Shown here in pieces: positions 1-64,000 of a DNA stretch of 64,000 nucleotides. The notes under the pieces were generated by a model. It saw only the letters and a program-made list of their open reading frames with translations, was not told where the DNA came from and ran no database searches. The stretch is from Blastococcus sp. CT_GayMR16 (lineage in GTDB: Bacteria; Actinomycetota; Actinomycetes; Mycobacteriales; Geodermatophilaceae). Position numbers and translations under genes: made by a program. Location of the stretch: positions 1 to 64,000 of the forward strand of contig NZ_SPQK01000016.1 of the NCBI RefSeq assembly GCF_004570875.1, given 5' to 3'. Position 1 is the stretch's first letter; each line of letters starts with the position of its first letter.

Positions 1-2
1 CC

Positions 3-512
3 TTCGTGGCCAACACGTTCGTGCCGCTGGAGACCTTTCCGTCGGTGCTGCGGCACTTCGCGGAATGGAACCCGGTGTCCTCGGTCGTGCAGGCGGCCCG
101 CAACCTGTTCGGCAACTCCTTCGGCGCGCTCGCCATCGGCACCGGCCGGGCCTCCCGGCGCGGGTTCGTCCTCGACTCCGCCGTCGACCGGCTGACCGAG
201 GCCGCCTACGCGAGCGCCCTGTGGGCCGCCGGGGCGCCGGGCTGGCTGGCCGTCGTCTTCGGGGCGCTGTGCTGGCTGCCCGACTACCTGCGCGCGCGGG
301 CCGGCCAGGCGGGGGTGGCCGAGACCGGGGCGCTGTCGGTGTGGGAACGGCCGACGCGGGTGATCATGACCGGCCTCACGCTGGTGGGCGCGGGGGTGCT
401 CGCCGGTGCGGCCGAGCTGCTGGTGACCGTGGGGACGGCGGCCGGCGCACTTCTCGGGGTCGTCGCCGTCACCCAGTTGGGGGTCTCGCTGCGCCGGATG
501 CTGGCCGATTGA
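3..512 (+). CDS. ABC-2 permease tail fused in frame to CDP-alcohol phosphatidyltransferase tail (5' end outside window)
   Basis: The reading frame is open to the left edge, so the protein begins before the window. The first ~37 visible residues (ANTFVPLETFP, then FAEWNPVSSVVQAAR) are the C-terminal signature of DrrB-type ABC-2 drug/lipid permeases. From about base 120 the same frame reads GALAIGTGRASRRG followed by GFVLDSAVDR, which is the G-x3-D-x3-D end of the CDP-alcohol phosphatidyltransferase motif, with two hydrophobic segments and an ERPTRV stretch after it. The leading Asp of that motif (DG-x2-A) is a Phe here, so the phosphatidyltransferase half lacks a catalytic Asp and its N-terminal helices. 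This could be a real deletion fusion or a misassembly. Transferase activity is unlikely. Confidence 0.7.
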   Translation, partial: FVANTFVPLETFPSVLRHFAEWNPVSSVVQAARNLFGNSFGALAIGTGRASRRGFVLDSAVDRLTEAAYASALWAAGAPGWLAVVFGALCWLPDYLRARAGQAGVAETGALSVWERPTRVIMTGLTLVGAGVLAGAAELLVTVGTAAGALLGVVAVTQLGVSLRRMLAD

Positions 513-654
513 GCAGGACCGGAACCGCTGTGCCGACCTGCGCCATTGGGCCGACCGCCGGAGGGGCTCTTAGAGTGTTCCGGTGCGCTGCTCCGCAGTA
601 GCGCGCAAGACAATCGCGCGGCCCTTCCGCCGATCCAGCCTTAGGGAGCGTTCC

Positions 655-1626
655 GTGCCCGTTGCCGTCACCGGCTCCATCGCCACCGACCACCTGATGA
701 CCTTCCCCGGGAAGTTCACCGAGCAGTTCGTCGAAGGGCAGATGGAGAACGTCTCGCTCTCCTTCCTCGTTGACGACCTCGTGCAGCACCGGGGCGGCGC
801 GGGCGCGAACATGGCCTACGGGCTGGGCCTGCTGGGCCTGCAGCCGGTCCTCGTCGGCGCGGTGGGCAGCGACTTCGCCGAGTACGAGGCGTGGCTGAAG
901 CGGCACGGCGTGGACACCCAGAGCGTGCACTGGTCGGAGCTGAAGCACACGGCCCGCTTCGTCTGCACGACCGACGCGTCGAACAACCAGATCGCGTCCT
1001 TCTACTCGGGCGCGATGTCGGAGGCCGGGAACATCGAGCTGGGCCCGGTCGTCGACCGGGTCGGCGAACTCGACCTCGTGGTGATCGGCCCCAACGACCC
1101 GAAGGCCATGGTGCGGCACACCGAGGAGTGCCGTCAGCGCGGCTTCGCCTTCGCGGCCGACCCCAGCCAGCAGCTGGCCTGGGCCGACGGCGAGATGATC
1201 CGCGGCCTGGTCGACGGCGCCGACCTGCTGTTCACCAACGAGTACGAGTCGCACCTGCTCCAGCAGAAGACCGGCTGGGACGTCGACGAGGTGCTCTCCC
1301 GCGTCGGCACCTGGGTCACCACCCGGGCGGCCGAGGGGATCCTCGTCCGCCAGGCCGACGCCGAGCCCATCTCGGTCATCGCCGTGCCGGAGACCAAGCC
1401 GGTCGAGCCCACCGGTGGCGGCGACGCGCTGCGCGCCGGGTTCATCGCCGGCCGGATGTGGGGTCTGAGCCTGGAGCGGGCCACCCAGCTCGGCTCCGCC
1501 GTCGCGACCGCCGCGGTCGAGGTCATCGGCACGCAGGAGTACGACCTGCCCAAGGAGAGCTTCCTGTCCCGGTTCGCCGACGCTTTCGGTGCCGACGCCG
1601 CCGACGAGGTCGCCCCGCATCTGTGA
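655..1626 (+). CDS. adoK: Adenosine kinase, PfkB family
   Basis: A 323-residue PfkB-family kinase that phosphorylates adenosine to AMP in purine salvage, in the cytoplasm. It follows the mycobacterial AdoK/CbhK pattern almost end to end: N-terminal VTGSIATDHLM, the FPGKF and VSLSFLVDD segments, HRGGAGANMA, ASFYSGAMSEA, FAADPSQQ, and the C-terminal anion-hole/catalytic motif PTGGGDALRAGF, whose Asp is the expected base. GTG at 655 is chosen over the in-frame ATG at 583 because the family starts at this point and a purine-rich site (TTAGGGAGCG) sits just upstream. It stands alone and ends in a hairpin at 1630. Adenosine is the likely substrate by similarity; ribokinase-like activity cannot be excluded. 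Confidence 0.93.
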   Translation: MPVAVTGSIATDHLMTFPGKFTEQFVEGQMENVSLSFLVDDLVQHRGGAGANMAYGLGLLGLQPVLVGAVGSDFAEYEAWLKRHGVDTQSVHWSELKHTARFVCTTDASNNQIASFYSGAMSEAGNIELGPVVDRVGELDLVVIGPNDPKAMVRHTEECRQRGFAFAADPSQQLAWADGEMIRGLVDGADLLFTNEYESHLLQQKTGWDVDEVLSRVGTWVTTRAAEGILVRQADAEPISVIAVPETKPVEPTGGGDALRAGFIAGRMWGLSLERATQLGSAVATAAVEVIGTQEYDLPKESFLSRFADAFGADAADEVAPHL

Positions 1627-1629
1627 CAT

Positions 1630-1648
1630 TGCGGTCCTCCGGACCGCA
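1630..1648. terminator. Hairpin terminator between convergent genes
   Basis: Perfect 8-bp arms (TGCGGTCC / GGACCGCA) separated by a 3-nt loop, starting 3 bases after the adenosine kinase stop. No T-run follows, as is usual for high-GC actinobacteria. It may serve both this gene and the minus-strand operon ending at 1764. Confidence 0.6.
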
Positions 1649-1763
1649 CCCCCTCCAGGAGCCGTACCCCGGCTGCGGCGAGGGTGTTCGAGTGTCCCCG
1701 GCGGGGACCCTTCGGGCCCCACACCGGGTCCACCGTTCCGTACCCGTCGGTGGTCGGCTGCTG

Positions 1764-2420
1764 CTACTTCCTCCTGACGGCTTCTCCGATGCTGGGGTCT
1801 TCTTGCCACTTCGTGAAGGGGATGCGGCGGATCTCGAGGATCTCGCCGAGGGTGCTCCATTCGTTGCCGCCGAGGCGGGCCAGCGGGTGGAGGCTCTCGA
1901 TCCGGGGGCGGCCGTCCCGGACGGCGGTCTCCCAGACGCTGATCGCCTGCACGCGGCCGAAGACGACGGTGCTGTCGCCCAGGCGGACCGTGGAGTGCAG
2001 GGTGCACTCGACGGCGACGGGTGACTCCGCCACCCGGGGGACGCCGACCCGCTCGCTGGGCTCCAGCCGGACGCCGCACGCCTCGGCCTCGCTCGTGCCG
2101 GGCGGGAAATCGGTGCCGGTGGCGTTGACCTGCTCGAAGAGCGCCTCGGGCGTGAGGCTGACGGTGAACTCGCCGGTCGCCTCGACGTTGCGCAGCGAAT
2201 CCTTCCGTCCGACCGAGGTGAACTGGATGACGGGCGGCTTCACGCAGGCCACCGTGTAGAAGGAGTGCGGCGCGAGGTTGATGACCCCGTCGGCCGACTG
2301 GCTGCAGACCCACGCGATGGGCCGGGGCACCACCACGGAGTTCATGACCCGGTAGAAGGCCGTCGGCTCCATCTCCTGGGGATCGAAGAGCACGCGGGCG
2401 GGGGAGTCGGCGGAGGTCAC
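1764..2420 (-). CDS. Flavin reductase-like FMN-binding protein
   Basis: A 218-residue protein of the flavin reductase-like/FMN-binding split-barrel family. The recognisable core is FYRVMNSVVVPRPIAWVCS, then NLAPHSFYTVACVKPP and the RKDSLRNVEATGEFTVS segment typical of this family. It is probably cytoplasmic and binds FMN; the substrate cannot be told. It is the last gene of the minus-strand operon. Its GTG start at 2420 overlaps the stop of the glycosyltransferase by four bases, indicating translational coupling. The operon includes carotenoid genes, but a role in carotenoid chemistry is only a guess. Confidence 0.85.
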   Translation of the reverse strand: MTSADSPARVLFDPQEMEPTAFYRVMNSVVVPRPIAWVCSQSADGVINLAPHSFYTVACVKPPVIQFTSVGRKDSLRNVEATGEFTVSLTPEALFEQVNATGTDFPPGTSEAEACGVRLEPSERVGVPRVAESPVAVECTLHSTVRLGDSTVVFGRVQAISVWETAVRDGRPRIESLHPLARLGGNEWSTLGEILEIRRIPFTKWQEDPSIGEAVRRK

Positions 2421-3559
2421 GTGCCCATCGTCGCCGGACCGCTGTGGTCCGGCGCGGGCAGGGCCCGGCCGCGCCAGCGCAGCGTGCCGCGGCGGCGACC
2501 GATCACCGAATGCGCCATCAGCAGATCGAGGACCAGCACCGACAGCGGATGCGCCAGGGTGTCGGGCCACAGCCGCCCGCCCGTGCCGGCGGCCACGACC
2601 GCCCGCCCCGCCGTGCCCGCGACGTACCCGAGCAACCCGGCGCGGGACCCGCGGAGAGCCGCGAGCGGGGGCACGACCCAGACCGCGGTCAGGACGACCG
2701 CGGCGGCGGTGCTCGCCACCGGAGAGCCGCCGACCGCGCCCCACAGCGACTTGGCGTACCCATCCCGCAGGGCGGGCCAGCCGTCGTACATGCGGCAGGC
2801 GGCGAGCCGGGAGCCGTCGACGGGGCCGCCTCGGCCACCGGACCGTTTCACCGCCCGCAGCAGCGCGATGTCCTCGAGCACCTCGCCGCGCACCGCCCCG
2901 TGCCCGCCCGCGCGGTCGTAGCCGCTGCGGGTGAGCACCAGGAACTGGCCGTTGGCCGCGGCGAGGGACGGCCGCGGCGACCGCTCGGCGATGCGGAGCG
3001 GCAGCGTCGTCGCCCACAACCACTGCTGGAGCGGCTGGACCAGTCGCTCGGCGGCGCTGCCGGCGAGCTGACGCGGCCACGGGGACACCAGGTCGAGGCG
3101 GTGCCGGTCCAGCACCGCGATCGCTCCGGCCAGCGCGTCGGGGAAGAGGCGGACGTCGGCGTCGACGAACGCGACGATGCTGTCGTCCGCCCGGTCCGCG
3201 GCGTCGACCCCGACGGCGCAGGCGTGCGGCTTGCCGAGCCAGCCCGGCGGGGGCGGGTCGGCGGTCACGAGCCGGATCCGCGGGTCGGGCACGGCCCGCA
3301 CGAGGTCCGCCGTCCCGTCGGTCGAGCCGTCGTCGACGACGACGACCCGGAGGTCGTCGACACCGCGCTGGTCGAGCAGCGCGGCCAGGCAGCCGCCGAC
3401 CTGGTCTGCCTCGTCCCGGGCCGGCAGCACCACCGTGACGCGACGTCGGACCGGCGGGGGGTCGGCCGGCGGTCGCCGGAGCAGGGCGACGTTGATCGCC
3501 GCGTGCACGGCACCGGCCACCGAGATGCCGGCCAGGACCCGGACGAGCCGACCGCTCAC
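2417..3559 (-). CDS. Family 2 glycosyltransferase, carotenoid-associated (CruG-like)
   Basis: A 380-residue GT-A glycosyltransferase. After an N-terminal hydrophobic segment come VTVVLPARDEA, VVVVDDGSTDGTADL (nucleotide-sugar binding Asp residues), a DADVRLFPDAL D-x-D region, and ANGQFLVLTR with GEVLEDIALLRAVK, the acceptor/catalytic region of GT2 enzymes. Two or three hydrophobic helices close the protein, so it is likely membrane associated. GTG at 3559 overlaps the stop of the CruF-like gene (GTGA). CruF followed by a GT2 enzyme is the known cruF-cruG arrangement, in which the glycosyltransferase decorates the hydroxylated carotenoid end group. The sugar and the exact acceptor cannot be read from sequence. 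Confidence 0.82.
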   Translation of the reverse strand: MSGRLVRVLAGISVAGAVHAAINVALLRRPPADPPPVRRRVTVVLPARDEADQVGGCLAALLDQRGVDDLRVVVVDDGSTDGTADLVRAVPDPRIRLVTADPPPPGWLGKPHACAVGVDAADRADDSIVAFVDADVRLFPDALAGAIAVLDRHRLDLVSPWPRQLAGSAAERLVQPLQQWLWATTLPLRIAERSPRPSLAAANGQFLVLTRSGYDRAGGHGAVRGEVLEDIALLRAVKRSGGRGGPVDGSRLAACRMYDGWPALRDGYAKSLWGAVGGSPVASTAAAVVLTAVWVVPPLAALRGSRAGLLGYVAGTAGRAVVAAGTGGRLWPDTLAHPLSVLVLDLLMAHSVIGRRRGTLRWRGRALPAPDHSGPATMGT

Positions 3560-4383
3560 CTGGCGCTCAGTCCTGCGCGGTGCTGGACGAGCAGCGTTCC
3601 CAGCACGGGCACCGCGAGGCCGGCGCCCCAGGCGGCCGAGCCGGGCAGGCCCAGCCAGCCCGCATGCGCCAGCGCTCCGCCCAGGGTCATCCAGGCGATC
3701 GCGAGCAGCGGGGCGGCGTCCCCGATCCGTGGTGCAGCGGCCACGGACGTCCGCGTCACCATCCGGTCGAGCAGCACCATCACGACGACGCCGGCGAGCA
3801 GCCACCCGGCCAGGTTGGTCAGGGGCACGGTCGGGATGCCGGGCAACCCGGGTGACGGATCCGACCAGGTCCAGTACCCGGCCTGCACCAACTGCGGGTC
3901 CAGGACGACGTCCCAGGCGGCGAAGACCGCCGCCGCCACCCCGATCCGGACGGCGGTCCGTCGTCCGGACCGCACCGGGCGCGTCAGCCGGTCGGCGAGC
4001 ACCCAGCTGGGCCACGCGATCATCAGCCAGGCGAGCGGCACGAGGAACGGCACCCCGAGCAGGGTGGGGCCGAGGGCGTCGCTGTAGGTGTACCTGCCAT
4101 AGGGGAAGCCGGTGGCCAGGCCGAGGGCCTCGAAGCTCACCGCGGCGAGCACCACCAGGAGGGCGAGCCCCGCGCCGACCCGGGCACCACGGCTCAGGCC
4201 TGCGTGCGTGACCGACAGCCCGGCGCCCAGCACCACGATCGTCCAGCTCACGGCGTCCCGACCCGCGCCGGACGTCAGGGGATAGGCGATCGCGGTCAGG
4301 ACGAGCAGCACGGCGAGCGCCATCGGCACCGCCCGCCGGCGGACCGCCGCGGACGAGCCGTGGACGAGGACGGCTGTCGTCAC
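3556..4383 (-). CDS. cruF: Carotenoid biosynthesis membrane protein, CruF-type 1',2'-hydratase
   Basis: A 275-residue integral membrane protein with about seven hydrophobic helices. Family hallmarks are FEALGLATGFPYGRYTYSD, GVPFLVPLAWLMIAWPSW, and AAWDVVLDPQLVQAGYW, which match the DUF422/CruF family of carotenoid 1',2'-hydratases. These hydrate the psi end of acyclic carotenoids, creating the hydroxyl later glycosylated. The GTG start overlaps the stop of the upstream desaturase-like gene (GTGA at 4380-4383), and its own stop overlaps the downstream glycosyltransferase start. Family assignment is firm; the specific carotenoid product is inferred from the neighbours. Confidence 0.87.
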   Translation of the reverse strand: MTTAVLVHGSSAAVRRRAVPMALAVLLVLTAIAYPLTSGAGRDAVSWTIVVLGAGLSVTHAGLSRGARVGAGLALLVVLAAVSFEALGLATGFPYGRYTYSDALGPTLLGVPFLVPLAWLMIAWPSWVLADRLTRPVRSGRRTAVRIGVAAAVFAAWDVVLDPQLVQAGYWTWSDPSPGLPGIPTVPLTNLAGWLLAGVVVMVLLDRMVTRTSVAAAPRIGDAAPLLAIAWMTLGGALAHAGWLGLPGSAAWGAGLAVPVLGTLLVQHRAGLSAR

Positions 4384-6035
4384 CGACGAAATCCTGCGAC
4401 GGCGCGGCGCACCGCGGCCCGGCCACGGGCGAGCGGACGACGGTCGCCGAGCAGTACGCCGGCCGCCGTCCGACCGGAGTTGCCCGACACCCCGCCGCCG
4501 GGATGCGTGGATGCTCCGGCCAGGTAGAGGCCGGGCAGGCCCGGAACCCGGTAGCCGGACAGTGCGGGCGTGGGCCGGAAGCCGAACATGCTGGCCAGTC
4601 CCATCTCCACGTGCATGACGTTGCCACGCGGCAGCGACAGTTCGCGTTCCAGCTCCAGGGGCGTCTGTACGTACAGCCGCTGTACCGACTGCGCGAAGCC
4701 CGGAGCGAACCGGTCGACGGCGTCGATCAGTCGGCGTGCTTCTGCGTCGGCGAGGGAGTCCCAGTCCGCGCCGTCGGCCAGCTCGTAGGGGTACCACTGG
4801 CCCCAGATCGTGACGACGTGCTGCCCCGGCGGGGCGAGCGTGTCGTCGCTGGCGGAGAAGCACATCGCCAGCGGGACCGGGGACCTCGGCAGTCGGCCGG
4901 CGGCCCAGTCGCCGTGCGCAGCGGCCAGCTCGGCCCGGTCGGTGCACAGAAGTTGCAGTCCCTGTAACGACTGGGTGGCCGGTGCGCCCGGGTAGGCGGG
5001 CAGTGCGTCGGTGAGCGCCCGGACGACGAGGCCGAACCCGTTGCCGAGCGGCGGTGTGGCGTCGGCGAGGGCCGGTGGCGCGAACTCGCCGGCCAGGTCG
5101 CGGGTCGCCAGCACGTGGCAGGCGGCCACGACGGCAGGTGCGGCCACCCGTCGTCCGGAGACCGTCTCGATCCCGGTGACCCGGCCGTCCGCGACGAGCA
5201 GTCGCGCGGCGCCGTCGCCGAGGACGACCCGGCCGCCGTCGGACTCCAGCCGCCGGCGCAGCGCGGCGGTGAGCCCACCCGAGCCACCGACCGGGTGACC
5301 GGGCGGGACGTCGTGCAGCAGGGTGGCCCAGGCGACCATGGCCGCGGTGCCCGGTTCGGACATCGGCGGCCCCGACTGGGCACCGAACCAGGCCAGGGCC
5401 GCCTTCAGTCGCTCGCTGGTGAACCAGCGGTCCAGCAGCGCATCGCCGGACCCGAGGAAGTCCACCGCGAGATCGGCACCCGGCGTGCGGGGCCGCCCGC
5501 CCGCCGGCGCGCCCATCGGCCAGAAGGAACGGACCAGGCCGGCAGGGGTGGGCCGACGGCCGAAGGACGCGGCGACCGCCCGGCTGCGCGGGGCCCAGAC
5601 GGCCACGAACTGCCGGTAGGCCTCCGCGTCCTCCGGGCCGCACGCGGCCGCGATCGAGGTGCAGGTCGCGTCGAGGTCGACCGAGAAGACCAGCGGCTGC
5701 CCGTCCGGTCCGGGGTCGCCCGGCGACGGCGCGGGGGCGAAGCCCCAGGGGTCGCAGTCGAGATAGCGCAGCCCGTGGGCCGCGAGGTCCAGGTCCTCGA
5801 CGATGCCGCTCTGCCGGACGATGACGTGCGCGCTCGAGCCGCGGTCGACGAGGACGCCGGGCCAGCGCTCCACGGTGGACACCGCGCCGCCGAGGACGTC
5901 GTCGGACTCCACGACCTCCACCGAGAGCCCGGCCCGGGCCAGGTAGCAGGCCGCGACCAGACCGTTGTGGCCCGCGCCGACGACGACGACGTCGACCGCT
6001 GCGCCAGGGGGGAGCGTCGGGGGAGGGGGCGCCAC
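4380..6035 (-). CDS. FAD-dependent carotenoid desaturase/ketolase-like oxidoreductase (CrtI/CrtO family)
   Basis: A 551-residue flavoenzyme. Near the N-terminus is the Rossmann dinucleotide-binding motif VVVVGAGHNGLVAACYLARA followed by a ribose-binding acidic residue (VEVVES) and the GG of DDVLGGAVST. Near the C-terminus is the family signature PGLYLAGASTHPGGGVSGN, typical of phytoene desaturase and CrtO-type ketolase relatives. GTG at 6035 begins 2 bases after the acetyltransferase stop. Followed by cruF and a glycosyltransferase, so it most likely introduces a double bond (or keto group) in an acyclic carotenoid before or after hydration. Which of the two reactions cannot be decided from sequence. 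Confidence 0.85.
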   Translation of the reverse strand: MAPPPPTLPPGAAVDVVVVGAGHNGLVAACYLARAGLSVEVVESDDVLGGAVSTVERWPGVLVDRGSSAHVIVRQSGIVEDLDLAAHGLRYLDCDPWGFAPAPSPGDPGPDGQPLVFSVDLDATCTSIAAACGPEDAEAYRQFVAVWAPRSRAVAASFGRRPTPAGLVRSFWPMGAPAGGRPRTPGADLAVDFLGSGDALLDRWFTSERLKAALAWFGAQSGPPMSEPGTAAMVAWATLLHDVPPGHPVGGSGGLTAALRRRLESDGGRVVLGDGAARLLVADGRVTGIETVSGRRVAAPAVVAACHVLATRDLAGEFAPPALADATPPLGNGFGLVVRALTDALPAYPGAPATQSLQGLQLLCTDRAELAAAHGDWAAGRLPRSPVPLAMCFSASDDTLAPPGQHVVTIWGQWYPYELADGADWDSLADAEARRLIDAVDRFAPGFAQSVQRLYVQTPLELERELSLPRGNVMHVEMGLASMFGFRPTPALSGYRVPGLPGLYLAGASTHPGGGVSGNSGRTAAGVLLGDRRPLARGRAAVRRAVAGFRR

Positions 6036-6037
6036 GC

Positions 6038-6625
6038 TCAGCTGTTCGCCGGGACTGGTTCGCGTGGATGCAGGGGCAGGCGGGCGCCCAGGATGGCGAA
6101 GGGACGCGCGTCGCCCGGGAAGTGGTAGCCGCGCGCCAGGTCGATGAACCCGTCCGCGTGGTAGAGCCGGAACGCCTTGGTGTCGGCGTCGGGAGTGGAC
6201 AGCAGCGCGGCCGGGTGGGGCAGGTCGGCCACCAGGGCGTGCAGCAGCCGTCGTCCCAGGCCCTTGCTCTGGTGGTCGGGGTGGACGTGCAGTTCGCACA
6301 CCTCGAACGCCCCGGGCAGCCACTTCTTCGCCGTCCGCCGGTCCAGTGCGGCGCGCACCTGGTCGTGCCACCACTGCCCGGGCTCGACCAGGTAGCCGTA
6401 GCCGAAGCCGACGAGCTGCTCGCCCTCCGGGGTCGCCTCGAAGGCCCCGACGGCGCGGAAGCCGGGCCGGTCGGTGTGCTGGATGGCGTACCCGTAGCGC
6501 CCGGCGACCACGGCGGCGTCGTAGCCCATGGCCAGCCCGTAGATGGTCAGGGCCTCGTGCATGTGGTCGCGCAGCCAGCGGATCGGCAGCTCGGTGACCC
6601 GGGTCGTGGGCTTGGTGCCGGTCAT
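6038..6625 (-). CDS. GNAT-family N-acetyltransferase
   Basis: A 195-residue acetyltransferase. The acetyl-CoA binding motif A is clear in FEVCELHVHPDHQSKGLGRR (Q/R-x-x-G-x-G/A pattern), followed by TKAFRLYHADGFIDLARGYH, the usual C-terminal beta strand and Tyr region. The substrate is unknown. ATG at 6625 overlaps the stop of the YbaK-like gene (ATGA at 6622-6625). It lies upstream of the carotenoid genes in the same tightly packed operon, but nothing in its sequence ties it to pigment synthesis. Confidence 0.88.
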   Translation of the reverse strand: MTGTKPTTRVTELPIRWLRDHMHEALTIYGLAMGYDAAVVAGRYGYAIQHTDRPGFRAVGAFEATPEGEQLVGFGYGYLVEPGQWWHDQVRAALDRRTAKKWLPGAFEVCELHVHPDHQSKGLGRRLLHALVADLPHPAALLSTPDADTKAFRLYHADGFIDLARGYHFPGDARPFAILGARLPLHPREPVPANS

Positions 6626-7152
6626 GCGCCGACCGCCTTCCCGGCGGTGCCGATGGCGCCGTCCGAGGTCGGCCCGTTGCCGACCTCCGCTGCTGTGCCG
6701 GCGGTCAGCCGGAGCAGCTCTTCATAGCTCGTGGGAAAGATCGAGGCCGGGTGCCCGGCGGCGGCCCAGACGACGTCGTAACGCGCGAGCTCGACGTCGA
6801 CGAGGGTGCCGATCGGCTCCGGGTGGCCGATCGGTGCGACGCCGCCGATGACCTGGCCGGTGTGGCGGAGGACGAAGTCGGCGCGGGCGGGCGCGATGCG
6901 CTCGACGCCCAGCAGGGCGGCCACCTTGGACTCCTCGACGCGGTGCGCCCCGCTGGTGAGGATCAGCACGGGGGAGCCGTCGGCGTCGAAGACCAGGCTG
7001 TTCACGATCGCGCCCACCGGGACGTCGAGAGCAGCCGCGGCGGCGGCGGCCGTGCGGACCTCCGCCGGGAGCATGCGCACCTCACCGGTCCCGCCGGCCT
7101 CCGTGAGCAGCCGGGTGACCGTGGCCACCCGGGGGTGTGCGGGTGCGGTCAT
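6622..7152 (-). CDS. YbaK/EbsC-family aminoacyl-tRNA deacylase
   Basis: A 176-residue protein of the YbaK/EbsC/ProX family, which hydrolyses misacylated tRNAs (typically Cys-tRNAPro or Ala-tRNAPro) in trans. Diagnostic stretches are GAIVNSLVFDADGSPVLILTS, RVEESKVAALLG with the conserved Lys, and GQVIGGVAPIGHPEPI, the substrate-pocket GxxPxGH region. It is the first gene of the six-gene minus-strand operon. Divergent from the DnaE2 operon across a 249-bp gap that holds the SOS box; the box lies about 120 bp upstream of this start, so SOS control of this side is possible but less likely. Confidence 0.87.
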   Translation of the reverse strand: MTAPAHPRVATVTRLLTEAGGTGEVRMLPAEVRTAAAAAAALDVPVGAIVNSLVFDADGSPVLILTSGAHRVEESKVAALLGVERIAPARADFVLRHTGQVIGGVAPIGHPEPIGTLVDVELARYDVVWAAAGHPASIFPTSYEELLRLTAGTAAEVGNGPTSDGAIGTAGKAVGA

Positions 7153-7267
7153 GGCCCGATCCTGCCACCGGGCTCTGTCCGGTGCCCCCTCCGGATGCGT
7201 GCGTGCGACACGGGCACCCGGTCGTGGGCCCCGGTCTTGACGACGACTCCGGGGTCCGGTCTACTGG

Positions 7268-7297
7268 ACAGTGTTCGAACAAACGTTCGAACACTGT
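7268..7297. promoter_or_regulatory. LexA/SOS box
   Basis: A perfect 30-bp palindrome with 13-bp arms and a 4-bp centre (AAAC). Its core TCGAAC-AAAC-GTTCGA (7275-7290) matches the actinobacterial LexA consensus TCGAAC-N4-GTTCGA exactly. It lies 105 bp upstream of the DUF6504 start, in the position expected for SOS control of the DnaE2 operon. Confidence 0.9.
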
Positions 7298-7401
7298 CGG
7301 TCCGCCGCTCCCCGGCCCTTCCCGCCTGGAGCAATGGTCCCGCCCGGAGCGGCGGCCCCGGGCCGGTGCGTGGCGTGGATGGAGACGGTGGGGAGTGGAG
7401 C

Positions 7402-7728
7402 ATGAGCCGGGTACTCGGTGAGACCGCCGGTCGGGTGGGCGAAGAGGTGCAGGTCGAGCGCGGTCCGCTGGGTCCGGTGCAGTTCTGGCGGGGGGAGTCC
7501 CGCTACCTCGTGGGCGAGCTGCTCGACTCCTGGGTGGAGACCCCCGCCTGGTGGCGCCGCGGTGCCGCCGTGGCCGGCGGGGCCTCCGCCGAGCTGGTCG
7601 CGAACCAGGAGGTGTGGCGGGTCGAGGCGGTCCGGGCGGGCCGCTCGCGGACGAGCTTCGCCGGTGTCTACGACCTGTCCTGGGACGCCGCGGGCAACCG
7701 TTGGTGGCTCGTCCGGGTGCACGACTGA
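7402..7728 (+). CDS. DUF6504 family protein
   Basis: A 108-residue conserved actinobacterial protein. It has GPVQFWRGESRYLVGELLDSW, then a Trp-rich half (VETPAWWRR, EVWRVEA, and a C-terminal RWWLVRVHD), matching the small DUF6504 family often found beside DnaE2 or DinB-type polymerases. Function is unknown. ATG at 7402 follows a GGGGAGTGGAG Shine-Dalgarno-like run. Its stop overlaps the next ATG (TGATG at 7726-7730). It is the first gene behind the SOS box, so it should be DNA-damage induced. Confidence 0.8.
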   Translation: MSRVLGETAGRVGEEVQVERGPLGPVQFWRGESRYLVGELLDSWVETPAWWRRGAAVAGGASAELVANQEVWRVEAVRAGRSRTSFAGVYDLSWDAAGNRWWLVRVHD

Positions 7729-8249
7729 TGGGCGCCGTCCGCGCCGTGCCGGCCGCCGGTCAGCTGCCCCTGCCCCCGGCGCTCCCGGCCGCTGCGGCGC
7801 AGCTCCTGGACCAAGCGCACCGCGGCCTGACCGAGGCCGCCGGCTGCCTCGACCCCCGGCAGCGCTATGCCACGGCGCACCTGGGTGCGCTGCGCGCCGC
7901 TGCCGCAGTGCTGGCCGCCCGCACCCGGCCCGAGCCGGCCCGCGGCCGGCCGCGCAGTGCGTGGGTGCTGCTCGGTCAGGTCGCGCCCGAGCTGGGGGAG
8001 TGGGCCACGTTCTTCGCTGCGGGTGCCGCCAAGCGGGCAGCGGCCGAGGCCGGCCTCTCGCACGCGGTGACCGAGCGGGAGGCCGACGACCTCGTCCGCG
8101 ACGTCGGGGCCTTCCTCGCCGTGGTGGAGAACTGTCTCGCCACCTCGTACGGCAGCACGTCCGCCGTCGAGCCGCCGCGGCCCACCTATGCCCGGCCGCG
8201 CGTGGTCGGCGGCACCGCCACCGGGCCCGCCTCCAGGCCCCGGAGGTGA
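7728..8249 (+). CDS. SAV_6107-type HEPN domain protein
   Basis: A 173-residue, mostly helical, Ala-rich protein. The arrangement LLDQAHRGLTEAAGCLDPRQ followed by RYATAHLGALRAAAAVLA matches the SAV_6107 HEPN family that accompanies actinobacterial dnaE2 genes. I do not see a clear R-x4-6-H catalytic motif of HEPN RNases, so it may be a non-catalytic partner. The last ~25 residues are Pro/Arg-rich and likely disordered. It is coupled on both sides: start overlaps the DUF6504 stop, stop overlaps the DnaE2 GTG (8246-8249). A role as accessory factor of the polymerase is inference from context. Confidence 0.75.
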   Translation: MGAVRAVPAAGQLPLPPALPAAAAQLLDQAHRGLTEAAGCLDPRQRYATAHLGALRAAAAVLAARTRPEPARGRPRSAWVLLGQVAPELGEWATFFAAGAAKRAAAEAGLSHAVTEREADDLVRDVGAFLAVVENCLATSYGSTSAVEPPRPTYARPRVVGGTATGPASRPRR

Positions 8250-11200
8250 CTGATCCCTTCGTCCATCTGCACGTCGCGTCCGGTTACTCCATGCAGTACG
8301 GGGCCAACCACCCTGCCGATCTCGTGGCCAGGGCTGCCGAGCACGGCATGACGGCACTGGCGCTCACCGACCGCGACGGGCTCTACGGCGCGGTCAAGTT
8401 CGCCCTGGCCTGCCGGTCGGCCGGCGTGCGGCCGATCTTCGGGGTGGACCTCGCGATCGCCCCCGTCCTGGACACCACGCTGCCCCCCGCTCTGGCCCAT
8501 CCGGTGGGTGGCGGGACGCGCCCCCGGATGCAGGCGCCTGCCCGCCGGGCGCCTGCCCGCGGTGGGGCCAGCGTCGACCCCAGGCTGCCCCGGGCGACCT
8601 TTCTCGCCCGCGACGGCGCCGGCTGGCGATCGCTGTGCCGGCTCACCAGCGCCACCCACCTGCGCAGCACCCGCGGGGAGCCGGTGAGCTCGCTGGCGAT
8701 GGCGGCCGAGCACGCGACCGGGCTGATCGCACTGCTCGGTCCCGGCTCCGCGGTCGGCCGGGCGCTGCTCACGGGCCGGGCCGATCTCGCCCTCGCCCAC
8801 CTCGACACCTGGCGGGCGGCGTTCGGCCCGGGCCGGCTGGTGCTCGAGGTCGTCCACCACCGCGGTCAGGGCGATCGCTCGCGGGCCCAGGCGATGCTCC
8901 GGTTCGCGGCCGAGCACGACGTGCCGGTGGTACTGAGCAACGCCGTCCGGTACGTCGACGCCCTGGACGCCCCGACCGCCGACGTGCTGGACGCCGCCCG
9001 CCGGCTGGTGGCGCTCGACGCGCGGCACGTCGACCGGCGGACCGCCGAGGGCTATCTCAAGTCGGGCAAGGAGATGGCCGAGGTCGCCGAGGAGCTCGTC
9101 GGCCCCGACCGCGACGCGGCCCTGCGGCTGCTCGAGCGCACCGCCCGGCTGGCCGAGCAGTGCGCGGTCGACATGCGCGACGACCTGGGCATCGGCAGCG
9201 TCCGCTATCCCGAGCTCGACGTCGTCACCACGCCCGCCGAGCGGGGGATGGGCCCGTCGGAGGTGCTGCGTGCCCGGTGCGAGGCGGGGATGGGCCGTCG
9301 GGGGATGGCGCCCTCGGAGCGGGTCCGGCAGCGACTCGACGAGGAGCTGGGGGTGATCGACCAGCTCGGCTACCCGTCCTACTTCCTCACCGTCGCCGAC
9401 GTGGTCGACCTCATCAAGAGCTTGAGGGTTCGGGCCGCGGCGCGCGGATCGGGTGCCGGCAGCCTGGTCACCTACCTGCTGGGCATCTCCGACGTCGACC
9501 CGCTCCGGTACGGGCTGCTGATGGAGCGCTTCCTCTCCCCGCTGCGCCACCAGCTGCCCGACATCGACATCGACGTGGAGTCCGCCCGGCGGATGGAGGT
9601 CTACGACGCGGTGATCGACCGCTTCGGCGCCGACCGGGTCAGCTGCATCTCGATGATGGACACCTACCGGGTGCGGCACGCGATCCGCGACGTCGGGGCC
9701 GCGCTCGGGTTGCCTCCGGCGGAGATCGACGCCGTCGCCAAGGCCTTTCCGCACATCCGGGCCAACCAGGTGCACGCCGCGCTCAAGGACCTGCCGGAGC
9801 TGCGGGCCAGCCGGCTCGGTTCCCGACGGGGTGGTGGCACCGGCGATCTCGACCTGATGTTCGACCTGGTCTCCCGGCTCGACGGCCTGCCGCGGCACAT
9901 CGCGCTGCATCCGTGCGGGGTGCTGCTGTCGGACGCCACGCTGCTGGACCGCACGCCGGTGGAGAGCAGCTACCTCGGCTATCCGATGAGCCAGTTCGAC
10001 AAGGACGACGTCGAGGAGCTCGGCCTGCTCAAGCTCGACCTGCTGGGCATCCGGATGCAGTCGGCGATCGCGCACGCCCTCGACGAGGTGGCCCGGGTCG
10101 ACGGCGAGACCGTCGACATCGACGCCGTGCCGCGCGACGACCCGATGACGTTCGAGCTGATCCGCAGCACCCGCACGCTCGGCATGTTCCAGATCGAGTC
10201 GCCCGGGCAGCGGGAGCTGGTCGGCAAGTTCGGGCCGCAGACATTCGAGGACATCATCATCGACATCTCGCTGTTCCGGCCCGGGCCGGTGAAGAGCGAC
10301 ATGGTCACGCCGTTCCTCATGGCGCGGAACGGCTGGCGGGACGCCGTCTACCCGCACCCCGACCTCGAGTTCGCCCTCGAGGAGACGGCGGGGGTCGTCG
10401 TCTTCCACGAGCAGGTGCTGCAGGTGGTGGCCCGGATGACCGGCTGCACCCTGGCCGAGGCCGACGAGGTGCGCCGGGCGCTGGGGGAGAAGGACGCGCA
10501 CGCCGAGGTGCGGGCCTGGTTCGTGCCGCAGGTGCTGGCCGCGGGCTATCCGGTGGACGTCGCCGAGCAGGTCTGGACGGTGCTCGCGGCGTTCGGGTCC
10601 TTCGGCTTCTGCAAGGCCCACGCGGCGGCGTTCGCGCTGCCCACCTACCAGTCCGCCTGGCTGAAGACCCACCACCCGGCGGCATTCCTCGCCGGGGTGC
10701 TCACCCACGACCCGGGGATGTATCCCAAGCGGCTGATCCTGGACGACGCCCGCAACTTCGGGATCCGGGTGCTGGGCCTGGACGTCAACGTCTCCGCCGG
10801 CACCTACCGCGTCGAGCGGATCGAGTCCGAGCCCGACGGCGACACCGGGGACGACGACACCGGGGACGACGGCAGGGGCTGGCAGCGGCCGGAGTGGATG
10901 CCGGACTCGATGCGGTCGCCGTCGGACTACGGCATCCGGCTGGCGCTCGCCGACGTGAAGGGCATGTCGGAGGAGGAGGTCGCCCGGGTCGTGACGGGGC
11001 AGCCGTACCGCTCGCTGACCGACTTCTGGCACCGGGCGTCGGTGTCCCGGCCGGTGGTCGAACGGCTGGTGCTGGCCGGCGGTTTCGACTCCCTCTACGG
11101 CTTCGGGGTGCGCGACCGCGAGGCCGGCCGGCCGACCCACCGCCGCAAACAGGTGACCCGTCGCGACCTGCTGCTGCAGATCGGGGAGCTGGACCGCTGG

Positions 11201-12004
11201 AGCCGCAGCGGTGCGCGGGCGAGTTCCAGCGGGCAGCTCAGCCTGGACCTGATGGGGCTGGAGCTGCCCGAGGGCGAGACGGAGGGGCCGGAGGAGACCG
11301 GACCGAGCTGGGCGGAGGGCAGCGGCCTGCCGGAGTTCACCGACGCCGAACTGGTGCGCGCCGAGCTGGAGGTGCTCGGCCTGGACGCCAGCCGGCACGT
11401 CGTCGACTTCTACAAACCGTTCCTGGCTGCCATCGGGGCGGTGCCGGCGGGGGAGCTGCTCACCTGCCGCAGCGGCGCGGAGGTGCTGGTCGCCGGGGTG
11501 AAGGTGGCCACCCAGACGCCGCCGATCCGCTCGGGCCGCCGGGTGGTCTTCGTGACCCTGGACGACGGCACCGGATGCACCGACTCGACCTTCTTCGAGG
11601 ACGCGCAGGGGCCGTACGCCGCCACGGTGTTCCACTCCTGGCTGCTGGTCATCCGGGGGGTGCTGCGGCGCACGGGTCCGCGCGGGGTGTCGCTGCGGGC
11701 CACCGGGGCCTGGGAACTGCCGGCGCTGCACGAGGCGTGGGAGGCCGACGGGCTCGACGGCGTGCGGGACCTGATGACGACGCCGGGGGAGTACACCGAC
11801 CAGGCCATCGCCGGGGCGGCGGAGTCGCGGAACTCGCGGCCGGTCATGGTGCGGCCGGTGCTGGTCCATCCGACGGGCTTCCGGATGTCGCCCTACGCCG
11901 ACATCAAGCCGGCGGGCGAGGACTCGAAGATCGCGGCACGGCGTGCGGCGTCCGGACCGCCCCGCAAGCTCTGGCACTCCAGCCCCGGCAGCTCAGGCCA
12001 CTGA
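8246..12004 (+). CDS. dnaE2: Error-prone DNA polymerase III alpha-like subunit DnaE2
   Basis: A 1252-residue C-family DNA polymerase. It has an N-terminal PHP domain, the palm with catalytic Asp residues in PDIDIDVESARR (near base 9560) and KLDLLGIRMQSA (near 10030), a helix-hairpin-helix region, and a C-terminal OB fold (VLVAGVKVATQTPPIRSGRR). In the PHP domain the metal-binding HxH becomes HVA (LHVASGYSM) and the TDH position reads TDRDGLYG, so PHP exonuclease activity is probably lost. It is longer than many DnaE2 proteins because of a Pro/Ala/Arg-rich insert near 8500-8580 and an acidic repeat (GDTGDDDTGDDG) near 10840. Start GTG overlaps the HEPN stop. SOS control and gene order argue for translesion DnaE2 rather than replicative DnaE1. 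Confidence 0.88.
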   Translation: MTDPFVHLHVASGYSMQYGANHPADLVARAAEHGMTALALTDRDGLYGAVKFALACRSAGVRPIFGVDLAIAPVLDTTLPPALAHPVGGGTRPRMQAPARRAPARGGASVDPRLPRATFLARDGAGWRSLCRLTSATHLRSTRGEPVSSLAMAAEHATGLIALLGPGSAVGRALLTGRADLALAHLDTWRAAFGPGRLVLEVVHHRGQGDRSRAQAMLRFAAEHDVPVVLSNAVRYVDALDAPTADVLDAARRLVALDARHVDRRTAEGYLKSGKEMAEVAEELVGPDRDAALRLLERTARLAEQCAVDMRDDLGIGSVRYPELDVVTTPAERGMGPSEVLRARCEAGMGRRGMAPSERVRQRLDEELGVIDQLGYPSYFLTVADVVDLIKSLRVRAAARGSGAGSLVTYLLGISDVDPLRYGLLMERFLSPLRHQLPDIDIDVESARRMEVYDAVIDRFGADRVSCISMMDTYRVRHAIRDVGAALGLPPAEIDAVAKAFPHIRANQVHAALKDLPELRASRLGSRRGGGTGDLDLMFDLVSRLDGLPRHIALHPCGVLLSDATLLDRTPVESSYLGYPMSQFDKDDVEELGLLKLDLLGIRMQSAIAHALDEVARVDGETVDIDAVPRDDPMTFELIRSTRTLGMFQIESPGQRELVGKFGPQTFEDIIIDISLFRPGPVKSDMVTPFLMARNGWRDAVYPHPDLEFALEETAGVVVFHEQVLQVVARMTGCTLAEADEVRRALGEKDAHAEVRAWFVPQVLAAGYPVDVAEQVWTVLAAFGSFGFCKAHAAAFALPTYQSAWLKTHHPAAFLAGVLTHDPGMYPKRLILDDARNFGIRVLGLDVNVSAGTYRVERIESEPDGDTGDDDTGDDGRGWQRPEWMPDSMRSPSDYGIRLALADVKGMSEEEVARVVTGQPYRSLTDFWHRASVSRPVVERLVLAGGFDSLYGFGVRDREAGRPTHRRKQVTRRDLLLQIGELDRWSRSGARASSSGQLSLDLMGLELPEGETEGPEETGPSWAEGSGLPEFTDAELVRAELEVLGLDASRHVVDFYKPFLAAIGAVPAGELLTCRSGAEVLVAGVKVATQTPPIRSGRRVVFVTLDDGTGCTDSTFFEDAQGPYAATVFHSWLLVIRGVLRRTGPRGVSLRATGAWELPALHEAWEADGLDGVRDLMTTPGEYTDQAIAGAAESRNSRPVMVRPVLVHPTGFRMSPYADIKPAGEDSKIAARRAASGPPRKLWHSSPGSSGH

Positions 12005-12070
12005 TCCCAACCGGACTGGCAGGCACGTCCCTGAAGGCGGCTTTAGGGACGGATCGGCACCTCGCGTGGC

Positions 12071-12574
12071 GTGTTAGATGCCGACGTGGGCCGGAAGCGG
12101 AGACGAGGCGACGCAGCGGATGAACCGCTCCAGTTCATGAGTCCTGAGCAGTACCGCAAGAAGTTCGGACAGGAGCCCGTCTTGCCCGAACCCAATACCG
12201 AGCCGTCGCCTGACGCCGAGGGCTGGCAAGACTGGACGATGCCTTGGCCACCCCCCACGGTGATCGTGGTCATGGCCGAATGGACAGGCACCTTCCTCTG
12301 GAACAGGTCCCCTGATCGTGCCGTCTTCGCCGACGACTACGTGTTAGACCCTGAAGTTCTGGGGCTGACAATCCGGCTTGCCGAGCGCCTGACGTCCTGG
12401 AATGACCGATACGGCACGGGCACGATCAACGCCGGGTGGTGGGACGAGGGATGGTCTCTGGCCCAGGACCTTCAGCATGAGTTCGACAGGCGAGGCTTGG
12501 AGGTCGAAGTCCTCTACCACGACTTTGACGGGCAGGAACGATCCACCAGAGACGGTCGCCGCTCCCATCGTTGA
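12071..12574 (+). CDS. Hypothetical protein, lower-GC orphan
   Basis: A 167-residue protein I do not recognise. It begins with a basic stretch (GRKRRRGD), has a Pro-rich linker (WTMPWPPPTVIVV), then a mixed alpha/beta C-terminal half with several Trp residues (TINAGWWDEGWSLAQDL) and a short VEVLYHDFDG strand. GTG at 12071 is used; GTG at 12086 is an alternative. The stretch is visibly lower in GC than its neighbours and carries TTA leucine codons (12074 and 12344), rare in such genomes, suggesting acquisition by transfer. No signal peptide or membrane helix. The downstream cold-shock gene may be a partner. Confidence 0.6.
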   Translation: MLDADVGRKRRRGDAADEPLQFMSPEQYRKKFGQEPVLPEPNTEPSPDAEGWQDWTMPWPPPTVIVVMAEWTGTFLWNRSPDRAVFADDYVLDPEVLGLTIRLAERLTSWNDRYGTGTINAGWWDEGWSLAQDLQHEFDRRGLEVEVLYHDFDGQERSTRDGRRSHR

Positions 12575-12663
12575 CGAGGAATCGCCGGTGTCCCTAGTGG
12601 GCCGCTACGGGTCATCCGCTGGCGGACCCGTTGTCCCCCTCGACCCTGACAGGTGGGCTGCGG

Positions 12664-12900
12664 ATGGTGCACTCTCGCGCTGTGGCAAGAGGAGTCGTGA
12701 AGTTCTTCCGCGCCGAGAAGGGCTGGGGAGCTATCGCGTCGACAGAGTTGCCGCCTGGGGAAGACGCCTGGGTGCACTTCTCAATGATTGACGGCCCGGG
12801 CTACCGCTTCCTCGACGAAGGCGACGTGGTCGAGTTCGACTACGAGCAAGCTGTCCAGGACAGCTTCCGGTGGCGGGCCACGTGGGTCAGGAAGCTCTGA
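12664..12900 (+). CDS. Divergent cold-shock domain protein
   Basis: A 78-residue protein built on a cold-shock (OB-fold, nucleic-acid binding) pattern: GVVKFFRAEKGWGAI corresponds to the RNP1 strand (usual G-x-V-K-W-F-N-x-x-K-G-F-G-F) and DAWVHFSMI to RNP2 (V-F-V-H-F). RNP1 has lost its third aromatic residue (Phe to Ala), and the C-terminal strand DSFRWRATWVRKL is unlike standard CspA. It would bind RNA or ssDNA weakly or with altered preference. ATG at 12664 is chosen to leave only a short N-terminal tail; an in-frame start at 12631 would add 11 residues. Lower GC than neighbours, like the preceding gene. Confidence 0.75.
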   Translation: MVHSRAVARGVVKFFRAEKGWGAIASTELPPGEDAWVHFSMIDGPGYRFLDEGDVVEFDYEQAVQDSFRWRATWVRKL

Positions 12901-12961
12901 CGCGGCCGGCTAGTGGCGGAGCCACCGAGGCGAGTCGAAGTCCGCTGCGGACGCGCGGAAA

Positions 12962-14566
12962 GTGTCGTACCCCTTCCGTAGGTTCGCTCATGTGTTCGAA
13001 GGGGACGGGTTCGGGGTCGGGTTGACGATCAATCAGCTCGACGCGCTCCCGTGTCCGGGGGCGGAACTGGTCCCGGCCGACCCGGACCGGCATCCGACCC
13101 GGCTGGGTGAGCTGATGCCGGTCGCGGCCCGCGACGATGTCGGGCTGGGGCAGGAGATGCGGCGGGCGAACATCGCCGACAGTCGCCTGTGGGCCTACCG
13201 GCTGGAGATGACCGCCCAGCTCGCGGCCCGCCGCCGCGACGATCGCGACCGCGCACCCGACCGGCCCGGTGCCGCGGTGCCCGGCTGGACGACGACCAGT
13301 TGGGTGCTCGACGGCTACTCGGAGTTCCTGCCCGACGAGGTCGCGCTGATCATGAACTGTTCGCGGGCGGAGGCGACCCGGCTGACGGAGGCGGCGCTGA
13401 TCCTGGTGCACCGGATGCCCGACACCTGGGCTGCCCTGGCCGACGGGGAGCTGAACTGGCCCCGGGCCCGGGCGGTCGCGGCCGAGATCGTCCGGCACGG
13501 ACCCGACCTGGACCCGCACGTGCTGGCCCAGGTCGAGGCCGTGGTGCTGCCGCAGGCCGCGGAGCTGGCCGTCAGCGGGCTGAGGGCGCTGCTGCGCGCG
13601 GAGCTGATCAAGCGTGACGCCGAGGCGGCCGACCGCCGGCGCGGGCAGGCCGAGAAGGCCGCCGACGTGCGGCTGCGCCGATCGGTGCACGAGGGCATGA
13701 CGGAGCTGGTCACCGTCGTTCCGCACCCGGTCGCCGCCGCGATGTTCGGCATGGTGGACGTCCACGCCCGGCAGGCCAAGAGCGACGGTGACCAGCGCCC
13801 GATCGGCCAGCTGCGGGCCGAGGTGATGGCGCACTCGACGCTGCGGCCGTGGGATGAGTCCCGGCCGGCGGTCACCGCCGAGCTGCGGGTGCTCGCCCCG
13901 CTCGCCGCGCTGCTGCCAGACCCGGCCGACCCGGCGGTCGGCGGCGAACCGGCCGGGAACGCCGCGGTGGAGGACGAGCCGATCACCGCCGCGCATCTGC
14001 GTGCGTTGCTCACCGCCCTGGACGCGGTCTGTCCGGGCGGTCTGCAGGCCCCCACCGCGGGCTCGCTGCACCTGGATCTGCTCGGCGCCGGCGGGAATCT
14101 GCTGGCCACCCTGACCCGCCGCGAACTGGAACGAGCCGCGCGGCGCGGCTGCCGGCTGCACCCCGGCGGCGACTGCCGGTGCGCGATCGTGGAACGCCCC
14201 CCGGCCACCGACAGCTACCGGCCGACCGACGCGCAGCGACGCTGGGGCAGAGCCCGCGACCGGCACTGCCGCCACCCCGGCTGCCGCAACCAGGTCGGGC
14301 GCACCGACCTCGATCACGTCATCGCCCACGCTGACGGCGGGGCCACCGACTGCGACAACCTGTGCTGCCTGTGTCGCCGGCACCACCGGCTGAAGACCCA
14401 CGCGCCCGGCTGGCACTTCCGACTCGACCCCGACGGCGCCCTGCTCGTCACCACACCCACCGGCGTCACCCGGATCAGCCGACCACCCGGCGCCGCATGG
14501 CTGGAGCCCTACGAACTCGGAGCGCTTCCACCGGGCCTCGAAACCCTCGACCCCGCGCCCTTCTGA
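12962..14566 (+). CDS. DUF222 / HNH endonuclease (13E12-type repeat family)
   Basis: A 534-residue protein with an N-terminal DUF222 domain, including a helical region around WVLDGYSEFLPDEVALIMN and an ELAVSGLRALLRAEL segment, and a C-terminal HNH nuclease: CRHPGCRNQ zinc ligands, LDHVIAHADGG (catalytic His) and LCRRHHRLKTH. This is the multicopy 13E12-type family of actinobacteria, thought to spread as selfish or mobile-associated genes. GTG at 12962 is the first plausible start. All HNH residues are present, so it is probably intact. It adjoins the lower-GC patch at 12005-12961 but itself has normal high GC. Confidence 0.9.
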   Translation: MSYPFRRFAHVFEGDGFGVGLTINQLDALPCPGAELVPADPDRHPTRLGELMPVAARDDVGLGQEMRRANIADSRLWAYRLEMTAQLAARRRDDRDRAPDRPGAAVPGWTTTSWVLDGYSEFLPDEVALIMNCSRAEATRLTEAALILVHRMPDTWAALADGELNWPRARAVAAEIVRHGPDLDPHVLAQVEAVVLPQAAELAVSGLRALLRAELIKRDAEAADRRRGQAEKAADVRLRRSVHEGMTELVTVVPHPVAAAMFGMVDVHARQAKSDGDQRPIGQLRAEVMAHSTLRPWDESRPAVTAELRVLAPLAALLPDPADPAVGGEPAGNAAVEDEPITAAHLRALLTALDAVCPGGLQAPTAGSLHLDLLGAGGNLLATLTRRELERAARRGCRLHPGGDCRCAIVERPPATDSYRPTDAQRRWGRARDRHCRHPGCRNQVGRTDLDHVIAHADGGATDCDNLCCLCRRHHRLKTHAPGWHFRLDPDGALLVTTPTGVTRISRPPGAAWLEPYELGALPPGLETLDPAPF

Positions 14567-14582
14567 GCGGGTCGTCGTGAGA

Positions 14583-15194
14583 TCAGCACAGCTCGGCGAG
14601 CCAGGACATCGCGGCGGCGGCGACGACGTGCACGTCCTTCTTGAGGGCGTGGTCACCGGCGACGCCGTAGACCGAGGCGTTCGCCCGGCCGGAGAGCACC
14701 GCGGCGACGTCCTCCGGTCCTCCGAAGGCGTCGGTCTCCCCCTGGACGACGACGATCGGCACCGTCACGGCGGTCAGCTCCGGGGCGCGGCTCTTCTCCG
14801 GGCGACCTGGCGGGTGCAGCGGGAAGGCCAGCGCCAGCACGCCGGCGGCCTCCTGGTCTGCCGACGTCCGGCACGCCACCCGGGCGCCCGCGCTCCGGCC
14901 GCCGAGCACCAGCGGACCGGTGAGCGTGCCGTCGGCGCGCAGGGCGGTGAGCACCGCGCGCCAGCCTTCGTCGAGCCTCGGCGGTGCGGGCGCGATCCTC
15001 CGGCCGGCGACCCGCCACGGCTGCTCGACCCGGACAACCCGCCAACCGGCCGCGGCCGCCTCGGTCGTGATCTCGAGCAGGTCGGCGGACTCCACGCCGC
15101 CCCCGGCGCCGTGACCGAGCACGAGGGTGCCCCGCGCGCCGCCGTCCGTGAGATGCGCGCGGGCCGGACCGAGGGGGGTGTCGATCTCGTTCAT
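14583..15194 (-). CDS. Small alpha/beta hydrolase (KANL3/Tex30-like dienelactone-hydrolase relative)
   Basis: A 203-residue alpha/beta hydrolase. The core has TLVLGHGAGGGVES (oxyanion loop), GPLVLGGRSAGARVA with nucleophile Ser in the G-x-S-x-G elbow, IVVVQGETDAFGGPEDV (Asp region) and GDHALKK (catalytic His). This size and the GHGAG loop fit the KANL3/Tex30 hydrolase family; substrate unknown. ATG at 15194 overlaps the stop of the HAD gene by four bases, making it the last gene of a DedA-HAD-hydrolase operon. Confidence 0.87.
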   Translation of the reverse strand: MNEIDTPLGPARAHLTDGGARGTLVLGHGAGGGVESADLLEITTEAAAAGWRVVRVEQPWRVAGRRIAPAPPRLDEGWRAVLTALRADGTLTGPLVLGGRSAGARVACRTSADQEAAGVLALAFPLHPPGRPEKSRAPELTAVTVPIVVVQGETDAFGGPEDVAAVLSGRANASVYGVAGDHALKKDVHVVAAAAMSWLAELC

Positions 15195-15862
15195 GCGACT
15201 GGCAGCGCCAGGAGCGCGTCGACAACGCCGGCCAGATCGGGGGCCGTGACGTGCGGGGACTCGTAGACGCCGGGGTAGACGCGCTCGCTCCGGGGGAACC
15301 AGGCGCCGGTCAGTCCCGCGCGCTGTGCGCCCAGCACGTCCCAGCCGTGGGCGGCGACGAGGGCCATCCGTTCCGGCGGCACCCCACAGGCGCCCGCCGC
15401 CCACAGGTACACCTCGCGGGCCGGCTTCCAGGCGCGGATCGCCTCGCTGGACAGCGACCGCTCGACCAGCGGGCCAATGCCGCCCCGTTCCAGTCCGGCC
15501 TCGGCGACGCCGGGTGAGCCGTGGGTGAGGGTGACGACCCGGATGCCGCCCCCGACCAGGCGGCGCAGCGCGGGCTCGACGTCGGAGTGAGGTGCCAGTT
15601 CGCCGAACGCCGCGAGCACGTCGGCACGCTCACCGGGGCCGAGGTCGCTCTCCTGGGCCAGGGCCGCGTCGAAGGCCTCCCGGAATCGGCACCAGGAGCC
15701 GACGGCGGCACCGGCGACGCCGGTCAGCAGGGTGCGCGCGAACACCGTCGGCAGCAGCGTCGCCGGCTCGCCGGCCTCGATGAGCGCCGCCCGCACGGGA
15801 GCGAGGTCGAGCAGGGTCTCGTTGACGTCGAAGGCGACGACCGCGGGTCGACTGCGGGTCAC
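15191..15862 (-). CDS. HAD-superfamily hydrolase, haloacid dehalogenase type II-like
   Basis: A 223-residue HAD phosphatase/dehalogenase. Motif I is FDVNETLLD (nucleophile Asp at the usual place), motif II TLTHGSPG (Thr), then AWKPAREVYLWA with the motif III Lys, and ALVAAHGWDVLGAQRAG as motif IV. The D-x-N-E-T form replaces the D-x-Y-G-T of classic L-2-haloacid dehalogenases, so dehalogenation is uncertain and a phosphatase role is as likely. GTG at 15862 overlaps the DedA stop (15859-15862), and its stop overlaps the following hydrolase start, so the three genes are translated as a chain. Confidence 0.86.
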   Translation of the reverse strand: MTRSRPAVVAFDVNETLLDLAPVRAALIEAGEPATLLPTVFARTLLTGVAGAAVGSWCRFREAFDAALAQESDLGPGERADVLAAFGELAPHSDVEPALRRLVGGGIRVVTLTHGSPGVAEAGLERGGIGPLVERSLSSEAIRAWKPAREVYLWAAGACGVPPERMALVAAHGWDVLGAQRAGLTGAWFPRSERVYPGVYESPHVTAPDLAGVVDALLALPVA

Positions 15863-16539
15863 GCCGCCTGGTCCCGGGGATCGGGCGGCAGGTCGGCCGC
15901 CGCCGACGGCGGGCGCCGCATCTTCCCGGTCGCCTTGCGGTAGACGAACCAGAGCACCGCCAGAACCACGACCGCGACGACCACGTAGTCCAGGTAGTGC
16001 AGGTTCGCCTCGAGGAAGTCACCTGCCGCGACGCCGATGCTGACCAGCACCGTGTTCCAGATCAGGCTGCCGCCGGCCGTGAACACCAGGAACTGGCCGA
16101 TCGGCATCCGGACGACGCCCGCGGGCACCGAGATGAAGCTGCGCACGATCGGCACCATGCGACCGAGGAAGACCGCCGAGCGGCCGTGCCTCTCGAACCA
16201 GGCGAAGGTCCGGTCCACGTCCTCGGTCTCGACGAGCGGCAGCCGGTCGAGGAAGGCATGCGAGCGCCGGGGCCCCAGGGCGAGGCCGACGTAGTAGAAG
16301 AAGATCGCGCCCAGGATCGAGCCCAGCGTGGCGAAGAGGATCACCGGGACGATCGACATCCGGCCGTCGTTGATCAGGATCCCCGCCAGGCCCAGCACCG
16401 CCTCGCTCGGGATCGGCGGGATGATCGTCTCGGCGAGGATGCTCAGCCCGACCCCCACCGCCCCGAGCTTGTCGACGAGGTCGAGGAGCCAGCCGGTGAT
16501 GCCGCCCTGGTCGGTCGATGCGGCGGCGAGGAGCGACAT
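15859..16539 (-). CDS. DedA-family membrane protein
   Basis: A 226-residue integral membrane protein of the DedA (SNARE-associated/VTT) family, thought to be involved in lipid flipping or membrane homeostasis. Family signatures are LAETIIPPIPSEAVLGLAG and FLGRMVPIVRSFISVPAG, with conserved Arg residues, plus a re-entrant-loop region (GSILGAIFFYYVG) and a basic C-terminal tail. ATG at 16539 (MSLLAA) is preferred over GTG at 16548. It is divergent from the amidohydrolase at 16612 across 72 bp and starts a three-gene operon. Confidence 0.9.
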   Translation of the reverse strand: MSLLAAASTDQGGITGWLLDLVDKLGAVGVGLSILAETIIPPIPSEAVLGLAGILINDGRMSIVPVILFATLGSILGAIFFYYVGLALGPRRSHAFLDRLPLVETEDVDRTFAWFERHGRSAVFLGRMVPIVRSFISVPAGVVRMPIGQFLVFTAGGSLIWNTVLVSIGVAAGDFLEANLHYLDYVVVAVVVLAVLWFVYRKATGKMRRPPSAAADLPPDPRDQAA

Positions 16540-16611
16540 GCAGCCCACGGTAACGGCGGCTCCTGGCAGTCGCCGCGCCCCACGGTCGGTGCCGCACTAG
16601 GTTCGGTTCCC

Positions 16612-17910
16612 ATGCCGCACCGGTTCACCTCCCGCGCCGTCGTGGTCGGCGACCGCGCCGGCACCGTCGTCCTCGATGCCGTCGTCGACGTCGAGGACGG
16701 CCTGATCCGCTGGGTCGGGTCCGCCGCCGACGCCCCACCGGCGGATGACGCCGAGGTCACCGAGCTCCCCGGACTGCTCATGCCGGGGCTGGTCAACACG
16801 CACTCCCACGCGCCGATGGTGTTGTTCCGCGGCCAGGGGGAGGGGCTGCCCCTGGACCGCTGGCTCCAGGAGGTCATGTGGCCGAGGGAGGCGCGGCTGA
16901 CCCCGGAGGACGTCGAGGTCGCGATGACCGCGGCGTCGGCGGAGATGCTCGGCAACGGGGTGACCACCAGCGTCGAGATGTACTTCCATCCGGAACGAAT
17001 CGCTGCCGCGGTAGGCCGTACCGGCGCGCGCGCCGTCATCGCTACGCCGCTGCTGCCGCTGCCCGGGCTCCCGCCGTTCGACGAGCAGCTCCGGGCCGCC
17101 GTCGAGCTGGCCGCCGGAGCGCCCGGCGACGGGACGGTCGAGTACGCCATCGGGCCGCACTCCGCCTACACGGTGCCGCTGCCGGTGCTGCGGGACGCCG
17201 CGACCGCCGCCCGTGAGCACGGGTTGCTCCTGAATCTGCACGTCGCCGAGACCGCGACCGAGGGCGCCGGGCTGCTGGCCGAGCACGGCCTCTCGGTGCC
17301 GGCGCTGCTGGCGGCCCACGACGTCCTTGGCGGCCGGGTGCTGGCCGCGCACTGCGTGCACCTGGACGACGGCGACCTCGAGCTCTGGGCGGAGTACGAC
17401 GTCGCCGTCTCCCACTGCCCGGCCAGCAACGCCAAGCTGGCCAGCGGCGTCGCCCCGCTGCGGGCGATGCTCGACCGCGGCATCCGGGTCGGCATGGGCA
17501 CCGACGGCCCGGCGTCCAACGACGGTCTCGACCTGTTCGCCGACCTCCGGCTGGCCGCCTCACTGGCCCGGCTCGCCGGCCGGTCGGCGACCGCACTGAC
17601 TGCTGCGGAGGCGATCTGGCTGGCGACCGGTGCCGCGGCCGACGCGATCGACCGGCCGGATCTGGGGCAGCTGGAGGCCGGCCGGCGCGCGGACCTCGTG
17701 CACGTCGACACCCGGAACCTGGTGTTCGAGCCGGTCGGCGACCCGGGCGACGTCCTGGCGCACCTCGTCTGGTCCGGCGCGAGCCGGCACGTGCGCGACG
17801 TCTGGGTGGGCGGCCGCCAGGTCGTGGCCGACGGCGTCTCCACGACCGTGGACGCCGAGGCGCTCCGGGTCGACGTCGCGGAGCGGGCGGCGCGGCTGGC
17901 CGCGGGCTGA
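16612..17910 (+). CDS. Amidohydrolase, SAH/MTA deaminase - chlorohydrolase family
   Basis: A 432-residue metal-dependent hydrolase of the cytosine deaminase/TrzN/SAH-deaminase branch. Metal ligands are visible as NTHSHAPM (H-x-H), NLHVAET (His), LAAHCVHL (His) and MGTDGPASNDGLDLF (Asp). The S-N-D-x-L-D after the metal Asp is typical of 5-methylthioadenosine/S-adenosylhomocysteine deaminases, which remove the amino group from the adenine ring. ATG at 16612. It stands alone, divergent from dedA. The exact substrate (SAH, MTA, guanine or an s-triazine) is unproven. Confidence 0.85.
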   Translation: MPHRFTSRAVVVGDRAGTVVLDAVVDVEDGLIRWVGSAADAPPADDAEVTELPGLLMPGLVNTHSHAPMVLFRGQGEGLPLDRWLQEVMWPREARLTPEDVEVAMTAASAEMLGNGVTTSVEMYFHPERIAAAVGRTGARAVIATPLLPLPGLPPFDEQLRAAVELAAGAPGDGTVEYAIGPHSAYTVPLPVLRDAATAAREHGLLLNLHVAETATEGAGLLAEHGLSVPALLAAHDVLGGRVLAAHCVHLDDGDLELWAEYDVAVSHCPASNAKLASGVAPLRAMLDRGIRVGMGTDGPASNDGLDLFADLRLAASLARLAGRSATALTAAEAIWLATGAAADAIDRPDLGQLEAGRRADLVHVDTRNLVFEPVGDPGDVLAHLVWSGASRHVRDVWVGGRQVVADGVSTTVDAEALRVDVAERAARLAAG

Positions 17911-17932
17911 CCGCTCGTGCCGGGGCAGCGGC

Positions 17933-18103
17933 TTGGCCGCGTTCGGGCAGGAGCTCGTGCGGGTGCACGACTGGCTCCGGGACGAGGTGCGTGCCCTGCA
18001 CGAGGCGGCCGCAGCGGGCCGGGCACCAGACGGTGCGGCGCGACCGCTCGCTGCGCACTGCGCGGCGTTCCCCGAGGTGACGTTTCTTCAACCGAACGGT
18101 TGA
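17933..18103 (+). pseudogene. Possible truncated hemerythrin-like fragment
   Basis: A 56-codon open stretch from TTG at 17933. It reads LAAFGQELVRVHDWLRDEV and then AAHCAAF, the pattern of the first helices of actinobacterial hemerythrin-domain proteins, where the HC-x-AF segment is usually followed by a helix with HH-x-x-E/GED metal ligands. Here it ends abruptly after FPEVTFLQPNG, and the last codons are formed by the ArsR operator DNA (18088-18103). This suggests a gene remnant truncated by rearrangement. A chance frame is possible. Confidence 0.4.
18088..18103. promoter_or_regulatory. ArsR-type operator, distal copy
   Basis: Perfect 16-bp palindrome TCAACC-GAAC-GGTTGA. A near-identical copy lies 47 bp downstream (18135-18150), just before the ArsR gene. 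TTGACC at 18100-18105 inside this copy could be a -35 element. Twin sites of this form typically flank promoters autoregulated by ArsR proteins of the SRPBCC-linked type. Confidence 0.75.
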
Positions 18104-18134
18104 CCAAGTGCACACCCCGGTCGTAGCCTCCTAA

Positions 18135-18150
18135 TCAACCGAAAGGTTGA
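18135..18150. promoter_or_regulatory. ArsR-type operator, proximal copy
   Basis: Perfect palindrome TCAACC-GAAA-GGTTGA, differing from the distal copy only in the last base of its 4-bp centre. It ends 19 bp before the GTG of the ArsR gene, directly upstream of its Shine-Dalgarno (GAGGAGGA), so a bound regulator would block transcription of the module. Confidence 0.78.
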
Positions 18151-18169
18151 GTACCGAGGAGGACGTCCA

Positions 18170-18535
18170 GTGGTGGCAGATCCGCTCTCCCGGGTGTTCT
18201 CGGCGCTGGCCGATCCCACCCGGCGGGACATCGTGGCGAGGCTCGCGGTCGGCGACGCCACGGTCAACGAGCTCGCCGCGCCGTACGACGTGACCGTCCA
18301 GGCCGTCTCCAAGCACCTCAAGGTGCTGGAGGACGCCGGCCTGGTGAGCCGGAGCCGGGAGGCCCAGCGCCGCCCGGTGCACCTCGAGGCGAATGTCTTC
18401 GACCTGATGACCAAGTGGATCGAGCGATACCGGCGCCAGGCCGAGGAGCGCTACCGCCGTCTCGACGACGTCCTGCGCTCCATGCCCGATGCCGTTGACA
18501 CACCCCCATCCCCCCAGGAAGGAACACCGTCATGA
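18170..18535 (+). CDS. ArsR-family winged-helix regulator
   Basis: A 121-residue helix-turn-helix repressor. It carries FSALADPTRRDIVARLAVGD, VNELAAPYDVTVQAVSKHLKV (recognition helix) and LVSRSREAQRRPVHLE (wing), followed by a C-terminal helix. There is no Cys metal-binding motif, so it is not a metal sensor; it belongs to the class paired with AHSA1/SRPBCC genes. Start GTG 18170 follows GAGGAGGA. Its stop overlaps the SRPBCC ATG (18532-18535). It almost certainly binds the two palindromes upstream. It is paralogous to the ArsR protein at 33108, with which it shares TRRDIVARL and ELAAPY. Confidence 0.92.
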   Translation: MVADPLSRVFSALADPTRRDIVARLAVGDATVNELAAPYDVTVQAVSKHLKVLEDAGLVSRSREAQRRPVHLEANVFDLMTKWIERYRRQAEERYRRLDDVLRSMPDAVDTPPSPQEGTPS

Positions 18536-19017
18536 CCAGCACCACGCACCACGAGACCCAGATCGTCTCCGACCCCGACGTCCCGATGGTCCGGATCATC
18601 CGCGAGTTCGACGCGCCGCCGGAGAAGGTCTACCGCGCGCACACGGACCCGCAGCTGGTCGCCCAGTGGATGGGGCCGAACGGCATGGAGAACCGGATCG
18701 ACCAGTGGGACTGCCGCACCGGCGGTTCCTGGCGCTACGTGGCGATCCAGGACGGCGAGGAGTACGGCTTCCACGGCAGCTTCCACGAGGTGCGCCCGAA
18801 CGAGCTGATCGTCCAGACCTTCACCTTCGAGGGGTTCCCGGACGGCGTCGCCCTGGAGAAGCTCGTGCTCGAGGACCTCGGGAACGGCCGCACCCGGCTG
18901 ACCGCGACCTCGCTCGTCGACTCCTTCGAGGGCCGCGACGCCTTCGTCGCCAGCGGCATGGACGTCGGGGTCAACGAGGGCTACGAGAAGCTGGACGAGC
19001 TGCTCGCCCGCAGCTGA
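18532..19017 (+). CDS. SRPBCC / AHSA1-family protein
   Basis: A 161-residue START-like (SRPBCC) ligand-binding domain of the AHSA1/CalC type. Recognisable pieces are VRIIREFDAPPEKVYRAHTD, QWMGPNGMENRIDQWD, GGSWRYVAIQDGEEYGFHGS and a C-terminal amphipathic helix (MDVGVNEGYEKLDELLAR). These proteins bind small hydrophobic ligands in a helix-grip cavity; no enzyme activity can be assigned. Translationally coupled to the ArsR gene (ATGA), followed 48 bp later by a VOC protein, so all three should be derepressed together. Confidence 0.9.
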   Translation: MTSTTHHETQIVSDPDVPMVRIIREFDAPPEKVYRAHTDPQLVAQWMGPNGMENRIDQWDCRTGGSWRYVAIQDGEEYGFHGSFHEVRPNELIVQTFTFEGFPDGVALEKLVLEDLGNGRTRLTATSLVDSFEGRDAFVASGMDVGVNEGYEKLDELLARS

Positions 19018-19065
19018 CCTCGCTGCCGACCAGGCCCTGACCGCACCAACCCGAGGAGCACCTCC

Positions 19066-19458
19066 GTGGACATGAAGCTCGAACTCGTTCCGATCCCGGT
19101 CACCGATGTCGACCGGGCCAAGGCGTTCTACTCCGAGCAGCTCGGGTTCGACGTCGACGTCGACGTCCAGCCGGCCGACGGCGTGCGGGTGGTGCAGCTG
19201 ACGCCGCCGGGATCGGCCTGCTCGATCGGCCTGGGTACCGGCCTGTCCGCCTACGAGGCGCAGCCCGGGTCGCTCCGGGCGCTGCACCTGGTCGTCACGG
19301 ACATCGAGAAGGCCCGCGCCGAGCTGATCGGCCGCGGCGTCGAGGTGGGCGAGCTGCAGGACGTCGGCGGCGGGGTCCGGTACGCCTCGCTCGAGGACCC
19401 CGACGGCAACGGGCTCGTCCTGCAGGAGATGTCGTGGCGCACCGGCGACGCCTTCTGA
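19066..19458 (+). CDS. VOC (glyoxalase/bleomycin-resistance/dioxygenase) superfamily protein
   Basis: A 130-residue vicinal oxygen chelate protein. N-terminal repeat LVPIPVTDVDRAKAFYSEQLGF and C-terminal repeat LHLVVTDIEKARAELIGRGVEV ending in SLEDPDGNGLVLQE show the paired beta-alpha-beta-beta-beta modules. It may be a glyoxalase-type lyase, an antibiotic-binding protein or a dioxygenase. GTG at 19066 (GAGGAGCACC upstream) is used; ATG at 19072 is an alternative. It is the third gene of the ArsR module. Confidence 0.88.
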   Translation: MDMKLELVPIPVTDVDRAKAFYSEQLGFDVDVDVQPADGVRVVQLTPPGSACSIGLGTGLSAYEAQPGSLRALHLVVTDIEKARAELIGRGVEVGELQDVGGGVRYASLEDPDGNGLVLQEMSWRTGDAF

Positions 19459-19465
19459 GGAAGCG

Positions 19466-20281
19466 CTAGGCCCGGAGCGAGATGGTCTCGCCGCGGCCGA
19501 CGGGACGCAGCTCCCCCGGGAGCTCCCGTCGGCCGACCTCGGCGAGGAAGTCGCCGAGCGGGCTCCTGAACCGGGTGTAGTCGTCGTAGTGCACCGGCAC
19601 GGTGACCGGCGGCGTGAGCAGCTCGACGAGATCGGCGCCCTGCCGGGCGTCCATCGTGACGGTGATGCCGAGGACCCTGGTGCCGCCGAGGTGGGGGATC
19701 AGCACGTCGAGGGGACCGCACCGCTCCAGCACCTCACCGAGGATCGGCCGGTAGAGGGTGTCCCCGCTGATGTAGCCCCGCCAGGACACGTCCCCGCCCC
19801 GCACGAGCTCGACCACGCTGCCCATCACCTGCGGCAGCACTCTGGCGAGCGGCCCGGGGCCGTGCACCCCCGGGACCGAGGTCACCCGGAGCATGTCCGT
19901 GCCGCGGGTGAACTCGTGGCTCTCCCACGGCCGCAGGTCCGACGTGGACGTGAAGCCCCGGTCGGCGAGGCACCTCGCCGCCTCGGGGGTGGTGACGACC
20001 GGGGTGCCCTTGGGCAGCGACCTCGTGGCTACGCGGTCCCAGTGGTCGCCGTGGTGGTCGCCGTGCATGTGGCTGAGCAGGATGCCGTCGAGCGCCGGCA
20101 GCTGGGTCGGCTGGAGGGCGGGTTCGGTCAGGCGCCTGGCGCGCAGGCCGTAGCCCAGGTGGGCCCGCTGCCCGCGGTGCAGGAAGTTCGGATCGGTGAG
20201 CAGCGTGAACGAGCCGATCCGGAGCAGCATCGTCGCGGTGCCGCCGAAGGTGAGCGTGACGTCGTCCCCGGTCTCGGCCAT
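19466..20281 (-). CDS. MBL-fold metallo-hydrolase (UlaG-like)
   Basis: A 271-residue metallo-beta-lactamase fold hydrolase. The metal site HxHxDH is ILLSHMHGDHHGDHWD, with further ligands in SVPGVHGPG, GYISGDTLY (Asp) and TVPVHYDDYT (His). The N-terminal LTFGGTATMLLRIGSFTLLTDP matches the UlaG/RomA-like branch (lactonase or phospholipase-D-like). ATG at 20281. It is convergent with the VOC gene and divergent from tldD over 43 bp. Confidence 0.88.
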   Translation of the reverse strand: MAETGDDVTLTFGGTATMLLRIGSFTLLTDPNFLHRGQRAHLGYGLRARRLTEPALQPTQLPALDGILLSHMHGDHHGDHWDRVATRSLPKGTPVVTTPEAARCLADRGFTSTSDLRPWESHEFTRGTDMLRVTSVPGVHGPGPLARVLPQVMGSVVELVRGGDVSWRGYISGDTLYRPILGEVLERCGPLDVLIPHLGGTRVLGITVTMDARQGADLVELLTPPVTVPVHYDDYTRFRSPLGDFLAEVGRRELPGELRPVGRGETISLRA

Positions 20282-20324
20282 GCGGGCCCGGGTACCCCTG
20301 TCGGGCGGCTGGTAGACAGGGCCC

Positions 20325-21839
20325 GTGTTCCGCTCCCGCACCGTCGACGAGACGTTCCTCGCCCTGCCGCTGGCGGCGCTGACCGACGCGGCGCTGACCC
20401 GGGCGGTCGACCTCGGCTGCGAGCACGCCGACCTCCGGGTCGAGCGCATCCACACCCAGACGGTCAGCCTGCGCGATGCCCGGCCCGAGTCGTTCACCGA
20501 CGGCGAGGACCTCGGGCTCGCCGTCCGCGTGGTGCACGAGGGCACGTGGGGCTTCGCGGCCGGCGTCGTCCTGACGGCTGCCGAGGCCGTCCGCCTGGCC
20601 GAGGAGGCCGTGACCGTCGCCAAGGTCTCCGCGGCGATCAACAGCGACCGCGTGGAGCTCGCTCCCGAGCCGGTCTACGCCGACGCGATGTGGGTCTCCG
20701 ACTACGAGATCGACCCGTTCGAGGTGCCCGACAGCGAGAAGAGCGCGCTGCTCATCGAGCTGTCCGAGCAGCTCATGGCGGCCGACGGCGTCGAGCACGT
20801 GCAGAGCAGCTGCATGCACGTGAAGGAGCAGAAGTACTACGCCGACACCGCCGGCACCCGCACCCGCCAGCAGCGCGTCCGCATCCACCCGGAGTTCACC
20901 GCGCTCACTGTCGACCGTGCCACCGGCCAGTTCGAGAGCATGCGCACCCTGGCCCCGCCCGTCGGCAAGGGCTGGGAGTACCTGACCGACGGCAACTGGG
21001 ACTGGCCTCGGGAGTTGTCGGAACTGCCCGAACTCCTGCGGGAGAAGACGAAGGCCCCCTCGGTGGAGGCCGGCCGCTACGACCTCGTCGTCGACCCGAC
21101 GAACCTCTTCCTCACCATCCACGAGTCCATCGGGCACGCGACCGAGCTGGACCGGGCGCTCGGCTACGAGGCCGCCTACGCCGGGACGTCGTTCGCGACC
21201 GTCGACAAGCTCGGCACCCTGCAGTACGGCTCGCCGCTGATGAACGTCACCGGCGACCGGACCGCCGTGCACGGGCTGTCCACGATCGGCTGGGACGACG
21301 AGGGCGTCGCCGGCCAGCAGTGGGACATCGTGAAGGACGGCGTCCTGGTCGGGTACCAGGTGGACCGCAACATCGCCCGGCACACGGGGATGCCGCGGTC
21401 CAACGGCTGCGCGTTCGCCGACTCGCCCAGCCACGTGCCGGTGCAGCGGATGGCGAACGTCTCGCTGCAGCCCGCCCCCGACGGGCCCTCGACGGAGGAG
21501 ATCATCGGCGGCGTCGAGCGCGGCATCTACGTCGTCGGCGACAAGAGCTGGTCGATCGACATGCAGCGCTACAACTTCCAGTTCACCGGTCAGCGGTTCT
21601 ACAAGATCGAGGGCGGCCGGCTCGCGGGCCAGCTCCGCGACGTCGCCTACCAGGCGACGACCACCGACTTCTGGGGCTCCATGTCCGTCGTCGGTGGGCC
21701 GCAGACCTACGTCCTCGGTGGCGCGTTCAACTGCGGCAAGGCCCAGCCCGGCCAGGTCGCACCGGTCAGCCACGGCTGCCCGACCGCGCTGTTCGAGAAC
21801 GTGTCCATCCTGAACACCGTCCAGGAGGCCGGCCGATGA
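20325..21839 (+). CDS. tldD: TldD-type metalloprotease
   Basis: A 504-residue TldD/PmbA family member. The zinc-protease motif H-E-x3-H is IHESIGHATELDRALGYEAA (near 21117), preceded by the family's substrate-channel N-domain (TQTVSLRDARPESFTDGEDL). C-terminal stretches SHGCPTALFENVSILN and GGAFNCGKAQPGQ fit TldD with conserved Cys ligands. In E. coli TldD acts with TldE as a heterodimer that degrades unfolded peptides and matures antibacterial peptides. GTG at 20325. Its stop overlaps the start of the partner gene (ATGA at 21836-21839). Confidence 0.92.
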   Translation: MFRSRTVDETFLALPLAALTDAALTRAVDLGCEHADLRVERIHTQTVSLRDARPESFTDGEDLGLAVRVVHEGTWGFAAGVVLTAAEAVRLAEEAVTVAKVSAAINSDRVELAPEPVYADAMWVSDYEIDPFEVPDSEKSALLIELSEQLMAADGVEHVQSSCMHVKEQKYYADTAGTRTRQQRVRIHPEFTALTVDRATGQFESMRTLAPPVGKGWEYLTDGNWDWPRELSELPELLREKTKAPSVEAGRYDLVVDPTNLFLTIHESIGHATELDRALGYEAAYAGTSFATVDKLGTLQYGSPLMNVTGDRTAVHGLSTIGWDDEGVAGQQWDIVKDGVLVGYQVDRNIARHTGMPRSNGCAFADSPSHVPVQRMANVSLQPAPDGPSTEEIIGGVERGIYVVGDKSWSIDMQRYNFQFTGQRFYKIEGGRLAGQLRDVAYQATTTDFWGSMSVVGGPQTYVLGGAFNCGKAQPGQVAPVSHGCPTALFENVSILNTVQEAGR

Positions 21840-23224
21840 GTGCGTGCACCCCGCAGGAGCTCGTGGAGCGGGCGCTGGCCGCTTCCACGGCCGACGGCCA
21901 GGTCACCTTCGTCACCGACAGCTCCGAGGCCAACCTCCGCTGGGCGGCCAACAGCCTCACGACCAACGGCGCCATGCGCTCGCGGCACGTCGTCGTCGTC
22001 TCCTTCGTCGACGGCGGCGCGGGTCTGGCTGGCGGCACCGTCGCGCGCACGGGGACGCCGGACGTCGCCGCGCTCGTCGCGGCCAGCGAGCAGGCCGCGC
22101 GGGACGCCGGACCGGCCGAGGACGCCGTCCCGCTGATCAGCGAGGAGCCCGCGGGCGGCGGCGACTGGGACGCCGAGCCCGCCGGGACCTCGATCGAGGT
22201 GTTCGGCGACTTCGCCCCCGCGCTCGGCCAGGCGTTCGGGGAGGCGCGCGACCGCGACGAACTGCTCTTCGGCTTCGCCGAGCACTCCATGCGGACGACG
22301 TACCTCGGGACGTCGACCGGCCTGCGCCTGCGGCACGACCAGCCGACCGGCCGGGTCGAGCTCAACGGCAAGAGCCCGGACTTCTCCCGGTCGGTGTGGG
22401 CCGGCACCGGCACACGGGACTTCGCGGACGTGTCGGTGGCCGACCTCGCCGCCGACGTCCAGCGGAAGATGGGCTGGTCGCAGCGCCGGATCGACCTGCC
22501 CGCCGGACGGTACGAGACGCTGCTGCCGCCGTCGGCCGTCAGCGACCTGATGATCTACCTCTACTGGACGATGGAGGCCCGCGACGCCGACGAGGGCCGC
22601 AACGTCTTCGCCCGGCCGGGCGGCGGCAACCGGATCGGCGAGCGGCTGGCCGCACTGCCCCTCACCCTGCGGAGCGACCCCGCCGCGCCGGGCCTGGAGA
22701 CCGCGCCGTTCCAGGTGGTGGGCGCATCCTCGGGGTCGGCCTCGGTGTTCGACAACGGCATGGCCACGCCCGCGGTCGACTGGATCTCCGACGGCGTCCT
22801 CGCCAACCTGATCCGCCCGCGAGCCTGGGCGCTGAAGACGACGGCCCCGGCCACGGCCGCCGTCGACAACCTGATCCTCGAGGACCCGAACGCGACCGCG
22901 ACGCAGGCGGAGATGCTCGCCGCGACCGAGCGCGGGCTCCTGCTGACGACGCTCTGGTACATCCGCGAGGTCGACCCGCAGACGCTGCTGCTGACCGGAC
23001 TGACCCGCGACGGGGTTTTCCTGGTCGAGAACGGCGAGGTGACCGGGGCGGTCAACAACTTCCGGTTCAACGAGTCGCCGGTCGATCTGCTGGGCCGCAC
23101 CGTGCAGGCCGGCCGGACCGAGCGCACCCTGCCGCGCGAGTGGAACGACTGGTTCACCCGGGCCGCGATGCCGCCGCTGCGGGTGCCGGACTTCAACATG
23201 AGCAGCGTCAGCCCCGCGAGCTGA
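21836..23224 (+). CDS. pmbA: TldE/PmbA-like partner of TldD
   Basis: A 462-residue TldD/PmbA-family protein without the H-E-x3-H motif, as expected of the non-catalytic TldE/PmbA subunit. It reads QVTFVTDSSEANLRWAANSL (N-domain), LPAGRYETLLPPSAVSDLM in the middle, and TLWYIREVDPQTLLLTGLTR and VENGEVTGAVNNFRFNESP at the C-terminus, all family hallmarks. ATG 21836 overlaps the tldD stop, so the two subunits are translated in register and very likely form the heterodimeric protease. No candidate substrate peptide lies adjacent. Confidence 0.9.
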   Translation: MSACTPQELVERALAASTADGQVTFVTDSSEANLRWAANSLTTNGAMRSRHVVVVSFVDGGAGLAGGTVARTGTPDVAALVAASEQAARDAGPAEDAVPLISEEPAGGGDWDAEPAGTSIEVFGDFAPALGQAFGEARDRDELLFGFAEHSMRTTYLGTSTGLRLRHDQPTGRVELNGKSPDFSRSVWAGTGTRDFADVSVADLAADVQRKMGWSQRRIDLPAGRYETLLPPSAVSDLMIYLYWTMEARDADEGRNVFARPGGGNRIGERLAALPLTLRSDPAAPGLETAPFQVVGASSGSASVFDNGMATPAVDWISDGVLANLIRPRAWALKTTAPATAAVDNLILEDPNATATQAEMLAATERGLLLTTLWYIREVDPQTLLLTGLTRDGVFLVENGEVTGAVNNFRFNESPVDLLGRTVQAGRTERTLPREWNDWFTRAAMPPLRVPDFNMSSVSPAS

Positions 23225-23537
23225 TCGCGGACCGGTCCGTCCCGGGCCGATTGTGGACGCTGATCCCAACCGTCACTCCATTCCCGCCCGATGCCCCCGA
23301 GCGGTGCATGTGCGACAACACAATCGCGGAACCGATGACACAAACTGACGGCGACGGCGCGTGCTGACGCGGATACGCTGAGTGCAGGGAGAGCGACGCA
23401 GCTGCACCCCGGAATCGGACAGATTTGCACTCAGGGATTCAGTTCCCTGCGATATCTGCCGATATCACGTTCAGCTTCACCTTTTCGCATGCACAGTGGT
23501 TCCGTCCTCCGAACGGAACTGTCGAGGGGAGGACTCC
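23225..23537. other. Intergenic region with clustered short inverted repeats
   Basis: A 313-bp gene-free stretch, lower in GC than its flanks. It has CAGGGA / TCCCTG arms (23432-23437 and 23444-23449), two GATATC sites ten bases apart (23451 and 23461), and a 7-bp GTTCCGT / ACGGAAC hairpin (23499-23519) immediately before the GAGGGGAGG ribosome site of the Cys-rich gene. Looks like a promoter and structured leader; no known riboswitch recognised. Confidence 0.45.
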
Positions 23538-23840
23538 GTGACCAGGAGTCGCAAGCCGTCCGTCTTCCAGGTGGGCAAGGTCCGGGACGACGGCCGCACG
23601 GTCGTCATCTCCGGCTGGGGTCTGGGCCTGTGTGCCCAGGGCTGCTCCTGCCACCGTCACCCGTCCGCCGGGCACCTCGCGATCGAGGAGGACCAGGCCG
23701 GGGGCGCTCTCGGCCTCGCCACCTACCGCGAGGGGGGCTGCGACTGCTGCGAGCCGTGGACCGCCGACGAGCTCGCCGCGATCCTGCGCGACCTCGACGC
23801 CGTGACGAGCCTCCAGGCCCAGGAGCCCCTCGCCGGCTAA
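23538..23840 (+). CDS. Small Cys/His-rich conserved hypothetical protein
   Basis: A 100-residue soluble protein. Two Cys clusters stand out: GLCAQGCSCHRHPSAGHLAI (C-x3-C-x-C-H-x-H) and GGCDCCEPW (C-x-C-C), spaced about 40 residues apart, a layout suggesting a metal or Fe-S site. GTG at 23538 follows GAGGGGAGGAC, a strong Shine-Dalgarno. The C-terminal helix (TADELAAILRDLDAVTSL) is amphipathic. I do not recognise the family. The gene sits alone between two structured intergenic regions upstream of a secreted peptidoglycan hydrolase; a link between them is not shown. Confidence 0.7.
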   Translation: MTRSRKPSVFQVGKVRDDGRTVVISGWGLGLCAQGCSCHRHPSAGHLAIEEDQAGGALGLATYREGGCDCCEPWTADELAAILRDLDAVTSLQAQEPLAG

Positions 23841-24174
23841 CTGAAGGACCCCCCTGCCCCCACCGCTCGCACGCTCGCGGCGGGACCCTGCAGCGGGGCC
23901 ACCGCCAGCCGCACCGGCCGGCGGTCATGTGCGCCCGGAGTGCAAATCCGTCAGTGGAATGCGCTCTGGGCGCACATTTGTCTGTAGCGCCTCCACCATT
24001 CCGGTGCGAGTGACGAATGGGGCGCGGCGATACTCCTGTGACAGGCGTGGCGATGCACAGAACATGACCAGCGCGCCCTCCACTACTTGTCGACAGCACA
24101 TCCCTACCGTCCGTTCCGACGCGCATGGAATGTGGCCCCTTCCCCGGGCCCGGCGCAGCAGACGGAGGCCGACG
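23841..24174. other. Intergenic leader upstream of NlpC/P60 gene
   Basis: A 334-bp stretch without a gene. It holds the 18-bp-stem hairpin described separately, and an 11-bp GAGTGCAAATC at 23938-23948 that is the exact reverse complement of 23422-23432. I looked for a c-di-AMP (ydaO) riboswitch, common before actinobacterial NlpC/P60 genes, and could not recognise one. The promoter of the peptidase presumably lies between 23980 and 24160. Confidence 0.4.
23927..23977. terminator. Strong hairpin: terminator or structured RNA element
   Basis: An 18-bp stem (23927-23944 with 23960-23977) with 16 Watson-Crick and 2 G-U pairs around a 15-nt loop. Its outer 10 bp (ATGTGCGCCC) are perfect. It lies 86 bp past the Cys-rich gene stop. 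There is no T-run directly after it, so it could be a high-GC terminator or a regulatory element for the downstream peptidase. Confidence 0.55.
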
Positions 24175-25191
24175 GTGCAGTTCACCCGCACGACCACTCG
24201 CCGCCGTTCCCGTGCCGCCCTGGCGCTGGGCGCGGCACTCGTCGCCGCCGCGACCGGACTCCTGTCCCCGACCTCCGCCGGCGCCGCTCCCGCGACCGCG
24301 GCCGAGGCCAGCGAGCTCGTCCGCAAAGCCGCCGAACAGCTGACCATCGTCGACGAGCAGATACACGAGGCGGAACTGATCGTCGCCAACCAGCAGCAGG
24401 AGGCCGCGGCCGCCGCCGGGCAGGCCGCCGCCGCACAGGCCGCGCTGGCCGCCTACGAGCCGCAGCTGCGGGCGATCGCCCAGAGCGGCTACACCGGCAA
24501 GACGCAGTCCCGCTTCGCCGCGTTCCTCACCAGCGAGTCGGCGACCGAGCTCGTGCAGCAGATGACGACGCTGGACATGATCGCCGAGCACACCAACTCG
24601 GTCGTCGCCGAGGTCGCCGCGGCCCAGGAAGCCGCGACGCTGGCACAGGCCGCCGCCGACCAGGCGGCCGCGACGGCCACGGCCGGCCTCGAGCAGCTCC
24701 AGGGCCAGCGGGCCGAGGTCCAGAAGCAGATCGCCGACTACCAGGCAGCCTTCGGGCGGCTGTCAGCTCCCGAGCAGACCGCCGTCACGACCGCCGTGGC
24801 GGGTCGCTCGCTGCAGGCGCCCCGGGACCTCCCCATGCCTCCAGGCGCCGCCGGCGAGGCCATCGCCACCGCGTTGGCCCAGGTCGGCGACCGGTACGAG
24901 TACGGCGCCACCGGCCCGGACGCCTTCGACTGCTCCGGCCTCACCTCCTACGCCTACGCCGCGGCCGGCATCTCGCTGCCGCACTCCAGTGGCGCGCAGT
25001 CGCAGCTGGGCACCCAGGTGTCGCGAGGCGAACTGCAGGCGGGGGACCTGGTCTTCTTCTACACACCGATCAGCCACGTCGGCCTCTACATCGGCAACGG
25101 GATGATGGTGCACGCGCGGACCTACGGGTCGCCGGTCGCGGTCACCAGCGTCGACCAGCGCGGTTTCCGCTTCGGCGTCCGCCTCGGCTGA
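24175..25191 (+). CDS. Secreted NlpC/P60 peptidoglycan endopeptidase with coiled-coil
   Basis: A 338-residue exported cell-wall hydrolase. Signal peptide: basic RTTTRRRSR, hydrophobic ALALGAALVAAATGLL, and AGA cleavage site near residue 37. A long Ala/Gln/Glu-rich coiled coil follows (about residues 40-200), then the NlpC/P60 domain with catalytic Cys in DAFDCSGLTSYAY, His in ISHVGLYIGNGMMVHA and third polar residue further on. It probably cleaves gamma-D-Glu-diaminopimelate stem peptide bonds, like RipA/RipC. GTG 24175 has GGAGG at 24164-24168. A hairpin terminator follows its stop. Confidence 0.92.
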   Translation: MQFTRTTTRRRSRAALALGAALVAAATGLLSPTSAGAAPATAAEASELVRKAAEQLTIVDEQIHEAELIVANQQQEAAAAAGQAAAAQAALAAYEPQLRAIAQSGYTGKTQSRFAAFLTSESATELVQQMTTLDMIAEHTNSVVAEVAAAQEAATLAQAAADQAAATATAGLEQLQGQRAEVQKQIADYQAAFGRLSAPEQTAVTTAVAGRSLQAPRDLPMPPGAAGEAIATALAQVGDRYEYGATGPDAFDCSGLTSYAYAAAGISLPHSSGAQSQLGTQVSRGELQAGDLVFFYTPISHVGLYIGNGMMVHARTYGSPVAVTSVDQRGFRFGVRLG

Positions 25192-25193
25192 GG

Positions 25194-25242
25194 CCCCGTC
25201 CAGAGGCTCGCCCCGAACCTGCGAGGGGTGAGGAGGACGGGG
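25194..25242. terminator. Bidirectional hairpin terminator
   Basis: CCCCGTCC (25194-25201) pairs with GGACGGGG (25235-25242), with an inner CTCGCCCC / GGGGTGAG stem. It lies between the convergent NlpC/P60 gene and YdeI gene and fits a factor-independent terminator for both. Confidence 0.7.
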
Positions 25243-25249
25243 TCCTCTC

Positions 25250-25828
25250 TCAGTGCAGGCGACCCCCGTCCTTGAGCAGCTGGACGAGAGCGGCGATCCG
25301 CTTGGCCCGCGTGGCGTCGGACGCGGCGGTGTGCACCCGCCAGAGGACGGCGTAGCGATTGGCCCCGTCGAGGGCCTCGAACTGCTGCTGCGCGGCCGGC
25401 TCCTCGGCCAGCGCCGCGGCGAGGTCGTCCGGCACGGTGATCGTCGCCGAGCCGGCGTACGCCCGTTCCCACCGTCCGTCGGCCCGGGCGGCGTCGACGG
25501 CCGCGAGCCCGGCGGGGCGCATCCGGCCCGCGAGGGTCAGCGCCTCGACGGCGTCGACGTTCTTCTGCGACCAGACGCTGCGGGCGCGGCGCGGGGTGAG
25601 CCGCTGCAGGTAGAAGCGCTCGTCCAGCCGGTTGGACCGCCCGTCGATCCAGCCGAAGCAGAGGCAGGACTCGACCAGCTCCGCGTAGGTCACCGACGGA
25701 ACTCCTGCGCCCTTCTTGGCGAGCTTGACGTACACGCCGGGCGCGGTCGCGTGTTCTGCCTCCAGCCACGCCTCGAAGGCCGCCTGGTCGGGGAAGTCCA
25801 TGACCGGCAGGTCGGTCGGCAGGGTCAC
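25250..25828 (-). CDS. YdeI/OmpD-associated family protein
   Basis: A 192-residue protein of the YdeI (DUF1801-like/bacteriocin-protection, OmdA) family. Hallmarks: AFEAWLEAEHATAPGVYVKLAKKG, CLCFGWIDGRSNRLDERFYL, and TPRRARSVWSQKNVDAVEAL with a C-terminal RIAALVQLLKDGGRLH tail. Function is poorly known; relatives have been linked to stress or bacteriocin tolerance. GTG at 25828. It is monocistronic, divergent from the phosphatase at 25915. Confidence 0.87.
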   Translation of the reverse strand: MTLPTDLPVMDFPDQAAFEAWLEAEHATAPGVYVKLAKKGAGVPSVTYAELVESCLCFGWIDGRSNRLDERFYLQRLTPRRARSVWSQKNVDAVEALTLAGRMRPAGLAAVDAARADGRWERAYAGSATITVPDDLAAALAEEPAAQQQFEALDGANRYAVLWRVHTAASDATRAKRIAALVQLLKDGGRLH

Positions 25829-25914
25829 GCGGATATCCTGCCGGTTTCGGGGGAGCGTGGTGGGGCTACCCGGCGTCGGGGGAGCCGCAGCGTGCGGCCG
25901 GATGGAGGTGGCGC

Positions 25915-26649
25915 GTGGCCGACCGGGAGCCGAGCCCGTCCGTGCTGTGGTTGGTGCGGCACGGCGAGAGCATGGGGAACGTCGCGGACGCGAACGCCCA
26001 GAAGGCGGGGGCGGGCCGATTGGACCTCGACATCCGCGACCCCGACGTCCCCCTGTCCGACAATGGCCGGTCGCAGGCCGAGGCGCTGGGCCGCTGGCTG
26101 GCCAAGCTGCCCGAGGAGGAGCGGCCGACCGCCGCCCTGAGCTCCCCGTTCGCCCGGGCGCTGACGACGGCGCAGCTGGCCACCGCCGGCCTCGACGTGC
26201 GGGTGCGCACCGACGAGCGGCTGCGGGAGCGTGACTTCGGCGCCTTCGACGGGATGACCGGCGCCGGGATCCGGGAGCAGTACCCCGACGAGGCGGGGCG
26301 GCGCGACCTGCTCGGCAAGTTCTACTACCGGCCGCCGGGCGGTGAGAGCTGGGCGGACGTCGCCCTGCGCATCCGCAGCCTGCTGGCCACCGAGGGACTG
26401 CGGCACGACTGCGAGCGACTCATCGTGGTCGCCCACCAGGCGGTGATCATGGTCTTCCGGTACGTGCTGGAGGAGCTGACCGAGCAGGAGCTGCTCGCCG
26501 TCGACAAGGAGGAGCAGGTCGCCAACGCGTCGCTCACCCGCTACGAGCTCGACGGCACCGGGGAACTCAAGCTGGCGGCGTTCAACGAGGTCGAGCACCT
26601 GGACGACGAGAAGGTCACCGAGGAGCCCGATGCCGCGCCCAGCCCCTGA
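25915..26649 (+). CDS. Histidine phosphatase family protein
   Basis: A 244-residue phosphoglycerate-mutase-like phosphatase. The catalytic RHG motif is LWLVRHGESMGN; the second Arg lies in SSPFARALTTAQL, the acid in LRERDFGAFDG, and the second His in IVVAHQAVIMV. GTG 25915 follows GGAGG at 25904. Substrate unknown. The last 20 bases overlap the next gene, NAD(P)H-hydrate dehydratase, suggesting coupled translation. Confidence 0.9.
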   Translation: MADREPSPSVLWLVRHGESMGNVADANAQKAGAGRLDLDIRDPDVPLSDNGRSQAEALGRWLAKLPEEERPTAALSSPFARALTTAQLATAGLDVRVRTDERLRERDFGAFDGMTGAGIREQYPDEAGRRDLLGKFYYRPPGGESWADVALRIRSLLATEGLRHDCERLIVVAHQAVIMVFRYVLEELTEQELLAVDKEEQVANASLTRYELDGTGELKLAAFNEVEHLDDEKVTEEPDAAPSP

Positions 26650-27520
26650 CCCCACGATCGTCACCCCGGAGGTGCTGCGCGGGTGGCAGCTCCCCGAGCC
26701 CACCGGCGACAAGAACACCCGCGGCTCGATCCTGGTGATCGGCGGGAGCTCGGAGACCCTCGGCGCGGTGCTGCTCGCCGCCGAGGCCGCCATGCGCGCC
26801 GGCGCGGGAAAGCTGCAGGTGGCCACGGTCGCCTCGGTGGCGCCCTTCGCGGCGGCGGCTCTGCCGGAGGCGCTGGTCCGGTCGCTGCCGGAGACCGACG
26901 CCGGGGCCATCAGCGCCGACGCCGCCGACGCGGTCCGTGACCTCGCCGAGGCCGCGGACGCCGTCCTCATCGGGCCGGGCATGGCCGACAAGGAGGTGAC
27001 CCAGGAGTTCGGGGCGCGCTTGCTGCCGCACCTGAAGGGCCCCCTGGCCCTGGACGCGCTCGGCCTCGCCTGCGTCACTGCCGACGACGCGTGTCTCCAC
27101 CACCTCGCCGGCCGGGTGGTGCTCACCCCGAACCCGATGGAGCTCGCCTACGCGCTGCACGTCGAGGAGGACGACCTCGCCGACGACCCGGCAGGCGCGA
27201 CGGCGGACCTCGCAGAGCGGGCGCAGGCCGTCGTGGGGCTGGGCGGGGTCACGTCGTGGGTCGCTGCCCCCGACGGCCGGCTCTGGCGCGACGACAGCGG
27301 TGCGGCCGGCCTCGGGGTGTCCGGATCGGGCGACGTCCGCGCAGGAATCACCGGCGGACTGCTCGCTCGCGGGGCCGACCCCGCACAGGCCGCCGTCTGG
27401 GCGGCCTTCCTGCACGGCCGCTGCGGCGAGCGGCTGTCCTCCTCGGTCGGGCGGCTGGGTTTCCTGGCGCGGGAACTGCCGCCGGAGATTCCCCGAGCAC
27501 TCGCCGAGATCAGCGGCTGA
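26630..27520 (+). CDS. nnrD: ADP/ATP-dependent NAD(P)H-hydrate dehydratase
   Basis: A 296-residue ribokinase-like YjeF C-terminal (carbohydrate kinase-type) enzyme that repairs hydrated NAD(P)H at the expense of ADP or ATP. Motifs: GDKNTRGSILVIGGSSE, LIGPGMAD, VLTPNPMELA (N-x-x-E) and the anion-hole GVSGSGDVRAGITGG (G-x-G-D catalytic Asp). Unlike E. coli Nnr it lacks the fused epimerase (YjeF N) domain, which would have to be encoded elsewhere. ATG at 26630 lies inside the phosphatase gene in a different frame. Confidence 0.9.
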   Translation: MPRPAPDPTIVTPEVLRGWQLPEPTGDKNTRGSILVIGGSSETLGAVLLAAEAAMRAGAGKLQVATVASVAPFAAAALPEALVRSLPETDAGAISADAADAVRDLAEAADAVLIGPGMADKEVTQEFGARLLPHLKGPLALDALGLACVTADDACLHHLAGRVVLTPNPMELAYALHVEEDDLADDPAGATADLAERAQAVVGLGGVTSWVAAPDGRLWRDDSGAAGLGVSGSGDVRAGITGGLLARGADPAQAAVWAAFLHGRCGERLSSSVGRLGFLARELPPEIPRALAEISG

Positions 27521-27560
27521 CTGCCAGACTGCGCCGACGACGCGCAACGAGGAGGACGGC

Positions 27561-28142
27561 GTGCAACACGACAACTACATCGCTGAACTGGACTTCGGGA
27601 AGCCCCGGATCGACGACCAGGCCTTCGTGGCGCCGACGGCGGTCGTGGTCGGGGCGGTGACCATGGGTCCCCACTCCAGCATCTGGTACGGCGCCGTCGC
27701 CCGGGCCGACGCGGACGTCATCGAGATCGGCGAGGGCTCCAACGTCCAGGACGGCTGCACGCTGCACTCCGATGCCGGTTTCCCGCTGCTCGTCGGCAAG
27801 GGGGTGACCGTCGGCCACCGCGTCGTCCTGCACGGGGCGCGGGTCGACGACGACGTCCTCGTCGGCATGGGCAGCATCGTCATGAACGGCGCACACATCG
27901 GCTCGGGCTCGATCGTCGCCGCCGGCGCCGTCGTCACCCCGGGCACCCAGGTGCCGCCGGGCTCGGTGGTCGGAGGCGTCCCCGCGAAGGTGATCCGCCA
28001 GGCGACCGAGGACGACCTCGCGCACATCCGCGGCAACGCGGCCAGCTACACCGAACGGCTCGCCTCGGCCCGCAAGGTGCGCCCGGTGATCCGCCGCCCG
28101 CTGCCGCCGGCCGGCACGGTGCCGGGCGACTACATGAGCTGA
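27561..28142 (+). CDS. Gamma-class carbonic anhydrase-like protein
   Basis: A 193-residue left-handed beta-helix protein with hexapeptide repeats (IWYGAVARADADVIEIGEGS; VGMGSIVMNGAHIGSGSIVA). The three zinc/iron His ligands are in TLHSDAG and GHRVVLHGA. Family members are gamma carbonic anhydrases or CaiE/PaaY-like thioester hydrolases. GTG at 27561 follows GAGGAGGA. It is 40 bp downstream of nnrD, probably in the same transcript, and ends one base before the convergent cysteine-desulfurase-like gene. Confidence 0.9.
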   Translation: MQHDNYIAELDFGKPRIDDQAFVAPTAVVVGAVTMGPHSSIWYGAVARADADVIEIGEGSNVQDGCTLHSDAGFPLLVGKGVTVGHRVVLHGARVDDDVLVGMGSIVMNGAHIGSGSIVAAGAVVTPGTQVPPGSVVGGVPAKVIRQATEDDLAHIRGNAASYTERLASARKVRPVIRRPLPPAGTVPGDYMS

Positions 28143-28143
28143 C

Positions 28144-29349
28144 TCAGCGGACGGCGAGGAACTCCCGCAGACCGGCGAGCAGCCGGTCGACGTCGTCCCG
28201 GTCGCTGTAGGGGGCGAGCCCGACGCGCAGGCCGCCGGTGTCGCCGAGGCCCAGCCAGCGGCTGGCCTCGATCGCGTAGAACGACCCGGCCGGCGCGTTC
28301 ACGCCGCGCCCGGCGAGGAAGCGGTAGGCGTCGGCGGCGTCGTGCCCGTCGAAGGTCATCAGCAGCGTGGGCGTCCGGTGCGCGGCGCGCGACCACAGCC
28401 GGACGCCGGGCAGCGCGCCGAGCCCGGCCTCCAGGTGCGCCCGCAGGTCGTCCTCGTACGCCTCCAGCGCGGTCATCGATGCGACCACGCGCTCGCGGCG
28501 GGTGCCGTCGGCGGTCGTGAGGTCGGCGAGGAAGTCGACGGCCGCGGTGGTTCCGGCGAGCAGCTCGTAGGGGAGCGTGCCGAGCTCGAAGCGCTCCGGC
28601 ACCTCCTCGGACGACGGCAGCAGCTTGGCCGGCGCGAGCGTCTCGAGCAGGGACGGCGCGGCCGCGAGCACGCCGCAGTGCGGCCCCAGGAACTTGTACG
28701 GCGAGCAGGTGAAGAAGTCCGCGCCCAGCGCCGCGACGTCGACCGGGGCGTGCGCGGTCAGGTGCACGCCGTCCACCGCCAGCAGGGCGCCGGCGTCGTG
28801 CACGAGCCGGGCGATCTGCGTGACCGGCGGCCGGGTGCCGATCAGGTTCGAGGCGCCCGTGACGGCGACCAGCCGCGTGCGCTCGTTCAGCACCTCGGCG
28901 ACGTCGTCCGCGGTCAGCTCGCCGGTGGCGGGGTCGAACGCGATCCAGCGGACGGTCGCGCCTCCCGCCTCGGCGGCCCGCACCCAGGGGCGGACGTTCG
29001 CGTCGTGGTCGAGCCGGGAGACGGCCACCTCGTCGCCGGGACCCCAGCCGACGGCCAGCGTGCGGGCCAGGTCGAAGGTCAGCTGGGTGGCGCTGCGGCC
29101 GAAGACGATCCCGCGCGGATCGGCGCCCAGCAGGTCCGCCACCGCCTGGCGGGCGCCGGTGACGATGTCGTCGGCGGTGACCTCGGCCGCGGTGACCCGT
29201 CCGCGGTTCGCGATCGGCGAGGTGAGGGTGTCGGCGACGGCGCGCGCGACGGAGTCGGGCACCTGCGTGCCGCCGGGGCCGTCGAAGTGGGCAGTGCCTG
29301 CCCGCAGCGCCGGGAACCGGTTCCGAACGGCGGCGACGTCGTAGCTCAT
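28144..29349 (-). CDS. Cysteine desulfurase-like PLP enzyme (TIGR01976 type)
   Basis: A 401-residue fold-type I PLP enzyme related to SufS/Csd. The PLP Lys is in FFTCSPYKFLGPHCG; FDGPGGTQVP, FGRSATQLTFDLART and DGVHLTAHAPVD are family segments. The catalytic-Cys loop of true desulfurases (R-x-G-x-x-C near the C-terminus) is not seen; that place reads GGLRVGLAPYSDRDDV. It may be a different lyase or an epimerase. Third gene of the metY-metX operon, 26 bp past metX, suggesting a role in sulfur-amino-acid metabolism. Confidence 0.83.
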   Translation of the reverse strand: MSYDVAAVRNRFPALRAGTAHFDGPGGTQVPDSVARAVADTLTSPIANRGRVTAAEVTADDIVTGARQAVADLLGADPRGIVFGRSATQLTFDLARTLAVGWGPGDEVAVSRLDHDANVRPWVRAAEAGGATVRWIAFDPATGELTADDVAEVLNERTRLVAVTGASNLIGTRPPVTQIARLVHDAGALLAVDGVHLTAHAPVDVAALGADFFTCSPYKFLGPHCGVLAAAPSLLETLAPAKLLPSSEEVPERFELGTLPYELLAGTTAAVDFLADLTTADGTRRERVVASMTALEAYEDDLRAHLEAGLGALPGVRLWSRAAHRTPTLLMTFDGHDAADAYRFLAGRGVNAPAGSFYAIEASRWLGLGDTGGLRVGLAPYSDRDDVDRLLAGLREFLAVR

Positions 29350-29375
29350 GCCGCCGGACGCTACTGACTCGACGG

Positions 29376-30452
29376 TCAGGGGGTGAGCAGGCCGTGGAGG
29401 AGGGCGCCGACCGCGTCCACCTCGATCAGGAATCCGTCGTGCCCGTACGGGGAGGCGATCACCTGCAGCGGGACGCCGAGTGCATCGGCGACCTGCTGCT
29501 GGAGCTCCAGCGGATAGAGCCGGTCGCTGTCCACCCCGGCCACCAACGCCCGCGCCGTCACCCGGGACAGGGCCGCGGCCACCCCGCCGCGGCCGCGGCC
29601 GACGTCCCAGCTGTTCATCGTCTCGGTGAGCAGCACGTAGCTGCCGGCGTCGAACCGGCGGGCGAGCTTGTCGGCGTGGTGGTCCAGGTAGGACGCAACG
29701 GCGAAGCGGCCGTCGTCCTGTACCTCCGAGCCGAACCGCTCGCCGAGCTCGTAGGCGCTGCGGTAGGTGAGGTGCGCGATCCGGCGGGCGATGCCCAGCC
29801 CGTCCACCGGAGGGTCGGTGCGCGGGTAGCCGCCGCCCGCCCAGCGGGGGTCGGCCCGGATCGCCGCCTGCTGCGTGGTCTGGGTGCCGATCTGGTCGGC
29901 GGTCGCCACCGCCCCGGACGCCAGGAAGAACAGCGAGGCGACGCGGTCGGGCATCGCCACCGCCCACTCCAGCGCGCGCATGCCACCCATGGAGCCGCCG
30001 ACGACGCAGGCCCATCGGCCGATTCCGAGGGCGTCGGCCAGCGCCGCCTCCACGCGGACCTGGTCGCCGACGGTCACCTCGGGGAAGCGGGCACCCCAGG
30101 GGCCGTCGTCCGGGGCGCGGGACGACGGCCCCGTCGTCCCCTGGCAGCCGCCCAGCACGTTCGCGCAGACGACGAAGAAGCGGTCGGTGTCCAGCGCCCG
30201 GCCCGGGCCGATGAGCCCGTCCCACCAGCCGCCGGTGGCGTGCCCGGGCCCGGGCGGCCCCACGACGTGGCTGTCGCCGGTCAGCGCGTGCTCGACGAGG
30301 ACGGCGTTCCCGCCGTCCTCGTCGGGCGTTCCCCACGTCTCGTAGGCGACCCGCACACCCGGGAGGACCCCGCCGCGCTCCGGGCGGAAGGGCCCGGGCA
30401 GGTCGAGGAACCGGCGGTTCCCCGCCGGGTCCCCCTCGACCCACCCGCCCAT
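29376..30452 (-). CDS. metX: Homoserine O-acetyltransferase
   Basis: A 358-residue alpha/beta hydrolase-fold enzyme that makes O-acetylhomoserine for methionine synthesis. It has VLVEHALTGDSHVVG, NVLGGCQGTTGP, the nucleophile elbow GGSMGGMRALEW (Ser), GVDSDRLYPLELQQQVA (Asp region) and SPYGHDGFLIE (His), the full MetX set. ATG 30452 lies 17 bp past the metY stop. Co-transcribed from the SAM-responsive leader upstream of metY. Confidence 0.95.
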   Translation of the reverse strand: MGGWVEGDPAGNRRFLDLPGPFRPERGGVLPGVRVAYETWGTPDEDGGNAVLVEHALTGDSHVVGPPGPGHATGGWWDGLIGPGRALDTDRFFVVCANVLGGCQGTTGPSSRAPDDGPWGARFPEVTVGDQVRVEAALADALGIGRWACVVGGSMGGMRALEWAVAMPDRVASLFFLASGAVATADQIGTQTTQQAAIRADPRWAGGGYPRTDPPVDGLGIARRIAHLTYRSAYELGERFGSEVQDDGRFAVASYLDHHADKLARRFDAGSYVLLTETMNSWDVGRGRGGVAAALSRVTARALVAGVDSDRLYPLELQQQVADALGVPLQVIASPYGHDGFLIEVDAVGALLHGLLTP

Positions 30453-30469
30453 CTCAGGCTGCCCTGCGA

Positions 30470-31762
30470 CTAGGACGACTTGGCGGCGCGGAATCCCGCC
30501 TCGAGGTCGGCGATGATGTCCTCGATGCCCTCCAGGCCGACGGCCAGGCGCACCAGGCCGGGCGTGACGCCGGTGGTCGCCTGCTCCTCGGGGGTCAGCT
30601 GGGAGTGCGTGGTCGAGGCCGGGTGGATGACGAGGCTGCGGACGTCGCCGATGTTCGCCACGTGGCTGTGCAGCTCCAGGGCCTCGACGAACTTCTTGCC
30701 GGCCTCGACGCCGCCGTGCAGCTCGAACGTCAGTACCGCGCCGCCGCCCTTCGGTGCGTACTTCTGCTGGGCCGCGTGCCAGGTGGACGAGGGCAGGCCC
30801 GGGTAGTTGACCGAGTCGACCTCGTCGTGGCCCTGCAGGAACTCCGCCACCTTCACGGTGTTCGACACGTGCCGCTCCATGCGCAGCGACAGCGTCTCGA
30901 TGCCCTGGACGACGAGGAACGCGTTGAACGGGGAGATCGCCGGGCCGAGGTCGCGCAGCAGCTGCACGCGGGCCTTCAGCGCGTAGGCGGGCGCGCCGAG
31001 GTCCTTGTAGACCACGCCGTTGTACGTCGGATCGGGGGTGGTGAAGCCGGGGAACTTTCCGCTGCCCCAGTCGAACCTGCCGCCGTCGACGATGAGGCCG
31101 GCGATCACCGTGCCGTGGCCGCCGAGGTACTTGGTCGCCGAGTGGACGACGACGTCGGCGCCGAACTCGAACGGCCGGATCAGGTACGGCGTCGCGACGG
31201 TGTTGTCGACGATCAGCGGCACCCCGTTGCGGTGCGCGACCGCGGCCACGGCCTCGATGTCGAGGATGTCGCCCTTCGGGTTGCCGATGGTCTCCCCGAA
31301 GAACGCCTTGGTGTTGTCCTGCACCAGGGACTGCCAGTTCTCCGGGTCGTCGGCGTTCTCGACGAAGGAGACCGTGACGCCCAGCTTGGGCAGCGAGTGG
31401 TGCAGCAGGTTGTACGTGCCGCCGTACAGCGAGGCCGATGCGACGACGTGGTCGCCGGTCTCGGCGACATTGAGGATGGCCAGGGTCGTGGCCGACTGTC
31501 CGCTGGACACCGCCAGCGCCGCGACGCCGCCCTCCAGGGACGCCACACGTTGCTCGAGCGCGTCCTGCGTCGGGTTCATGATCCGCGTGTAGATGTTGCC
31601 CATCTCGGCCAGCGCGAACAGGTCGGCGGCGTGCTGGGTGTCGCGGAACTGGTACGCGGTGGTCGCGTAGATCGGCAGGGCCCGGGCCCCGGTGGTCGGG
31701 TCGGGGCTGGTGCCGGCGTGGATCTGCCGGGTCTCGAAGCTCCAGCTCTGGGGATCGCTCAT
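30470..31762 (-). CDS. metY: O-acetylhomoserine sulfhydrylase
   Basis: A 430-residue Cys/Met-metabolism PLP enzyme that converts O-acetylhomoserine plus sulfide to homocysteine. It starts SFETRQIHAGTSPDPTTGAR; GNIYTRIMNPTQDALEQRVA and LEGGVAALAVSSGQSA are MetY signatures; the PLP Lys is in VVHSATKYLGGHGT. C-terminal VIHPASTTHSQLTPEEQ is also diagnostic. ATG 31762. It heads the metY-metX-desulfurase-like operon and is preceded by a SAM-type riboswitch leader. Confidence 0.96.
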   Translation of the reverse strand: MSDPQSWSFETRQIHAGTSPDPTTGARALPIYATTAYQFRDTQHAADLFALAEMGNIYTRIMNPTQDALEQRVASLEGGVAALAVSSGQSATTLAILNVAETGDHVVASASLYGGTYNLLHHSLPKLGVTVSFVENADDPENWQSLVQDNTKAFFGETIGNPKGDILDIEAVAAVAHRNGVPLIVDNTVATPYLIRPFEFGADVVVHSATKYLGGHGTVIAGLIVDGGRFDWGSGKFPGFTTPDPTYNGVVYKDLGAPAYALKARVQLLRDLGPAISPFNAFLVVQGIETLSLRMERHVSNTVKVAEFLQGHDEVDSVNYPGLPSSTWHAAQQKYAPKGGGAVLTFELHGGVEAGKKFVEALELHSHVANIGDVRSLVIHPASTTHSQLTPEEQATTGVTPGLVRLAVGLEGIEDIIADLEAGFRAAKSS

Positions 31763-31794
31763 GCGCCGCCTACCTCTCGCTCGGGAGGGCCCGC

Positions 31795-31935
31795 GGCGCG
31801 CGAGAACTCCGTCCTTGCCGGGCGACGGGCGTCGTCCAGCCGGCTCTTCCCCTGGAGCACCTCAGACGGAGTAGAGGTTGCCGGGCAGCCAGCCAGGTGC
31901 TTTGCGCTGCCTCTCAGGAGCCACTGCTGATCCTA
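31795..31935 (-). ncRNA. SAM riboswitch (SAM-IV-like, possibly SAM-I/IV variant)
   Basis: Reading the minus strand from about 31930: CTCCTGAGAGGCAGCG, then CTGGCTGGCTGCC, the conserved CCCGGCAACCTCT (complement of 31871-31885), then GAGGTGCTCCAGGGGAAGAG and a later CCGGCAAGGACGGAG. The CGGCAACC junction and the following G-G-T-G-C / GGGGAAGA elements match the SAM-I/SAM-IV core seen before actinobacterial methionine genes. It lies directly upstream of metY, so high SAM should lower expression. Ends are approximate. Confidence 0.78.
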
Positions 31936-32004
31936 GGACGACGCTGTCCCACGTGAAACACCCGTCCCACTGGGTGGACTCTGCCCGTGGGGCAGGCTGG
32001 GGGC

Positions 32005-33033
32005 GTGCGCGCGCTGGTCTTCGACTCCTTCGGTGGTCCGCTCGAGATCCGGGACGTGCCCGCTCCCGAGCCGCCGCCGGGAGGGGTCGTCGTCCGGGTG
32101 GGGGGGAGCGGGATCTGCCGCAGCGACTGGCACGCCTGGCAGGGCCACGATCCCGACGTCGTCCTGCCGCACGTGCCCGGCCACGAGCTGGCCGGCGCCG
32201 TCGCCGCGGTCGGCACCGGAGTGCGCAACTGGTCGGTCGGCGATCGGGTGACCGTCCCGTTCGTGAATGCCTGCGGCACGTGCGCCCAGTGCGCTTCCGG
32301 CGAGCAGCAGGTGTGCGCCAGGCAGACGCAGCCCGGCTTCACGCACTGGGGCTCGCTCGCCGAGTTCGTGGCCCTGGACGCCGCGGACGTCAATCTCGTC
32401 GGCGTCCCCGAGGAGCTCGACCTGTCCACCGCCGCCGCGCTCGGCTGCCGGTACGCGACGGCTTTCCGCGCGGTCGTGCAGGTGGCAAGGGTGCGGGCCG
32501 GCGAGTGGGTGGCGGTGCACGGCTGCGGCGGAGTCGGGCTGTCCGCCGTGCAGATCGCCGCCGCGGCCGGCGCCCGCGTGATCGCCGTCGACGTGGCGCC
32601 GGGGGCGCTCGCCCTCGCCCGGCAGCTGGGGGCCGAGCACGCCCTGGACGGCGGCACCGACGTGCCCGCGGCGGTGGCCGAGCTGACCGGTGGGGGAGCC
32701 CACGTCTCGCTGGACGCGCTCGGTGCCGCCGTCACCTGCATCAACTCGATCCGCAGCCTCCGCCCGCGCGGCCGGCACGTGCAGGTGGGGCTGCTGCCGC
32801 CGGCGCAGGGCCGCCCCGAGGTGCCGATGGAGCGCGTGATCGGCCTGGAGCTGCAGGTGCTCGGCAGCCACGGCATGGCGGCGCACGCCTATCCGGAGCT
32901 GCTTGGCCTGATCGCTGCCGGGCGACTGGACCCGCGGCCGCTGATCACCCGCCGGCTCTCCCTCGATGACGCCGCCGCTGCGCTCGCGGAGGTCGGCCGC
33001 CGGCCCGGCATCGCCGTCGTCACGTCGTTCTGA
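32005..33033 (+). CDS. Zinc-dependent medium-chain alcohol dehydrogenase
   Basis: A 342-residue MDR oxidoreductase. Catalytic zinc site: GICRSDWHAW (Cys) and VPGHELAG (His-Glu); structural zinc lobe C-x2-C-x2-C-x7-C in NACGTCAQCASGEQQVC; Rossmann motif AVHGCGGVGLSAVQIAAA with an acidic residue (VIAVDVAPG) pointing to NAD(H). GTG 32005 is chosen; GTG 31987 would add six residues. It is divergent from the SAM riboswitch/metY unit and stands alone. The alcohol or polyol substrate is unknown. Confidence 0.9.
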   Translation: MRALVFDSFGGPLEIRDVPAPEPPPGGVVVRVGGSGICRSDWHAWQGHDPDVVLPHVPGHELAGAVAAVGTGVRNWSVGDRVTVPFVNACGTCAQCASGEQQVCARQTQPGFTHWGSLAEFVALDAADVNLVGVPEELDLSTAAALGCRYATAFRAVVQVARVRAGEWVAVHGCGGVGLSAVQIAAAAGARVIAVDVAPGALALARQLGAEHALDGGTDVPAAVAELTGGGAHVSLDALGAAVTCINSIRSLRPRGRHVQVGLLPPAQGRPEVPMERVIGLELQVLGSHGMAAHAYPELLGLIAAGRLDPRPLITRRLSLDDAAAALAEVGRRPGIAVVTSF

Positions 33034-33076
33034 GGAATGCCTGCAGACGCTGCTCCGTGTCAGTCATCCAGTAGAC

Positions 33077-33102
33077 GCTTGATAAAGCATCTGCTTGAAT
33101 AA
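33077..33102. promoter_or_regulatory. Candidate operator of second ArsR module
   Basis: Two near-direct repeats GCTTGATAA (33077-33085) and GCTTGAATAA (33093-33102) sit just upstream of the ArsR ATG at 33108 in an AT-rich island, with an AAGCA-TC-TGCTT inverted repeat (33085-33096) between them. It differs from the TCAACC operator of the first ArsR module, so the two regulators probably have separate targets. Confidence 0.55.
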
Positions 33103-33107
33103 CCGCC

Positions 33108-33455
33108 ATGGAGATCACCGTCGACGACCAGCGGCTCGACGCCATGTTCGCCGCGCTCGCCGACCGCACCCGGCGCGACATCGTGGCCCGGCTCAGCGAG
33201 GGCGAGGCGACGGTGAAGGAACTGGCGGCGCCGTACGCCATGACCATGCAGGCCGTCTCGCAGCACATCCGGGTGCTCGAGCGGTGCGGCCTGATCAGCC
33301 GCGGCCGGCACCGGCAGAGCCGACCGTGCCGGCTGGAACCGCGGGCGCTGGAGACCGCCGTGTCGTGGATGGAGGAGAGCCGGCGCGCGTGGGCGGAGCG
33401 GATGGACCGGCTGGAGTCCCACCTCGCCCGTCTGCAGGACGGCGGGGAACAGTGA
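33108..33455 (+). CDS. ArsR-family winged-helix regulator (second copy)
   Basis: A 115-residue repressor: FAALADRTRRDIVARLSEGE, VKELAAPYAMTMQAVSQHIRV (recognition helix) and LISRGRHRQSRPCRLE (wing), then a C-terminal helix with WMEESRRAWAERMDRLE. There is no metal-binding Cys pair. It is a paralogue of the regulator at 18170 with altered recognition helix residues, consistent with its different operator. Its stop overlaps the GTG of the next SRPBCC gene (33452-33455). Confidence 0.92.
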   Translation: MEITVDDQRLDAMFAALADRTRRDIVARLSEGEATVKELAAPYAMTMQAVSQHIRVLERCGLISRGRHRQSRPCRLEPRALETAVSWMEESRRAWAERMDRLESHLARLQDGGEQ

Positions 33456-33886
33456 GCGCCGACCAGCTGGTCTACCGGAAGGTCTTCCGAGCGCCGCGCG
33501 AGCTGCTGTGGCGGTGTCTCACCGAGCCCGCGGAGCTCGCGCAGTTCTGGGGCCCGCGCGGGATGACCACCCCGCTCGACGGCATCGTCGTCGAGCTGCG
33601 CAGCGGTGGCCGGTTCGAGACCCTGATGCTCGGCGAGCACGGCAGCCACCAGATGCTCGCCACCTTCACCGAGGTCGTCCCGCCCGAACGGCTCGCCTGG
33701 GTCGAACCGGCCAGCGGTGTGCACACGACCAGCACCCTCACCGACCTCGGCAACGGCAGCACCGAGGTCGTCATCGAGCAGCGCCACGTGCCCGAGCCGA
33801 TGCGCTCGCCGGAAGCCCGCGCGGGCTTCCTCACCTCCCTCGACAAGCTCGAGGAGCACCTTGCCCACCTGACCGAGCCCATCTGA
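33452..33886 (+). CDS. SRPBCC / AHSA1-family protein (second copy)
   Basis: A 144-residue helix-grip ligand-binding protein: VYRKVFRAPRELLWRCLTEP, ELAQFWGPRGMTTPLDG, GGRFETLMLGEHGSHQMLAT and a C-terminal FLTSLDKLEEHLAHL helix. It is coupled to the ArsR gene by GTGA. Same order as the module at 18170-19017, but the downstream gene is different (a maleylpyruvate-isomerase-fold protein rather than a VOC protein). Confidence 0.9.
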   Translation: MSADQLVYRKVFRAPRELLWRCLTEPAELAQFWGPRGMTTPLDGIVVELRSGGRFETLMLGEHGSHQMLATFTEVVPPERLAWVEPASGVHTTSTLTDLGNGSTEVVIEQRHVPEPMRSPEARAGFLTSLDKLEEHLAHLTEPI

Positions 33887-33902
33887 CCCGAGAGGACCAA
33901 CC

Positions 33903-34499
33903 GTGACCGACCTCCAGTCCTGGGTGGCGCCGACGTTCCACGGCCTCGCCGACCTGCTCGCCTCCGCGCCTGCCGAGACGTGGGACGCCCCGTCGCTCTG
34001 CGAGAAGTGGCAGGTCCGCCACGTGGTCGCGCACGTGACGATGCCGGCGCGGCTGACGCCCGAGCAGTTCGGCGCCGAGATGGCGGCGGCCGGCGGCGAC
34101 TTCGGCCTGCTCTCCAACAGCGTGGCCGCCCGCGACGCTTCCCTGCCGGTCGCCGACCACCTGGACGCGCTTCGCTCGCCGCTGCTGCACCGGTGGCAGC
34201 CGCCGGGCGGCGGCGCGGCCGGTGCGCTCAGCCATGCCGTCATCCATTCCCTCGACGTGACGGTCGCGCTCGACCGGCCGGCGGTTGCGCCGGTCGAGGC
34301 CGTGGTCGCCGTCCTCGACCAGCTCACCGCCGCGAACGGCGCGTGGTTCGGGGTCGACCTGACAGGCGTCCGGCTCGAGGCGGCCGACATCGACTGGAAC
34401 TGGGGAAGCGGCGAAGTCGTGGGCGCCGACAGTGGCGCCCTGGTGGCGCTCCTGAGTGGCCGCGCCCTGCCTGACGGCCGCGCGCTGCCCCGCGCCTGA
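33903..34499 (+). CDS. Maleylpyruvate isomerase / mycothiol-dependent (DinB-like) family protein
   Basis: A 198-residue helical-bundle protein of the TIGR03083 family. It shows WDAPSLCEKWQVRHVVAHVTM near the N-terminus (the W-x3-S/T-L-C-x-x-W-x-V-x-x-V-x-A-H pattern whose His contributes to the metal site) and GALSHAVIHSLDVTVAL (second His pair). Relatives are mycothiol-dependent isomerases or S-transferases. GTG 33903 lies 16 bp past the SRPBCC stop, so it belongs to the ArsR operon. Confidence 0.85.
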   Translation: MTDLQSWVAPTFHGLADLLASAPAETWDAPSLCEKWQVRHVVAHVTMPARLTPEQFGAEMAAAGGDFGLLSNSVAARDASLPVADHLDALRSPLLHRWQPPGGGAAGALSHAVIHSLDVTVALDRPAVAPVEAVVAVLDQLTAANGAWFGVDLTGVRLEAADIDWNWGSGEVVGADSGALVALLSGRALPDGRALPRA

Positions 34500-34570
34500 C
34501 TCGCCTTGCGATGACTTCCGGCCGCTGAGCTGGTCTGCACCTCCGTCCCCCGTCCACCCAAGGAGCCCTC

Positions 34571-35440
34571 ATGGACACGCAGAGCGTCACCCGCCACCAC
34601 CTCGACGTGCCCGGCGGCCGCGTCTACTACGAGGTGCGTGGGTCGGGTCCGCTCCTCCTGGTGGTCGGGCAGCCGATGACCAGCGGTCCCTTCGCGCCGC
34701 TGGCCGACCTGCTCGCCGAGGACCACACCGTGGTGACCTACGACCCGCACGGGGTGGGCGAGAGCACGATGGACGACCCGTCGCAGGACGTGACGCCGGA
34801 GGTCGAGGCGGACGACCTGGCCGCGATCATCGACGCGGTGGGCGGTGCCCCCGCGGACGTGTTCGGCAGCAGTGGTGGCGCCGTCGCCGGACTGGCCCTG
34901 GTCGTCCGGCACCCGGAGAAGGTCGGCACGCTGATCGCCCACGAGCCACCCGTGGCCGAGTTGCTGCCCGACGCCGCTCACATCCGCGCCGCGGTCGACC
35001 AGGTCGAGGACGCCTACCGGGCACACGGTGCCGGGGCGGGCTGGGGTGGGTTCATCGACCTCGTGATGCACGACGGCCCGATGACCGACGCCGGACCGGC
35101 GCCTGTCCAGTGGCCACCCGCGGGCGGGAGCGGCGACGAGGGGCCGGCGCCCGAGCCGTCAGCTAAGCGGCAGGCCGACGACGAGACCTTCTTCCTGCGG
35201 ATGCTGAAGCCGTTCACCCGCTACCAGCCGCCGGTCGACGCCCTCCGGTCCGCCGGCCCGCGCATCGTCGTCGCGGTGGGCGAGAACTCCGGCGAGGAGA
35301 TCGCGGGTCGCTCCGCCGAGGCGCTGGCCGAACGCCTGGGCAGCCTGCTCGTCCGCTTCCCCGGCGACCACGGTGGCTTCATGGCCGACCCGGCGGGGTT
35401 CGCGGCCGCGATCCGGCAGGTGTCAGCCGGGTCCCGGTGA
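34571..35440 (+). CDS. Alpha/beta hydrolase
   Basis: A 289-residue hydrolase: LLLVVGQPMTSGPFAPLADL (oxyanion region), VTYDPHGVGEST, nucleophile elbow DVFGSSGGAVAGLAL (G-x-S-x-G) and a C-terminal FPGDHGGFMADPAGFA with the catalytic His. A linker rich in Gly, Pro and Glu (about residues 180-200) precedes the lid. ATG at 34571 with AAGGAG upstream. It may be the last gene of the second ArsR module, 71 bp after the preceding stop. Esterase, lactonase or epoxide hydrolase cannot be told apart. Confidence 0.87.
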   Translation: MDTQSVTRHHLDVPGGRVYYEVRGSGPLLLVVGQPMTSGPFAPLADLLAEDHTVVTYDPHGVGESTMDDPSQDVTPEVEADDLAAIIDAVGGAPADVFGSSGGAVAGLALVVRHPEKVGTLIAHEPPVAELLPDAAHIRAAVDQVEDAYRAHGAGAGWGGFIDLVMHDGPMTDAGPAPVQWPPAGGSGDEGPAPEPSAKRQADDETFFLRMLKPFTRYQPPVDALRSAGPRIVVAVGENSGEEIAGRSAEALAERLGSLLVRFPGDHGGFMADPAGFAAAIRQVSAGSR

Positions 35441-35464
35441 CCGGCCTTCGGTCCGGGCTTCCGG

Positions 35465-35908
35465 TCAGCCCGCTGGTGAACTGGTCGTCGGGATCGGCAG
35501 CGTCGGGCTGGGCGTCGTCGCCGGCGTGCTCGGGAGGCTGCTCCCCGTCGTCCCCTCCGGCGTCGTCGTCTCGAGGGGTCCCGTGGTCGTCGACTCCGGC
35601 GTGGTCGTCGGCAGTTCCTCGGTCGACCCGGGTGCGGTCGTCGTCGTCGTCGTCGTCGCCGTCGGCTCCGGTGCGGGTGCCGTCGTGGACGCAGGCGCCT
35701 GGACGCCGGTGCCGGTCGTCGCCGTCCCCGTCGTCTCCGGGCGGATGTTGAGGTAGAGCGTCCCGATCGCCAGGAAGAGGACGGCCAGGACGACGGTCGA
35801 CGTCCGCGCGCGGCCGAGGTGTGCGGGGATCCGGGACCAGCGCGACGGGGCCGGGGCGGTGCTGACCGTGGGGGTGACCGCCGGCTGCTCCTGCGGAGGC
35901 TCGCTCAC
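35465..35908 (-). CDS. Thr/Pro-rich single-pass membrane protein
   Basis: A 147-residue protein: ~35-residue Pro-rich cytoplasmic N-terminus, one membrane helix (STVVLAVLFLAIGTLYLNI), then a ~90-residue low-complexity outer tail dominated by Thr, Pro, Ser and Glu, including a TTTTTTT run. Such tails are often O-glycosylated or span the cell wall in actinobacteria. GTG 35908 overlaps the mscS stop (35905-35908), so it is co-translated with the channel. No catalytic domain; family not recognised. Confidence 0.75.
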   Translation of the reverse strand: MSEPPQEQPAVTPTVSTAPAPSRWSRIPAHLGRARTSTVVLAVLFLAIGTLYLNIRPETTGTATTGTGVQAPASTTAPAPEPTATTTTTTTAPGSTEELPTTTPESTTTGPLETTTPEGTTGSSLPSTPATTPSPTLPIPTTSSPAG

Positions 35909-36798
35909 CGGTCCCCCTCCCGTGCGAGATCCTGGGTCGCCGGGTTCTCCACCGGCGGCGGTGGCGGCACGCTCAGCCCCTGGTCGCGGAACGCCAGGAC
36001 GACGCGGGCGCGCAGGTCACGGCCCACCTCGAACTGCTTGCCGGGCAGCGTGCGGGCGACCATCCGCACGTTGACCTGGTCCAGGTCGAGGCTCTCCACA
36101 CCCATCACGCTGGGCGGGTCGAGCAGCAGTCGGCGCAGGCCGGGGTCCCGGAAGGCCTCGCGGCCCACCTCGCGCAGGATCTCGTTCACCCGGTTCACGT
36201 CCACGCTGGTCGGGATCGGGACGTCGACGACGGCACGGGCCCAGTCGCGGGAGAGGTTCACGACCTTCGCGATCGCCCCGTTGGGCACCGTGATGACCTC
36301 GCCGTTCGGCGAGCGCATCCGGGTCACGCGCAGGGTGACGTCCTCGACGGTGCCGGTCGCCGGCTCGCCCGCCCCGGTGACGGTGATCGAGACGACGTCG
36401 CCGAAGCCGTACTGCCGCTCGGTGATGATGAAGAAGCCGGCCAGCACGTCGCCGACGATCCGCTGCGCGCCGAAGCCGAGCCCGACGCCGAGGACGGTGG
36501 CGGGCGCGACCAGCCCGGTGACCGGCACGCCCAGCCGCTCGAGGACGAAGAACACCGAGATCGAATAGATGAGCACGATCGCCGCCCAGGTGAGTACCTG
36601 GGTCAGGGAGTGCCGGTGCTTGGCGGCCTCGGACCGCACGAGGACGTCGCCCCCGGTGGAGCGGTTGTCGATCCGGTCGGTGATCCGGCCTCCGACCCAG
36701 CCCACGAACCGGGCCAGCAGGATCGACCCGATGATGATCAGGACGACCTCGAGGCCGCGCCCGGACAGCCAGTCGCGCAGTTCGGCCAGGGGACTCAT
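35905..36798 (-). CDS. mscS: MscS-family small-conductance mechanosensitive channel
   Basis: A 297-residue channel protein. After an N-terminal helix (GLEVVLIIIGSILLARFVGWV) and a second helix comes the pore helix region LVAPATVLGVGLGFGAQRIV, followed by DVLAGFFIITERQYGFGDVV and the beta domain GTVEDVTLRVTRMRSPNGEV and VPNGAIAKVVNLS, all MscS hallmarks. It opens on membrane tension to release osmolytes. ATG 36798 is the natural start. Its stop overlaps the Thr-rich membrane protein, an unusual fixed partner. Confidence 0.93.
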   Translation of the reverse strand: MSPLAELRDWLSGRGLEVVLIIIGSILLARFVGWVGGRITDRIDNRSTGGDVLVRSEAAKHRHSLTQVLTWAAIVLIYSISVFFVLERLGVPVTGLVAPATVLGVGLGFGAQRIVGDVLAGFFIITERQYGFGDVVSITVTGAGEPATGTVEDVTLRVTRMRSPNGEVITVPNGAIAKVVNLSRDWARAVVDVPIPTSVDVNRVNEILREVGREAFRDPGLRRLLLDPPSVMGVESLDLDQVNVRMVARTLPGKQFEVGRDLRARVVLAFRDQGLSVPPPPPVENPATQDLAREGDR

Positions 36799-36880
36799 CG
36801 CGGCGCCGTCCGCGGGCTCGGTCGGTTCGTCATTGCTGCCACCTTGGCCGGTCGGGAGGGCCGCTGCCAAATCCCGCTGA

Positions 36881-37672
36881 TCAGCGGGGCTCCACGAACA
36901 GCGACTGGGTGGACCGTCCGATCGCCCCCGCCTCGTCGAACAGGACGGCGTAGCACTGGGCGGCCCCGGCACCCCCCAGCACCGTCGTGGCGTCCATCCC
37001 CAGCCAGTCCCCCTGCGGCGGCCGGTGCAGGGCCACGCTGAGGTCGACGTTCGCGAACGTGGCGCTCTTCCAGTCGAGTGCCGCCGAGATGCCGCTGGCG
37101 GCGTCGGTCATCACCAGCAGGTGCTGCAGCGGTGTCATGGGCTCGCCGGCGACGAGCTCGCACTCCGGCCGCGTCCACGCCGAGGCCGGTCCGGGGGAGT
37201 TGAAGCTGCCGGTGGCGAACCGCCACTCGAGCGCGCGGTGGTAGGCGATGTCCTCGGTGAAGAACGCGGCGTCCTCCTGGCGGCTGTCCAGCGGTCCGGC
37301 GGCAGCGGGATGCGTATCGGGCTGCCGGTCGGCGGCACCGTCCGCCCGGGTGCGCATCCGCCAGGCGGCCAGCCGCATGAGCGGGCGCTCGTCGCCGGCG
37401 GTCAGGACGGCCTCCACCAGTTCGATCCGCCGGCCGGGGCGGACGACGGACGCGCTGATCCGGATCGGGCCGACCGGCACGGGCCCGAAGATGTCGTAGG
37501 CCATCCGCACCGTCTGCCCGCCGTCGATGGCGCTCGCCCGCTCGGCCTCGCGCAGCAGCAGGGCGGCTGGCGGTCCGGCGTGCTGCAGCCCCGGGTCCCA
37601 GGGGCCGATGGTCAGCGCGGTGGCCTCGTAGCCGCCGTCCGCCGGGAGATAGAGGGATGCGGGCAGCTCCAT
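36881..37672 (-). CDS. Acyl-CoA thioesterase family protein (TesB-like double hot-dog)
   Basis: A 263-residue protein with two hot-dog halves: GPWDPGLQHAGPPAALLLREAE in the first and GEPMTPLQHLLVMTDAASGIS plus NVDLSVALHRPPQGDWLGMD in the second, the usual pattern of actinobacterial TesB-like thioesterases. ATG 37672. The gene is 31 bp downstream of the F420-type gene and may share its transcript. Acyl chain preference unknown. Confidence 0.83.
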   Translation of the reverse strand: MELPASLYLPADGGYEATALTIGPWDPGLQHAGPPAALLLREAERASAIDGGQTVRMAYDIFGPVPVGPIRISASVVRPGRRIELVEAVLTAGDERPLMRLAAWRMRTRADGAADRQPDTHPAAAGPLDSRQEDAAFFTEDIAYHRALEWRFATGSFNSPGPASAWTRPECELVAGEPMTPLQHLLVMTDAASGISAALDWKSATFANVDLSVALHRPPQGDWLGMDATTVLGGAGAAQCYAVLFDEAGAIGRSTQSLFVEPR

Positions 37673-37703
37673 GCCCAGCAGTCTGTCGGGTCGGTCAGGA
37701 GGG

Positions 37704-38171
37704 TCAGGACGCCGGGCCGGTCTCCTCCAGCCGGACTGCCCGCCGGAGCATGCAGAGTTCGGCGTCGGTACCCGTCCAGCCCGGCGGCAGGCTGAGCCCG
37801 ACGTGCCGGGCCCCCGAGGTCGTGATGGCGGTCCGGAGCACGGCTGCTGCCTCGGCCTGGTCGTCGACCAGCACTCCGGTCGCCGCCCACCGGCGGCCAC
37901 GGGAGGCGACCCGGACCGCTGCGCCGCCGGTGAAGTTGAGCGCCCAGGGGGCGTCGGTGAGCGCGTACAGCGCGTCGCCGTGCCGGCGGGCGAGGACCGG
38001 GACCGACAGCCGGCGACCGCTGCGGCGGCCGGTGAACTCCAGGACGAGCAGGTCGCCGGTCCAGCGCCCCGCCGGGGAGCGGGCGATCGACCGGACGACG
38101 GGGTTGACCAGCCAGCGCATGAGTCCGCGCGGTGGCGTGGCGGATCGCGGTCCCGCGCTGGTGGAGGTCAC
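37704..38171 (-). CDS. Deazaflavin (F420)-dependent nitroreductase family protein (Ddn-like)
   Basis: A 155-residue split-barrel protein of the DDN family: LLVLEFTGRRSGRRLSVPVL, ALYALTDAPWALNFTGG and RVASRGRRWAATGVLVDD are its signatures, with the Arg/Ser residues that contact F420 phosphate. Members use reduced F420 to reduce quinones or nitro compounds. GTG 38171 overlaps the stop of the NTF2 gene, and the pair is divergent from a TetR regulator. Confidence 0.86.
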   Translation of the reverse strand: MTSTSAGPRSATPPRGLMRWLVNPVVRSIARSPAGRWTGDLLVLEFTGRRSGRRLSVPVLARRHGDALYALTDAPWALNFTGGAAVRVASRGRRWAATGVLVDDQAEAAAVLRTAITTSGARHVGLSLPPGWTGTDAELCMLRRAVRLEETGPAS

Positions 38172-38617
38172 GGCGCGCTCCCCACCGTGCGCTCGACCGC
38201 CGTGGCGACGGCGACGCTCTCGGCGTCCACCTCTTCCATGTAGAAGCGGCTCCACCGGATGGCGTCGTCTCCGGTGTCCGCCGCACCGGCGGACCCGATG
38301 CCGAGCACCGTGACACCGCGCATGCGCATGTGCGTCCCGTCGCCGCGGGTGCCCGACCAGTCCCACTCCGCCCAGAGCGTGGCCGGATCCCGGGGTGCGC
38401 TGGTGCCCCACCGGACGAGGACGGCGGCCAGATCGGGGACCGCGGCCAGGATGTGCGACCAGTTCTCGCGCACCTGCGCGCGCCCGCTGAAACCACGGGA
38501 GGGGTGCACGGGCGTCTCGTTGAGGTACTCGGGAACGAAGCAGGCGGCCACCGCGACCGGATCGTGGCCGTTGATGGCCCGGAAGAGGCTGCCGAGCGCA
38601 GCCGGGACGTCGTCCAT
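38168..38617 (-). CDS. NTF2/SnoaL-like protein
   Basis: A 149-residue cone-fold protein: LFRAINGHDPVAVAACFVPEY, the VRENWSHILAAVPDLAAVLV segment and a C-terminal WSRFYMEEVD are typical of SnoaL-like polyketide cyclase/ester-isomerase relatives. The fold binds small molecules; activity cannot be assigned. ATG 38617 lies 31 bp from the divergent TetR start. It begins the NTF2-Ddn-thioesterase string. Confidence 0.84.
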   Translation of the reverse strand: MDDVPAALGSLFRAINGHDPVAVAACFVPEYLNETPVHPSRGFSGRAQVRENWSHILAAVPDLAAVLVRWGTSAPRDPATLWAEWDWSGTRGDGTHMRMRGVTVLGIGSAGAADTGDDAIRWSRFYMEEVDAESVAVATAVERTVGSAP

Positions 38618-38634
38618 GACGATTCTCTTTTCGA

Positions 38635-38648
38635 TACAGCTATCTGTA
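38635..38648. promoter_or_regulatory. Candidate TetR operator
   Basis: Perfect inverted repeat TACAG-CTAT-CTGTA in the 31-bp gap between the divergent NTF2 gene and the TetR gene, ending at the base before the TetR ATG. Its position would let the repressor block both directions, and the TetR mRNA is probably leaderless or nearly so. Confidence 0.68.
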
Positions 38649-39329
38649 ATGGATACTGCGACGGTGGACCCCTCGCTTCCCCCCGTCAAGAGGCGCTACG
38701 ACGGCGGCCGCAGGCGTGCCCGGGCCGGCGAGGCGCGACGGCGGGTCCTGGACGCGGCGCGTCGGCTCTTCCTGGAGCGCGGCTACGCCGCCACCACGGT
38801 CGCAGCCCTGGCCGCGGACGCCGGGGTGTCCGTCGAATCGGTCTACAAGGTCTTCGGCAGCAAGGCCCGGCTGGTGCTCGCCCTGTTCCACGACGCCGTC
38901 GCCGGGCACGGGTCGGAATCCGCCGAGCTGCGCGCGGACCGGCTGTCGACGGACGAGAGCGACCCGCGACGGCGACTCAGGGGCTTCGGGAACCTCGTCG
39001 CCGAGGTGACCCCCCGGGTGGCGCCGCTGATGCTCCTGGTCCGGGCCGCGGCCCAGACCGATGCCGAGCTCCGCGACATCTGGGAGCAGATGCTGTCCGA
39101 GCGTCTGGAGCGCACGGCCGGGCACGCTCGCGCGCTGGCCGACGGGGGACACCTGCGCCCCGGCGTCACCGTCGACGAGGCGCGCGACGTGCTGTGGCTC
39201 TACAACGCACCGGAGGTCTACGAACTCATGGTCATCCGGCGGCAGTGGTCCCCACGCCGCTTCGGGGACTGGGTAGGGAAGGCCTACGTCGCCGCCCTGC
39301 TGAGCGACGCATCAGGGTCCGCCGTCTGA
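38649..39329 (+). CDS. TetR-family transcriptional regulator
   Basis: A 226-residue regulator. The N-terminal HTH is RRRVLDAARRLFLERGYAAT followed by TVAALAADAGVSVESVYKVF, then a helical ligand/dimerisation domain. ATG 38649 directly follows the palindrome at 38635-38648. It probably represses the divergent NTF2-Ddn-thioesterase genes and itself. Its last 18 bases overlap the convergent membrane-protein gene. Confidence 0.92.
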   Translation: MDTATVDPSLPPVKRRYDGGRRRARAGEARRRVLDAARRLFLERGYAATTVAALAADAGVSVESVYKVFGSKARLVLALFHDAVAGHGSESAELRADRLSTDESDPRRRLRGFGNLVAEVTPRVAPLMLLVRAAAQTDAELRDIWEQMLSERLERTAGHARALADGGHLRPGVTVDEARDVLWLYNAPEVYELMVIRRQWSPRRFGDWVGKAYVAALLSDASGSAV

Positions 39330-39695
39330 GCCCCCCGAGCGGCGGGTCTCCCAGACCGCCGTCGCCGTCCAGGCCGCTGCGGCGACGGCGATCACCGACC
39401 ACAGCCAGCGCAGGTCGGCATCCGTCGAGAGCAGCAGGAGGACGGCGACGACGAGGACCGCACCCGCCAGCGGAACCGTGTGGAAGAGCGTGCGCAGGGT
39501 GTCCGGGCCCGGGATCGCGATGAACACGACCGTGGCGACGACGAGCAGGAATCCGCACAGCGCCGCCAGGAACATCGAGGTCACGCCGTACTCGTCCGGC
39601 AGGGCGATCGCGCCGAGCCCGAAGGCGACGGTCCCGAGGGCGAGCCCGAGCAGGGTGCGGCGTCGGCGGTCGGACCACCGTGGCCTGCTGTCCAC
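39312..39695 (-). CDS. Hypothetical four-helix membrane protein
   Basis: A 127-residue protein with a basic N-terminus (PRWSDRRRRT) and four predicted membrane helices (around LLGLALGTVAFGLGAIAL, SMFLAALCGFLLVVATVVFI, VPLAGAVLVVAVLLLLS and WLWSVIAVAAAAWTATAVW). The positive-inside rule puts the N-terminus in the cytoplasm. I do not recognise the family. GTG 39695. Its end overlaps the 3' end of the TetR gene. Confidence 0.72.
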   Translation of the reverse strand: MDSRPRWSDRRRRTLLGLALGTVAFGLGAIALPDEYGVTSMFLAALCGFLLVVATVVFIAIPGPDTLRTLFHTVPLAGAVLVVAVLLLLSTDADLRWLWSVIAVAAAAWTATAVWETRRSGGSDGGP

Positions 39696-39722
39696 GCAGC
39701 CCAGTGTGCCTCGCGGGCCCGG

Positions 39723-40274
39723 TCAGCCGTTCTGGTCGTAGGCCGCCCGCAGGAGGGCCCGGACCTCGTCGTCGACGTCGGCCACGGAGAAGAGCTGGAC
39801 GCGATGGGTGGCCGATCCGGGCGCGTTGGCGGGTTGCAGGCGGGCAGCCGCCGGGGGTTCGGGCAGCCGGAGGCCGAGGTCGACCCGGGTGGCCGTCGCG
39901 GCCGCCACGGCGGCGAACTGCCGACGGCGCACGAACGGCACGTACGTGCCCCGCCCCTCCAGGACGACGTCGTCGCCGAACCCCACGGCCGCCTCCCGCA
40001 GGGCGTCGAAGATCGGCCGCAGCGCAACCTTGGCGCCGGTGTACTGCGCGTCGACGTAGCCCTCCACGGTCGGGCGCACCCAGCCGGCGGCCCGTGCCGC
40101 GGCGTCGGCGATCGCCCATTGGCTGTTCTGCTTGACGCCGTGCACGTCCTTCAGCCACCGGCGGACGGCGTTCTGGTCGAGCGGATCGACGCCGGACTCC
40201 GCCACGAGCGCCACCCAGTCCTCCAGGGACCGGCCGGTGCGCTCGGCTATCGAGTCGGTGACGGCGCTCGTCAT
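39723..40274 (-). CDS. DUF4287 / DUF5655 domain protein
   Basis: A 183-residue protein. The N-terminal half (SIAERTGRSLEDWVALV, WLKDVHGVKQNSQWAIADA) matches DUF4287; the C-terminal half (LRPIFDALREAAVGFGDDV, GRGTYVPFVRRRQFAAV) matches DUF5655, a possible transport-associated domain. Function unknown. ATG 40274 is preferred; an in-frame GTG at 40292 adds six residues. It precedes the membrane-protein gene by 27 bp, possibly the same transcript. Confidence 0.82.
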   Translation of the reverse strand: MTSAVTDSIAERTGRSLEDWVALVAESGVDPLDQNAVRRWLKDVHGVKQNSQWAIADAAARAAGWVRPTVEGYVDAQYTGAKVALRPIFDALREAAVGFGDDVVLEGRGTYVPFVRRRQFAAVAAATATRVDLGLRLPEPPAAARLQPANAPGSATHRVQLFSVADVDDEVRALLRAAYDQNG

Positions 40275-40479
40275 GTCGTCGGGAGTCGGCACGGGCAGAC
40301 GGTATTCCCACCCGGGGTACGGCGACCGGGTGGTCACGCAGCGTCGCGGCCGGGCCACCACCGGCGTGTCGCCCCCGGCGCGCCGACGGTGTGGCGGCCA
40401 CCACTACGGGTTCTGTCGGTGGCCCTGCGTAACGTTGGTCCCGACGGCGGTGCCGTCGGCAGGGCTGGGGGAGCAGGGC

Positions 40480-40917
40480 ATGGTTCGGGCGCATGAGCGG
40501 GACGCCTCGCGACGGTTGGGGCGGGCCTCGGGTGGACGTCGTCCCTGGTGGGTGGGCCACCCCGTGCCCCGTCGTCCTGCCGCCGGGCTGGACTGGGAGT
40601 CGTCGGGCACGCGCGCGGTTGTGACGGTGCGCGGCGAGGTGGGCGCCCAGCTGGAGTCGTTCCTGGCCGGCCGTCCCCTGGCCGGCTGTCGGGAGCTGGA
40701 CATCGACCTCGCCGGAGTTGCCTCGATCGGCTCGCTCGGGCTGTCCGCCTTGCTCGGTGTCCGGAGATGGGCTCTCCAGCGCGGCATCGCGCTGCGCCTT
40801 CGGGGCGTCCAGCCGTCGGTCTGGCGGGCGTTCGAGGTGACCGGGCTGGACCGTGCGTTCGCCCGCGGCGCCGAGGACCGCGGGCCGCAGCCGGTTCAGG
40901 AGCTGGCCCTCTTCTAG
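40480..40917 (+). CDS. STAS-domain protein (anti-sigma-factor antagonist-like)
   Basis: A 145-residue protein: a basic ~45-residue N-terminus, then a STAS domain with AVVTVRGEVGAQLESFL, ELDIDLAGVASIGSLGLSAL and FEVTGLDRAF. In SpoIIAA-type antagonists the central motif is D-S-S-G with a phosphorylated second Ser; here it is G-S-L-G, so the usual kinase switch is probably lost. It may be constitutively active or respond to something else. ATG 40480 follows GGGGGAGCAGGG. Monocistronic, between DUF4287 and Lrp. Confidence 0.82.
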   Translation: MVRAHERDASRRLGRASGGRRPWWVGHPVPRRPAAGLDWESSGTRAVVTVRGEVGAQLESFLAGRPLAGCRELDIDLAGVASIGSLGLSALLGVRRWALQRGIALRLRGVQPSVWRAFEVTGLDRAFARGAEDRGPQPVQELALF

Positions 40918-40968
40918 CCGCACCGAGCCGCCGGCCGAGCCGGCCGGCCCCGCTGGCTACGATCTCCG

Positions 40969-41508
40969 GTGGTCGAGATGGTCGTCGACGACGGATCCGG
41001 TGGGCGGGAGGTGGCGCGCGTGGCTATCCGGGGTGGCGGACTGGTACTCGACGACATCTCGCGGGCGATCATCGAGCAGCTGCAAGAAGACGGCCGGCGG
41101 CCCTACGCGCGGATCGCGGCCGCGGTCGGGCTCTCGGAGGCGGCCGTCCGTCAGCGGGTGCAGCGGTTGCTGGACGCAGGCGTCATGCAGATCGTCGCCG
41201 TCACCGACCCGCTCCAGGTCGGCTTCTCCCGGCAGGCGATGGTGGGCGTGCGCACCCTGGGGGACACGCGCACGGTCGCGGACGCGCTGGCCGAGTTCGA
41301 CGAGGTCGACTACGTGGTGATCACCGCCGGCTCGATCGACCTCCTGGTCGAGGTCGTGTGCGAGGACGACGACCAGCTGCTGGACATCGTCAGCATGATC
41401 CGGGCGACCGAGGGCGTGGAGTCCACCGAGACCTTCCTGTACCTCGGCCTCCGCAAGCAGACCTACGCGTGGGGCACCCGCCCGCCCGGCAGCGCCCCGA
41501 CGGACTGA
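40969..41508 (+). CDS. Lrp/AsnC-family transcriptional regulator
   Basis: A 179-residue regulator: LDDISRAIIEQLQEDGRRPY with RIAAAVGLSEAAVRQRVQRL (HTH), and a C-terminal RAM effector domain (AMVGVRTLGDTRTVADALAE, ETFLYLGLRKQTYAW). GTG 40969 is the longest start; ATG 40978 is equally plausible. It adjoins and is convergent with the amine oxidase/agmatinase operon. Lrp proteins commonly sense the amino acid or amine handled by neighbouring genes, so control of this polyamine cluster is likely, though no binding site was identified with confidence. Confidence 0.9.
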   Translation: MVEMVVDDGSGGREVARVAIRGGGLVLDDISRAIIEQLQEDGRRPYARIAAAVGLSEAAVRQRVQRLLDAGVMQIVAVTDPLQVGFSRQAMVGVRTLGDTRTVADALAEFDEVDYVVITAGSIDLLVEVVCEDDDQLLDIVSMIRATEGVESTETFLYLGLRKQTYAWGTRPPGSAPTD

Positions 41509-41520
41509 GCCGGCCTGCTG

Positions 41521-43413
41521 TCAATGACAGCGTCCCGGGTTCGGGGGCACGTCGAGGGCGGGATTGCGGTCGAAGAACCCCCAGGGCTTCAGCGAGAAGG
41601 ACACGGTGTCCACCGGCATGACCGGCCAGTCCTCGGGCCGCGGGATGTGGTGGATGCCGAAGACGTGCCACAGCACGATGTCGGTGTCGGCGATCGAGCG
41701 GTCGGCTGTCGTCCACTGCGGCAACCCGGCCGATCCGCGGCTCTGGTTGCAGAACTCTCCCGCCGGCCAGCGCTCCTCTTCCTTGTACGGCGTGACCCAC
41801 AGGGTGTGGTCGATGACACCGGCCCGCGCCATGATCGGCGAGTTGCGGTCCACCAGCGCCGGGAACGACGCCGAGGCGACCAGCTTGTAACCGGTCGGCG
41901 TCCCCAGGCGGTTGAGCCGGGCCCGGTTGACCACCTTCCAGCCGCGCTGGCCGGCCCAGTCGTAGTCCTGCTTGCCGTCGGACTCGGTGAGCAGCGGGCG
42001 GCTGCGCTGCACCAGCGCCAGGCCGTAGGGGTTGGCGTCGGAGACGGGCACCGCCTCGCTCTCGGAGACCACGACGGTGTTCTCCGGCCCGTCGATCTCC
42101 ATGTCCATGCGGGCGACGATGAAGTGCTGGTGGAACGGCGCGTACGTCTGGTCGTCCACCACGGTGCCCGTGGGCGGGGCCTCGCCGTCGAACGAGCTCG
42201 TGACCATGATCCCGGTGGCGCGGACCTCGCACTCGATGGTGCCGTCCTGGTAGAAGCGCCAGTAGATCAGGTACTCGTAGTTCGCCACCGTGGCGTGGAA
42301 CGAGACGACCATCCGCCGGGACCGGCGCACCTCGGCTCCCGCCCTTTCGTCGACGTGCTTCCACAGGACGCCGTCGTCCTCCTCGTGCAGGCAGATGGCG
42401 TTCCCGATGGTGTACGGCTCGCCCCGGCTGTCGTGCAGGACGGCGTCGACATAGGCGATGTCGCCCAGGCAGTCGCAGCCCAGCTCCAGCGACGTGGTCA
42501 TGAAGCCCAGGCCCCACTCCCCGATGTCGAACGCCGTCCGACGGTGGTGATCGGGGGACGGGTCCCGGTAGGGCACGACCATCTCGGCGAAGGACAGCCG
42601 GTGCGCGATGGGCCGGGTGGCGTCGCCGTCCCGGTAACCGACCCGGTGGATCACCAGGCCCTCGCGGTAGTTGAAGCCCAGCCGCATCGACCAGTTCTGC
42701 CAGCGCAGCTCGTTCCCGTCGAGGGCGAAGGACGGGCCCTCCGGCTGGAGAATCTCCAGCGCCTTGACGTCGCTGCGCTGGACCAGGCCGGGCACCAGAT
42801 CCGGGCGGTACTCGCCCATGGGAGAGCCGCCGACCGGCGGTGCGTCGTCCTCGATGCGCAGCAGCTCCAGAGTGTTCATGTCCACCACGAAGTGCAGGCC
42901 GTCGACCGGGTTGGCGTACGGATTGCCCATCGGCGTCGACCGGCGCCAGACGTCGGTCCAGCCGACCCGGCGGTCCTGGAACTCCGCGGGGATCAGCGAG
43001 TGCCCGTAGGCCCACGTGTCGATCAGGACCAGGTCGAGCTCGGTGATGCCCCGCTTCGCGAGCGCGGCGATGACGTCGGGGTGGGCGATGAGTGCCTCGT
43101 GCGCCTCGTGCCACTCGTCCAGGGTCATGTTCGCCTGCTCCCCCGGGACGGCGTCCCAGGCGAGGACGGCATCGTCGGTGAGCGAGACCAGCGCCTTGTA
43201 GGTGGTTCCCTCGTCGCGGCTCCAGCAGGTCACCCGCGCCTCGCGGCGGACCGGGTCTCCGGGGGCGAAGGTGCGGACGAGGTCCTTGGCCGGCTCCCTG
43301 AGCTCGATCGAGGCGAAGCGCCAGCGCTCGTCGACGCCGCGGTCCCGGCGCAGGACGGCAGCCGCGGCCCGGAACTCGTCGGCGGTCAGCGGATCGAGCG
43401 GGTGGGCCGTCAT
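41521..43413 (-). CDS. Primary-amine oxidase (copper/TPQ)
   Basis: A 630-residue copper amine oxidase. The topaquinone consensus T-x-x-N-Y-E-Y is ATVANYEYLIYWRF, whose Tyr becomes the cofactor. The catalytic Asp lies in DIAYVDAVLHDSRGEP; copper His ligands are in FHQHFIVARMDMEIDG (H-x-H) and FGIHHIPRPEDW. It oxidatively deaminates primary amines such as putrescine to aldehyde, ammonia and hydrogen peroxide. ATG 43413 overlaps the agmatinase stop (43410-43413), so agmatine-derived putrescine would be its natural substrate. No signal peptide is evident. Confidence 0.94.
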   Translation of the reverse strand: MTAHPLDPLTADEFRAAAAVLRRDRGVDERWRFASIELREPAKDLVRTFAPGDPVRREARVTCWSRDEGTTYKALVSLTDDAVLAWDAVPGEQANMTLDEWHEAHEALIAHPDVIAALAKRGITELDLVLIDTWAYGHSLIPAEFQDRRVGWTDVWRRSTPMGNPYANPVDGLHFVVDMNTLELLRIEDDAPPVGGSPMGEYRPDLVPGLVQRSDVKALEILQPEGPSFALDGNELRWQNWSMRLGFNYREGLVIHRVGYRDGDATRPIAHRLSFAEMVVPYRDPSPDHHRRTAFDIGEWGLGFMTTSLELGCDCLGDIAYVDAVLHDSRGEPYTIGNAICLHEEDDGVLWKHVDERAGAEVRRSRRMVVSFHATVANYEYLIYWRFYQDGTIECEVRATGIMVTSSFDGEAPPTGTVVDDQTYAPFHQHFIVARMDMEIDGPENTVVVSESEAVPVSDANPYGLALVQRSRPLLTESDGKQDYDWAGQRGWKVVNRARLNRLGTPTGYKLVASASFPALVDRNSPIMARAGVIDHTLWVTPYKEEERWPAGEFCNQSRGSAGLPQWTTADRSIADTDIVLWHVFGIHHIPRPEDWPVMPVDTVSFSLKPWGFFDRNPALDVPPNPGRCH

Positions 43414-44444
43414 GTCGGGTCCTCGGGTGTCGGGCGGTCGGCGAGCAGGGGCAGGGTCGGGTCCCAGGTGCTGCCGTGTCGGGCGTCCCGCCGGCGGCGG
43501 GCGATCGCGGACAGGGCCTCGAGGACGACGCGGTTGGCCAGGGCCGCGGTGATGTCGGCGTGGTCGTAGGGCGGGCTGACCTCGACGACGTCCATGCCGA
43601 CCACCGGCAGCTCCAGGCAGATCCGGCGGACCGAGTCGAGCAACTCCCGCGCGGTCAGCCCGCCCGGCTCCGGGGTGCCGGTGCCGGGGGCATGGCCGGG
43701 GTCGCAGACGTCGATGTCCACGGACAGGAAGACGCCGTCGCACTCGTCGGTCGCGATCCCGAACGCCTCGGTCAGGCACGTGCCCAGCCCGCGCGAGCCG
43801 ATCTCGGCCATCTCGTAGGACCGCATCCGCTGCTCGGCCATCCAGTCCAGCGTCGCCGGCGGCGGCCAGTAGCCGCGGAGACCGATCTGCAGGAACCGGT
43901 CGCCCCGCAGCGCCCCCGACTCGATCAGCCGGCGCATCGGCTGGCCGTGCCCCCACAGCGAGCCGAACTCGATATCGCCGGTGTCGGCGTGCGCGTCGAA
44001 GTGCAGCATCGACACCCGCCCGTGGCCCAGGACGTTCGCGACCCCCGTCGCGTCGGCGAACGCGATCGAGTGGTCGCCGCCGAGCACCACCGGGATCGCG
44101 CCGGACCGGGTCACCGCCTCGACCGCCTTCTCCAGCGCGGGCAGGGCCGTCTCGATGTCGCCGGAGTACATCTCGACGTCGCCGGCGTCGAGGACCCGCA
44201 GGTCACGGAGGCCGTCGGTGCGCAGCGCGAGGCTCGGACGTGTCCCGTCGTGGGGCAGGTAGTCGGCCATGCGGATGGCCTGCGGCCCGAACCGGGTGCC
44301 GGGACGGTGCGAGGTGCCCCCGTCGAACGGAGCGCCGAGGACGACGGCATCGGCACCGGCGAACGTGGTCGGGTCGGCGAGGTCGCATCGCTCGATACCG
44401 AGAAAGGTGATGTCGGGCCCGTACTGGGCGCCGTAGCGGGGCAT
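43410..44444 (-). CDS. speB: Agmatinase (ureohydrolase family)
   Basis: A 344-residue arginase-fold enzyme. The two-manganese ligand set is complete: PVVLGGDHSIAFADATG (His), SMLHFDAHADTGD (D-x-H-x-D) and FLSVDIDVCDPGHAPG (D-x-D). It would hydrolyse agmatine to putrescine and urea; guanidinobutyrase or guanidine hydrolase activity is the main alternative. ATG 44444. It precedes and is coupled to the amine oxidase, and is divergent from the aldehyde dehydrogenase at 44700. Confidence 0.9.
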   Translation of the reverse strand: MPRYGAQYGPDITFLGIERCDLADPTTFAGADAVVLGAPFDGGTSHRPGTRFGPQAIRMADYLPHDGTRPSLALRTDGLRDLRVLDAGDVEMYSGDIETALPALEKAVEAVTRSGAIPVVLGGDHSIAFADATGVANVLGHGRVSMLHFDAHADTGDIEFGSLWGHGQPMRRLIESGALRGDRFLQIGLRGYWPPPATLDWMAEQRMRSYEMAEIGSRGLGTCLTEAFGIATDECDGVFLSVDIDVCDPGHAPGTGTPEPGGLTARELLDSVRRICLELPVVGMDVVEVSPPYDHADITAALANRVVLEALSAIARRRRDARHGSTWDPTLPLLADRPTPEDPT

Positions 44445-44699
44445 GCAGTGCCGTCCTGTCGTGCCGAGGGATCGTGCGCGCACAGGATGCCGATGCCGGA
44501 TCCAGCCCCCGAGCGTGTGCGTCAATGTCTCACGGGAGCGGGATGATGTGGGCGTCTCACGACGGAACGAGTCGCACAGGCCTAGAGTGACGACGGAAAC
44601 AGTGGCCGACCGGGCGTCTTCCTGCACTCGTCGGAGACTGACGCCGACCCGTACGCCGGACCGGATCCGACGGTTCGCCACGCCGCACGAGGAGGACTC
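44445..44699. promoter_or_regulatory. Divergent promoter region of the polyamine cluster
   Basis: A 255-bp non-coding gap between agmatinase and the aldehyde dehydrogenase. It contains a GTCTCACG direct repeat (44527-44534 and 44554-44561, 27 bp apart), a possible Lrp or other regulator site, and GAGGAGG just before the ATG at 44700. No guanidine riboswitch core was recognised. Confidence 0.35.
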
Positions 44700-46145
44700 A
44701 TGGGCGAGACGCTGGTGCTGCACAACATCGTCGGCGGCGAGCACGTGGACCCCGTCGACGGGCGGCAGGCTGACCTGGTGGACCCCTCGACCGGGAAGGT
44801 GTTCGGCTCCGCGCCGGTCTCCGGCGCCGAGGACGTCGACCGTGCCTACGCCGCGGCGGCCACGGCCTTCGAGACCTGGCGGGACGTGACGCCGGCCGAG
44901 CGGCAGCGAGCCCTGCTCCGCCTCGCCGACGCGGTCGAAGAGCACGCGGACGAGCTCGTGGCACTGGAGAGCCAGAACACCGGCAAGCCGCTGGGCCTCA
45001 CCGCGAGTGAGGAGATCCCGCCGATGGTCGACCAGATCCGGTTCTTCGCCGGGGCGGCGCGCACGCTCGAGGGCAAGGCCGCGGCCGAATACCTGGCCGG
45101 TCACACCAGTTGGGTCCGGCGCGAGCCGATCGGCGTCGTCGGCCAGGTGACGCCCTGGAACTACCCGATGATGATGGCGGTCTGGAAGATCGCCCCGGCG
45201 CTCGCCGCGGGCAACACCGTGGTGCTCAAGCCGAGTGACACCACGCCCGTCACCACCCTCCGGCTGGCCGAGCTGGCCGCCGACATCTTTCCGCCGGGCG
45301 TGCTCAACGTGGTCTGCGGCGACCGGGACACCGGCCGCGCGCTCGTGGAGCACCCCACGCCTCAGCTGGTGGCCATCACCGGATCGGTGCGGGCCGGGAT
45401 GGAGGTGGCCGAGGCAGCCTCCCGCGACGTCAAGCGGGTCCACCTCGAGCTCGGGGGCAAGGCGCCGGTGGTCGTGTTCGACGACGCCGACCTCGCGGCC
45501 GCCGCGGAGGCGATCGCCGTTGCCGGGTACTTCAACGCCGGACAGGACTGCACCGCAGCCACCCGCGTGCTGGCCGCTCCCGGGATCCACGACGACTTCG
45601 TGGCCGCGCTCACCGAGCAGGCGAAGGGCACCACGACGACCTACGCGAACGGGGCCGGCGACCCCGACGCGCTCGTGCCGCCGGTCAACAACGCGGCGCA
45701 GCTGGCCCACGTGACCGGTTTCCTCGACCGGGCCCCTGGCCACGCCGAGATCACCGCCGGCGGCTCCCGGCAGGGCGACCGCGGATTCTTCGTCGAGCCC
45801 ACCGTCGTCGCGGGCCTGCGGCAGGACGACGAGATGGTGCAGCGGGAGATCTTCGGGCCGGTCATCACGGTGCAGCGCTTCACCGACGAGGACGAGGCCG
45901 TCCGCTGGGCGAACGGGGTCGAGCTCGGCCTGGCCTCCAGCGTCTGGACGAGGGACTTCGGCCGTGCCATGCGGATGAGCAAGCGGCTGGACTTCGGCTG
46001 CGTGTGGATCAACACCCACATCCCGCTCGTCGCCGAGATGCCGCACGGCGGGTTCAAGCACTCCGGCTACGGCAAGGACCTCTCCCTGTACGGGTTCGAG
46101 GACTACACCCGGGTCAAGCACGTCATGGCCAACATCGAGTCCTGA
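44700..46145 (+). CDS. Gamma-aminobutyraldehyde dehydrogenase-like aldehyde dehydrogenase
   Basis: A 481-residue NAD-dependent aldehyde dehydrogenase: GVVGQVTPWNYPMMMAVWKI, NAD-binding AITGSVRAGMEVAE, catalytic Glu in HLELGGKAPVVVF, catalytic Cys in FNAGQDCTAATRVLA, and EIFGPVITVQRF. It resembles the PatD/Prr type that oxidises 4-aminobutanal to GABA. It starts the divergent arm of the polyamine cluster and is followed by GABA transaminase 11 bp on, which supports this substrate. Confidence 0.9.
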   Translation: MGETLVLHNIVGGEHVDPVDGRQADLVDPSTGKVFGSAPVSGAEDVDRAYAAAATAFETWRDVTPAERQRALLRLADAVEEHADELVALESQNTGKPLGLTASEEIPPMVDQIRFFAGAARTLEGKAAAEYLAGHTSWVRREPIGVVGQVTPWNYPMMMAVWKIAPALAAGNTVVLKPSDTTPVTTLRLAELAADIFPPGVLNVVCGDRDTGRALVEHPTPQLVAITGSVRAGMEVAEAASRDVKRVHLELGGKAPVVVFDDADLAAAAEAIAVAGYFNAGQDCTAATRVLAAPGIHDDFVAALTEQAKGTTTTYANGAGDPDALVPPVNNAAQLAHVTGFLDRAPGHAEITAGGSRQGDRGFFVEPTVVAGLRQDDEMVQREIFGPVITVQRFTDEDEAVRWANGVELGLASSVWTRDFGRAMRMSKRLDFGCVWINTHIPLVAEMPHGGFKHSGYGKDLSLYGFEDYTRVKHVMANIES

Positions 46146-46156
46146 GGGAGACAGTG

Positions 46157-47515
46157 ATGACCGGGGTGCTCAGCGGGGTGGATGCGCCGGCGCAGGAACG
46201 GCGGCTGGTCACGGAGATCCCCGGGCCACGCTCCCGCTCGCTGATGGAGCGCCGCGCCGCCGCAGTCTCCGCGGGGGTCGGCACGACGCTGCCGGTGTTC
46301 GTCGAGCGCGCGGGTGGCGGGGTGGTCGTCGACGTCGACGGGAACTCCCTGATCGACCTCGGCTCCGGTATCGCCGTGGTCAGCGTCGGCAACGCCGCGC
46401 CCCGGGTGGTCGACGCCGTCCGCGAGCAGGTGGCGGCCTTCACCCACACCTGCTTCATGGTCACGCCCTACGAGGGATACGTGGCCGTGTGCGAGGAGCT
46501 CGCCCGCCTCACCCCCGGGGACCACGCCAAGAAGTCGGCGCTGTTCAACTCGGGGTCGGAGGCGGTGGAGAACGCCGTGAAGGTCGCCCGGCTCGCCACC
46601 GGCCGGCAGGCGGTGGTCGTCTTCGACCACGCCTACCACGGCCGGACCAACCTCACGTTGGCGCTGACGGCGAAGAACATGCCCTACAAGCACCGCTTCG
46701 GGCCGTTCGCCCCCGAGATCTACCGCGTGCCGATGTCCTATCCCTTCCGCGACGAGCCGGGTATGACCGGCGCCCAGGCGGCCGCCCGGGCGCTGCAGCA
46801 GGTGGAGACGCAGGTCGGCGCCGGCAACGTGGCCGCCGTCCTGATCGAGCCGGTGCAGGGCGAGGGCGGGTTCGTCGTCCCCGCTCCGGGATTCCTCGCC
46901 GCCGTGGCCCAGTGGTGCACCGCAGCAGGTGCGGTGTTCATCGCCGACGAGATCCAGACCGGCTTCTGCCGCACCGGCGACTGGTTCGCCTGTGACGCCG
47001 AGGGCGTCGTCCCCGACCTGATCACCACGGCGAAGGGCATCGCCGGCGGGATGCCGCTGGCCGCGTTGACCGGCCGGGCCGAGCTGATGGACGCCGTCCA
47101 CCCCGGCGGCCTCGGCGGCACCTACGGGGGCAACCCGGTCGCCTGCGCCGCGGCGCTGGCGACCATCGCGACGATGGAGGACCTCGACCTGTCCGCCGCG
47201 GCGCGGGCCATCGAGGCGACGATGCTGCCCCGGCTCCGGGCGCTGCAGGAGCGCACCGACGTGATCGGCGACGTCCGGGGGCGGGGCGCCATGCTCGCCG
47301 TCGAACTGGTCCGCCCCGGGACGGTGGAGCCCGACGCGGCGCTGACCGGCCGCATCGCGCGGGCCTGCCACGCCCAGGGAGTGATCGTCCTGACCGCCGG
47401 GACCTACGGGAACGTGCTGCGCTTCCTGCCCCCGCTGGTGATCGGCCAGAACCTCCTGACGGAGGCGCTCGATGTGCTCGACGCGGCATTCGCCGCGGAG
47501 GTCCCCCGACGCTGA
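46157..47515 (+). CDS. gabT: 4-Aminobutyrate--2-oxoglutarate transaminase
   Basis: A 452-residue class III PLP aminotransferase: IDLGSGIAVVSVGNAAPRVV, NSGSEAVENAVKVAR, VVVFDHAYHGRTNLTLALTA, AVLIEPVQGEGGFVVP, FIADEIQTGFCRTG (PLP Asp) and TTAKGIAGGMPLAAL (PLP Lys), all GabT signatures. It converts GABA plus 2-oxoglutarate to succinic semialdehyde and glutamate. ATG 46157 (in-frame GTG 46154 adjoining) lies 11 bp past the aldehyde dehydrogenase. No succinic semialdehyde dehydrogenase is in the window. Confidence 0.93.
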   Translation: MTGVLSGVDAPAQERRLVTEIPGPRSRSLMERRAAAVSAGVGTTLPVFVERAGGGVVVDVDGNSLIDLGSGIAVVSVGNAAPRVVDAVREQVAAFTHTCFMVTPYEGYVAVCEELARLTPGDHAKKSALFNSGSEAVENAVKVARLATGRQAVVVFDHAYHGRTNLTLALTAKNMPYKHRFGPFAPEIYRVPMSYPFRDEPGMTGAQAAARALQQVETQVGAGNVAAVLIEPVQGEGGFVVPAPGFLAAVAQWCTAAGAVFIADEIQTGFCRTGDWFACDAEGVVPDLITTAKGIAGGMPLAALTGRAELMDAVHPGGLGGTYGGNPVACAAALATIATMEDLDLSAAARAIEATMLPRLRALQERTDVIGDVRGRGAMLAVELVRPGTVEPDAALTGRIARACHAQGVIVLTAGTYGNVLRFLPPLVIGQNLLTEALDVLDAAFAAEVPRR

Positions 47516-48724
47516 TCAGCCGCCTTCGCGCATCCCCCAGGGCGCGCCGTAGGCGGTGAGCAGCTCGAGGTAGGGGATCGCGTCGAACGCCTCGGGACCG
47601 AGCACGCCGCTGCCCTGCCAGGCTCCGGTCGCCAGCAGTTCCAGCGCGACGACCGGGTTGACCGCGGTCTGCCAGACGACGGCCTGCGCCCCGTACTCGC
47701 TCATCGACCAGGCGTTGTCCACCACCTGGTACAGGTAGACCTGCCGGGGCCGGCCGTCGGTGCCCGTTCCACTCACCCAGAGTCCCGCGCAGGTCTTGCC
47801 GCTCATCAGCTCGCCCAGTCCGGCCGGATCGGGCAGGGACGCGGCGACGACGTCACGCGGCGACACCTCGACATCGCCGACCCGGATCGGTGTCGTGGAG
47901 TCCAGGCCGGTCTTGTGCAGGGCCTTGAGGACGTCGATGAACTCGGTGCCCAGCCCGTACTTGAAGGTCACCCGCCGGGCCTCGACCCAGCGCGGCATGA
48001 GGATCACCTCTTCGTGCTCCACGTTGACGCACTCGACCGGGCCGATGCCCTCGGGGAACTCGAAGACCTCGGGCTCGCTGAACGGCTCCGTCGTGAACCA
48101 ACCGCGCTCCCGCTCCCACACGACCGGCGGGTTCAGGCACTCCTCGATCGTCGTCCAGATGTTGAAGGACGGCGCGAAATCGTGGCCGCGCACCGTCAGG
48201 TTCGCGCCGTCGCGGACGCCGAGCTCGTCGATCTCGCTGAAGAGGTGGTCGGCCGCGTACCGGGCGAAGACGTCGGACAGGCCCGGTTCGACGCCGATCC
48301 CGACCAGCGCCAGCCGTCCGGCCGCCGCCCACTCGCCGGCGAGGGCGAACTGCTCGTCGCCGAGCTTGACCCCCGTCTCCTGGTACGGCCGCTCCGGATG
48401 CGGGTGCGACAGGGACATGGCCATGTCGAGGTAGTGGACGCCGGCGGCCAGCGCGGCCCGGAACAGCGGCATGACGAAGCGCGGATCGGTGGCGTTGAGC
48501 AGGACGTCGCAGCCGTGCTCGGCCAGGAGTGCACCGACCGCGGCCTCGTCGGACGCGTCGACCTGCGCCGCCACGAACCGCGGGTCGCCTGTGGCCGCGA
48601 CCGCCTTCTCCGAGCGGACCGGGTCGTAGTCGGCCACGACGAGTCGGTCGACGAACGAGCGGCGCGCGGCGATCGCCGTGACCGCCCCGCCGACACCGCC
48701 GGCGCCGACCAGCAGAATGCGCAT
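47516..48724 (-). CDS. Saccharopine dehydrogenase-family NAD(P)-binding protein
   Basis: A 402-residue enzyme with an N-terminal Rossmann motif (MRILLVGAGGVGGAVTAIAA) and acidic ribose contact (LVVADYDP), then VLLNATDPRFVMPLFRAAL, YLDMAMSLSHPHPE and GIGVEPGLSDVFARYA, a pattern shared by saccharopine dehydrogenase and carboxynorspermidine/homospermidine synthase relatives. ATG 48724. It is convergent and back to back with gabT and divergent from the amine permease, suggesting a role in amine or lysine metabolism. Substrate unproven. Confidence 0.87.
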   Translation of the reverse strand: MRILLVGAGGVGGAVTAIAARRSFVDRLVVADYDPVRSEKAVAATGDPRFVAAQVDASDEAAVGALLAEHGCDVLLNATDPRFVMPLFRAALAAGVHYLDMAMSLSHPHPERPYQETGVKLGDEQFALAGEWAAAGRLALVGIGVEPGLSDVFARYAADHLFSEIDELGVRDGANLTVRGHDFAPSFNIWTTIEECLNPPVVWERERGWFTTEPFSEPEVFEFPEGIGPVECVNVEHEEVILMPRWVEARRVTFKYGLGTEFIDVLKALHKTGLDSTTPIRVGDVEVSPRDVVAASLPDPAGLGELMSGKTCAGLWVSGTGTDGRPRQVYLYQVVDNAWSMSEYGAQAVVWQTAVNPVVALELLATGAWQGSGVLGPEAFDAIPYLELLTAYGAPWGMREGG

Positions 48725-48816
48725 GGGTGTCACCCTACCGACGTGATTCGTCGCGTAACCAACTATTGACCAGCGAAAAGCTTGCCGTTCGCCCGAGTAG
48801 CTGCGATAACCGTCGC

Positions 48817-50322
48817 ATGACAGCCGACCCAGCAGACCAGGTCGTCCGCCCGACCGAGGAGGCCACCCTCCGGCCGGGAGCCATCGGCTTCGTGGACGCA
48901 CTGGTCATCGGGCTGGCCTCGACCTCGCCGGCCTACTCCCTGGCGGCGATCCTCGGCGCGCTCGTGGCCCTCACCGGAGTCAATGCACCGGGCGTGCTCC
49001 TGGCCTCCTTCGTGCCGATGCTGCTGATCGCGGCGGCGTTCGCGGCGCTCAACCGGGTCGACCCCGACTGCGGCACGACGTTCTCGTGGGTCACCCGGGC
49101 GATGGGGCCGTGGATCGGCTGGATCGGCGGCTGGGCCATCGCGATGACCGGCGTCCTGATCGTCGGCTCGCTGGCCAACGTCGGTGTCATCTTCACCCTG
49201 CGCACCGTCGGCCTCGACGGGCTGGCCGAGAACACGCCGGCCGTACTGGTGCTGACGGTCGCGCTCGTCCTGCTGATGACCTGGATCTGCGTGCTGGGGA
49301 CGGAGCTGTCGGCGCGGCTGCAGAACGTGCTGATCCTCGCCCAGACCGTCGCCCTGCTCGTGTTCGGGGCGGTGGCGCTCGTCCGGGGCCTCTCCGGGGA
49401 CAGTCCGCTGGGCGGCCTGACGCCGGAGTGGAACTGGCTGAACCCCTTCGGCGCCGGCGGGGCCGCCCTGAGCGGTGGGCTGCTGCTGGGGGTGTTCGCC
49501 TACTGGGGCTGGGAGTCGGCGGTCAACCTGACCGAGGAGACCCGGGACTCGACGTCGACGCCCGGGCGTGCGGCCATCGTCTCGACCTTCGTCCTGCTGG
49601 TCACCTACGTCGGCGTCGCGATCGCGGTCCTGGCCTTCGCCGGGACGGAGTACCTCTCGGACAACGCCGACGAGGAGGAGGCGATCTTCGCGCTGCTGTC
49701 CACCGAGGTCATGGGCGGCTGGGACTGGGTGGTGCTGCTGGCCGTGGCCACCGCGGCGATCGCCTCCACGCAGACCACGATTTTGCCGGCGTCCCGGACC
49801 GGCTTGTCGATGGCGCGCAGGCACGCGCTGCCCCGGCGGTTCGGGCACATCTCGCCGCGGTTCCGCACCCCCGACGTCTCCACCTGGTGGGTCGGCATCA
49901 TCGCCAGCGTCTGGTTCGTCCTGGTCAGTCTGGTGAGCGAGAACGCGCTCTTCGACTCCATCACCGCGCTCTCGCTGCTCATCGCGTTCTACTACGCGCT
50001 GACCGGCATCGCCTGCGCGGTCTATCACCGTCGGCAGCTGACCCGCAGCGTGTCGTCGTTCCTCCTCATCGGCGTCGGCCCGGTCATCGGGTCACTCCTG
50101 CTCATCTGGCTGCTGGCGCTGAGCATCCGCGATCTGGCCAATCCCGAGAACAGCTACACGGGGCAGGCCTGGCTCGGCGTCGGGCCCCCGTTGGTGATCG
50201 GCCTCGGGATCTTCCTGCTCGGCCTGCTGGTCATGCTGTGGTGGAGGACCCGGGACGCGACCTTCTGGCAGGAGAAGCCGAGCGTGGCACCCGAGCCCAC
50301 GGCCGTGGAGGAGAACCGGTGA
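48817..50322 (+). CDS. APC-superfamily amino acid/polyamine permease
   Basis: A 501-residue transporter with about 12 membrane helices. Helix 1 carries the substrate-binding unwound motif (GLASTSPAYSLAAILGA), helix 3 GPWIGWIGGWAIAM, and YWGWESAVNLTEETRDSTST marks the helix 6 region typical of APC members. The C-terminus is hydrophilic. ATG 48817. Its position in the polyamine gene group suggests uptake of putrescine, GABA or a related amine. Its stop overlaps the universal stress gene (50319-50322). Confidence 0.9.
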   Translation: MTADPADQVVRPTEEATLRPGAIGFVDALVIGLASTSPAYSLAAILGALVALTGVNAPGVLLASFVPMLLIAAAFAALNRVDPDCGTTFSWVTRAMGPWIGWIGGWAIAMTGVLIVGSLANVGVIFTLRTVGLDGLAENTPAVLVLTVALVLLMTWICVLGTELSARLQNVLILAQTVALLVFGAVALVRGLSGDSPLGGLTPEWNWLNPFGAGGAALSGGLLLGVFAYWGWESAVNLTEETRDSTSTPGRAAIVSTFVLLVTYVGVAIAVLAFAGTEYLSDNADEEEAIFALLSTEVMGGWDWVVLLAVATAAIASTQTTILPASRTGLSMARRHALPRRFGHISPRFRTPDVSTWWVGIIASVWFVLVSLVSENALFDSITALSLLIAFYYALTGIACAVYHRRQLTRSVSSFLLIGVGPVIGSLLLIWLLALSIRDLANPENSYTGQAWLGVGPPLVIGLGIFLLGLLVMLWWRTRDATFWQEKPSVAPEPTAVEENR

Positions 50323-50732
50323 GCATCGTCCTGGGCTACGACGAGTCGCCGGGTTCCCGTCGGGCGCTGGCGATGGCCGTCGACCTGGCCGCCCGGTTGG
50401 ACGAGCCGCTCGTCCTGGTCTACGGGGCCGAGCCGCCCGGTGGCATGGGCGAGGAGTTCCGCGCGCACCAGCGGGCGCTGGCCGAGATCGGCCGGACGGC
50501 GGTCGAGCACGCGGTCGCCGAGGCCGACGCCGCCGGGGTACGGACCGTCGTCGAGGTTCTCGACGAAAAGCCCGCCCAGGCGCTCATCGACGCCGCGGAC
50601 CGGCACGACGCGCGGGTCATCGTCGTCGGCACGAGTGGGGAGAGCCCACTCCGCGGCGCCCTCCTCGGCTCGGTGCCGCACAAGCTGCTGCAGCTGTCCG
50701 ACCGGCCCGTGCTCTGCGTGCCGGCGGGGTAG
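50319..50732 (+). CDS. Universal stress protein (UspA family)
   Basis: A 137-residue UspA-fold protein: VLGYDESPGSRRALAMAVDL (first strand and Asp), and the ATP-binding G-x2-G-x9-G-S/T element as VVGTSGESPLRGALLGSVPH. C-terminal RPVLCVP is typical. GTG 50319 overlaps the permease stop. APC permease followed by a Usp gene is a common actinobacterial pair, perhaps modulating transport by nucleotide sensing. Confidence 0.9.
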   Translation: MSIVLGYDESPGSRRALAMAVDLAARLDEPLVLVYGAEPPGGMGEEFRAHQRALAEIGRTAVEHAVAEADAAGVRTVVEVLDEKPAQALIDAADRHDARVIVVGTSGESPLRGALLGSVPHKLLQLSDRPVLCVPAG

Positions 50733-50741
50733 AGCGCACCC

Positions 50742-50759
50742 GCGCCCCATTCGGGGCGC
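50742..50759. terminator. Hairpin terminator after Usp gene
   Basis: Perfect 7-bp arms GCGCCCC / GGGGCGC around an ATTC loop, starting 9 bases past the Usp stop. No T-run follows. Confidence 0.65.
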
Positions 50760-51005
50760 CGGAACGGGGCCTCAGCGCGCTCCATCCGGCCGAATCATCT
50801 GCAGCCGGGCGGCGTGGCCGGCTCGGATGTCGTGCCTGCAGCCGTCCGGTGAACCGGGCGCGGGCGGTCAGCGCCTCCCAGGGAGTCCAGCCGTCCGGAC
50901 CGATCACCGAGGCGACGTCGAGGACCATCCGTCGAGCCTGGCGAGGCGCGGGCCCGCGGAAGGCGCCGCAGAGGATCTGTGGACGGCGCTCGGTGAAGGA
51001 CACCC

Positions 51006-51024
51006 GGGCCCCGTTTCCGGGCCC
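51006..51024. terminator. Hairpin terminator after omega-aminotransferase gene
   Basis: GGGCCC (51006-51011) and GGGCCC (51019-51024) form an inverted repeat around a 7-nt loop; the extended stem starts 30 bp past the minus-strand aminotransferase stop at 51055. Confidence 0.55.
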
Positions 51025-51054
51025 AGAAGGGGGCGTGAGTGCGCTCTCCCAGGA

Positions 51055-52446
51055 TCAGAGGCGGGACCAGGCCTCGGTCAGGACCCCGCGGAGGATCTGC
51101 TCCATCTCGTCGAACTCGAACTGGCCGCAGATCAACGGCGGCGCGAGCTGGATCACCGGATCGCCGCGGTCGTCGGCGCGGCAGTAGAGCCCGGCCTCGA
51201 ACAACGCGCCGGACAGGAAGCCGCGCAGCAGCCGCTCGGACTCCGCCGCGTCGAAGGTCTCCTTCGTCGCCTTGTCCTTGACCAGTTCGATCCCGTAGAA
51301 GAAGCCGTCGCCGCGGACGTCGCCGACGATCGGCAGGTCCAGCAGCCGCTCCAGGGTGGACCGGAACGCGCCCTCGGTCTCCAGGACGTGGGAGTTGAGG
51401 CTCTCCTCCTCGAACAGGTCGAGGTTGGCGAGCGCGACGGCAGAGCTGACCGGGTGACCGCCGAAGGTGTAGCCGTGCGCGAAGCTCGCCGCGCCCTGCA
51501 GGAACGGCTCCATCACGCGGTCCGAGGCGATCATGGCGCCGATCGGGGAGTAGCCGGAGGTCATCCCCTTGGCGCAGGTGATCATGTCGGGCACGTAGCC
51601 GAACTTCTCGCAGGCGAAGGTCGTCCCGAGCCGGCCGAAGGCGCAGATGACCTCGTCGCTGACGAGCAGGACGTCGTGCCGGTCGCAGATCTCCCGCACG
51701 CGGTCGAAGTAGCCGGGCGGCGGGGGGAAGCACCCGCCCGCGTTCTGCACCGGCTCGAGGAAGACGGCGGCCACGGTGTCCGGGCCCTCGAACAGGATCT
51801 GCTGCTCGATCTGGTCGGCCGCCCACCGGCCGAAGGCCTTGGGGTCGTCGCCGAAGACCGACGCCCGGTAGATGTTCGTGTTGGGCACCCGGAACGTACC
51901 GGGGACCAGCGGCTCGAAGACCTCCTTGAGCGCCGGGATCCCGGTGATGGACAGCGCCCCCTGGGTGGTGCCGTGATAGGCGACCGCCCGGCTGATGACC
52001 TTGGTCTTCATCGGCTTGCCGACCAGCTTGAAGTACTGCTTCGCCGCCTTCCACGCCGTCTCCACGGCCTCTCCGCCGCCGGTCGTGAAGAAGACGCGGT
52101 TGAGGTCGCCCGGCGCCGCCGCCGCCAGCCGCTGGGAGAGCTCGATCGCGGCCGGGTGGGCGTAGGACCACAGCGGGAAGAAGGCCAGCTGCTCGGCCTG
52201 GCGCGCGGCGGCCTCGGCCAGCACGCGGCGCCCGTGCCCGACCTGAACGACGAACAGCCCGGCGAGGCCGTCGAGATAGCTCTTCCCGCGGTCGTCGAAG
52301 ATGCGCGCGCCCTCGCCGCGGACGATCACCGGCGGGGGCGTCTCGCTGTAGGCGCCCATGCGGGAGAAGTGCAGCCAGAGGTTTCTGGCCGACTCCGCGC
52401 CGGCCGTCGGAGTGGGTGCGGTGACGTCCTGCTCGGTGGTGCTCAT
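51055..52446 (-). CDS. Class III omega-aminotransferase (putrescine/beta-alanine type)
   Basis: A 463-residue PLP aminotransferase. It starts ARNLWLHFSRMGAYSETPPP and has IFDDRGKSYLDGLAGLFVVQ, FFTTGGGEAVETAWKAAK, AVFLEPVQNAGGCFP, LLVSDEVICAFGRLG (PLP Asp) and TCAKGMTSGYSPIGAMI (PLP Lys). Related actinobacterial enzymes use diamines, omega-amino acids or beta-alanine with pyruvate. ATG 52446. In this cluster it offers a second route from putrescine to 4-aminobutanal besides the amine oxidase. It is divergent from the EamA transporter. Confidence 0.9.
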   Translation of the reverse strand: MSTTEQDVTAPTPTAGAESARNLWLHFSRMGAYSETPPPVIVRGEGARIFDDRGKSYLDGLAGLFVVQVGHGRRVLAEAAARQAEQLAFFPLWSYAHPAAIELSQRLAAAAPGDLNRVFFTTGGGEAVETAWKAAKQYFKLVGKPMKTKVISRAVAYHGTTQGALSITGIPALKEVFEPLVPGTFRVPNTNIYRASVFGDDPKAFGRWAADQIEQQILFEGPDTVAAVFLEPVQNAGGCFPPPPGYFDRVREICDRHDVLLVSDEVICAFGRLGTTFACEKFGYVPDMITCAKGMTSGYSPIGAMIASDRVMEPFLQGAASFAHGYTFGGHPVSSAVALANLDLFEEESLNSHVLETEGAFRSTLERLLDLPIVGDVRGDGFFYGIELVKDKATKETFDAAESERLLRGFLSGALFEAGLYCRADDRGDPVIQLAPPLICGQFEFDEMEQILRGVLTEAWSRL

Positions 52447-52591
52447 CTACGGATCCCGTCGTCCATCATGTACATCGGTGACCGAACAGTAGCGATTCGG
52501 GCTGTCGACTGACGAGACCGTGGGTCGGAGTGCAGGCCCGCAGGCGGGACGCGCGGCGCACGTCGTTCCTCCCCCTGTAGGTGTCTCGGCA

Positions 52592-53581
52592 ATGGTTGAG
52601 GACTACGTTGCCGGTGTGCTCCGCGTCGCCCGGCCCCCTCTCGGCTATGCCCTGACGCTGGCCGGGGCCGGCCTCTTCGCCGTCAACGGCACGGTCTCCA
52701 CGCTGGCGCTGGAGGCGGGCATCTCCGCGACCCGGCTCACCGCCCTGCGCTGCACCGGCGCGGCGGTGTGCCTGCTGGTCCTCCTCGCGGTCGTCGCCCC
52801 GCAGCGGCTGCGCGTCACCTGGCGCGAGGTCCCGTTCCTGGCGGTGTTCGGCGTCGTCGGCGTCGCGCTCACCCAGTTCCTCTACTACGTCGCCATCGGC
52901 CGGATGCCGGTCGGGATCGCGCTGGTCTTCGAGATGACCGCGCCCGTCTTCATCGCCCTCTACGTCTGGCTGGTGCGGCACGAGAAGGTGCGCAGCCGGC
53001 TCTGGCTCGCACTGCTGCTCTCGCTGTCCGGCCTGGTGCTGGTCGCCGAGATCTGGCAGGACGGCGGATCGCTGGACCCCATCGGCGTGGGCGCGGCGCT
53101 GATCGCGGCGCTGTGCCTCGCGACCTACTACCTGATGGGGGAGCGCGGCACCGTCACCCGCGACCCGGTGGCGCTCACCTGCTGGAGCTTCGTGGCGGCG
53201 GCGCTCTTCTGGGCCGCTGCCGCGCCGTGGTGGCTGTTCGACGCGGGGGTGCTCGGCGAGCGGGTGCCGGTGTCGGTGGGCTCGCTGCAGGTGCCGCTGT
53301 GGATGCTGGTGACCTGGATCGTCGTCCTGGGCGCGATCGTGCCGTTCTGGCTGTCGATCTCCGCGCTGCGGCACCTTCCCCCGACCGCGGCGGGCCTGGT
53401 CGCGACCATCGAGCCGGTGTTCGCCTCGATCGTGGCGTGGCTGTGGCTCGAGCAGGTGCTCACCGGGTGGCAGGTGGCCGGCGGGATCGTCGTCCTCACC
53501 GGGATCGTGCTGGCCCAGACCGCCCGTGCGACGCCGGTGCCGACGTCCCTCCCCGAGACGCCGGCGGCCCTGTCGAGCTGA
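52592..53581 (+). CDS. EamA/DMT-family transporter
   Basis: A 329-residue membrane protein with ten predicted helices in two EamA repeats (first about residues 15-145, second about 160-290), including ALTQFLYYVAIGRMPVGIAL and ATIEPVFASIVAWLWLEQVL. Drug/metabolite exporters of this type move amino acids or small metabolites out of the cell. ATG 52592 is chosen; GTG 52616 would shorten the N-terminus. It is divergent from the omega-aminotransferase and convergent with the iron ABC operon. Confidence 0.88.
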   Translation: MVEDYVAGVLRVARPPLGYALTLAGAGLFAVNGTVSTLALEAGISATRLTALRCTGAAVCLLVLLAVVAPQRLRVTWREVPFLAVFGVVGVALTQFLYYVAIGRMPVGIALVFEMTAPVFIALYVWLVRHEKVRSRLWLALLLSLSGLVLVAEIWQDGGSLDPIGVGAALIAALCLATYYLMGERGTVTRDPVALTCWSFVAAALFWAAAAPWWLFDAGVLGERVPVSVGSLQVPLWMLVTWIVVLGAIVPFWLSISALRHLPPTAAGLVATIEPVFASIVAWLWLEQVLTGWQVAGGIVVLTGIVLAQTARATPVPTSLPETPAALSS

Positions 53582-53587
53582 GCCGCG

Positions 53588-54397
53588 TCAGCGCAGTCGC
53601 CGGACCGGCACCACCATCGGCGTCCCGGCGACCGGATCGGGCAGCACCCGGGCCTCCAGATCGAACGCGTCGGCCAGCAGCTGCTCGGTGAGCACCTCGT
53701 CGGGCGTGCCGGAGGCCACGAGCGCGCCGTCCTTCATCGCGACCAGCCGCTCGGCGTAGCGCGCCGCCAGGTTGAGGTCGTGCAGCACCACGACGACCGT
53801 GCGACCGCGCTCGGCGTGCAGCCGGCCGACCAGTTCCAGGACGTCGATCTGGTGGGAGAGATCCAGGTAGGTGGTCGGCTCGTCGAGCAGCAGCAGGTCG
53901 GTGCCCTGCGCCAGCGCCATCGAGATCCAGGCACGCTGGCGCTGGCCACCGGAGAGCGCGTCGACGGGGCGGTCGGCGAGGTCGGCCATGTCGGTCCAGG
54001 CCAGCGCCTCGGCGACCACCGCCTCGTCGTCCCTCGACCACTGGCGCAGCCAGCTCTGGTGGGGGTGCCGCCCACGGGCGACCAGGTCGGCGACGGTGAG
54101 GCCCTCGGGTGCGATCGGCGACTGGGGCAGCAGCCCGAGCACCTTGGCGACCTCACGGGTCGGCGTCCGCGCGATCGCCCGTCCGTCCAGCAGCACCTGG
54201 CCCGAGGCGGGGCGCATCAGGCGGCCGAGGGCCCGCAGCAGGGTGGACTTCCCGCAGCCGTTGGGGCCGACGATCGCGGTGAACGACCCCTCGGTGAGCT
54301 CCAGGTCGAGGTCGTCGACGACCACGCGTTCGTCGTAGGCGAGCCGGAGGTGCTCGGCCGCGAGACGGATCGGTCCGCTCCTGATGTCGATCGTCAC
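53588..54397 (-). CDS. ABC transporter ATPase, siderophore/heme import (FecE/FepC type)
   Basis: A 269-residue ATPase: Walker A GPNGCGKST (about residue 44), FepC-like Q-loop LGLLPQSPIAPEGLTVADLV, signature ALSGGQRQRAWISMALAQ, Walker B LLLLDEPTTYLDLSHQ and switch His in VVVVLHDLNLAARYAERL. GTG 54397 overlaps the stop of the second permease gene. It powers the two FecCD permeases upstream; together they import a ferric siderophore, though no binding protein is encoded here. Confidence 0.94.
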   Translation of the reverse strand: MTIDIRSGPIRLAAEHLRLAYDERVVVDDLDLELTEGSFTAIVGPNGCGKSTLLRALGRLMRPASGQVLLDGRAIARTPTREVAKVLGLLPQSPIAPEGLTVADLVARGRHPHQSWLRQWSRDDEAVVAEALAWTDMADLADRPVDALSGGQRQRAWISMALAQGTDLLLLDEPTTYLDLSHQIDVLELVGRLHAERGRTVVVVLHDLNLAARYAERLVAMKDGALVASGTPDEVLTEQLLADAFDLEARVLPDPVAGTPMVVPVRRLR

Positions 54398-55431
54398 AGG
54401 GTGGATCGCCGCCTTCCGCGGACGAGGAGCCAGAGCAGGTACGGGGCGCCGATGGCGGCGGTGAGGATGCCGACGGGCAGGGCCTGGGGGAGCAGGGTCC
54501 GGGTGACCAGGTCCGCGCCCACCACGAGCACCGCGCCCAGCAGTCCGGAGGCCAGCAGCGGCGGCCGCGACCCTCCGGTCAGCCGGACGGCGATCTGCGG
54601 GACGACCAGCGCGACGAAGGTGATCGGCCCGGCGGCCGCGACCGAGGTGGCGACCAGTCCCACCGCGACCAGGACGACCGCCGCCTGGGCGAGCGGCAGC
54701 CGGACGCCCAGGCCGCGCGCGGTGTCGTCGCCGAACTGCAGGACGCCGAGCACGCGGCTCGCGGCCAGCGCGAGCGGCACGAGGACGACGAGCGACAGCG
54801 CGAGGGGGACGGCGTTGTCCCACGTGCGGGCGTTGAGCGAGCCGGTGATCCACACGTAGGCCGCGGCCGCGTCGTGGATCTCGGCGTTCGTGAGCAGCCA
54901 GTCGGTGAGCGCGGCCATGGCCGACCAGAGGGCGATGCCGATGAGCACCAGCCGGTAGCCGTCGATCCCGGCCCGCCACGTGAGGACGAACAGCAGCCCG
55001 CCGGTGAGCAGGGCGCCGGCCAGTGCGGCCACCGGAACCCCCAGCCCGCCGAGTGCGCCCCCGCTGAGCACGATGGCGGCGACCGCCCCGACCGACGCGC
55101 CCTGGGTGATGCCGAGGACGTCCGGGGAGGCCAGCGGATTGCGGGCGAAGGTCTGGAACAGCGCGCCGGCGATGCCGAGCGCGAGCCCGACGAGCAGTCC
55201 GACGACGATCCGCGGTGCCCGGAGCTCGAGGACGATGAACTCCTGCGCCTGCTCGCCGAGTCCGGCCAGGGTGCGCAGCACGTCGCCGATGGCGATCGGG
55301 AAGTCGCCCCGGCCCAGGCTCACCGCCGACAGCAGCACCAGGAGGGCGAGGGCCGCGAGCGGCACGACCAGCTGCCGCCACCGGACGATGCCGGAGACGG
55401 GTCCGAGCCGGACCGTCGTCCGCGCGGTCAC
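54394..55431 (-). CDS. FecCD-family siderophore ABC permease (second)
   Basis: A 345-residue integral membrane permease with about ten helices. It shows LRAPRIVVGLLVGLALGIAG, FQTFARNPLASPDVLGITQG (cytoplasmic coupling region) and GPITFVALVVPQIAVRLTGG, all FecCD signatures. GTG 55431 overlaps the stop of the first permease (GTGA at 55428-55431), and its own stop overlaps the ATPase start. The heterodimeric permease is typical of FepDG-like systems. Confidence 0.93.
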   Translation of the reverse strand: MTARTTVRLGPVSGIVRWRQLVVPLAALALLVLLSAVSLGRGDFPIAIGDVLRTLAGLGEQAQEFIVLELRAPRIVVGLLVGLALGIAGALFQTFARNPLASPDVLGITQGASVGAVAAIVLSGGALGGLGVPVAALAGALLTGGLLFVLTWRAGIDGYRLVLIGIALWSAMAALTDWLLTNAEIHDAAAAYVWITGSLNARTWDNAVPLALSLVVLVPLALAASRVLGVLQFGDDTARGLGVRLPLAQAAVVLVAVGLVATSVAAAGPITFVALVVPQIAVRLTGGSRPPLLASGLLGAVLVVGADLVTRTLLPQALPVGILTAAIGAPYLLWLLVRGRRRSTL

Positions 55432-56474
55432 AGGCCCGCGGTCCGGCGGCGGCGGACGAGCACGATGAAGAACGGGGCGCCGACCAGCGCCAGCACGATG
55501 CCGACCTGCAGCTCGCCCGGGCGGGCGACGATCCGGCCGAGGACGTCGGCGAGGAGGAGCAGGGCGGCCCCGAGCAGGCCCGAGCACGGGATCAGCCACC
55601 GGTGGTCGGGGCCGGTGATCGCGCGGACCGCGTGCGGGACGACGAGCCCGACGAAGGCGATCGGTCCCGCGGCGGCGGTCGCGGCCCCGCACAGCAGGGT
55701 GATCGCGCCGAGCCCCACGACGCGGGCCGGCCAGATCCGCTGACCCAGCCCGCGGGCGACGTCCTCACCGAGACCGAGCAGGTTCAGCGCGGGCGCGTTG
55801 GCGACCGCGAGCACGAGCCCGACGGCGATGAAGGGCCCCACCTGCCAGGAGACCTCGGCGCCACGGCCGGCGAGCGCCCCGACGACCCAGAACCGGAAGC
55901 TGTCGAGGGTCTGCTGGTCGCTCACCAGCACGGCGCGCACCAAGGCGTACAGCAGTGCGGAGAGGGCGGCCCCGGCGAGCGCGAGGGTGACGGGTGTCGC
56001 ACCGCCGCGACCGGCCGAGCTGATCGCGTAGACGAGCACCGTGCCGGCCAGGGCGCCGGCGAAGGCGAACCAGACGTAGCCGGACGGCGTCCCGATCCCG
56101 AACCAGGCGATCGCCAGGACGACGGCGAGCGAGGCGCCGGCGGTGACCCCGAGCAGCCCGGGGTCACCGAGCGGGTTGCGGGTGTGCCCCTGCATGAGGG
56201 CGCCGGCGACGCCCAGGGCCAGTCCGACCAGCAGGCCGAGAGCCGTCCGCGGAACGCGCAGCTGGCGGACGATCACCGCTTCCTCGGTGCCCAGGTCGCC
56301 GTCTAACAGGGCGCGCCAGACCTCGCCGAGCCCGATCGAGCGGGTGCCCACGGCGATGCTGGCGAGCGCCGCGGCGAGGACGAGGGCGAGCAGGACCGCC
56401 AGCCAGACCAGCCGCCGGCTGCGCCTGTTCCGGGCGGGGACCCGGACCGCGGGTGCCTCGAGCGCGGCGGTCAC
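55428..56474 (-). CDS. FecCD-family siderophore ABC permease (first)
   Basis: A 348-residue permease, basic N-terminus (ARNRRSRR) then about ten helices. Signatures LRVPRTALGLLVGLALGVAG, MQGHTRNPLGDPGLLGVTAG and GPIAFVGLVVPHAVRAITGP. GTG 56474 starts the operon, 29 bp downstream of the iron box at 56504-56521. The next gene upstream is glutathione peroxidase on the same strand, ending at 56558, outside the iron-box unit. Confidence 0.93.
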   Translation of the reverse strand: MTAALEAPAVRVPARNRRSRRLVWLAVLLALVLAAALASIAVGTRSIGLGEVWRALLDGDLGTEEAVIVRQLRVPRTALGLLVGLALGVAGALMQGHTRNPLGDPGLLGVTAGASLAVVLAIAWFGIGTPSGYVWFAFAGALAGTVLVYAISSAGRGGATPVTLALAGAALSALLYALVRAVLVSDQQTLDSFRFWVVGALAGRGAEVSWQVGPFIAVGLVLAVANAPALNLLGLGEDVARGLGQRIWPARVVGLGAITLLCGAATAAAGPIAFVGLVVPHAVRAITGPDHRWLIPCSGLLGAALLLLADVLGRIVARPGELQVGIVLALVGAPFFIVLVRRRRTAGL

Positions 56475-56503
56475 GGGCAGCTCCGGAGGCAGCAGGCGGG
56501 AGA

Positions 56504-56521
56504 TAAGGAAGGCTTACCTTA
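56504..56521. promoter_or_regulatory. IdeR/DtxR-type iron box
   Basis: TAAGGAAGG-CTTACCTTA: an 18-bp imperfect palindrome (7 of 9 positions per arm) close to the actinobacterial IdeR/DtxR consensus TTAGGTTAG-S-CTAACCTAA, with a further ACCTA following. It sits 29 bp upstream of the first permease start, as expected for iron-repressed siderophore uptake. Confidence 0.82.
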
Positions 56522-56557
56522 CCTATCCCCGTCCGTGCTGGGACCTGCGCCGTCCGG

Positions 56558-57052
56558 TCAGGCGGGGAGGACCGCCTCGATCGCGGACCGCACCTCGGGG
56601 GCGTCGGGCAGCGTCATGGGCCGGAACCGGCCGACGACCTCGCCGGAGCCGTCGAGCAGGAACTTCTCGAAGTTCCACTGCACGTCGCCGGCCTCGCCCG
56701 CCGCATCCGGCGCCGCGGTGAGCCGCTGGTAGAGCGGGTGTGCGTCGCCGCCGTTCACCTCGACCTTGTCCGTCATCGGGAACGTGACGCCGTAGGTCGC
56801 GGAGCAGAACTCGGCGATATCCTCGGCACTGCCCGGCTCCTGGCCCTTGAACTGGTTGCACGGGACGCCGATCACGGTGAACCCCCGGTCGGCGTACTCC
56901 TTCTGCAGCGCCTCGAGCGCGCCGTACTGCGGGGTGAGCCCGCACTTGCTGGCGACGTTGACGACGAGGGCGGCGCGGCCACCGGTCAGTGCGCCGAGCG
57001 TGGTCGGCTCGCCGTCCAGCGTGGTCAGGGGCAGGTCCAGGAGATCGCTCAT
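56558..57052 (-). CDS. Glutathione peroxidase-family (thiol) peroxidase
   Basis: A 164-residue Gpx-fold peroxidase. The active-site tetrad is present: Cys37 in NVASKCGLTPQYGAL, Gln71 in PCNQFKGQEPGS, and Trp-Asn in VQWNFEKFLLDG. The Cys replaces selenocysteine, so it probably uses thioredoxin or mycothiol-linked reductants rather than glutathione. A resolving Cys may be in EFCSATYG. ATG 57052. It is on the same strand as the iron operon but ends 37 bp before the iron box. Confidence 0.95.
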   Translation of the reverse strand: MSDLLDLPLTTLDGEPTTLGALTGGRAALVVNVASKCGLTPQYGALEALQKEYADRGFTVIGVPCNQFKGQEPGSAEDIAEFCSATYGVTFPMTDKVEVNGGDAHPLYQRLTAAPDAAGEAGDVQWNFEKFLLDGSGEVVGRFRPMTLPDAPEVRSAIEAVLPA

Positions 57053-57181
57053 GCCTCGGGAGCGCTCGGCCGCGGGCGGTTCATTCCCTGTGGCCGGCCG
57101 TCGCCGTTTCCCTGTTCAGGCGGGAACCCGTGCTGGACCATGGCCGCGCTGCGGTCGGCAGCACGAGGGGGAGGAGCGGCA

Positions 57182-57568
57182 ATGACGCACGCGGACGAGG
57201 AGACCGATCTGGCCGAGGCGGTCCGGAGAACGGCCGAGGCGCTCGACGTCGGAGTCGAGGAGGTCGACTGGATCACCCCCGAGCTCCTGCGCGAGCAGAC
57301 CCAGGAGGCGGGGCCGGACCTGGCCGTGCCGGAGGAGGACGGCGGGGCGGACGTGCAGGGCGTCGTCCCGAACCGGATCACCTACATCAGCCACGTCGCG
57401 ACCGGCTTCAACGGCACCGCGACGAGCTACACCTTCTACGCCAACTGCACGTGGACCGACCGCTACCTGCTGTGGAGCGACGCCATCGACCGCTTCGAGC
57501 GGGACGGCTGGTGCCGCACCCCCAACGGGTCCTACGCCAAGCGCTGGAAGATGTGGTGGCGCGCCTAG
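57182..57568 (+). CDS. Hypothetical acidic protein
   Basis: A 128-residue protein I do not recognise. The N-terminal 50 residues are acidic (THADEETDLAEAVRRTAEAL; EEVDWITPELLREQT). The C-terminal half is aromatic and Cys-containing: FNGTATSYTFYANCTWTDRY, then RFERDGWCRTPNGSYAKRWK, with two Cys that could form a disulfide. ATG 57182 follows GGGGGAGGAG. It is convergent with the DUF2237 gene 3 bp away. No membrane or signal segment. Confidence 0.6.
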   Translation: MTHADEETDLAEAVRRTAEALDVGVEEVDWITPELLREQTQEAGPDLAVPEEDGGADVQGVVPNRITYISHVATGFNGTATSYTFYANCTWTDRYLLWSDAIDRFERDGWCRTPNGSYAKRWKMWWRA

Positions 57569-57571
57569 CCC

Positions 57572-57976
57572 TCACTCCAGGCCGCTGACGTCGTCCGGGA
57601 CGTCGACGGCGTTCTGCCGCAGCGCCTCGATCGGCACGATCTCCAGCGCCCGGGCGTTCGTGGCCGCCAGGACGACGCCCGCCGCCGCGCCCGCCTGGTA
57701 GGCCTGCAGCCAGCGGACCGCGACGACGCACCAGCGGTCACCGGGCTTCAGGCCAGGGAAGCCGTACTCGGGCCGCGGGGTGGACAGGTCGTTGCCCAGG
57801 TCGCGCTGCAGCGTGAGGAAGTCGGCCGAGACGACGGCGCAGACGGTGTGCGAGCCGGCGTCCTCGGGTCCGCTGCTGCAGTGCCCGTCCCGGTAGAAGC
57901 CGGTCACCGGGTCCGAGCCGCAGGGCTCCAGCGGGCCGCCCAGCACGTTCCGCTCGTCCGGTGGATCGGGCTGCAC
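57572..57976 (-). CDS. DUF2237 family protein
   Basis: A 134-residue protein of the DUF2237 family: NVLGGPLEPCGSDPVTGFYR, DGHCSSGPEDAGSHTVCAVV, LGNDLSTPRPEYGFPGLKPG and DRWCVVAVRW are nearly invariant in this family, with conserved Cys residues. Its function is unknown; it occurs widely as a single-domain cytoplasmic protein. GTG 57976 is divergent from the acetoacetate-CoA ligase at 58044. Confidence 0.9.
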   Translation of the reverse strand: MQPDPPDERNVLGGPLEPCGSDPVTGFYRDGHCSSGPEDAGSHTVCAVVSADFLTLQRDLGNDLSTPRPEYGFPGLKPGDRWCVVAVRWLQAYQAGAAAGVVLAATNARALEIVPIEALRQNAVDVPDDVSGLE

Positions 57977-58043
57977 GGGAGGCTCCTGCGCTGGTGGTCG
58001 GCGTGCCGTGGTCGGCGTCGGCACAGGATGGCATGGTGCGGAC

Positions 58044-60029
58044 GTGATCGACGTTCCCGAGGAACTCTGGCGGCCGACCCCCGAGAGCATCCGCGCCACC
58101 CGGTTGGCCGAGTTCGCCACCTGGGTCGAGCAACGGCGCGACCTCTCCTTCGGCGACCCCACCAACTACGACCTGCTGTGGCGGTGGTCGGTCGACCATC
58201 TGGACCAGTTCTGGGGCGATCTCGCCACCTGGACCGGGGTGCTGCCCGACGTCCCCGACGACCGGGTGCTGACCGACCGGAGCATGCCCGGTGCCGTCTG
58301 GTTCCCCGGCACGACGATCAACTATGCCGAACAGGTGCTGCGCAACTCAGGCGACGAGCACCCGGCTCTCATCGCGGTGGCCGAGGACGCGGAACCGATC
58401 GAGATCTCCTGGGCGACGCTGGCCGGCCAGGTCGGCGCGTTCGCCGCGACGCTGCGCAGCCTGAGCGTCCAGCGCGGCGACCGGGTGGCCGGCTACCTGC
58501 CCAACGTGCCCGAGGCGGTGATCGCCTTCCTCGGTGCGGCGTCACTCGGTGCCGTCTGGTCCTCCTGTGCGCCCGACTTCGGCACCCGCGCCGTGCTCGA
58601 CCGGTTCGCCCAGATCGAGCCCACCGTGCTGATCGCCGTCGACGGCTACCGGTTCAACGGCAAGGAGTACGACCGCCGGGACGTCGTCACCGAGCTGCGG
58701 GCCTCGCTCCCGACCGTGCGGACGACGATCGCCGTTCCACGCCTCTTTCCCGAGGAGGTGCCCGACGGCGCCCTCGCGTGGTCGGAGGCCGTCGCCGACG
58801 AGCAGACGCCGTCGTTCGAGGCGCTGCCGTTCGACCACCCGCTGTGGATCGTCTACTCCTCGGGCACGACCGGGCTGCCCAAGGGCATCGTGCACGGCCA
58901 TGGCGGCGTCGTCCTGGAGCAGCGCAAGCAGATCGCCCTGCACATCGACGTCGGCGTCGGCGACCGGCTGTTCTGGTACGCCTCCACCGCCTGGATCATG
59001 TGGAACATCGCCACGTCGGGGCTGCTCACCGGCGCGACGCTGATCGTCTACGACGGCGCACCCGCCTACCCCTCGATCGACGCGCAGTTCGCGCTGGCCG
59101 CGCGCACCGGCATGACCTACCTGGGCACGAGTGCCGGCTATCTGAGTGCCTGCGAGAAGGCCGGCATCCGGCCGGGTGACACCCACGACCTCGCGGCGCT
59201 GCGCAGCATCGGCTCGACCGGCTCGCCGCTGCCCTCCGCGGCCTACTACTGGGTCTACGACGCCGTGAAGCCCGACGTGCTGCTCGGGTCGCTGTCGGGC
59301 GGCACCGACATCGCGACCGGCTTCATCGGCAGCTCGCCGCTGCTCCCGGTGACGGCGGGAGAGCTGCAGCGGCCGATGCTGGCCGTCGCGGCGGCGTCCT
59401 GGAACGAGGCCGGCGAGCCGGTCGTGGGCGAGCTGGGCGAACTGGTGGTCACCGAGCCGATGCCCTCGATGCCGCTGTACTTCTGGAACGACGCTCCTCC
59501 TGGCCCGCGCGGCAGCCGCTACCGGGAGGCGTACTTCGAGCCGTGGCGCGGGGTCTGGCGGCACGGCGACTGGCTGGAGATCACCGACCGCGGCACCTGC
59601 ATCATCACCGGTCGGTCGGACTCCACGCTCAACCGCGGCGGGGTGCGCATGGGGACGGCCGACATCTACGCGGCCGTCGAGGCGATCCCCGCCGTCCTCG
59701 ACTGCGTGGTCCTCGGGGTGGAGCAGCCCGACGGCGGCTACTGGATGCCGCTGTTCGTTCAGCTGGCGCCGGGCGAGGAGCTCACCGACGAGCTGATCGG
59801 CACGATCCGGACGGCGATCCGCGAGCAGGCCAGCCCGCGGCACGTGCCCGACGAGATCATCGCCGTCCCCGGCGTCCCCCACACCCGCACGGGCAAGCGC
59901 CTGGAGGTGCCGCTCAAGCGGCTGTTCCAGGGGGTCGACCCCGCCAAGGCGGTCAACGCCGGGGCCGTGGACGACGCCTCGCTGGTCGACCACTACATCG
60001 CCCTGGCCAAGGAGCGCGCTAGCTCCTGA
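58044..60029 (+). CDS. Acetoacetate--CoA ligase
   Basis: A 661-residue ANL-superfamily adenylating enzyme. The N-terminus WRPTPESIRATRLAEFATWV is typical of acetoacetyl-CoA synthetases; the AMP-binding P-loop is YSSGTTGLPKGIVHG, later motifs LGSLSGGTDIATGFIG and GDWLEITDRGTCIITGRSDS, and the C-terminal catalytic Lys is in TRTGKRLEVPLK. It activates acetoacetate to acetoacetyl-CoA for ketone or leucine-derived carbon use. GTG 58044 is the first start with good family alignment. It ends 11 bp inside the convergent NUDIX gene. Confidence 0.93.
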   Translation: MIDVPEELWRPTPESIRATRLAEFATWVEQRRDLSFGDPTNYDLLWRWSVDHLDQFWGDLATWTGVLPDVPDDRVLTDRSMPGAVWFPGTTINYAEQVLRNSGDEHPALIAVAEDAEPIEISWATLAGQVGAFAATLRSLSVQRGDRVAGYLPNVPEAVIAFLGAASLGAVWSSCAPDFGTRAVLDRFAQIEPTVLIAVDGYRFNGKEYDRRDVVTELRASLPTVRTTIAVPRLFPEEVPDGALAWSEAVADEQTPSFEALPFDHPLWIVYSSGTTGLPKGIVHGHGGVVLEQRKQIALHIDVGVGDRLFWYASTAWIMWNIATSGLLTGATLIVYDGAPAYPSIDAQFALAARTGMTYLGTSAGYLSACEKAGIRPGDTHDLAALRSIGSTGSPLPSAAYYWVYDAVKPDVLLGSLSGGTDIATGFIGSSPLLPVTAGELQRPMLAVAAASWNEAGEPVVGELGELVVTEPMPSMPLYFWNDAPPGPRGSRYREAYFEPWRGVWRHGDWLEITDRGTCIITGRSDSTLNRGGVRMGTADIYAAVEAIPAVLDCVVLGVEQPDGGYWMPLFVQLAPGEELTDELIGTIRTAIREQASPRHVPDEIIAVPGVPHTRTGKRLEVPLKRLFQGVDPAKAVNAGAVDDASLVDHYIALAKERASS

Positions 60030-60678
60030 ACGGTCCGCGCAGCGCCGCCCACTGCAGCAGCATGATCGTCTTGGCGTCGGCGATCCGGCCGTCGTCGATC
60101 ATGTCCAGGGCCTCATCGATGTCGAGCTCGACGATCTCGATGTCCTCGCCCTCGTCGGCGACTCCGCCGCGGTCGCCGGTGCGGTCGGCCGGGCTGTAGG
60201 GGGCGGCGAAGAAGTGCAGCCGCTCGGTCACCGAGCCCGGGCTCATCCACACGTCGAACACGTGCTCCACCGCACCGACGGTGACGCCGAGCTCCTCCTC
60301 CACCTCGCGGCGGACGGCGTCCTCCGGTGACTCGTCGTCCAGCAGGCCGGCGGCGGCCTCCAGCAGCATCCCGTCCGGATGGCCGTTGACGTAGGCGGGG
60401 AAGCGGAACTGGCGGCTGAGCAGGACCGTGCGCCGGGCGACGTCGTACAGCAGCAGCGTGGCGCCGTTGCCCCGGTCGTAGGTCTCGCGCTGCTCGGTGG
60501 TCCAGGTGCCGTCGGGACGGCGCCGCTCGAGCGTCGTCCGCCGGAGCACGTGCCAGCCACTCGCCAGGAGCTCGACATCGCGGACGACGACGTCGGGATT
60601 GCCGGTCAGGTCGCGGCCGACCTGGTCCAGCCCGGTGCGGCCGCGGGAGTCGGGCACGTCGATGCCAGGGACGCTCAC
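60019..60678 (-). CDS. NUDIX hydrolase (NudK-like)
   Basis: A 219-residue NUDIX enzyme. The Nudix helix is GLLDDESPEDAVRREVEEEL (E-x7-R-E-x2-E-E), one residue shorter at its start than the textbook form. VLLSRQFRFPAYVNGHPDGM and DVWMSPGSVTERLHFFAAPY (Pro-Gly-x-x-x-E) match ADP-sugar/GDP-mannose pyrophosphatases such as NudK. GTG 60678. Convergent overlap with the acetoacetate-CoA ligase gene. Confidence 0.9.
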   Translation of the reverse strand: MSVPGIDVPDSRGRTGLDQVGRDLTGNPDVVVRDVELLASGWHVLRRTTLERRRPDGTWTTEQRETYDRGNGATLLLYDVARRTVLLSRQFRFPAYVNGHPDGMLLEAAAGLLDDESPEDAVRREVEEELGVTVGAVEHVFDVWMSPGSVTERLHFFAAPYSPADRTGDRGGVADEGEDIEIVELDIDEALDMIDDGRIADAKTIMLLQWAALRGPFRS

Positions 60679-60811
60679 GCATCGACCCTAGGTCGTGGCC
60701 TTGCTCACCTGGGCGGATGACCCTGGTGTGCGGAGGGCATGTCCAGCCACCAAGGTGTACGTGATCACGCTGCCGTCCGACCCTGATGCCACGCCGAGGA
60801 GAGAGCCGACG

Positions 60812-62059
60812 ATGACGTCGAGCGACAACGAGATCTGGCAGCCCGAGCCTCCGGTGCTCCTCCCCCCGTGGCACACCCAGGAGCGGGAGGAGCTGCAGCA
60901 GCAGGCGCGCCGGTTCGCGATGGACGAGGTGCTGCCGGTCGCCAACGAGCTCGACCCGCAGAAGGGCGAGATCCCGGCGTCCCTGCTCAACCGGCTGGCC
61001 GAGCTCGGTTACTTCGGCATCACCGTCCCGGCCGAGCACGGCGGCCTCGGCCTCGGCGTCTTCGAGTACTGCATGGTCAGCGAGGAGCTGGCCCGCGCCT
61101 GGATGTCGACGGCCAGCATCCTGGCCCGTTCCCAGGGCCTCGGGACGGCGGTGCCCGAGGAGGCCAAGCGGAACGACCTGCTCGCCCGCAGCGCGCGCGG
61201 CGACTGGATCGGCGCGATCGCGCTGTCCGAGCCCGATGCCGGCTCCGACCTGGCCGGGGTCTCGACCCGCGCGGTGCTCGACGGCGACGAGTGGGTGGTC
61301 ACCGGGCGCAAACGCTGGTGCGGCAACGCGAAGGCCGCCGACTTCATCCAGGTGCTGGTGCGCGAGCGGGACCCGGAGGAGGGCGAGTCCCGCTCGAAGG
61401 GCCTGGTCAACCTGCTGCTGGAGAAGAAGCGGGGCGAGTTCCCCGAGGGGTTGTCCGGCTATCCGATCGACAAGGTGGGGTATCACGGCTTCCTCACCTG
61501 GGACCTGACCTTCGACGGCGTCCGGATCCCCGCGGGCAACGTCATCGACGAGGCCGCGGCCAGCGACGAGGAGGGCGACGACGCCAAGCGGGCCGGCTTC
61601 GCCGAGGCGCAGAAGTTCCTCAACACCGCGCGGGTGCACACCGCTGCGCGCGCGGTCGGCCTCGCCCGGGCCGCCCTGGAGGACTCGATCGTCTACCTGC
61701 AGGAGCGCGAGCAGTTCGGCCACCCGATCGGCGACTTCCAGGCACTGCGGTTCAACGTCGCCGAGATGGCCGCGCAGATCGAGCAGTCCCGCGCCTTCTA
61801 CCGGCAGGTGGCACACCTCCTCGACCTCGGCGTCCCCTGCGAGAAGGAGGCGTCGATGGTGAAGCTCGAGGCCACCGAGATGTCGGTGCGGGTGACCAAC
61901 CAGGCCATGCAGCTGCACGGCGGGAACGGCTACACCACCGAGCGGCAGGTCGAGCGGCACTGGCGCGACGCCCGGCTGACCACGATCTTCGAGGGCACCA
62001 GCGAGATCCAGAAGCGGATCATCAGCGACCGCCTGCTGCCCCGGAGCCCGCTGACCTGA
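60812..62059 (+). CDS. Acyl-CoA dehydrogenase
   Basis: A 415-residue flavoenzyme of beta-oxidation or branched-chain acyl-CoA catabolism. It shows LGYFGITVPAEHGGLGLGVF, ALSEPDAGSDLAGVSTRAV (FAD/substrate contacts), RAVGLARAALEDSIVYLQER, REQFGHPIGDFQALRF and MQLHGGNGYTTERQVER, and the catalytic-base segment IFEGTSEIQKR. ATG 60812. It lies one gene from the acetoacetate-CoA ligase; both fit leucine or fatty-acid breakdown. It ends 5 bp before the palindrome at 62064. Confidence 0.94.
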   Translation: MTSSDNEIWQPEPPVLLPPWHTQEREELQQQARRFAMDEVLPVANELDPQKGEIPASLLNRLAELGYFGITVPAEHGGLGLGVFEYCMVSEELARAWMSTASILARSQGLGTAVPEEAKRNDLLARSARGDWIGAIALSEPDAGSDLAGVSTRAVLDGDEWVVTGRKRWCGNAKAADFIQVLVRERDPEEGESRSKGLVNLLLEKKRGEFPEGLSGYPIDKVGYHGFLTWDLTFDGVRIPAGNVIDEAAASDEEGDDAKRAGFAEAQKFLNTARVHTAARAVGLARAALEDSIVYLQEREQFGHPIGDFQALRFNVAEMAAQIEQSRAFYRQVAHLLDLGVPCEKEASMVKLEATEMSVRVTNQAMQLHGGNGYTTERQVERHWRDARLTTIFEGTSEIQKRIISDRLLPRSPLT

Positions 62060-62063
62060 CGGT

Positions 62064-62112
62064 TGTGCGCTGATCGTGGTGATGGCCGGCTCATCACCAC
62101 GATCAGCGCACA
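62064..62112. repeat. Perfect 21-bp inverted repeat (extragenic palindrome/bidirectional terminator)
   Basis: Arms 62064-62084 and 62092-62112 are exact reverse complements (TGTGCGCTGATCGTGG at the left arm's 5' end), with a 7-nt centre containing the self-complementary GCCGGC. It fills almost the whole 66-bp gap between two convergent genes. Such a long error-free palindrome suggests a dispersed extragenic repeat or a very strong terminator. Confidence 0.85.
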
Positions 62113-62125
62113 GTGGTCCGAAGCC

Positions 62126-63202
62126 TCAGCCCAGGCGGATCGGCATGAGCATGCTGACGTCGCCGGCCCGGCCCGGGACCCGGATCGCCAGCGGTGCGAT
62201 GGGGCCGTCGAGCTCGAGGACCAGCTGACCGGGGCCGCCGGCGTCGAGGGCCTCCAGCAGGAACTCCCGGTTCACCCCCATCTCGAGGACCCCCGCGGTC
62301 TCGGACGCGAAGCTCACCCCGCCGTCGCGCCCGAGGCTGAGAACGGACACCTCCTGCTCGCTCCCGGCCTCCTCCCCGCGGACGACGCGGGTGGCTGCGG
62401 CGGCCAGCTCCGCCCGGAGCGCGGCGGCATCGACGTCCACGCGGTGCGTGGCGCTGCCGCGCAGCAGCCGGCGGTAGTCCGGGAAGTCGTGGTCGAGCCG
62501 TCGGCCGCGCACGGTGTGGCCGCCGGTCTCGACGGTGAGGTCGTCGCCGGTGACGGTGATCGCGACCGGGCCGGCGTCGTCGCCGAGCACTGCGAGCAGC
62601 TCGTCCACGAGCGTCACCGGGACGATCGCGCTCACCGGCGGCCCACTGACCCCGGCACCGGCGAGCGTGGACACGGCCAGCCGGTAACGGTCACTGGCGG
62701 CCAGCCGGACGGCGTCGCCGTCCACGTCGAGGAGGACTCCCGTCAGCATGGGCAGTTCGGCGTCGGTGCTCACGGCGTAGCGGACGGCGCGCAGGGCGGT
62801 GCCCAGTTCCTCGGCGGTCGTGGTGATGCGGCTCGGGCTGGGGACGGCGGTCATCGGGCTCTCCTGGTCGAGTAGGGATCGGGTCGCGGAGAGCTCACGG
62901 CGGGCGTCGTCCAGGCCTTCCTCCAGGCGCGTCAGGTGCGCCTGGAGGATCCCGTCGACCACCGGGCGGTCCCGGCGGTGCTCGAGCACCCGGCAGATGT
63001 CGGCCAGCGGCATGCCGACGCGACGCAGCCGGGCGACGAGCCGCGCGGTGACGACCTGGTCGTCGGCGTACCAGCGGTAGTTGCTGTGCGGGTCCACCCG
63101 GGCCGGCACGAGCACGCCGGCGCCGTCGTAGAACCGCAGGGCGCTCACCGTCAGCCCGCACTCGCGGGCCATCTGACCGATCCCGCGCACGTGTTCCTCC
63201 AC
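62126..63202 (-). CDS. MerR-type regulator fused to beta-sliding-clamp-like (DnaN domains 2-3) module
   Basis: A 358-residue two-part protein. Residues ~6-75 are a MerR winged HTH (IGQMARECGLTVSALRFYDG, SNYRWYADDQV, RLRRVGMPLADICRVLE); ~80-112 form a coiled-coil helix. Residues ~125-358 match domains 2 and 3 of DNA polymerase III beta: TAEELGTALRAVRYAVST, VRLAASDRYRLAVSTL, DHDFPDYRRLL and the clamp-like C-terminus VSMLMPIRLG. Clamp domain 1 is missing. No effector-binding Cys as in metal-sensing MerR. GTG 63202. Partner, ligand and ring-forming ability are unknown; a MerR family member with DnaN fold may occur in other actinobacteria but its function is not known to me. Confidence 0.85.
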   Translation of the reverse strand: MEEHVRGIGQMARECGLTVSALRFYDGAGVLVPARVDPHSNYRWYADDQVVTARLVARLRRVGMPLADICRVLEHRRDRPVVDGILQAHLTRLEEGLDDARRELSATRSLLDQESPMTAVPSPSRITTTAEELGTALRAVRYAVSTDAELPMLTGVLLDVDGDAVRLAASDRYRLAVSTLAGAGVSGPPVSAIVPVTLVDELLAVLGDDAGPVAITVTGDDLTVETGGHTVRGRRLDHDFPDYRRLLRGSATHRVDVDAAALRAELAAAATRVVRGEEAGSEQEVSVLSLGRDGGVSFASETAGVLEMGVNREFLLEALDAGGPGQLVLELDGPIAPLAIRVPGRAGDVSMLMPIRLG

Positions 63203-63262
63203 GTGCTCGACCGTCGGGCCTCGACCTGGTCGAGAGTCAACCCGGACGCGCCGACACTCCGC

Positions 63263-64000
63263 TCAGGCGACGCGCAGGACCCGCGCCTCCCACGGGCGCA
63301 GGGTGTCCCCGGCGTCCGGCAGGTTGCCCAGCACGAGCTCGGCACCCAGCGCCTGCGGCAGCAGCCCGGCCAGGGGATACGGCGTCCGGCTGACGTTGCA
63401 GACGACCAGCAGCACCTTGCCGTCGAGGGTGCGGGTGAAGGCGTACACGTGGTCGTGCTCGTGCAGCAGCATCGTGAAGTCGCCGAGGGCGACGACGTCG
63501 TTCTCGTGCCGCAGGGCGATCAGCCGCCGGTAGTGGGCGAGCACGGATCCCGGGTCGTCGCGCTGCGCGGCCGCGTTCCACTCGCCGTGGTCGGGGTTCA
63601 CGGGCAGCCAGGGCGTCCCGAGGGTGAACCCGGCGTGCTCGGTGTCGTCCCACTGCACCGGTGTGCGGGCGTTGTCCCGGCTCATCCGGCGCAGCGCGGC
63701 GAGGACGGCCGTCGGGTCATGGCCCGCGACCATCTCCGAGGAGAAGTGGTTGACCGACTCGACGTCGGAGAAGTCGTCGACGGAGGTGAACGGATAATTC
63801 GCCATCCCGATCTCCTGGCCCTGGTAGACGTACGGCGTCCCGCGGTGCAAGTGCAGCAGCGTGGCCAGGCAGGTCGCGGAATCGCGGCGGAAGGCGGGGG
63901 AGTCGTCCCCGAACCGGGACACCGCGCGCGGCTGGTCGTGGTTGTCCCAGTAGAGGGAGTTCCAGCCGACGTCGGCGAGGCCCGCCTGCCACCGGCCGAG
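63263..64000 (-). CDS. GH13 alpha-glucosidase-type enzyme, C-terminal part (runs off window)
   Basis: The visible 245 residues are the C-terminal part of an alpha-amylase-family (GH13) oligosaccharide hydrolase. The catalytic-barrel region IV reads WDNHDQPRAVSRFGDDS (N-H-D transition-state Asp), followed by TPYVYQGQEIGMANYPF and RTPVQWDDTEHAGFT, and a beta-sandwich C-domain (GDFTMLLHEHDHVYAFTRTL). These features fit oligo-1,6-glucosidase/alpha-glucosidase/trehalose-synthase-like enzymes. The start and the nucleophile region lie beyond position 64000. Likely cytoplasmic. Confidence 0.92.
   Translation of the reverse strand, partial: LGRWQAGLADVGWNSLYWDNHDQPRAVSRFGDDSPAFRRDSATCLATLLHLHRGTPYVYQGQEIGMANYPFTSVDDFSDVESVNHFSSEMVAGHDPTAVLAALRRMSRDNARTPVQWDDTEHAGFTLGTPWLPVNPDHGEWNAAAQRDDPGSVLAHYRRLIALRHENDVVALGDFTMLLHEHDHVYAFTRTLDGKVLLVVCNVSRTPYPLAGLLPQALGAELVLGNLPDAGDTLRPWEARVLRVA

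Follow-up and report, generated by a model that had tools for sequence, protein, structure and literature searches.

A MerR Regulator Joined to Two Domains of the Replication Clamp: A Candidate Sensor and Trap for Clamp-Docking Molecules in Actinobacteria

Introduction

We describe a gene of Blastococcus sp. CT_GayMR16 (positions 62126–63202, minus strand) that joins a MerR regulator to domains 2 and 3 of the replication sliding clamp. The gene lies in a window of 64,000 nucleotides (contig NZ_SPQK01000016.1, positions 1 to 64,000), and it belongs to an old, actinobacterial family with a divergent second subfamily (subfamily 2; the main group is called subfamily 1). Known MerR effectors are metal-, redox- and drug-binding; the protein described here is a MerR one-component regulator with a new type of effector. 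On balance, the evidence tips modestly toward a TipA-like system that regulates its own gene and both senses and traps molecules docking in the clamp pocket, possibly griselimycin-like antibiotics. If two thirds of the clamp, including the pocket targeted by griselimycins, serve as the effector, a core target in replication would be coupled directly to gene regulation. A search of the literature, limited in coverage to open-access papers, returned nothing on the MerR-clamp architecture.

Results and Discussion

Architecture of the Fusion Protein

The reading frame is unbroken, contains no in-frame stops, starts with GTG and codes for 358 residues. A Pfam scan assigns residues 8–74 (62981–63181, minus strand) to the MerR helix-turn-helix domain (MerR_1, E 3.9e-13, above the cut-off) and residues 131–242 (62477–62812, minus strand) to clamp domain 2 (DNA_pol3_beta_2, PF02767, E 2.2e-17). 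The latter contains the motifs SDRYR and FPDYRR of pocket subsite I. Clamp domain 3, as located by a TIGR00663 match and by AlphaFold models, covers residues ~253–357 (62132–62446, minus strand) and includes the C-terminal MLMPIRLG. The dnaN profile TIGR00663 aligns fusion residues 123–357 with its positions 124–367 of 367, which correspond to domains 2 and 3 only, and the score of 85.6 bits falls below the DnaN cut-off of 137.65 bits. DnaN has three domains, and clamp domain 1 is absent from the fusion. The ordinary dnaN of the same genome is a separate gene on another contig (C47).

An AlphaFold model of the entire protein (pLDDT 90.9, pTM 0.70) consists of a MerR head, a 36-residue helix (residues 79–114; 62861–62968, minus strand) and a clamp-like module. 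The helix follows the helix-turn-helix domain in this monomer model, as expected for the coiled coil by which MerR proteins dimerize. Modeled alone, the clamp part reached a pLDDT of 92.1 and a pTM of 0.89. Its best Foldseek matches are E. coli clamps, the first with a TM score of 0.78 by query length and an rmsd of 6.0 Å over 262 columns. Because the rmsd to real clamps is about 6 Å, the angle between domains 2 and 3 in this model may deviate from that of a clamp. The TipAS effector domain (PF07739) found no match in the fusion in a Pfam scan to E 1. The initial annotation had read the gene as a MerR regulator joined to clamp domains 2 and 3 and had suggested structure prediction as a check; Pfam, TIGR00663, AlphaFold and Foldseek all agree with this reading, and the models of the whole chain and of the clamp part both show a clamp-like C-terminal part. 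On the contig, one neighbor is an acyl-CoA dehydrogenase-type gene that converges on the fusion; the other, an alpha-amylase-type (GH13) gene, lies upstream and has the same orientation.

Peptide Pocket and Ring Interface

Ligands of the clamp dock in a two-part pocket (subsites I and II), the residues of which are listed in the excerpt of PMC11139829 on which this comparison is based; 18 positions were used. At nearly all of these, subfamily 1 (71 rows, 67 distinct) agrees with DnaN, with examples including 362M, 363P and 242P (each 71/71), 172T (69/71) and 365R (67/71). This alignment comprises 71 of 78 ORFs; the omitted ones are fragments, a MerR-only match, two DnaN matches and a duplicate of the window locus. 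L072–L075 repeat L029, L003, L004 and L006, which accounts for the smaller number of distinct rows. Positions 152 (L) and 174 (R) differ steadily from early-branching DnaNs and agree with the 18 host-type DnaNs. The pocket residues are largely kept in 42 Micromonosporaceae rows too, where variation occurs at positions 175 (Y in 24, F in 11, H in 7) and 242 (P in 37, T in 5). Five of the 47 loci in that set gave no ORF, and L018 and L347 are the same gene.

Conservation of the pocket was quantified for a set of 21 positions of our own choice. In subfamily 1 the mean entropy of this set is 0.38 bits compared to 1.23 for all 206 columns, and 20,000 random column sets all had higher values. DnaN itself shows the same kind of contrast (pocket 0.52 versus 1.53). 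The C-terminal MPVR and the other pocket residues are thus conserved far above the average column. The initial annotation had proposed that the clamp module acts as a sensor for a ligand or partner and that the fate of the clamp-binding residues should be checked; they are kept in subfamily 1, which supports a sensor role as far as a sequence comparison can. Subfamily 2, compared for 17 of 19 loci, retains most of subsite I and has lost N320, Y323, V344 and R365. Since these residues are not kept, subfamily 2 may take other ligands.

The interface that closes the ring fared differently from the pocket of subfamily 1. Of the 71 subfamily-1 rows, 38 have gaps in the domain-3 stretch that corresponds to I272/L273 of the E. 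coli clamp, as do 12–13 of the 17 subfamily-2 rows; the remaining rows are mixed there, within a region of loose alignment. All 18 host-type DnaNs have L and V in this stretch. Ring closure has probably been lost by the fusion clamp module, and the PCNA-like trimer or ring that was initially considered appears disfavored by this gapped or mixed stretch in both subfamilies. The mean net charge of the four inner helices is −2.9 in subfamily 1 and +0.15 in 20 DnaNs, a weak indicator with overlapping ranges. The module may provide a ringless clamp pocket for structural work.

Promoter and Operator

Alignment of 72 upstream regions (68 distinct) revealed a conserved promoter that consists of TTGACC, a 19-bp spacer with the dyad CTCGACC-N-GGTCGAG, and a −10 element of the form xAnnnT. 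The right arm of the dyad is looser in Streptomyces. In the window, the −35 element is TTGACT (63235–63240, minus strand), the operator dyad CTCGACCAGGTCGAG (63220–63234, minus strand) lies inside the 19-bp spacer (63216–63234), and the −10-like element GACGGT (63210–63215, minus strand) ends 7 nt before the GTG start. A palindrome within a 19- or 20-bp spacer is described as the MerR signature by PMC1526738, with reference to metal-resistance MerR systems, and this is the arrangement found here. The start codon follows the −10 element by 7 nt in 68 of 72 rows (64 of the 68 distinct ones), a distance so short that the mRNA would be leaderless. One plasmid record annotates the start four codons further downstream. 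Subfamily 2 has another dyad with the same kind of spacing. Because a MerR-type promoter stands 7 nt before the start of the fusion in 64 of 68 distinct upstream regions, the gene is, by prediction, autoregulated. We also considered control by LexA as part of the SOS response and judge it disfavored, since a dyad with an odd center in the promoter spacer suits a MerR protein better.

Internal Start Codon and Predicted Short Isoform

The junction between the MerR part and the clamp module carries a second set of translation signals. In the window these are the Shine-Dalgarno (SD) sequence AGGAG (62861–62865, minus strand) and an ATG at residue 117, from which a predicted short isoform of 242 residues, the clamp module alone, would extend to the stop (62126–62854, minus strand). 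A start codon stands at the junction or within two codons of it in 86 of 90 non-identical subfamily-1 genes (ATG 74, GTG 11, TTG 1). The exact junction column, read in 50 rows, contains ATG in 41, GTG in seven, TTG in one and another codon in one. Of the 86 junction starts, 85 are preceded by an SD sequence; for other in-frame start-like codons the figure is 186 of 1870. The arginine codon within the SD sequence is AGG, a rare codon, in 48 of 62 cases, compared to 2.9% elsewhere. Because the replacements of methionine are nearly always still start codons, it is the start codon, rather than the Met residue, that these alignments indicate to be under conservation. A looser test in Micromonosporaceae looked for a start with SD anywhere within a stretch of 44 codons at the junction; 36 of 42 rows contain one, as do 85 of 462 other stretches taken from these genes. 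The internal start is absent in 4 of 90 and 6 of 42 subfamily-1 rows.

Subfamily 2 lacks a start with SD at the junction in 16 of the 18 loci read (of 19). The two exceptions, L215 and L218, are also the two loci without the TPR-like gene described below, an agreement that involves small numbers. In L141 and L165, a start with SD lies inside the coiled coil. Where it is conserved, the internal start would yield a free clamp module in the fashion of TipAL and TipAS.

Candidate Regulon

In the genome of the window, no site other than the fusion gene's own operator has fewer than two mismatches; three sites contain two mismatches and the rest three (44 sites in total, compared to 19 for a reversed control). 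Eleven other genomes contain four non-self sites with 0 or 1 mismatch, and these precede a TPR-like gene (G002 and G022), an MFS exporter gene (Plantactinospora) and a second copy of the fusion (G021). The last of these is the only such site found in the Streptomyces genomes among the eleven. In G770, a degenerate site precedes the TPR-like gene. Operator sites occur in 34 of 112 genomes of Geodermatophilaceae, and six of the loci read there have no recognized gene downstream of the site.

Micromonosporaceae proved more informative, with a site at ≤1 mismatch in 193 of 300 genomes. We assigned the gene downstream of 81 sites (30 loci plus 51 exact-match sites among the matches listed), choosing the strand with the better −10 element where both fitted. 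The downstream gene is the fusion itself in 37 cases, TPR-like in 20, YunG in 12, MFS in three and a MerR gene without clamp in one, with four other genes and four sites followed by none. One of the four other genes (L333) is an MFS protein by profile match, so that three is a lower bound (at least three MFS), and another (L305) resembles a frameshifted TPR gene. A −10 element fits in 78 of the 81 sites. Gene and site occur together in 184 of the 300 genomes, the site alone in nine, neither in 85, and the gene without a site at ≤1 mismatch in 22; this co-occurrence is partly built in, since the fusion's own sites are counted. Subfamily 2 carries a TPR-like gene directly downstream in 16 of 19 loci, a partial one in one and none in two. 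Judged by the operator sites of subfamily 1 and by the downstream gene of subfamily 2, the commonest set is the fusion itself plus the TPR-like gene, reached via two arrangements.

The proteins encoded behind these sites were compared with profile libraries. For the MFS proteins, the matches are to H+ antiporter and efflux models, at scores under the NCBIfam cut-offs, and to Pfam MFS_1 above its cut-off. The TPR-like proteins score below the Pfam cut-offs for TPR, and two members (L272 and L268) have no Pfam match at all. The one YunG protein tested (L279) matches PF24585 with E 5.5e-37; YunG-like genes stand behind the operator in L278–L280, L297, L298, L302, L304, L306, L307, L311, L325 and L330. 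The operator sites offer a possible functional context for the YunG family, as they may for the TPR-like family; the best matches listed in a literature search for YunG contained nothing on the subject. A TPR homologue was not found in the window's own genome, and neither YunG nor MFS genes gave a match within the 64-kb window.

Two other candidates for co-regulation were discarded. Blastococcus fusion genes have an MFS gene just upstream, and the operator does not head that gene; in L074, the stop codon of the upstream MFS gene overlaps the −35 element. In Plantactinospora and other Micromonosporaceae, the site does lie upstream of the MFS gene. The initial annotation had pointed to a DnaE2 operon in the same window as a possible link to repair. 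The DnaE-type polymerase ORF, presumably the one meant, is located at 7418–12004, some 50 kb from the fusion, and the identified operator-linked genes are the fusion, TPR-like, YunG and MFS genes. Given this distance and its absence from that set, we reject the connection. Four loci (L236, L237, L239 and L251) contain operators without a recognized intact fusion downstream, near the same type of MFS gene or parts of it; in these, the regulator seems to have been lost repeatedly while its operators persisted as relics.

Comparison with Known Systems

The closest parallel in working is the TipA class (TipAL/TipAS, Mta, SkgA, AlbA), members of which also combine a MerR head with an effector and are autoregulated, according to the part of PMC7762955 consulted. 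The same text describes two isoforms of S. lividans TipA, TipAL and TipAS, made from two alternative starts, and the short form traps thiopeptides; for the fusion, a short form is predicted from a sequence signature. The effectors differ: instead of the TipAS fold, the fusion contains a sliding-clamp module, and its predicted 242-residue short form would comprise domains 2 and 3. The fusion therefore resembles a TipA-class system in its working yet lacks the effector domain that defines this class.

BmrR-type regulators share the long-spacer promoter, and fusion operators stand before MFS exporters in some species. Among solved structures, the MerR head of the fusion matches chains labeled "multidrug-efflux transporter 1 regulator", which we take to be BmrR. 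The effector of BmrR is GyrI-like, as stated in the same part of PMC7762955, and that of the fusion is a clamp module. With DnaN, the fusion has domains 2 and 3 and the peptide pocket in common. It differs by the missing domain 1, the gapped or variable ring-interface stretch, a score below the TIGR00663 cut-off and the attached MerR head, and by domain count and score it is no DnaN. A further comparison, made by description alone, is offered by GriR and MypR of griselimycin and mycoplanecin producers. The section of PMC10817943 used for this comparison reports that the clusters for these peptides contain a second dnaN that is thought to confer self-resistance; GriR and MypR are DnaN genes within antibiotic clusters and, unlike the fusion, no regulators.

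Proposed Mechanism

These parallels suggest how a sensor and trap for pocket ligands might operate. The MerR heads would pair through the coiled coil on the conserved dyad within the over-long 19-bp spacer. The C-terminal part of each chain is a two-domain clamp copy which, by its sequence, has kept the pocket and probably lost ring closure. In the true clamp, this pocket is the dock for clamp partners and for griselimycin-type antibiotics. By analogy with other MerR proteins, binding of a ligand in the pocket would cause the dimer to switch the promoter on, thereby raising the level of the fusion itself. In species with more sites, the TPR-like protein, the YunG protein and the MFS exporter behind the observed operators would also be raised. 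Induction would also, owing to the conserved internal start, produce large amounts of free clamp module able to bind the ligand and thereby protect the real clamp. The kept pocket, together with the signals for making the clamp part alone, suggests a defense against molecules that attack the clamp.

The most likely ligands would be natural clamp-targeting peptides, or proteins of phages or rivals that dock in the same pocket. Griselimycins and mycoplanecins appear to be the best-motivated candidate class; the same section of PMC10817943 describes them as actinomycete peptides that bind DnaN with nanomolar affinity. We advance the most specific version of this idea tentatively and would sooner bet against it than for it: part of the replisome may have become a chemoreceptor. 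In this view, natural peptides that target the clamp would be detected by a ringless two-domain clamp attached to a MerR head; the protein would activate the fusion gene itself, along with TPR, YunG and exporter genes in certain lineages, and the clamp module would be released as a decoy by way of the internal start. If this were true, antibiotics against the clamp would have to be widespread in soil, and possession of the fusion would mark the organisms that meet them. The fusion might also serve as a biosensor for finding new clamp-targeting antibiotics.

Alternative Functions

A different source of ligands is conceivable. Because the pocket resembles that of true DnaN at nearly every position, clamp-binding proteins of the host could occupy it, and a shift in their free level would flip the promoter on or off, so that the fusion reports the state of replication or repair. 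Several Streptomyces TPR homologues (L223–L225 and L228–L232) indeed follow a gene that reads like a uracil-DNA glycosylase (UDG); the one tested (in L225) matches Pfam UDG with E 1e-16. No fusion-type operator was seen just upstream of these Streptomyces loci. We consider such a reporter unlikely, given that no repair or replication gene was recognized among the identified operator-linked genes, that 10 of 16 genomes of the window's genus lack the gene or contain a fragment without its start (some of these genomes are incomplete), and that the location of the gene varies within Streptomyces, as far as crude gene calls can tell.

Somewhat more doubtful still is a role of the clamp fold as a mere scaffold, in which the module binds an unrelated small molecule and the pocket is conserved for the needs of folding. 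MerR proteins do employ several effector folds, of which the consulted part of PMC7762955 names TipAS and GyrI-like, and subfamily 2 has kept the fold despite the loss of subsite II. Folding needs account poorly for a pocket, including the C-terminal MPVR, that is so much more conserved than the average column and that matches DnaN position by position.

The short isoform could also act on the replisome or against phage, with clamp fragments that sequester clamp partners or clamp-targeting phage proteins at a dose set by the MerR part. The conserved internal start, the predicted autoregulation and the presence of subfamily-2 copies on plasmids would all fit. Operators before MFS exporters better suit a small exported molecule, and the sole PADLOC match, at 32.4 bits, is that between the HTH part and mad1; we regard this possibility as improbable. 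Finally, a frameshift or misassembly that joined two genes can be dismissed, since the identical join recurs in 66 of 68 loci from other genomes of several actinobacterial genera and in further genomes sampled. The preferred reading remains that of a sensor and trap for molecules that dock in the clamp pocket.

Distribution and Phylogeny

The 68 fusion loci fetched from other GTDB genomes are mostly from Streptomyces and otherwise from Kitasatospora, Actinacidiphila, Blastococcus, Geodermatophilus, Plantactinospora and metagenome-assembled actinobacteria. The 66 with the identical join span nearly the full query, and the other two match part of the clamp module alone. Phylum-wide, 55 of 396 sampled genomes matched, 44 of them by DnaN only and 11 by the fusion (six subfamily 1, five subfamily 2). 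A class-wide sample gave matches at E 1e-33 or better in 33 of 394 genomes, including two (G533 and G683) that match only positions 5–135 and 5–183. Micromonosporaceae, the family of the Plantactinospora genome (G020) examined above, contain a match at E 1e-50 or better in 206 of 300 genomes. The phylogenetic profile proposed in the initial annotation thus places the architecture in many actinobacteria, with a patchy occurrence in the window's genus. No conserved neighbors of the gene were established in Streptomyces from the crude gene calls. Plasmid-borne copies of subfamily 2 exist, and the annotated plasmid records call the product "MerR family transcriptional regulator".

A maximum-likelihood tree of 70 clamp modules (midpoint root; nine duplicate or partial loci omitted) separates both fusion subfamilies from 39 actinobacterial and E. 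coli DnaNs by a branch with support of 97/98, and each subfamily is supported by 100/99. A single origin of the fusion would be the simplest reading of this tree. Among the DnaNs sampled, the tree also indicates that the clamp module is no recent copy of the host's own DnaN.

The closest named relatives of the fusion are from Blastococcus (73% identity to B. haudaquaticus). The 6 of 16 genomes of this genus that carry the gene match with ≥69% identity from residue 1 (G014 only to residue 134). Broken genes were observed in two genomes of the genus, one of which retains the MerR part (L076/L254, to ~residue 134) and the other (G001) a fragment of clamp domain 3 (L077, residues 267–338). In L263 and L292, tblastn matches the fusion gene in two pieces, with a middle that is inserted, shifted or highly diverged. 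One record in the set is named "UNVERIFIED_ORG: Bacillus sp. AZ43" (L006, SPQJ01000002.1); because its fusion protein is identical to that of L075, placed in the window's genus, the organism name on this record is probably wrong.
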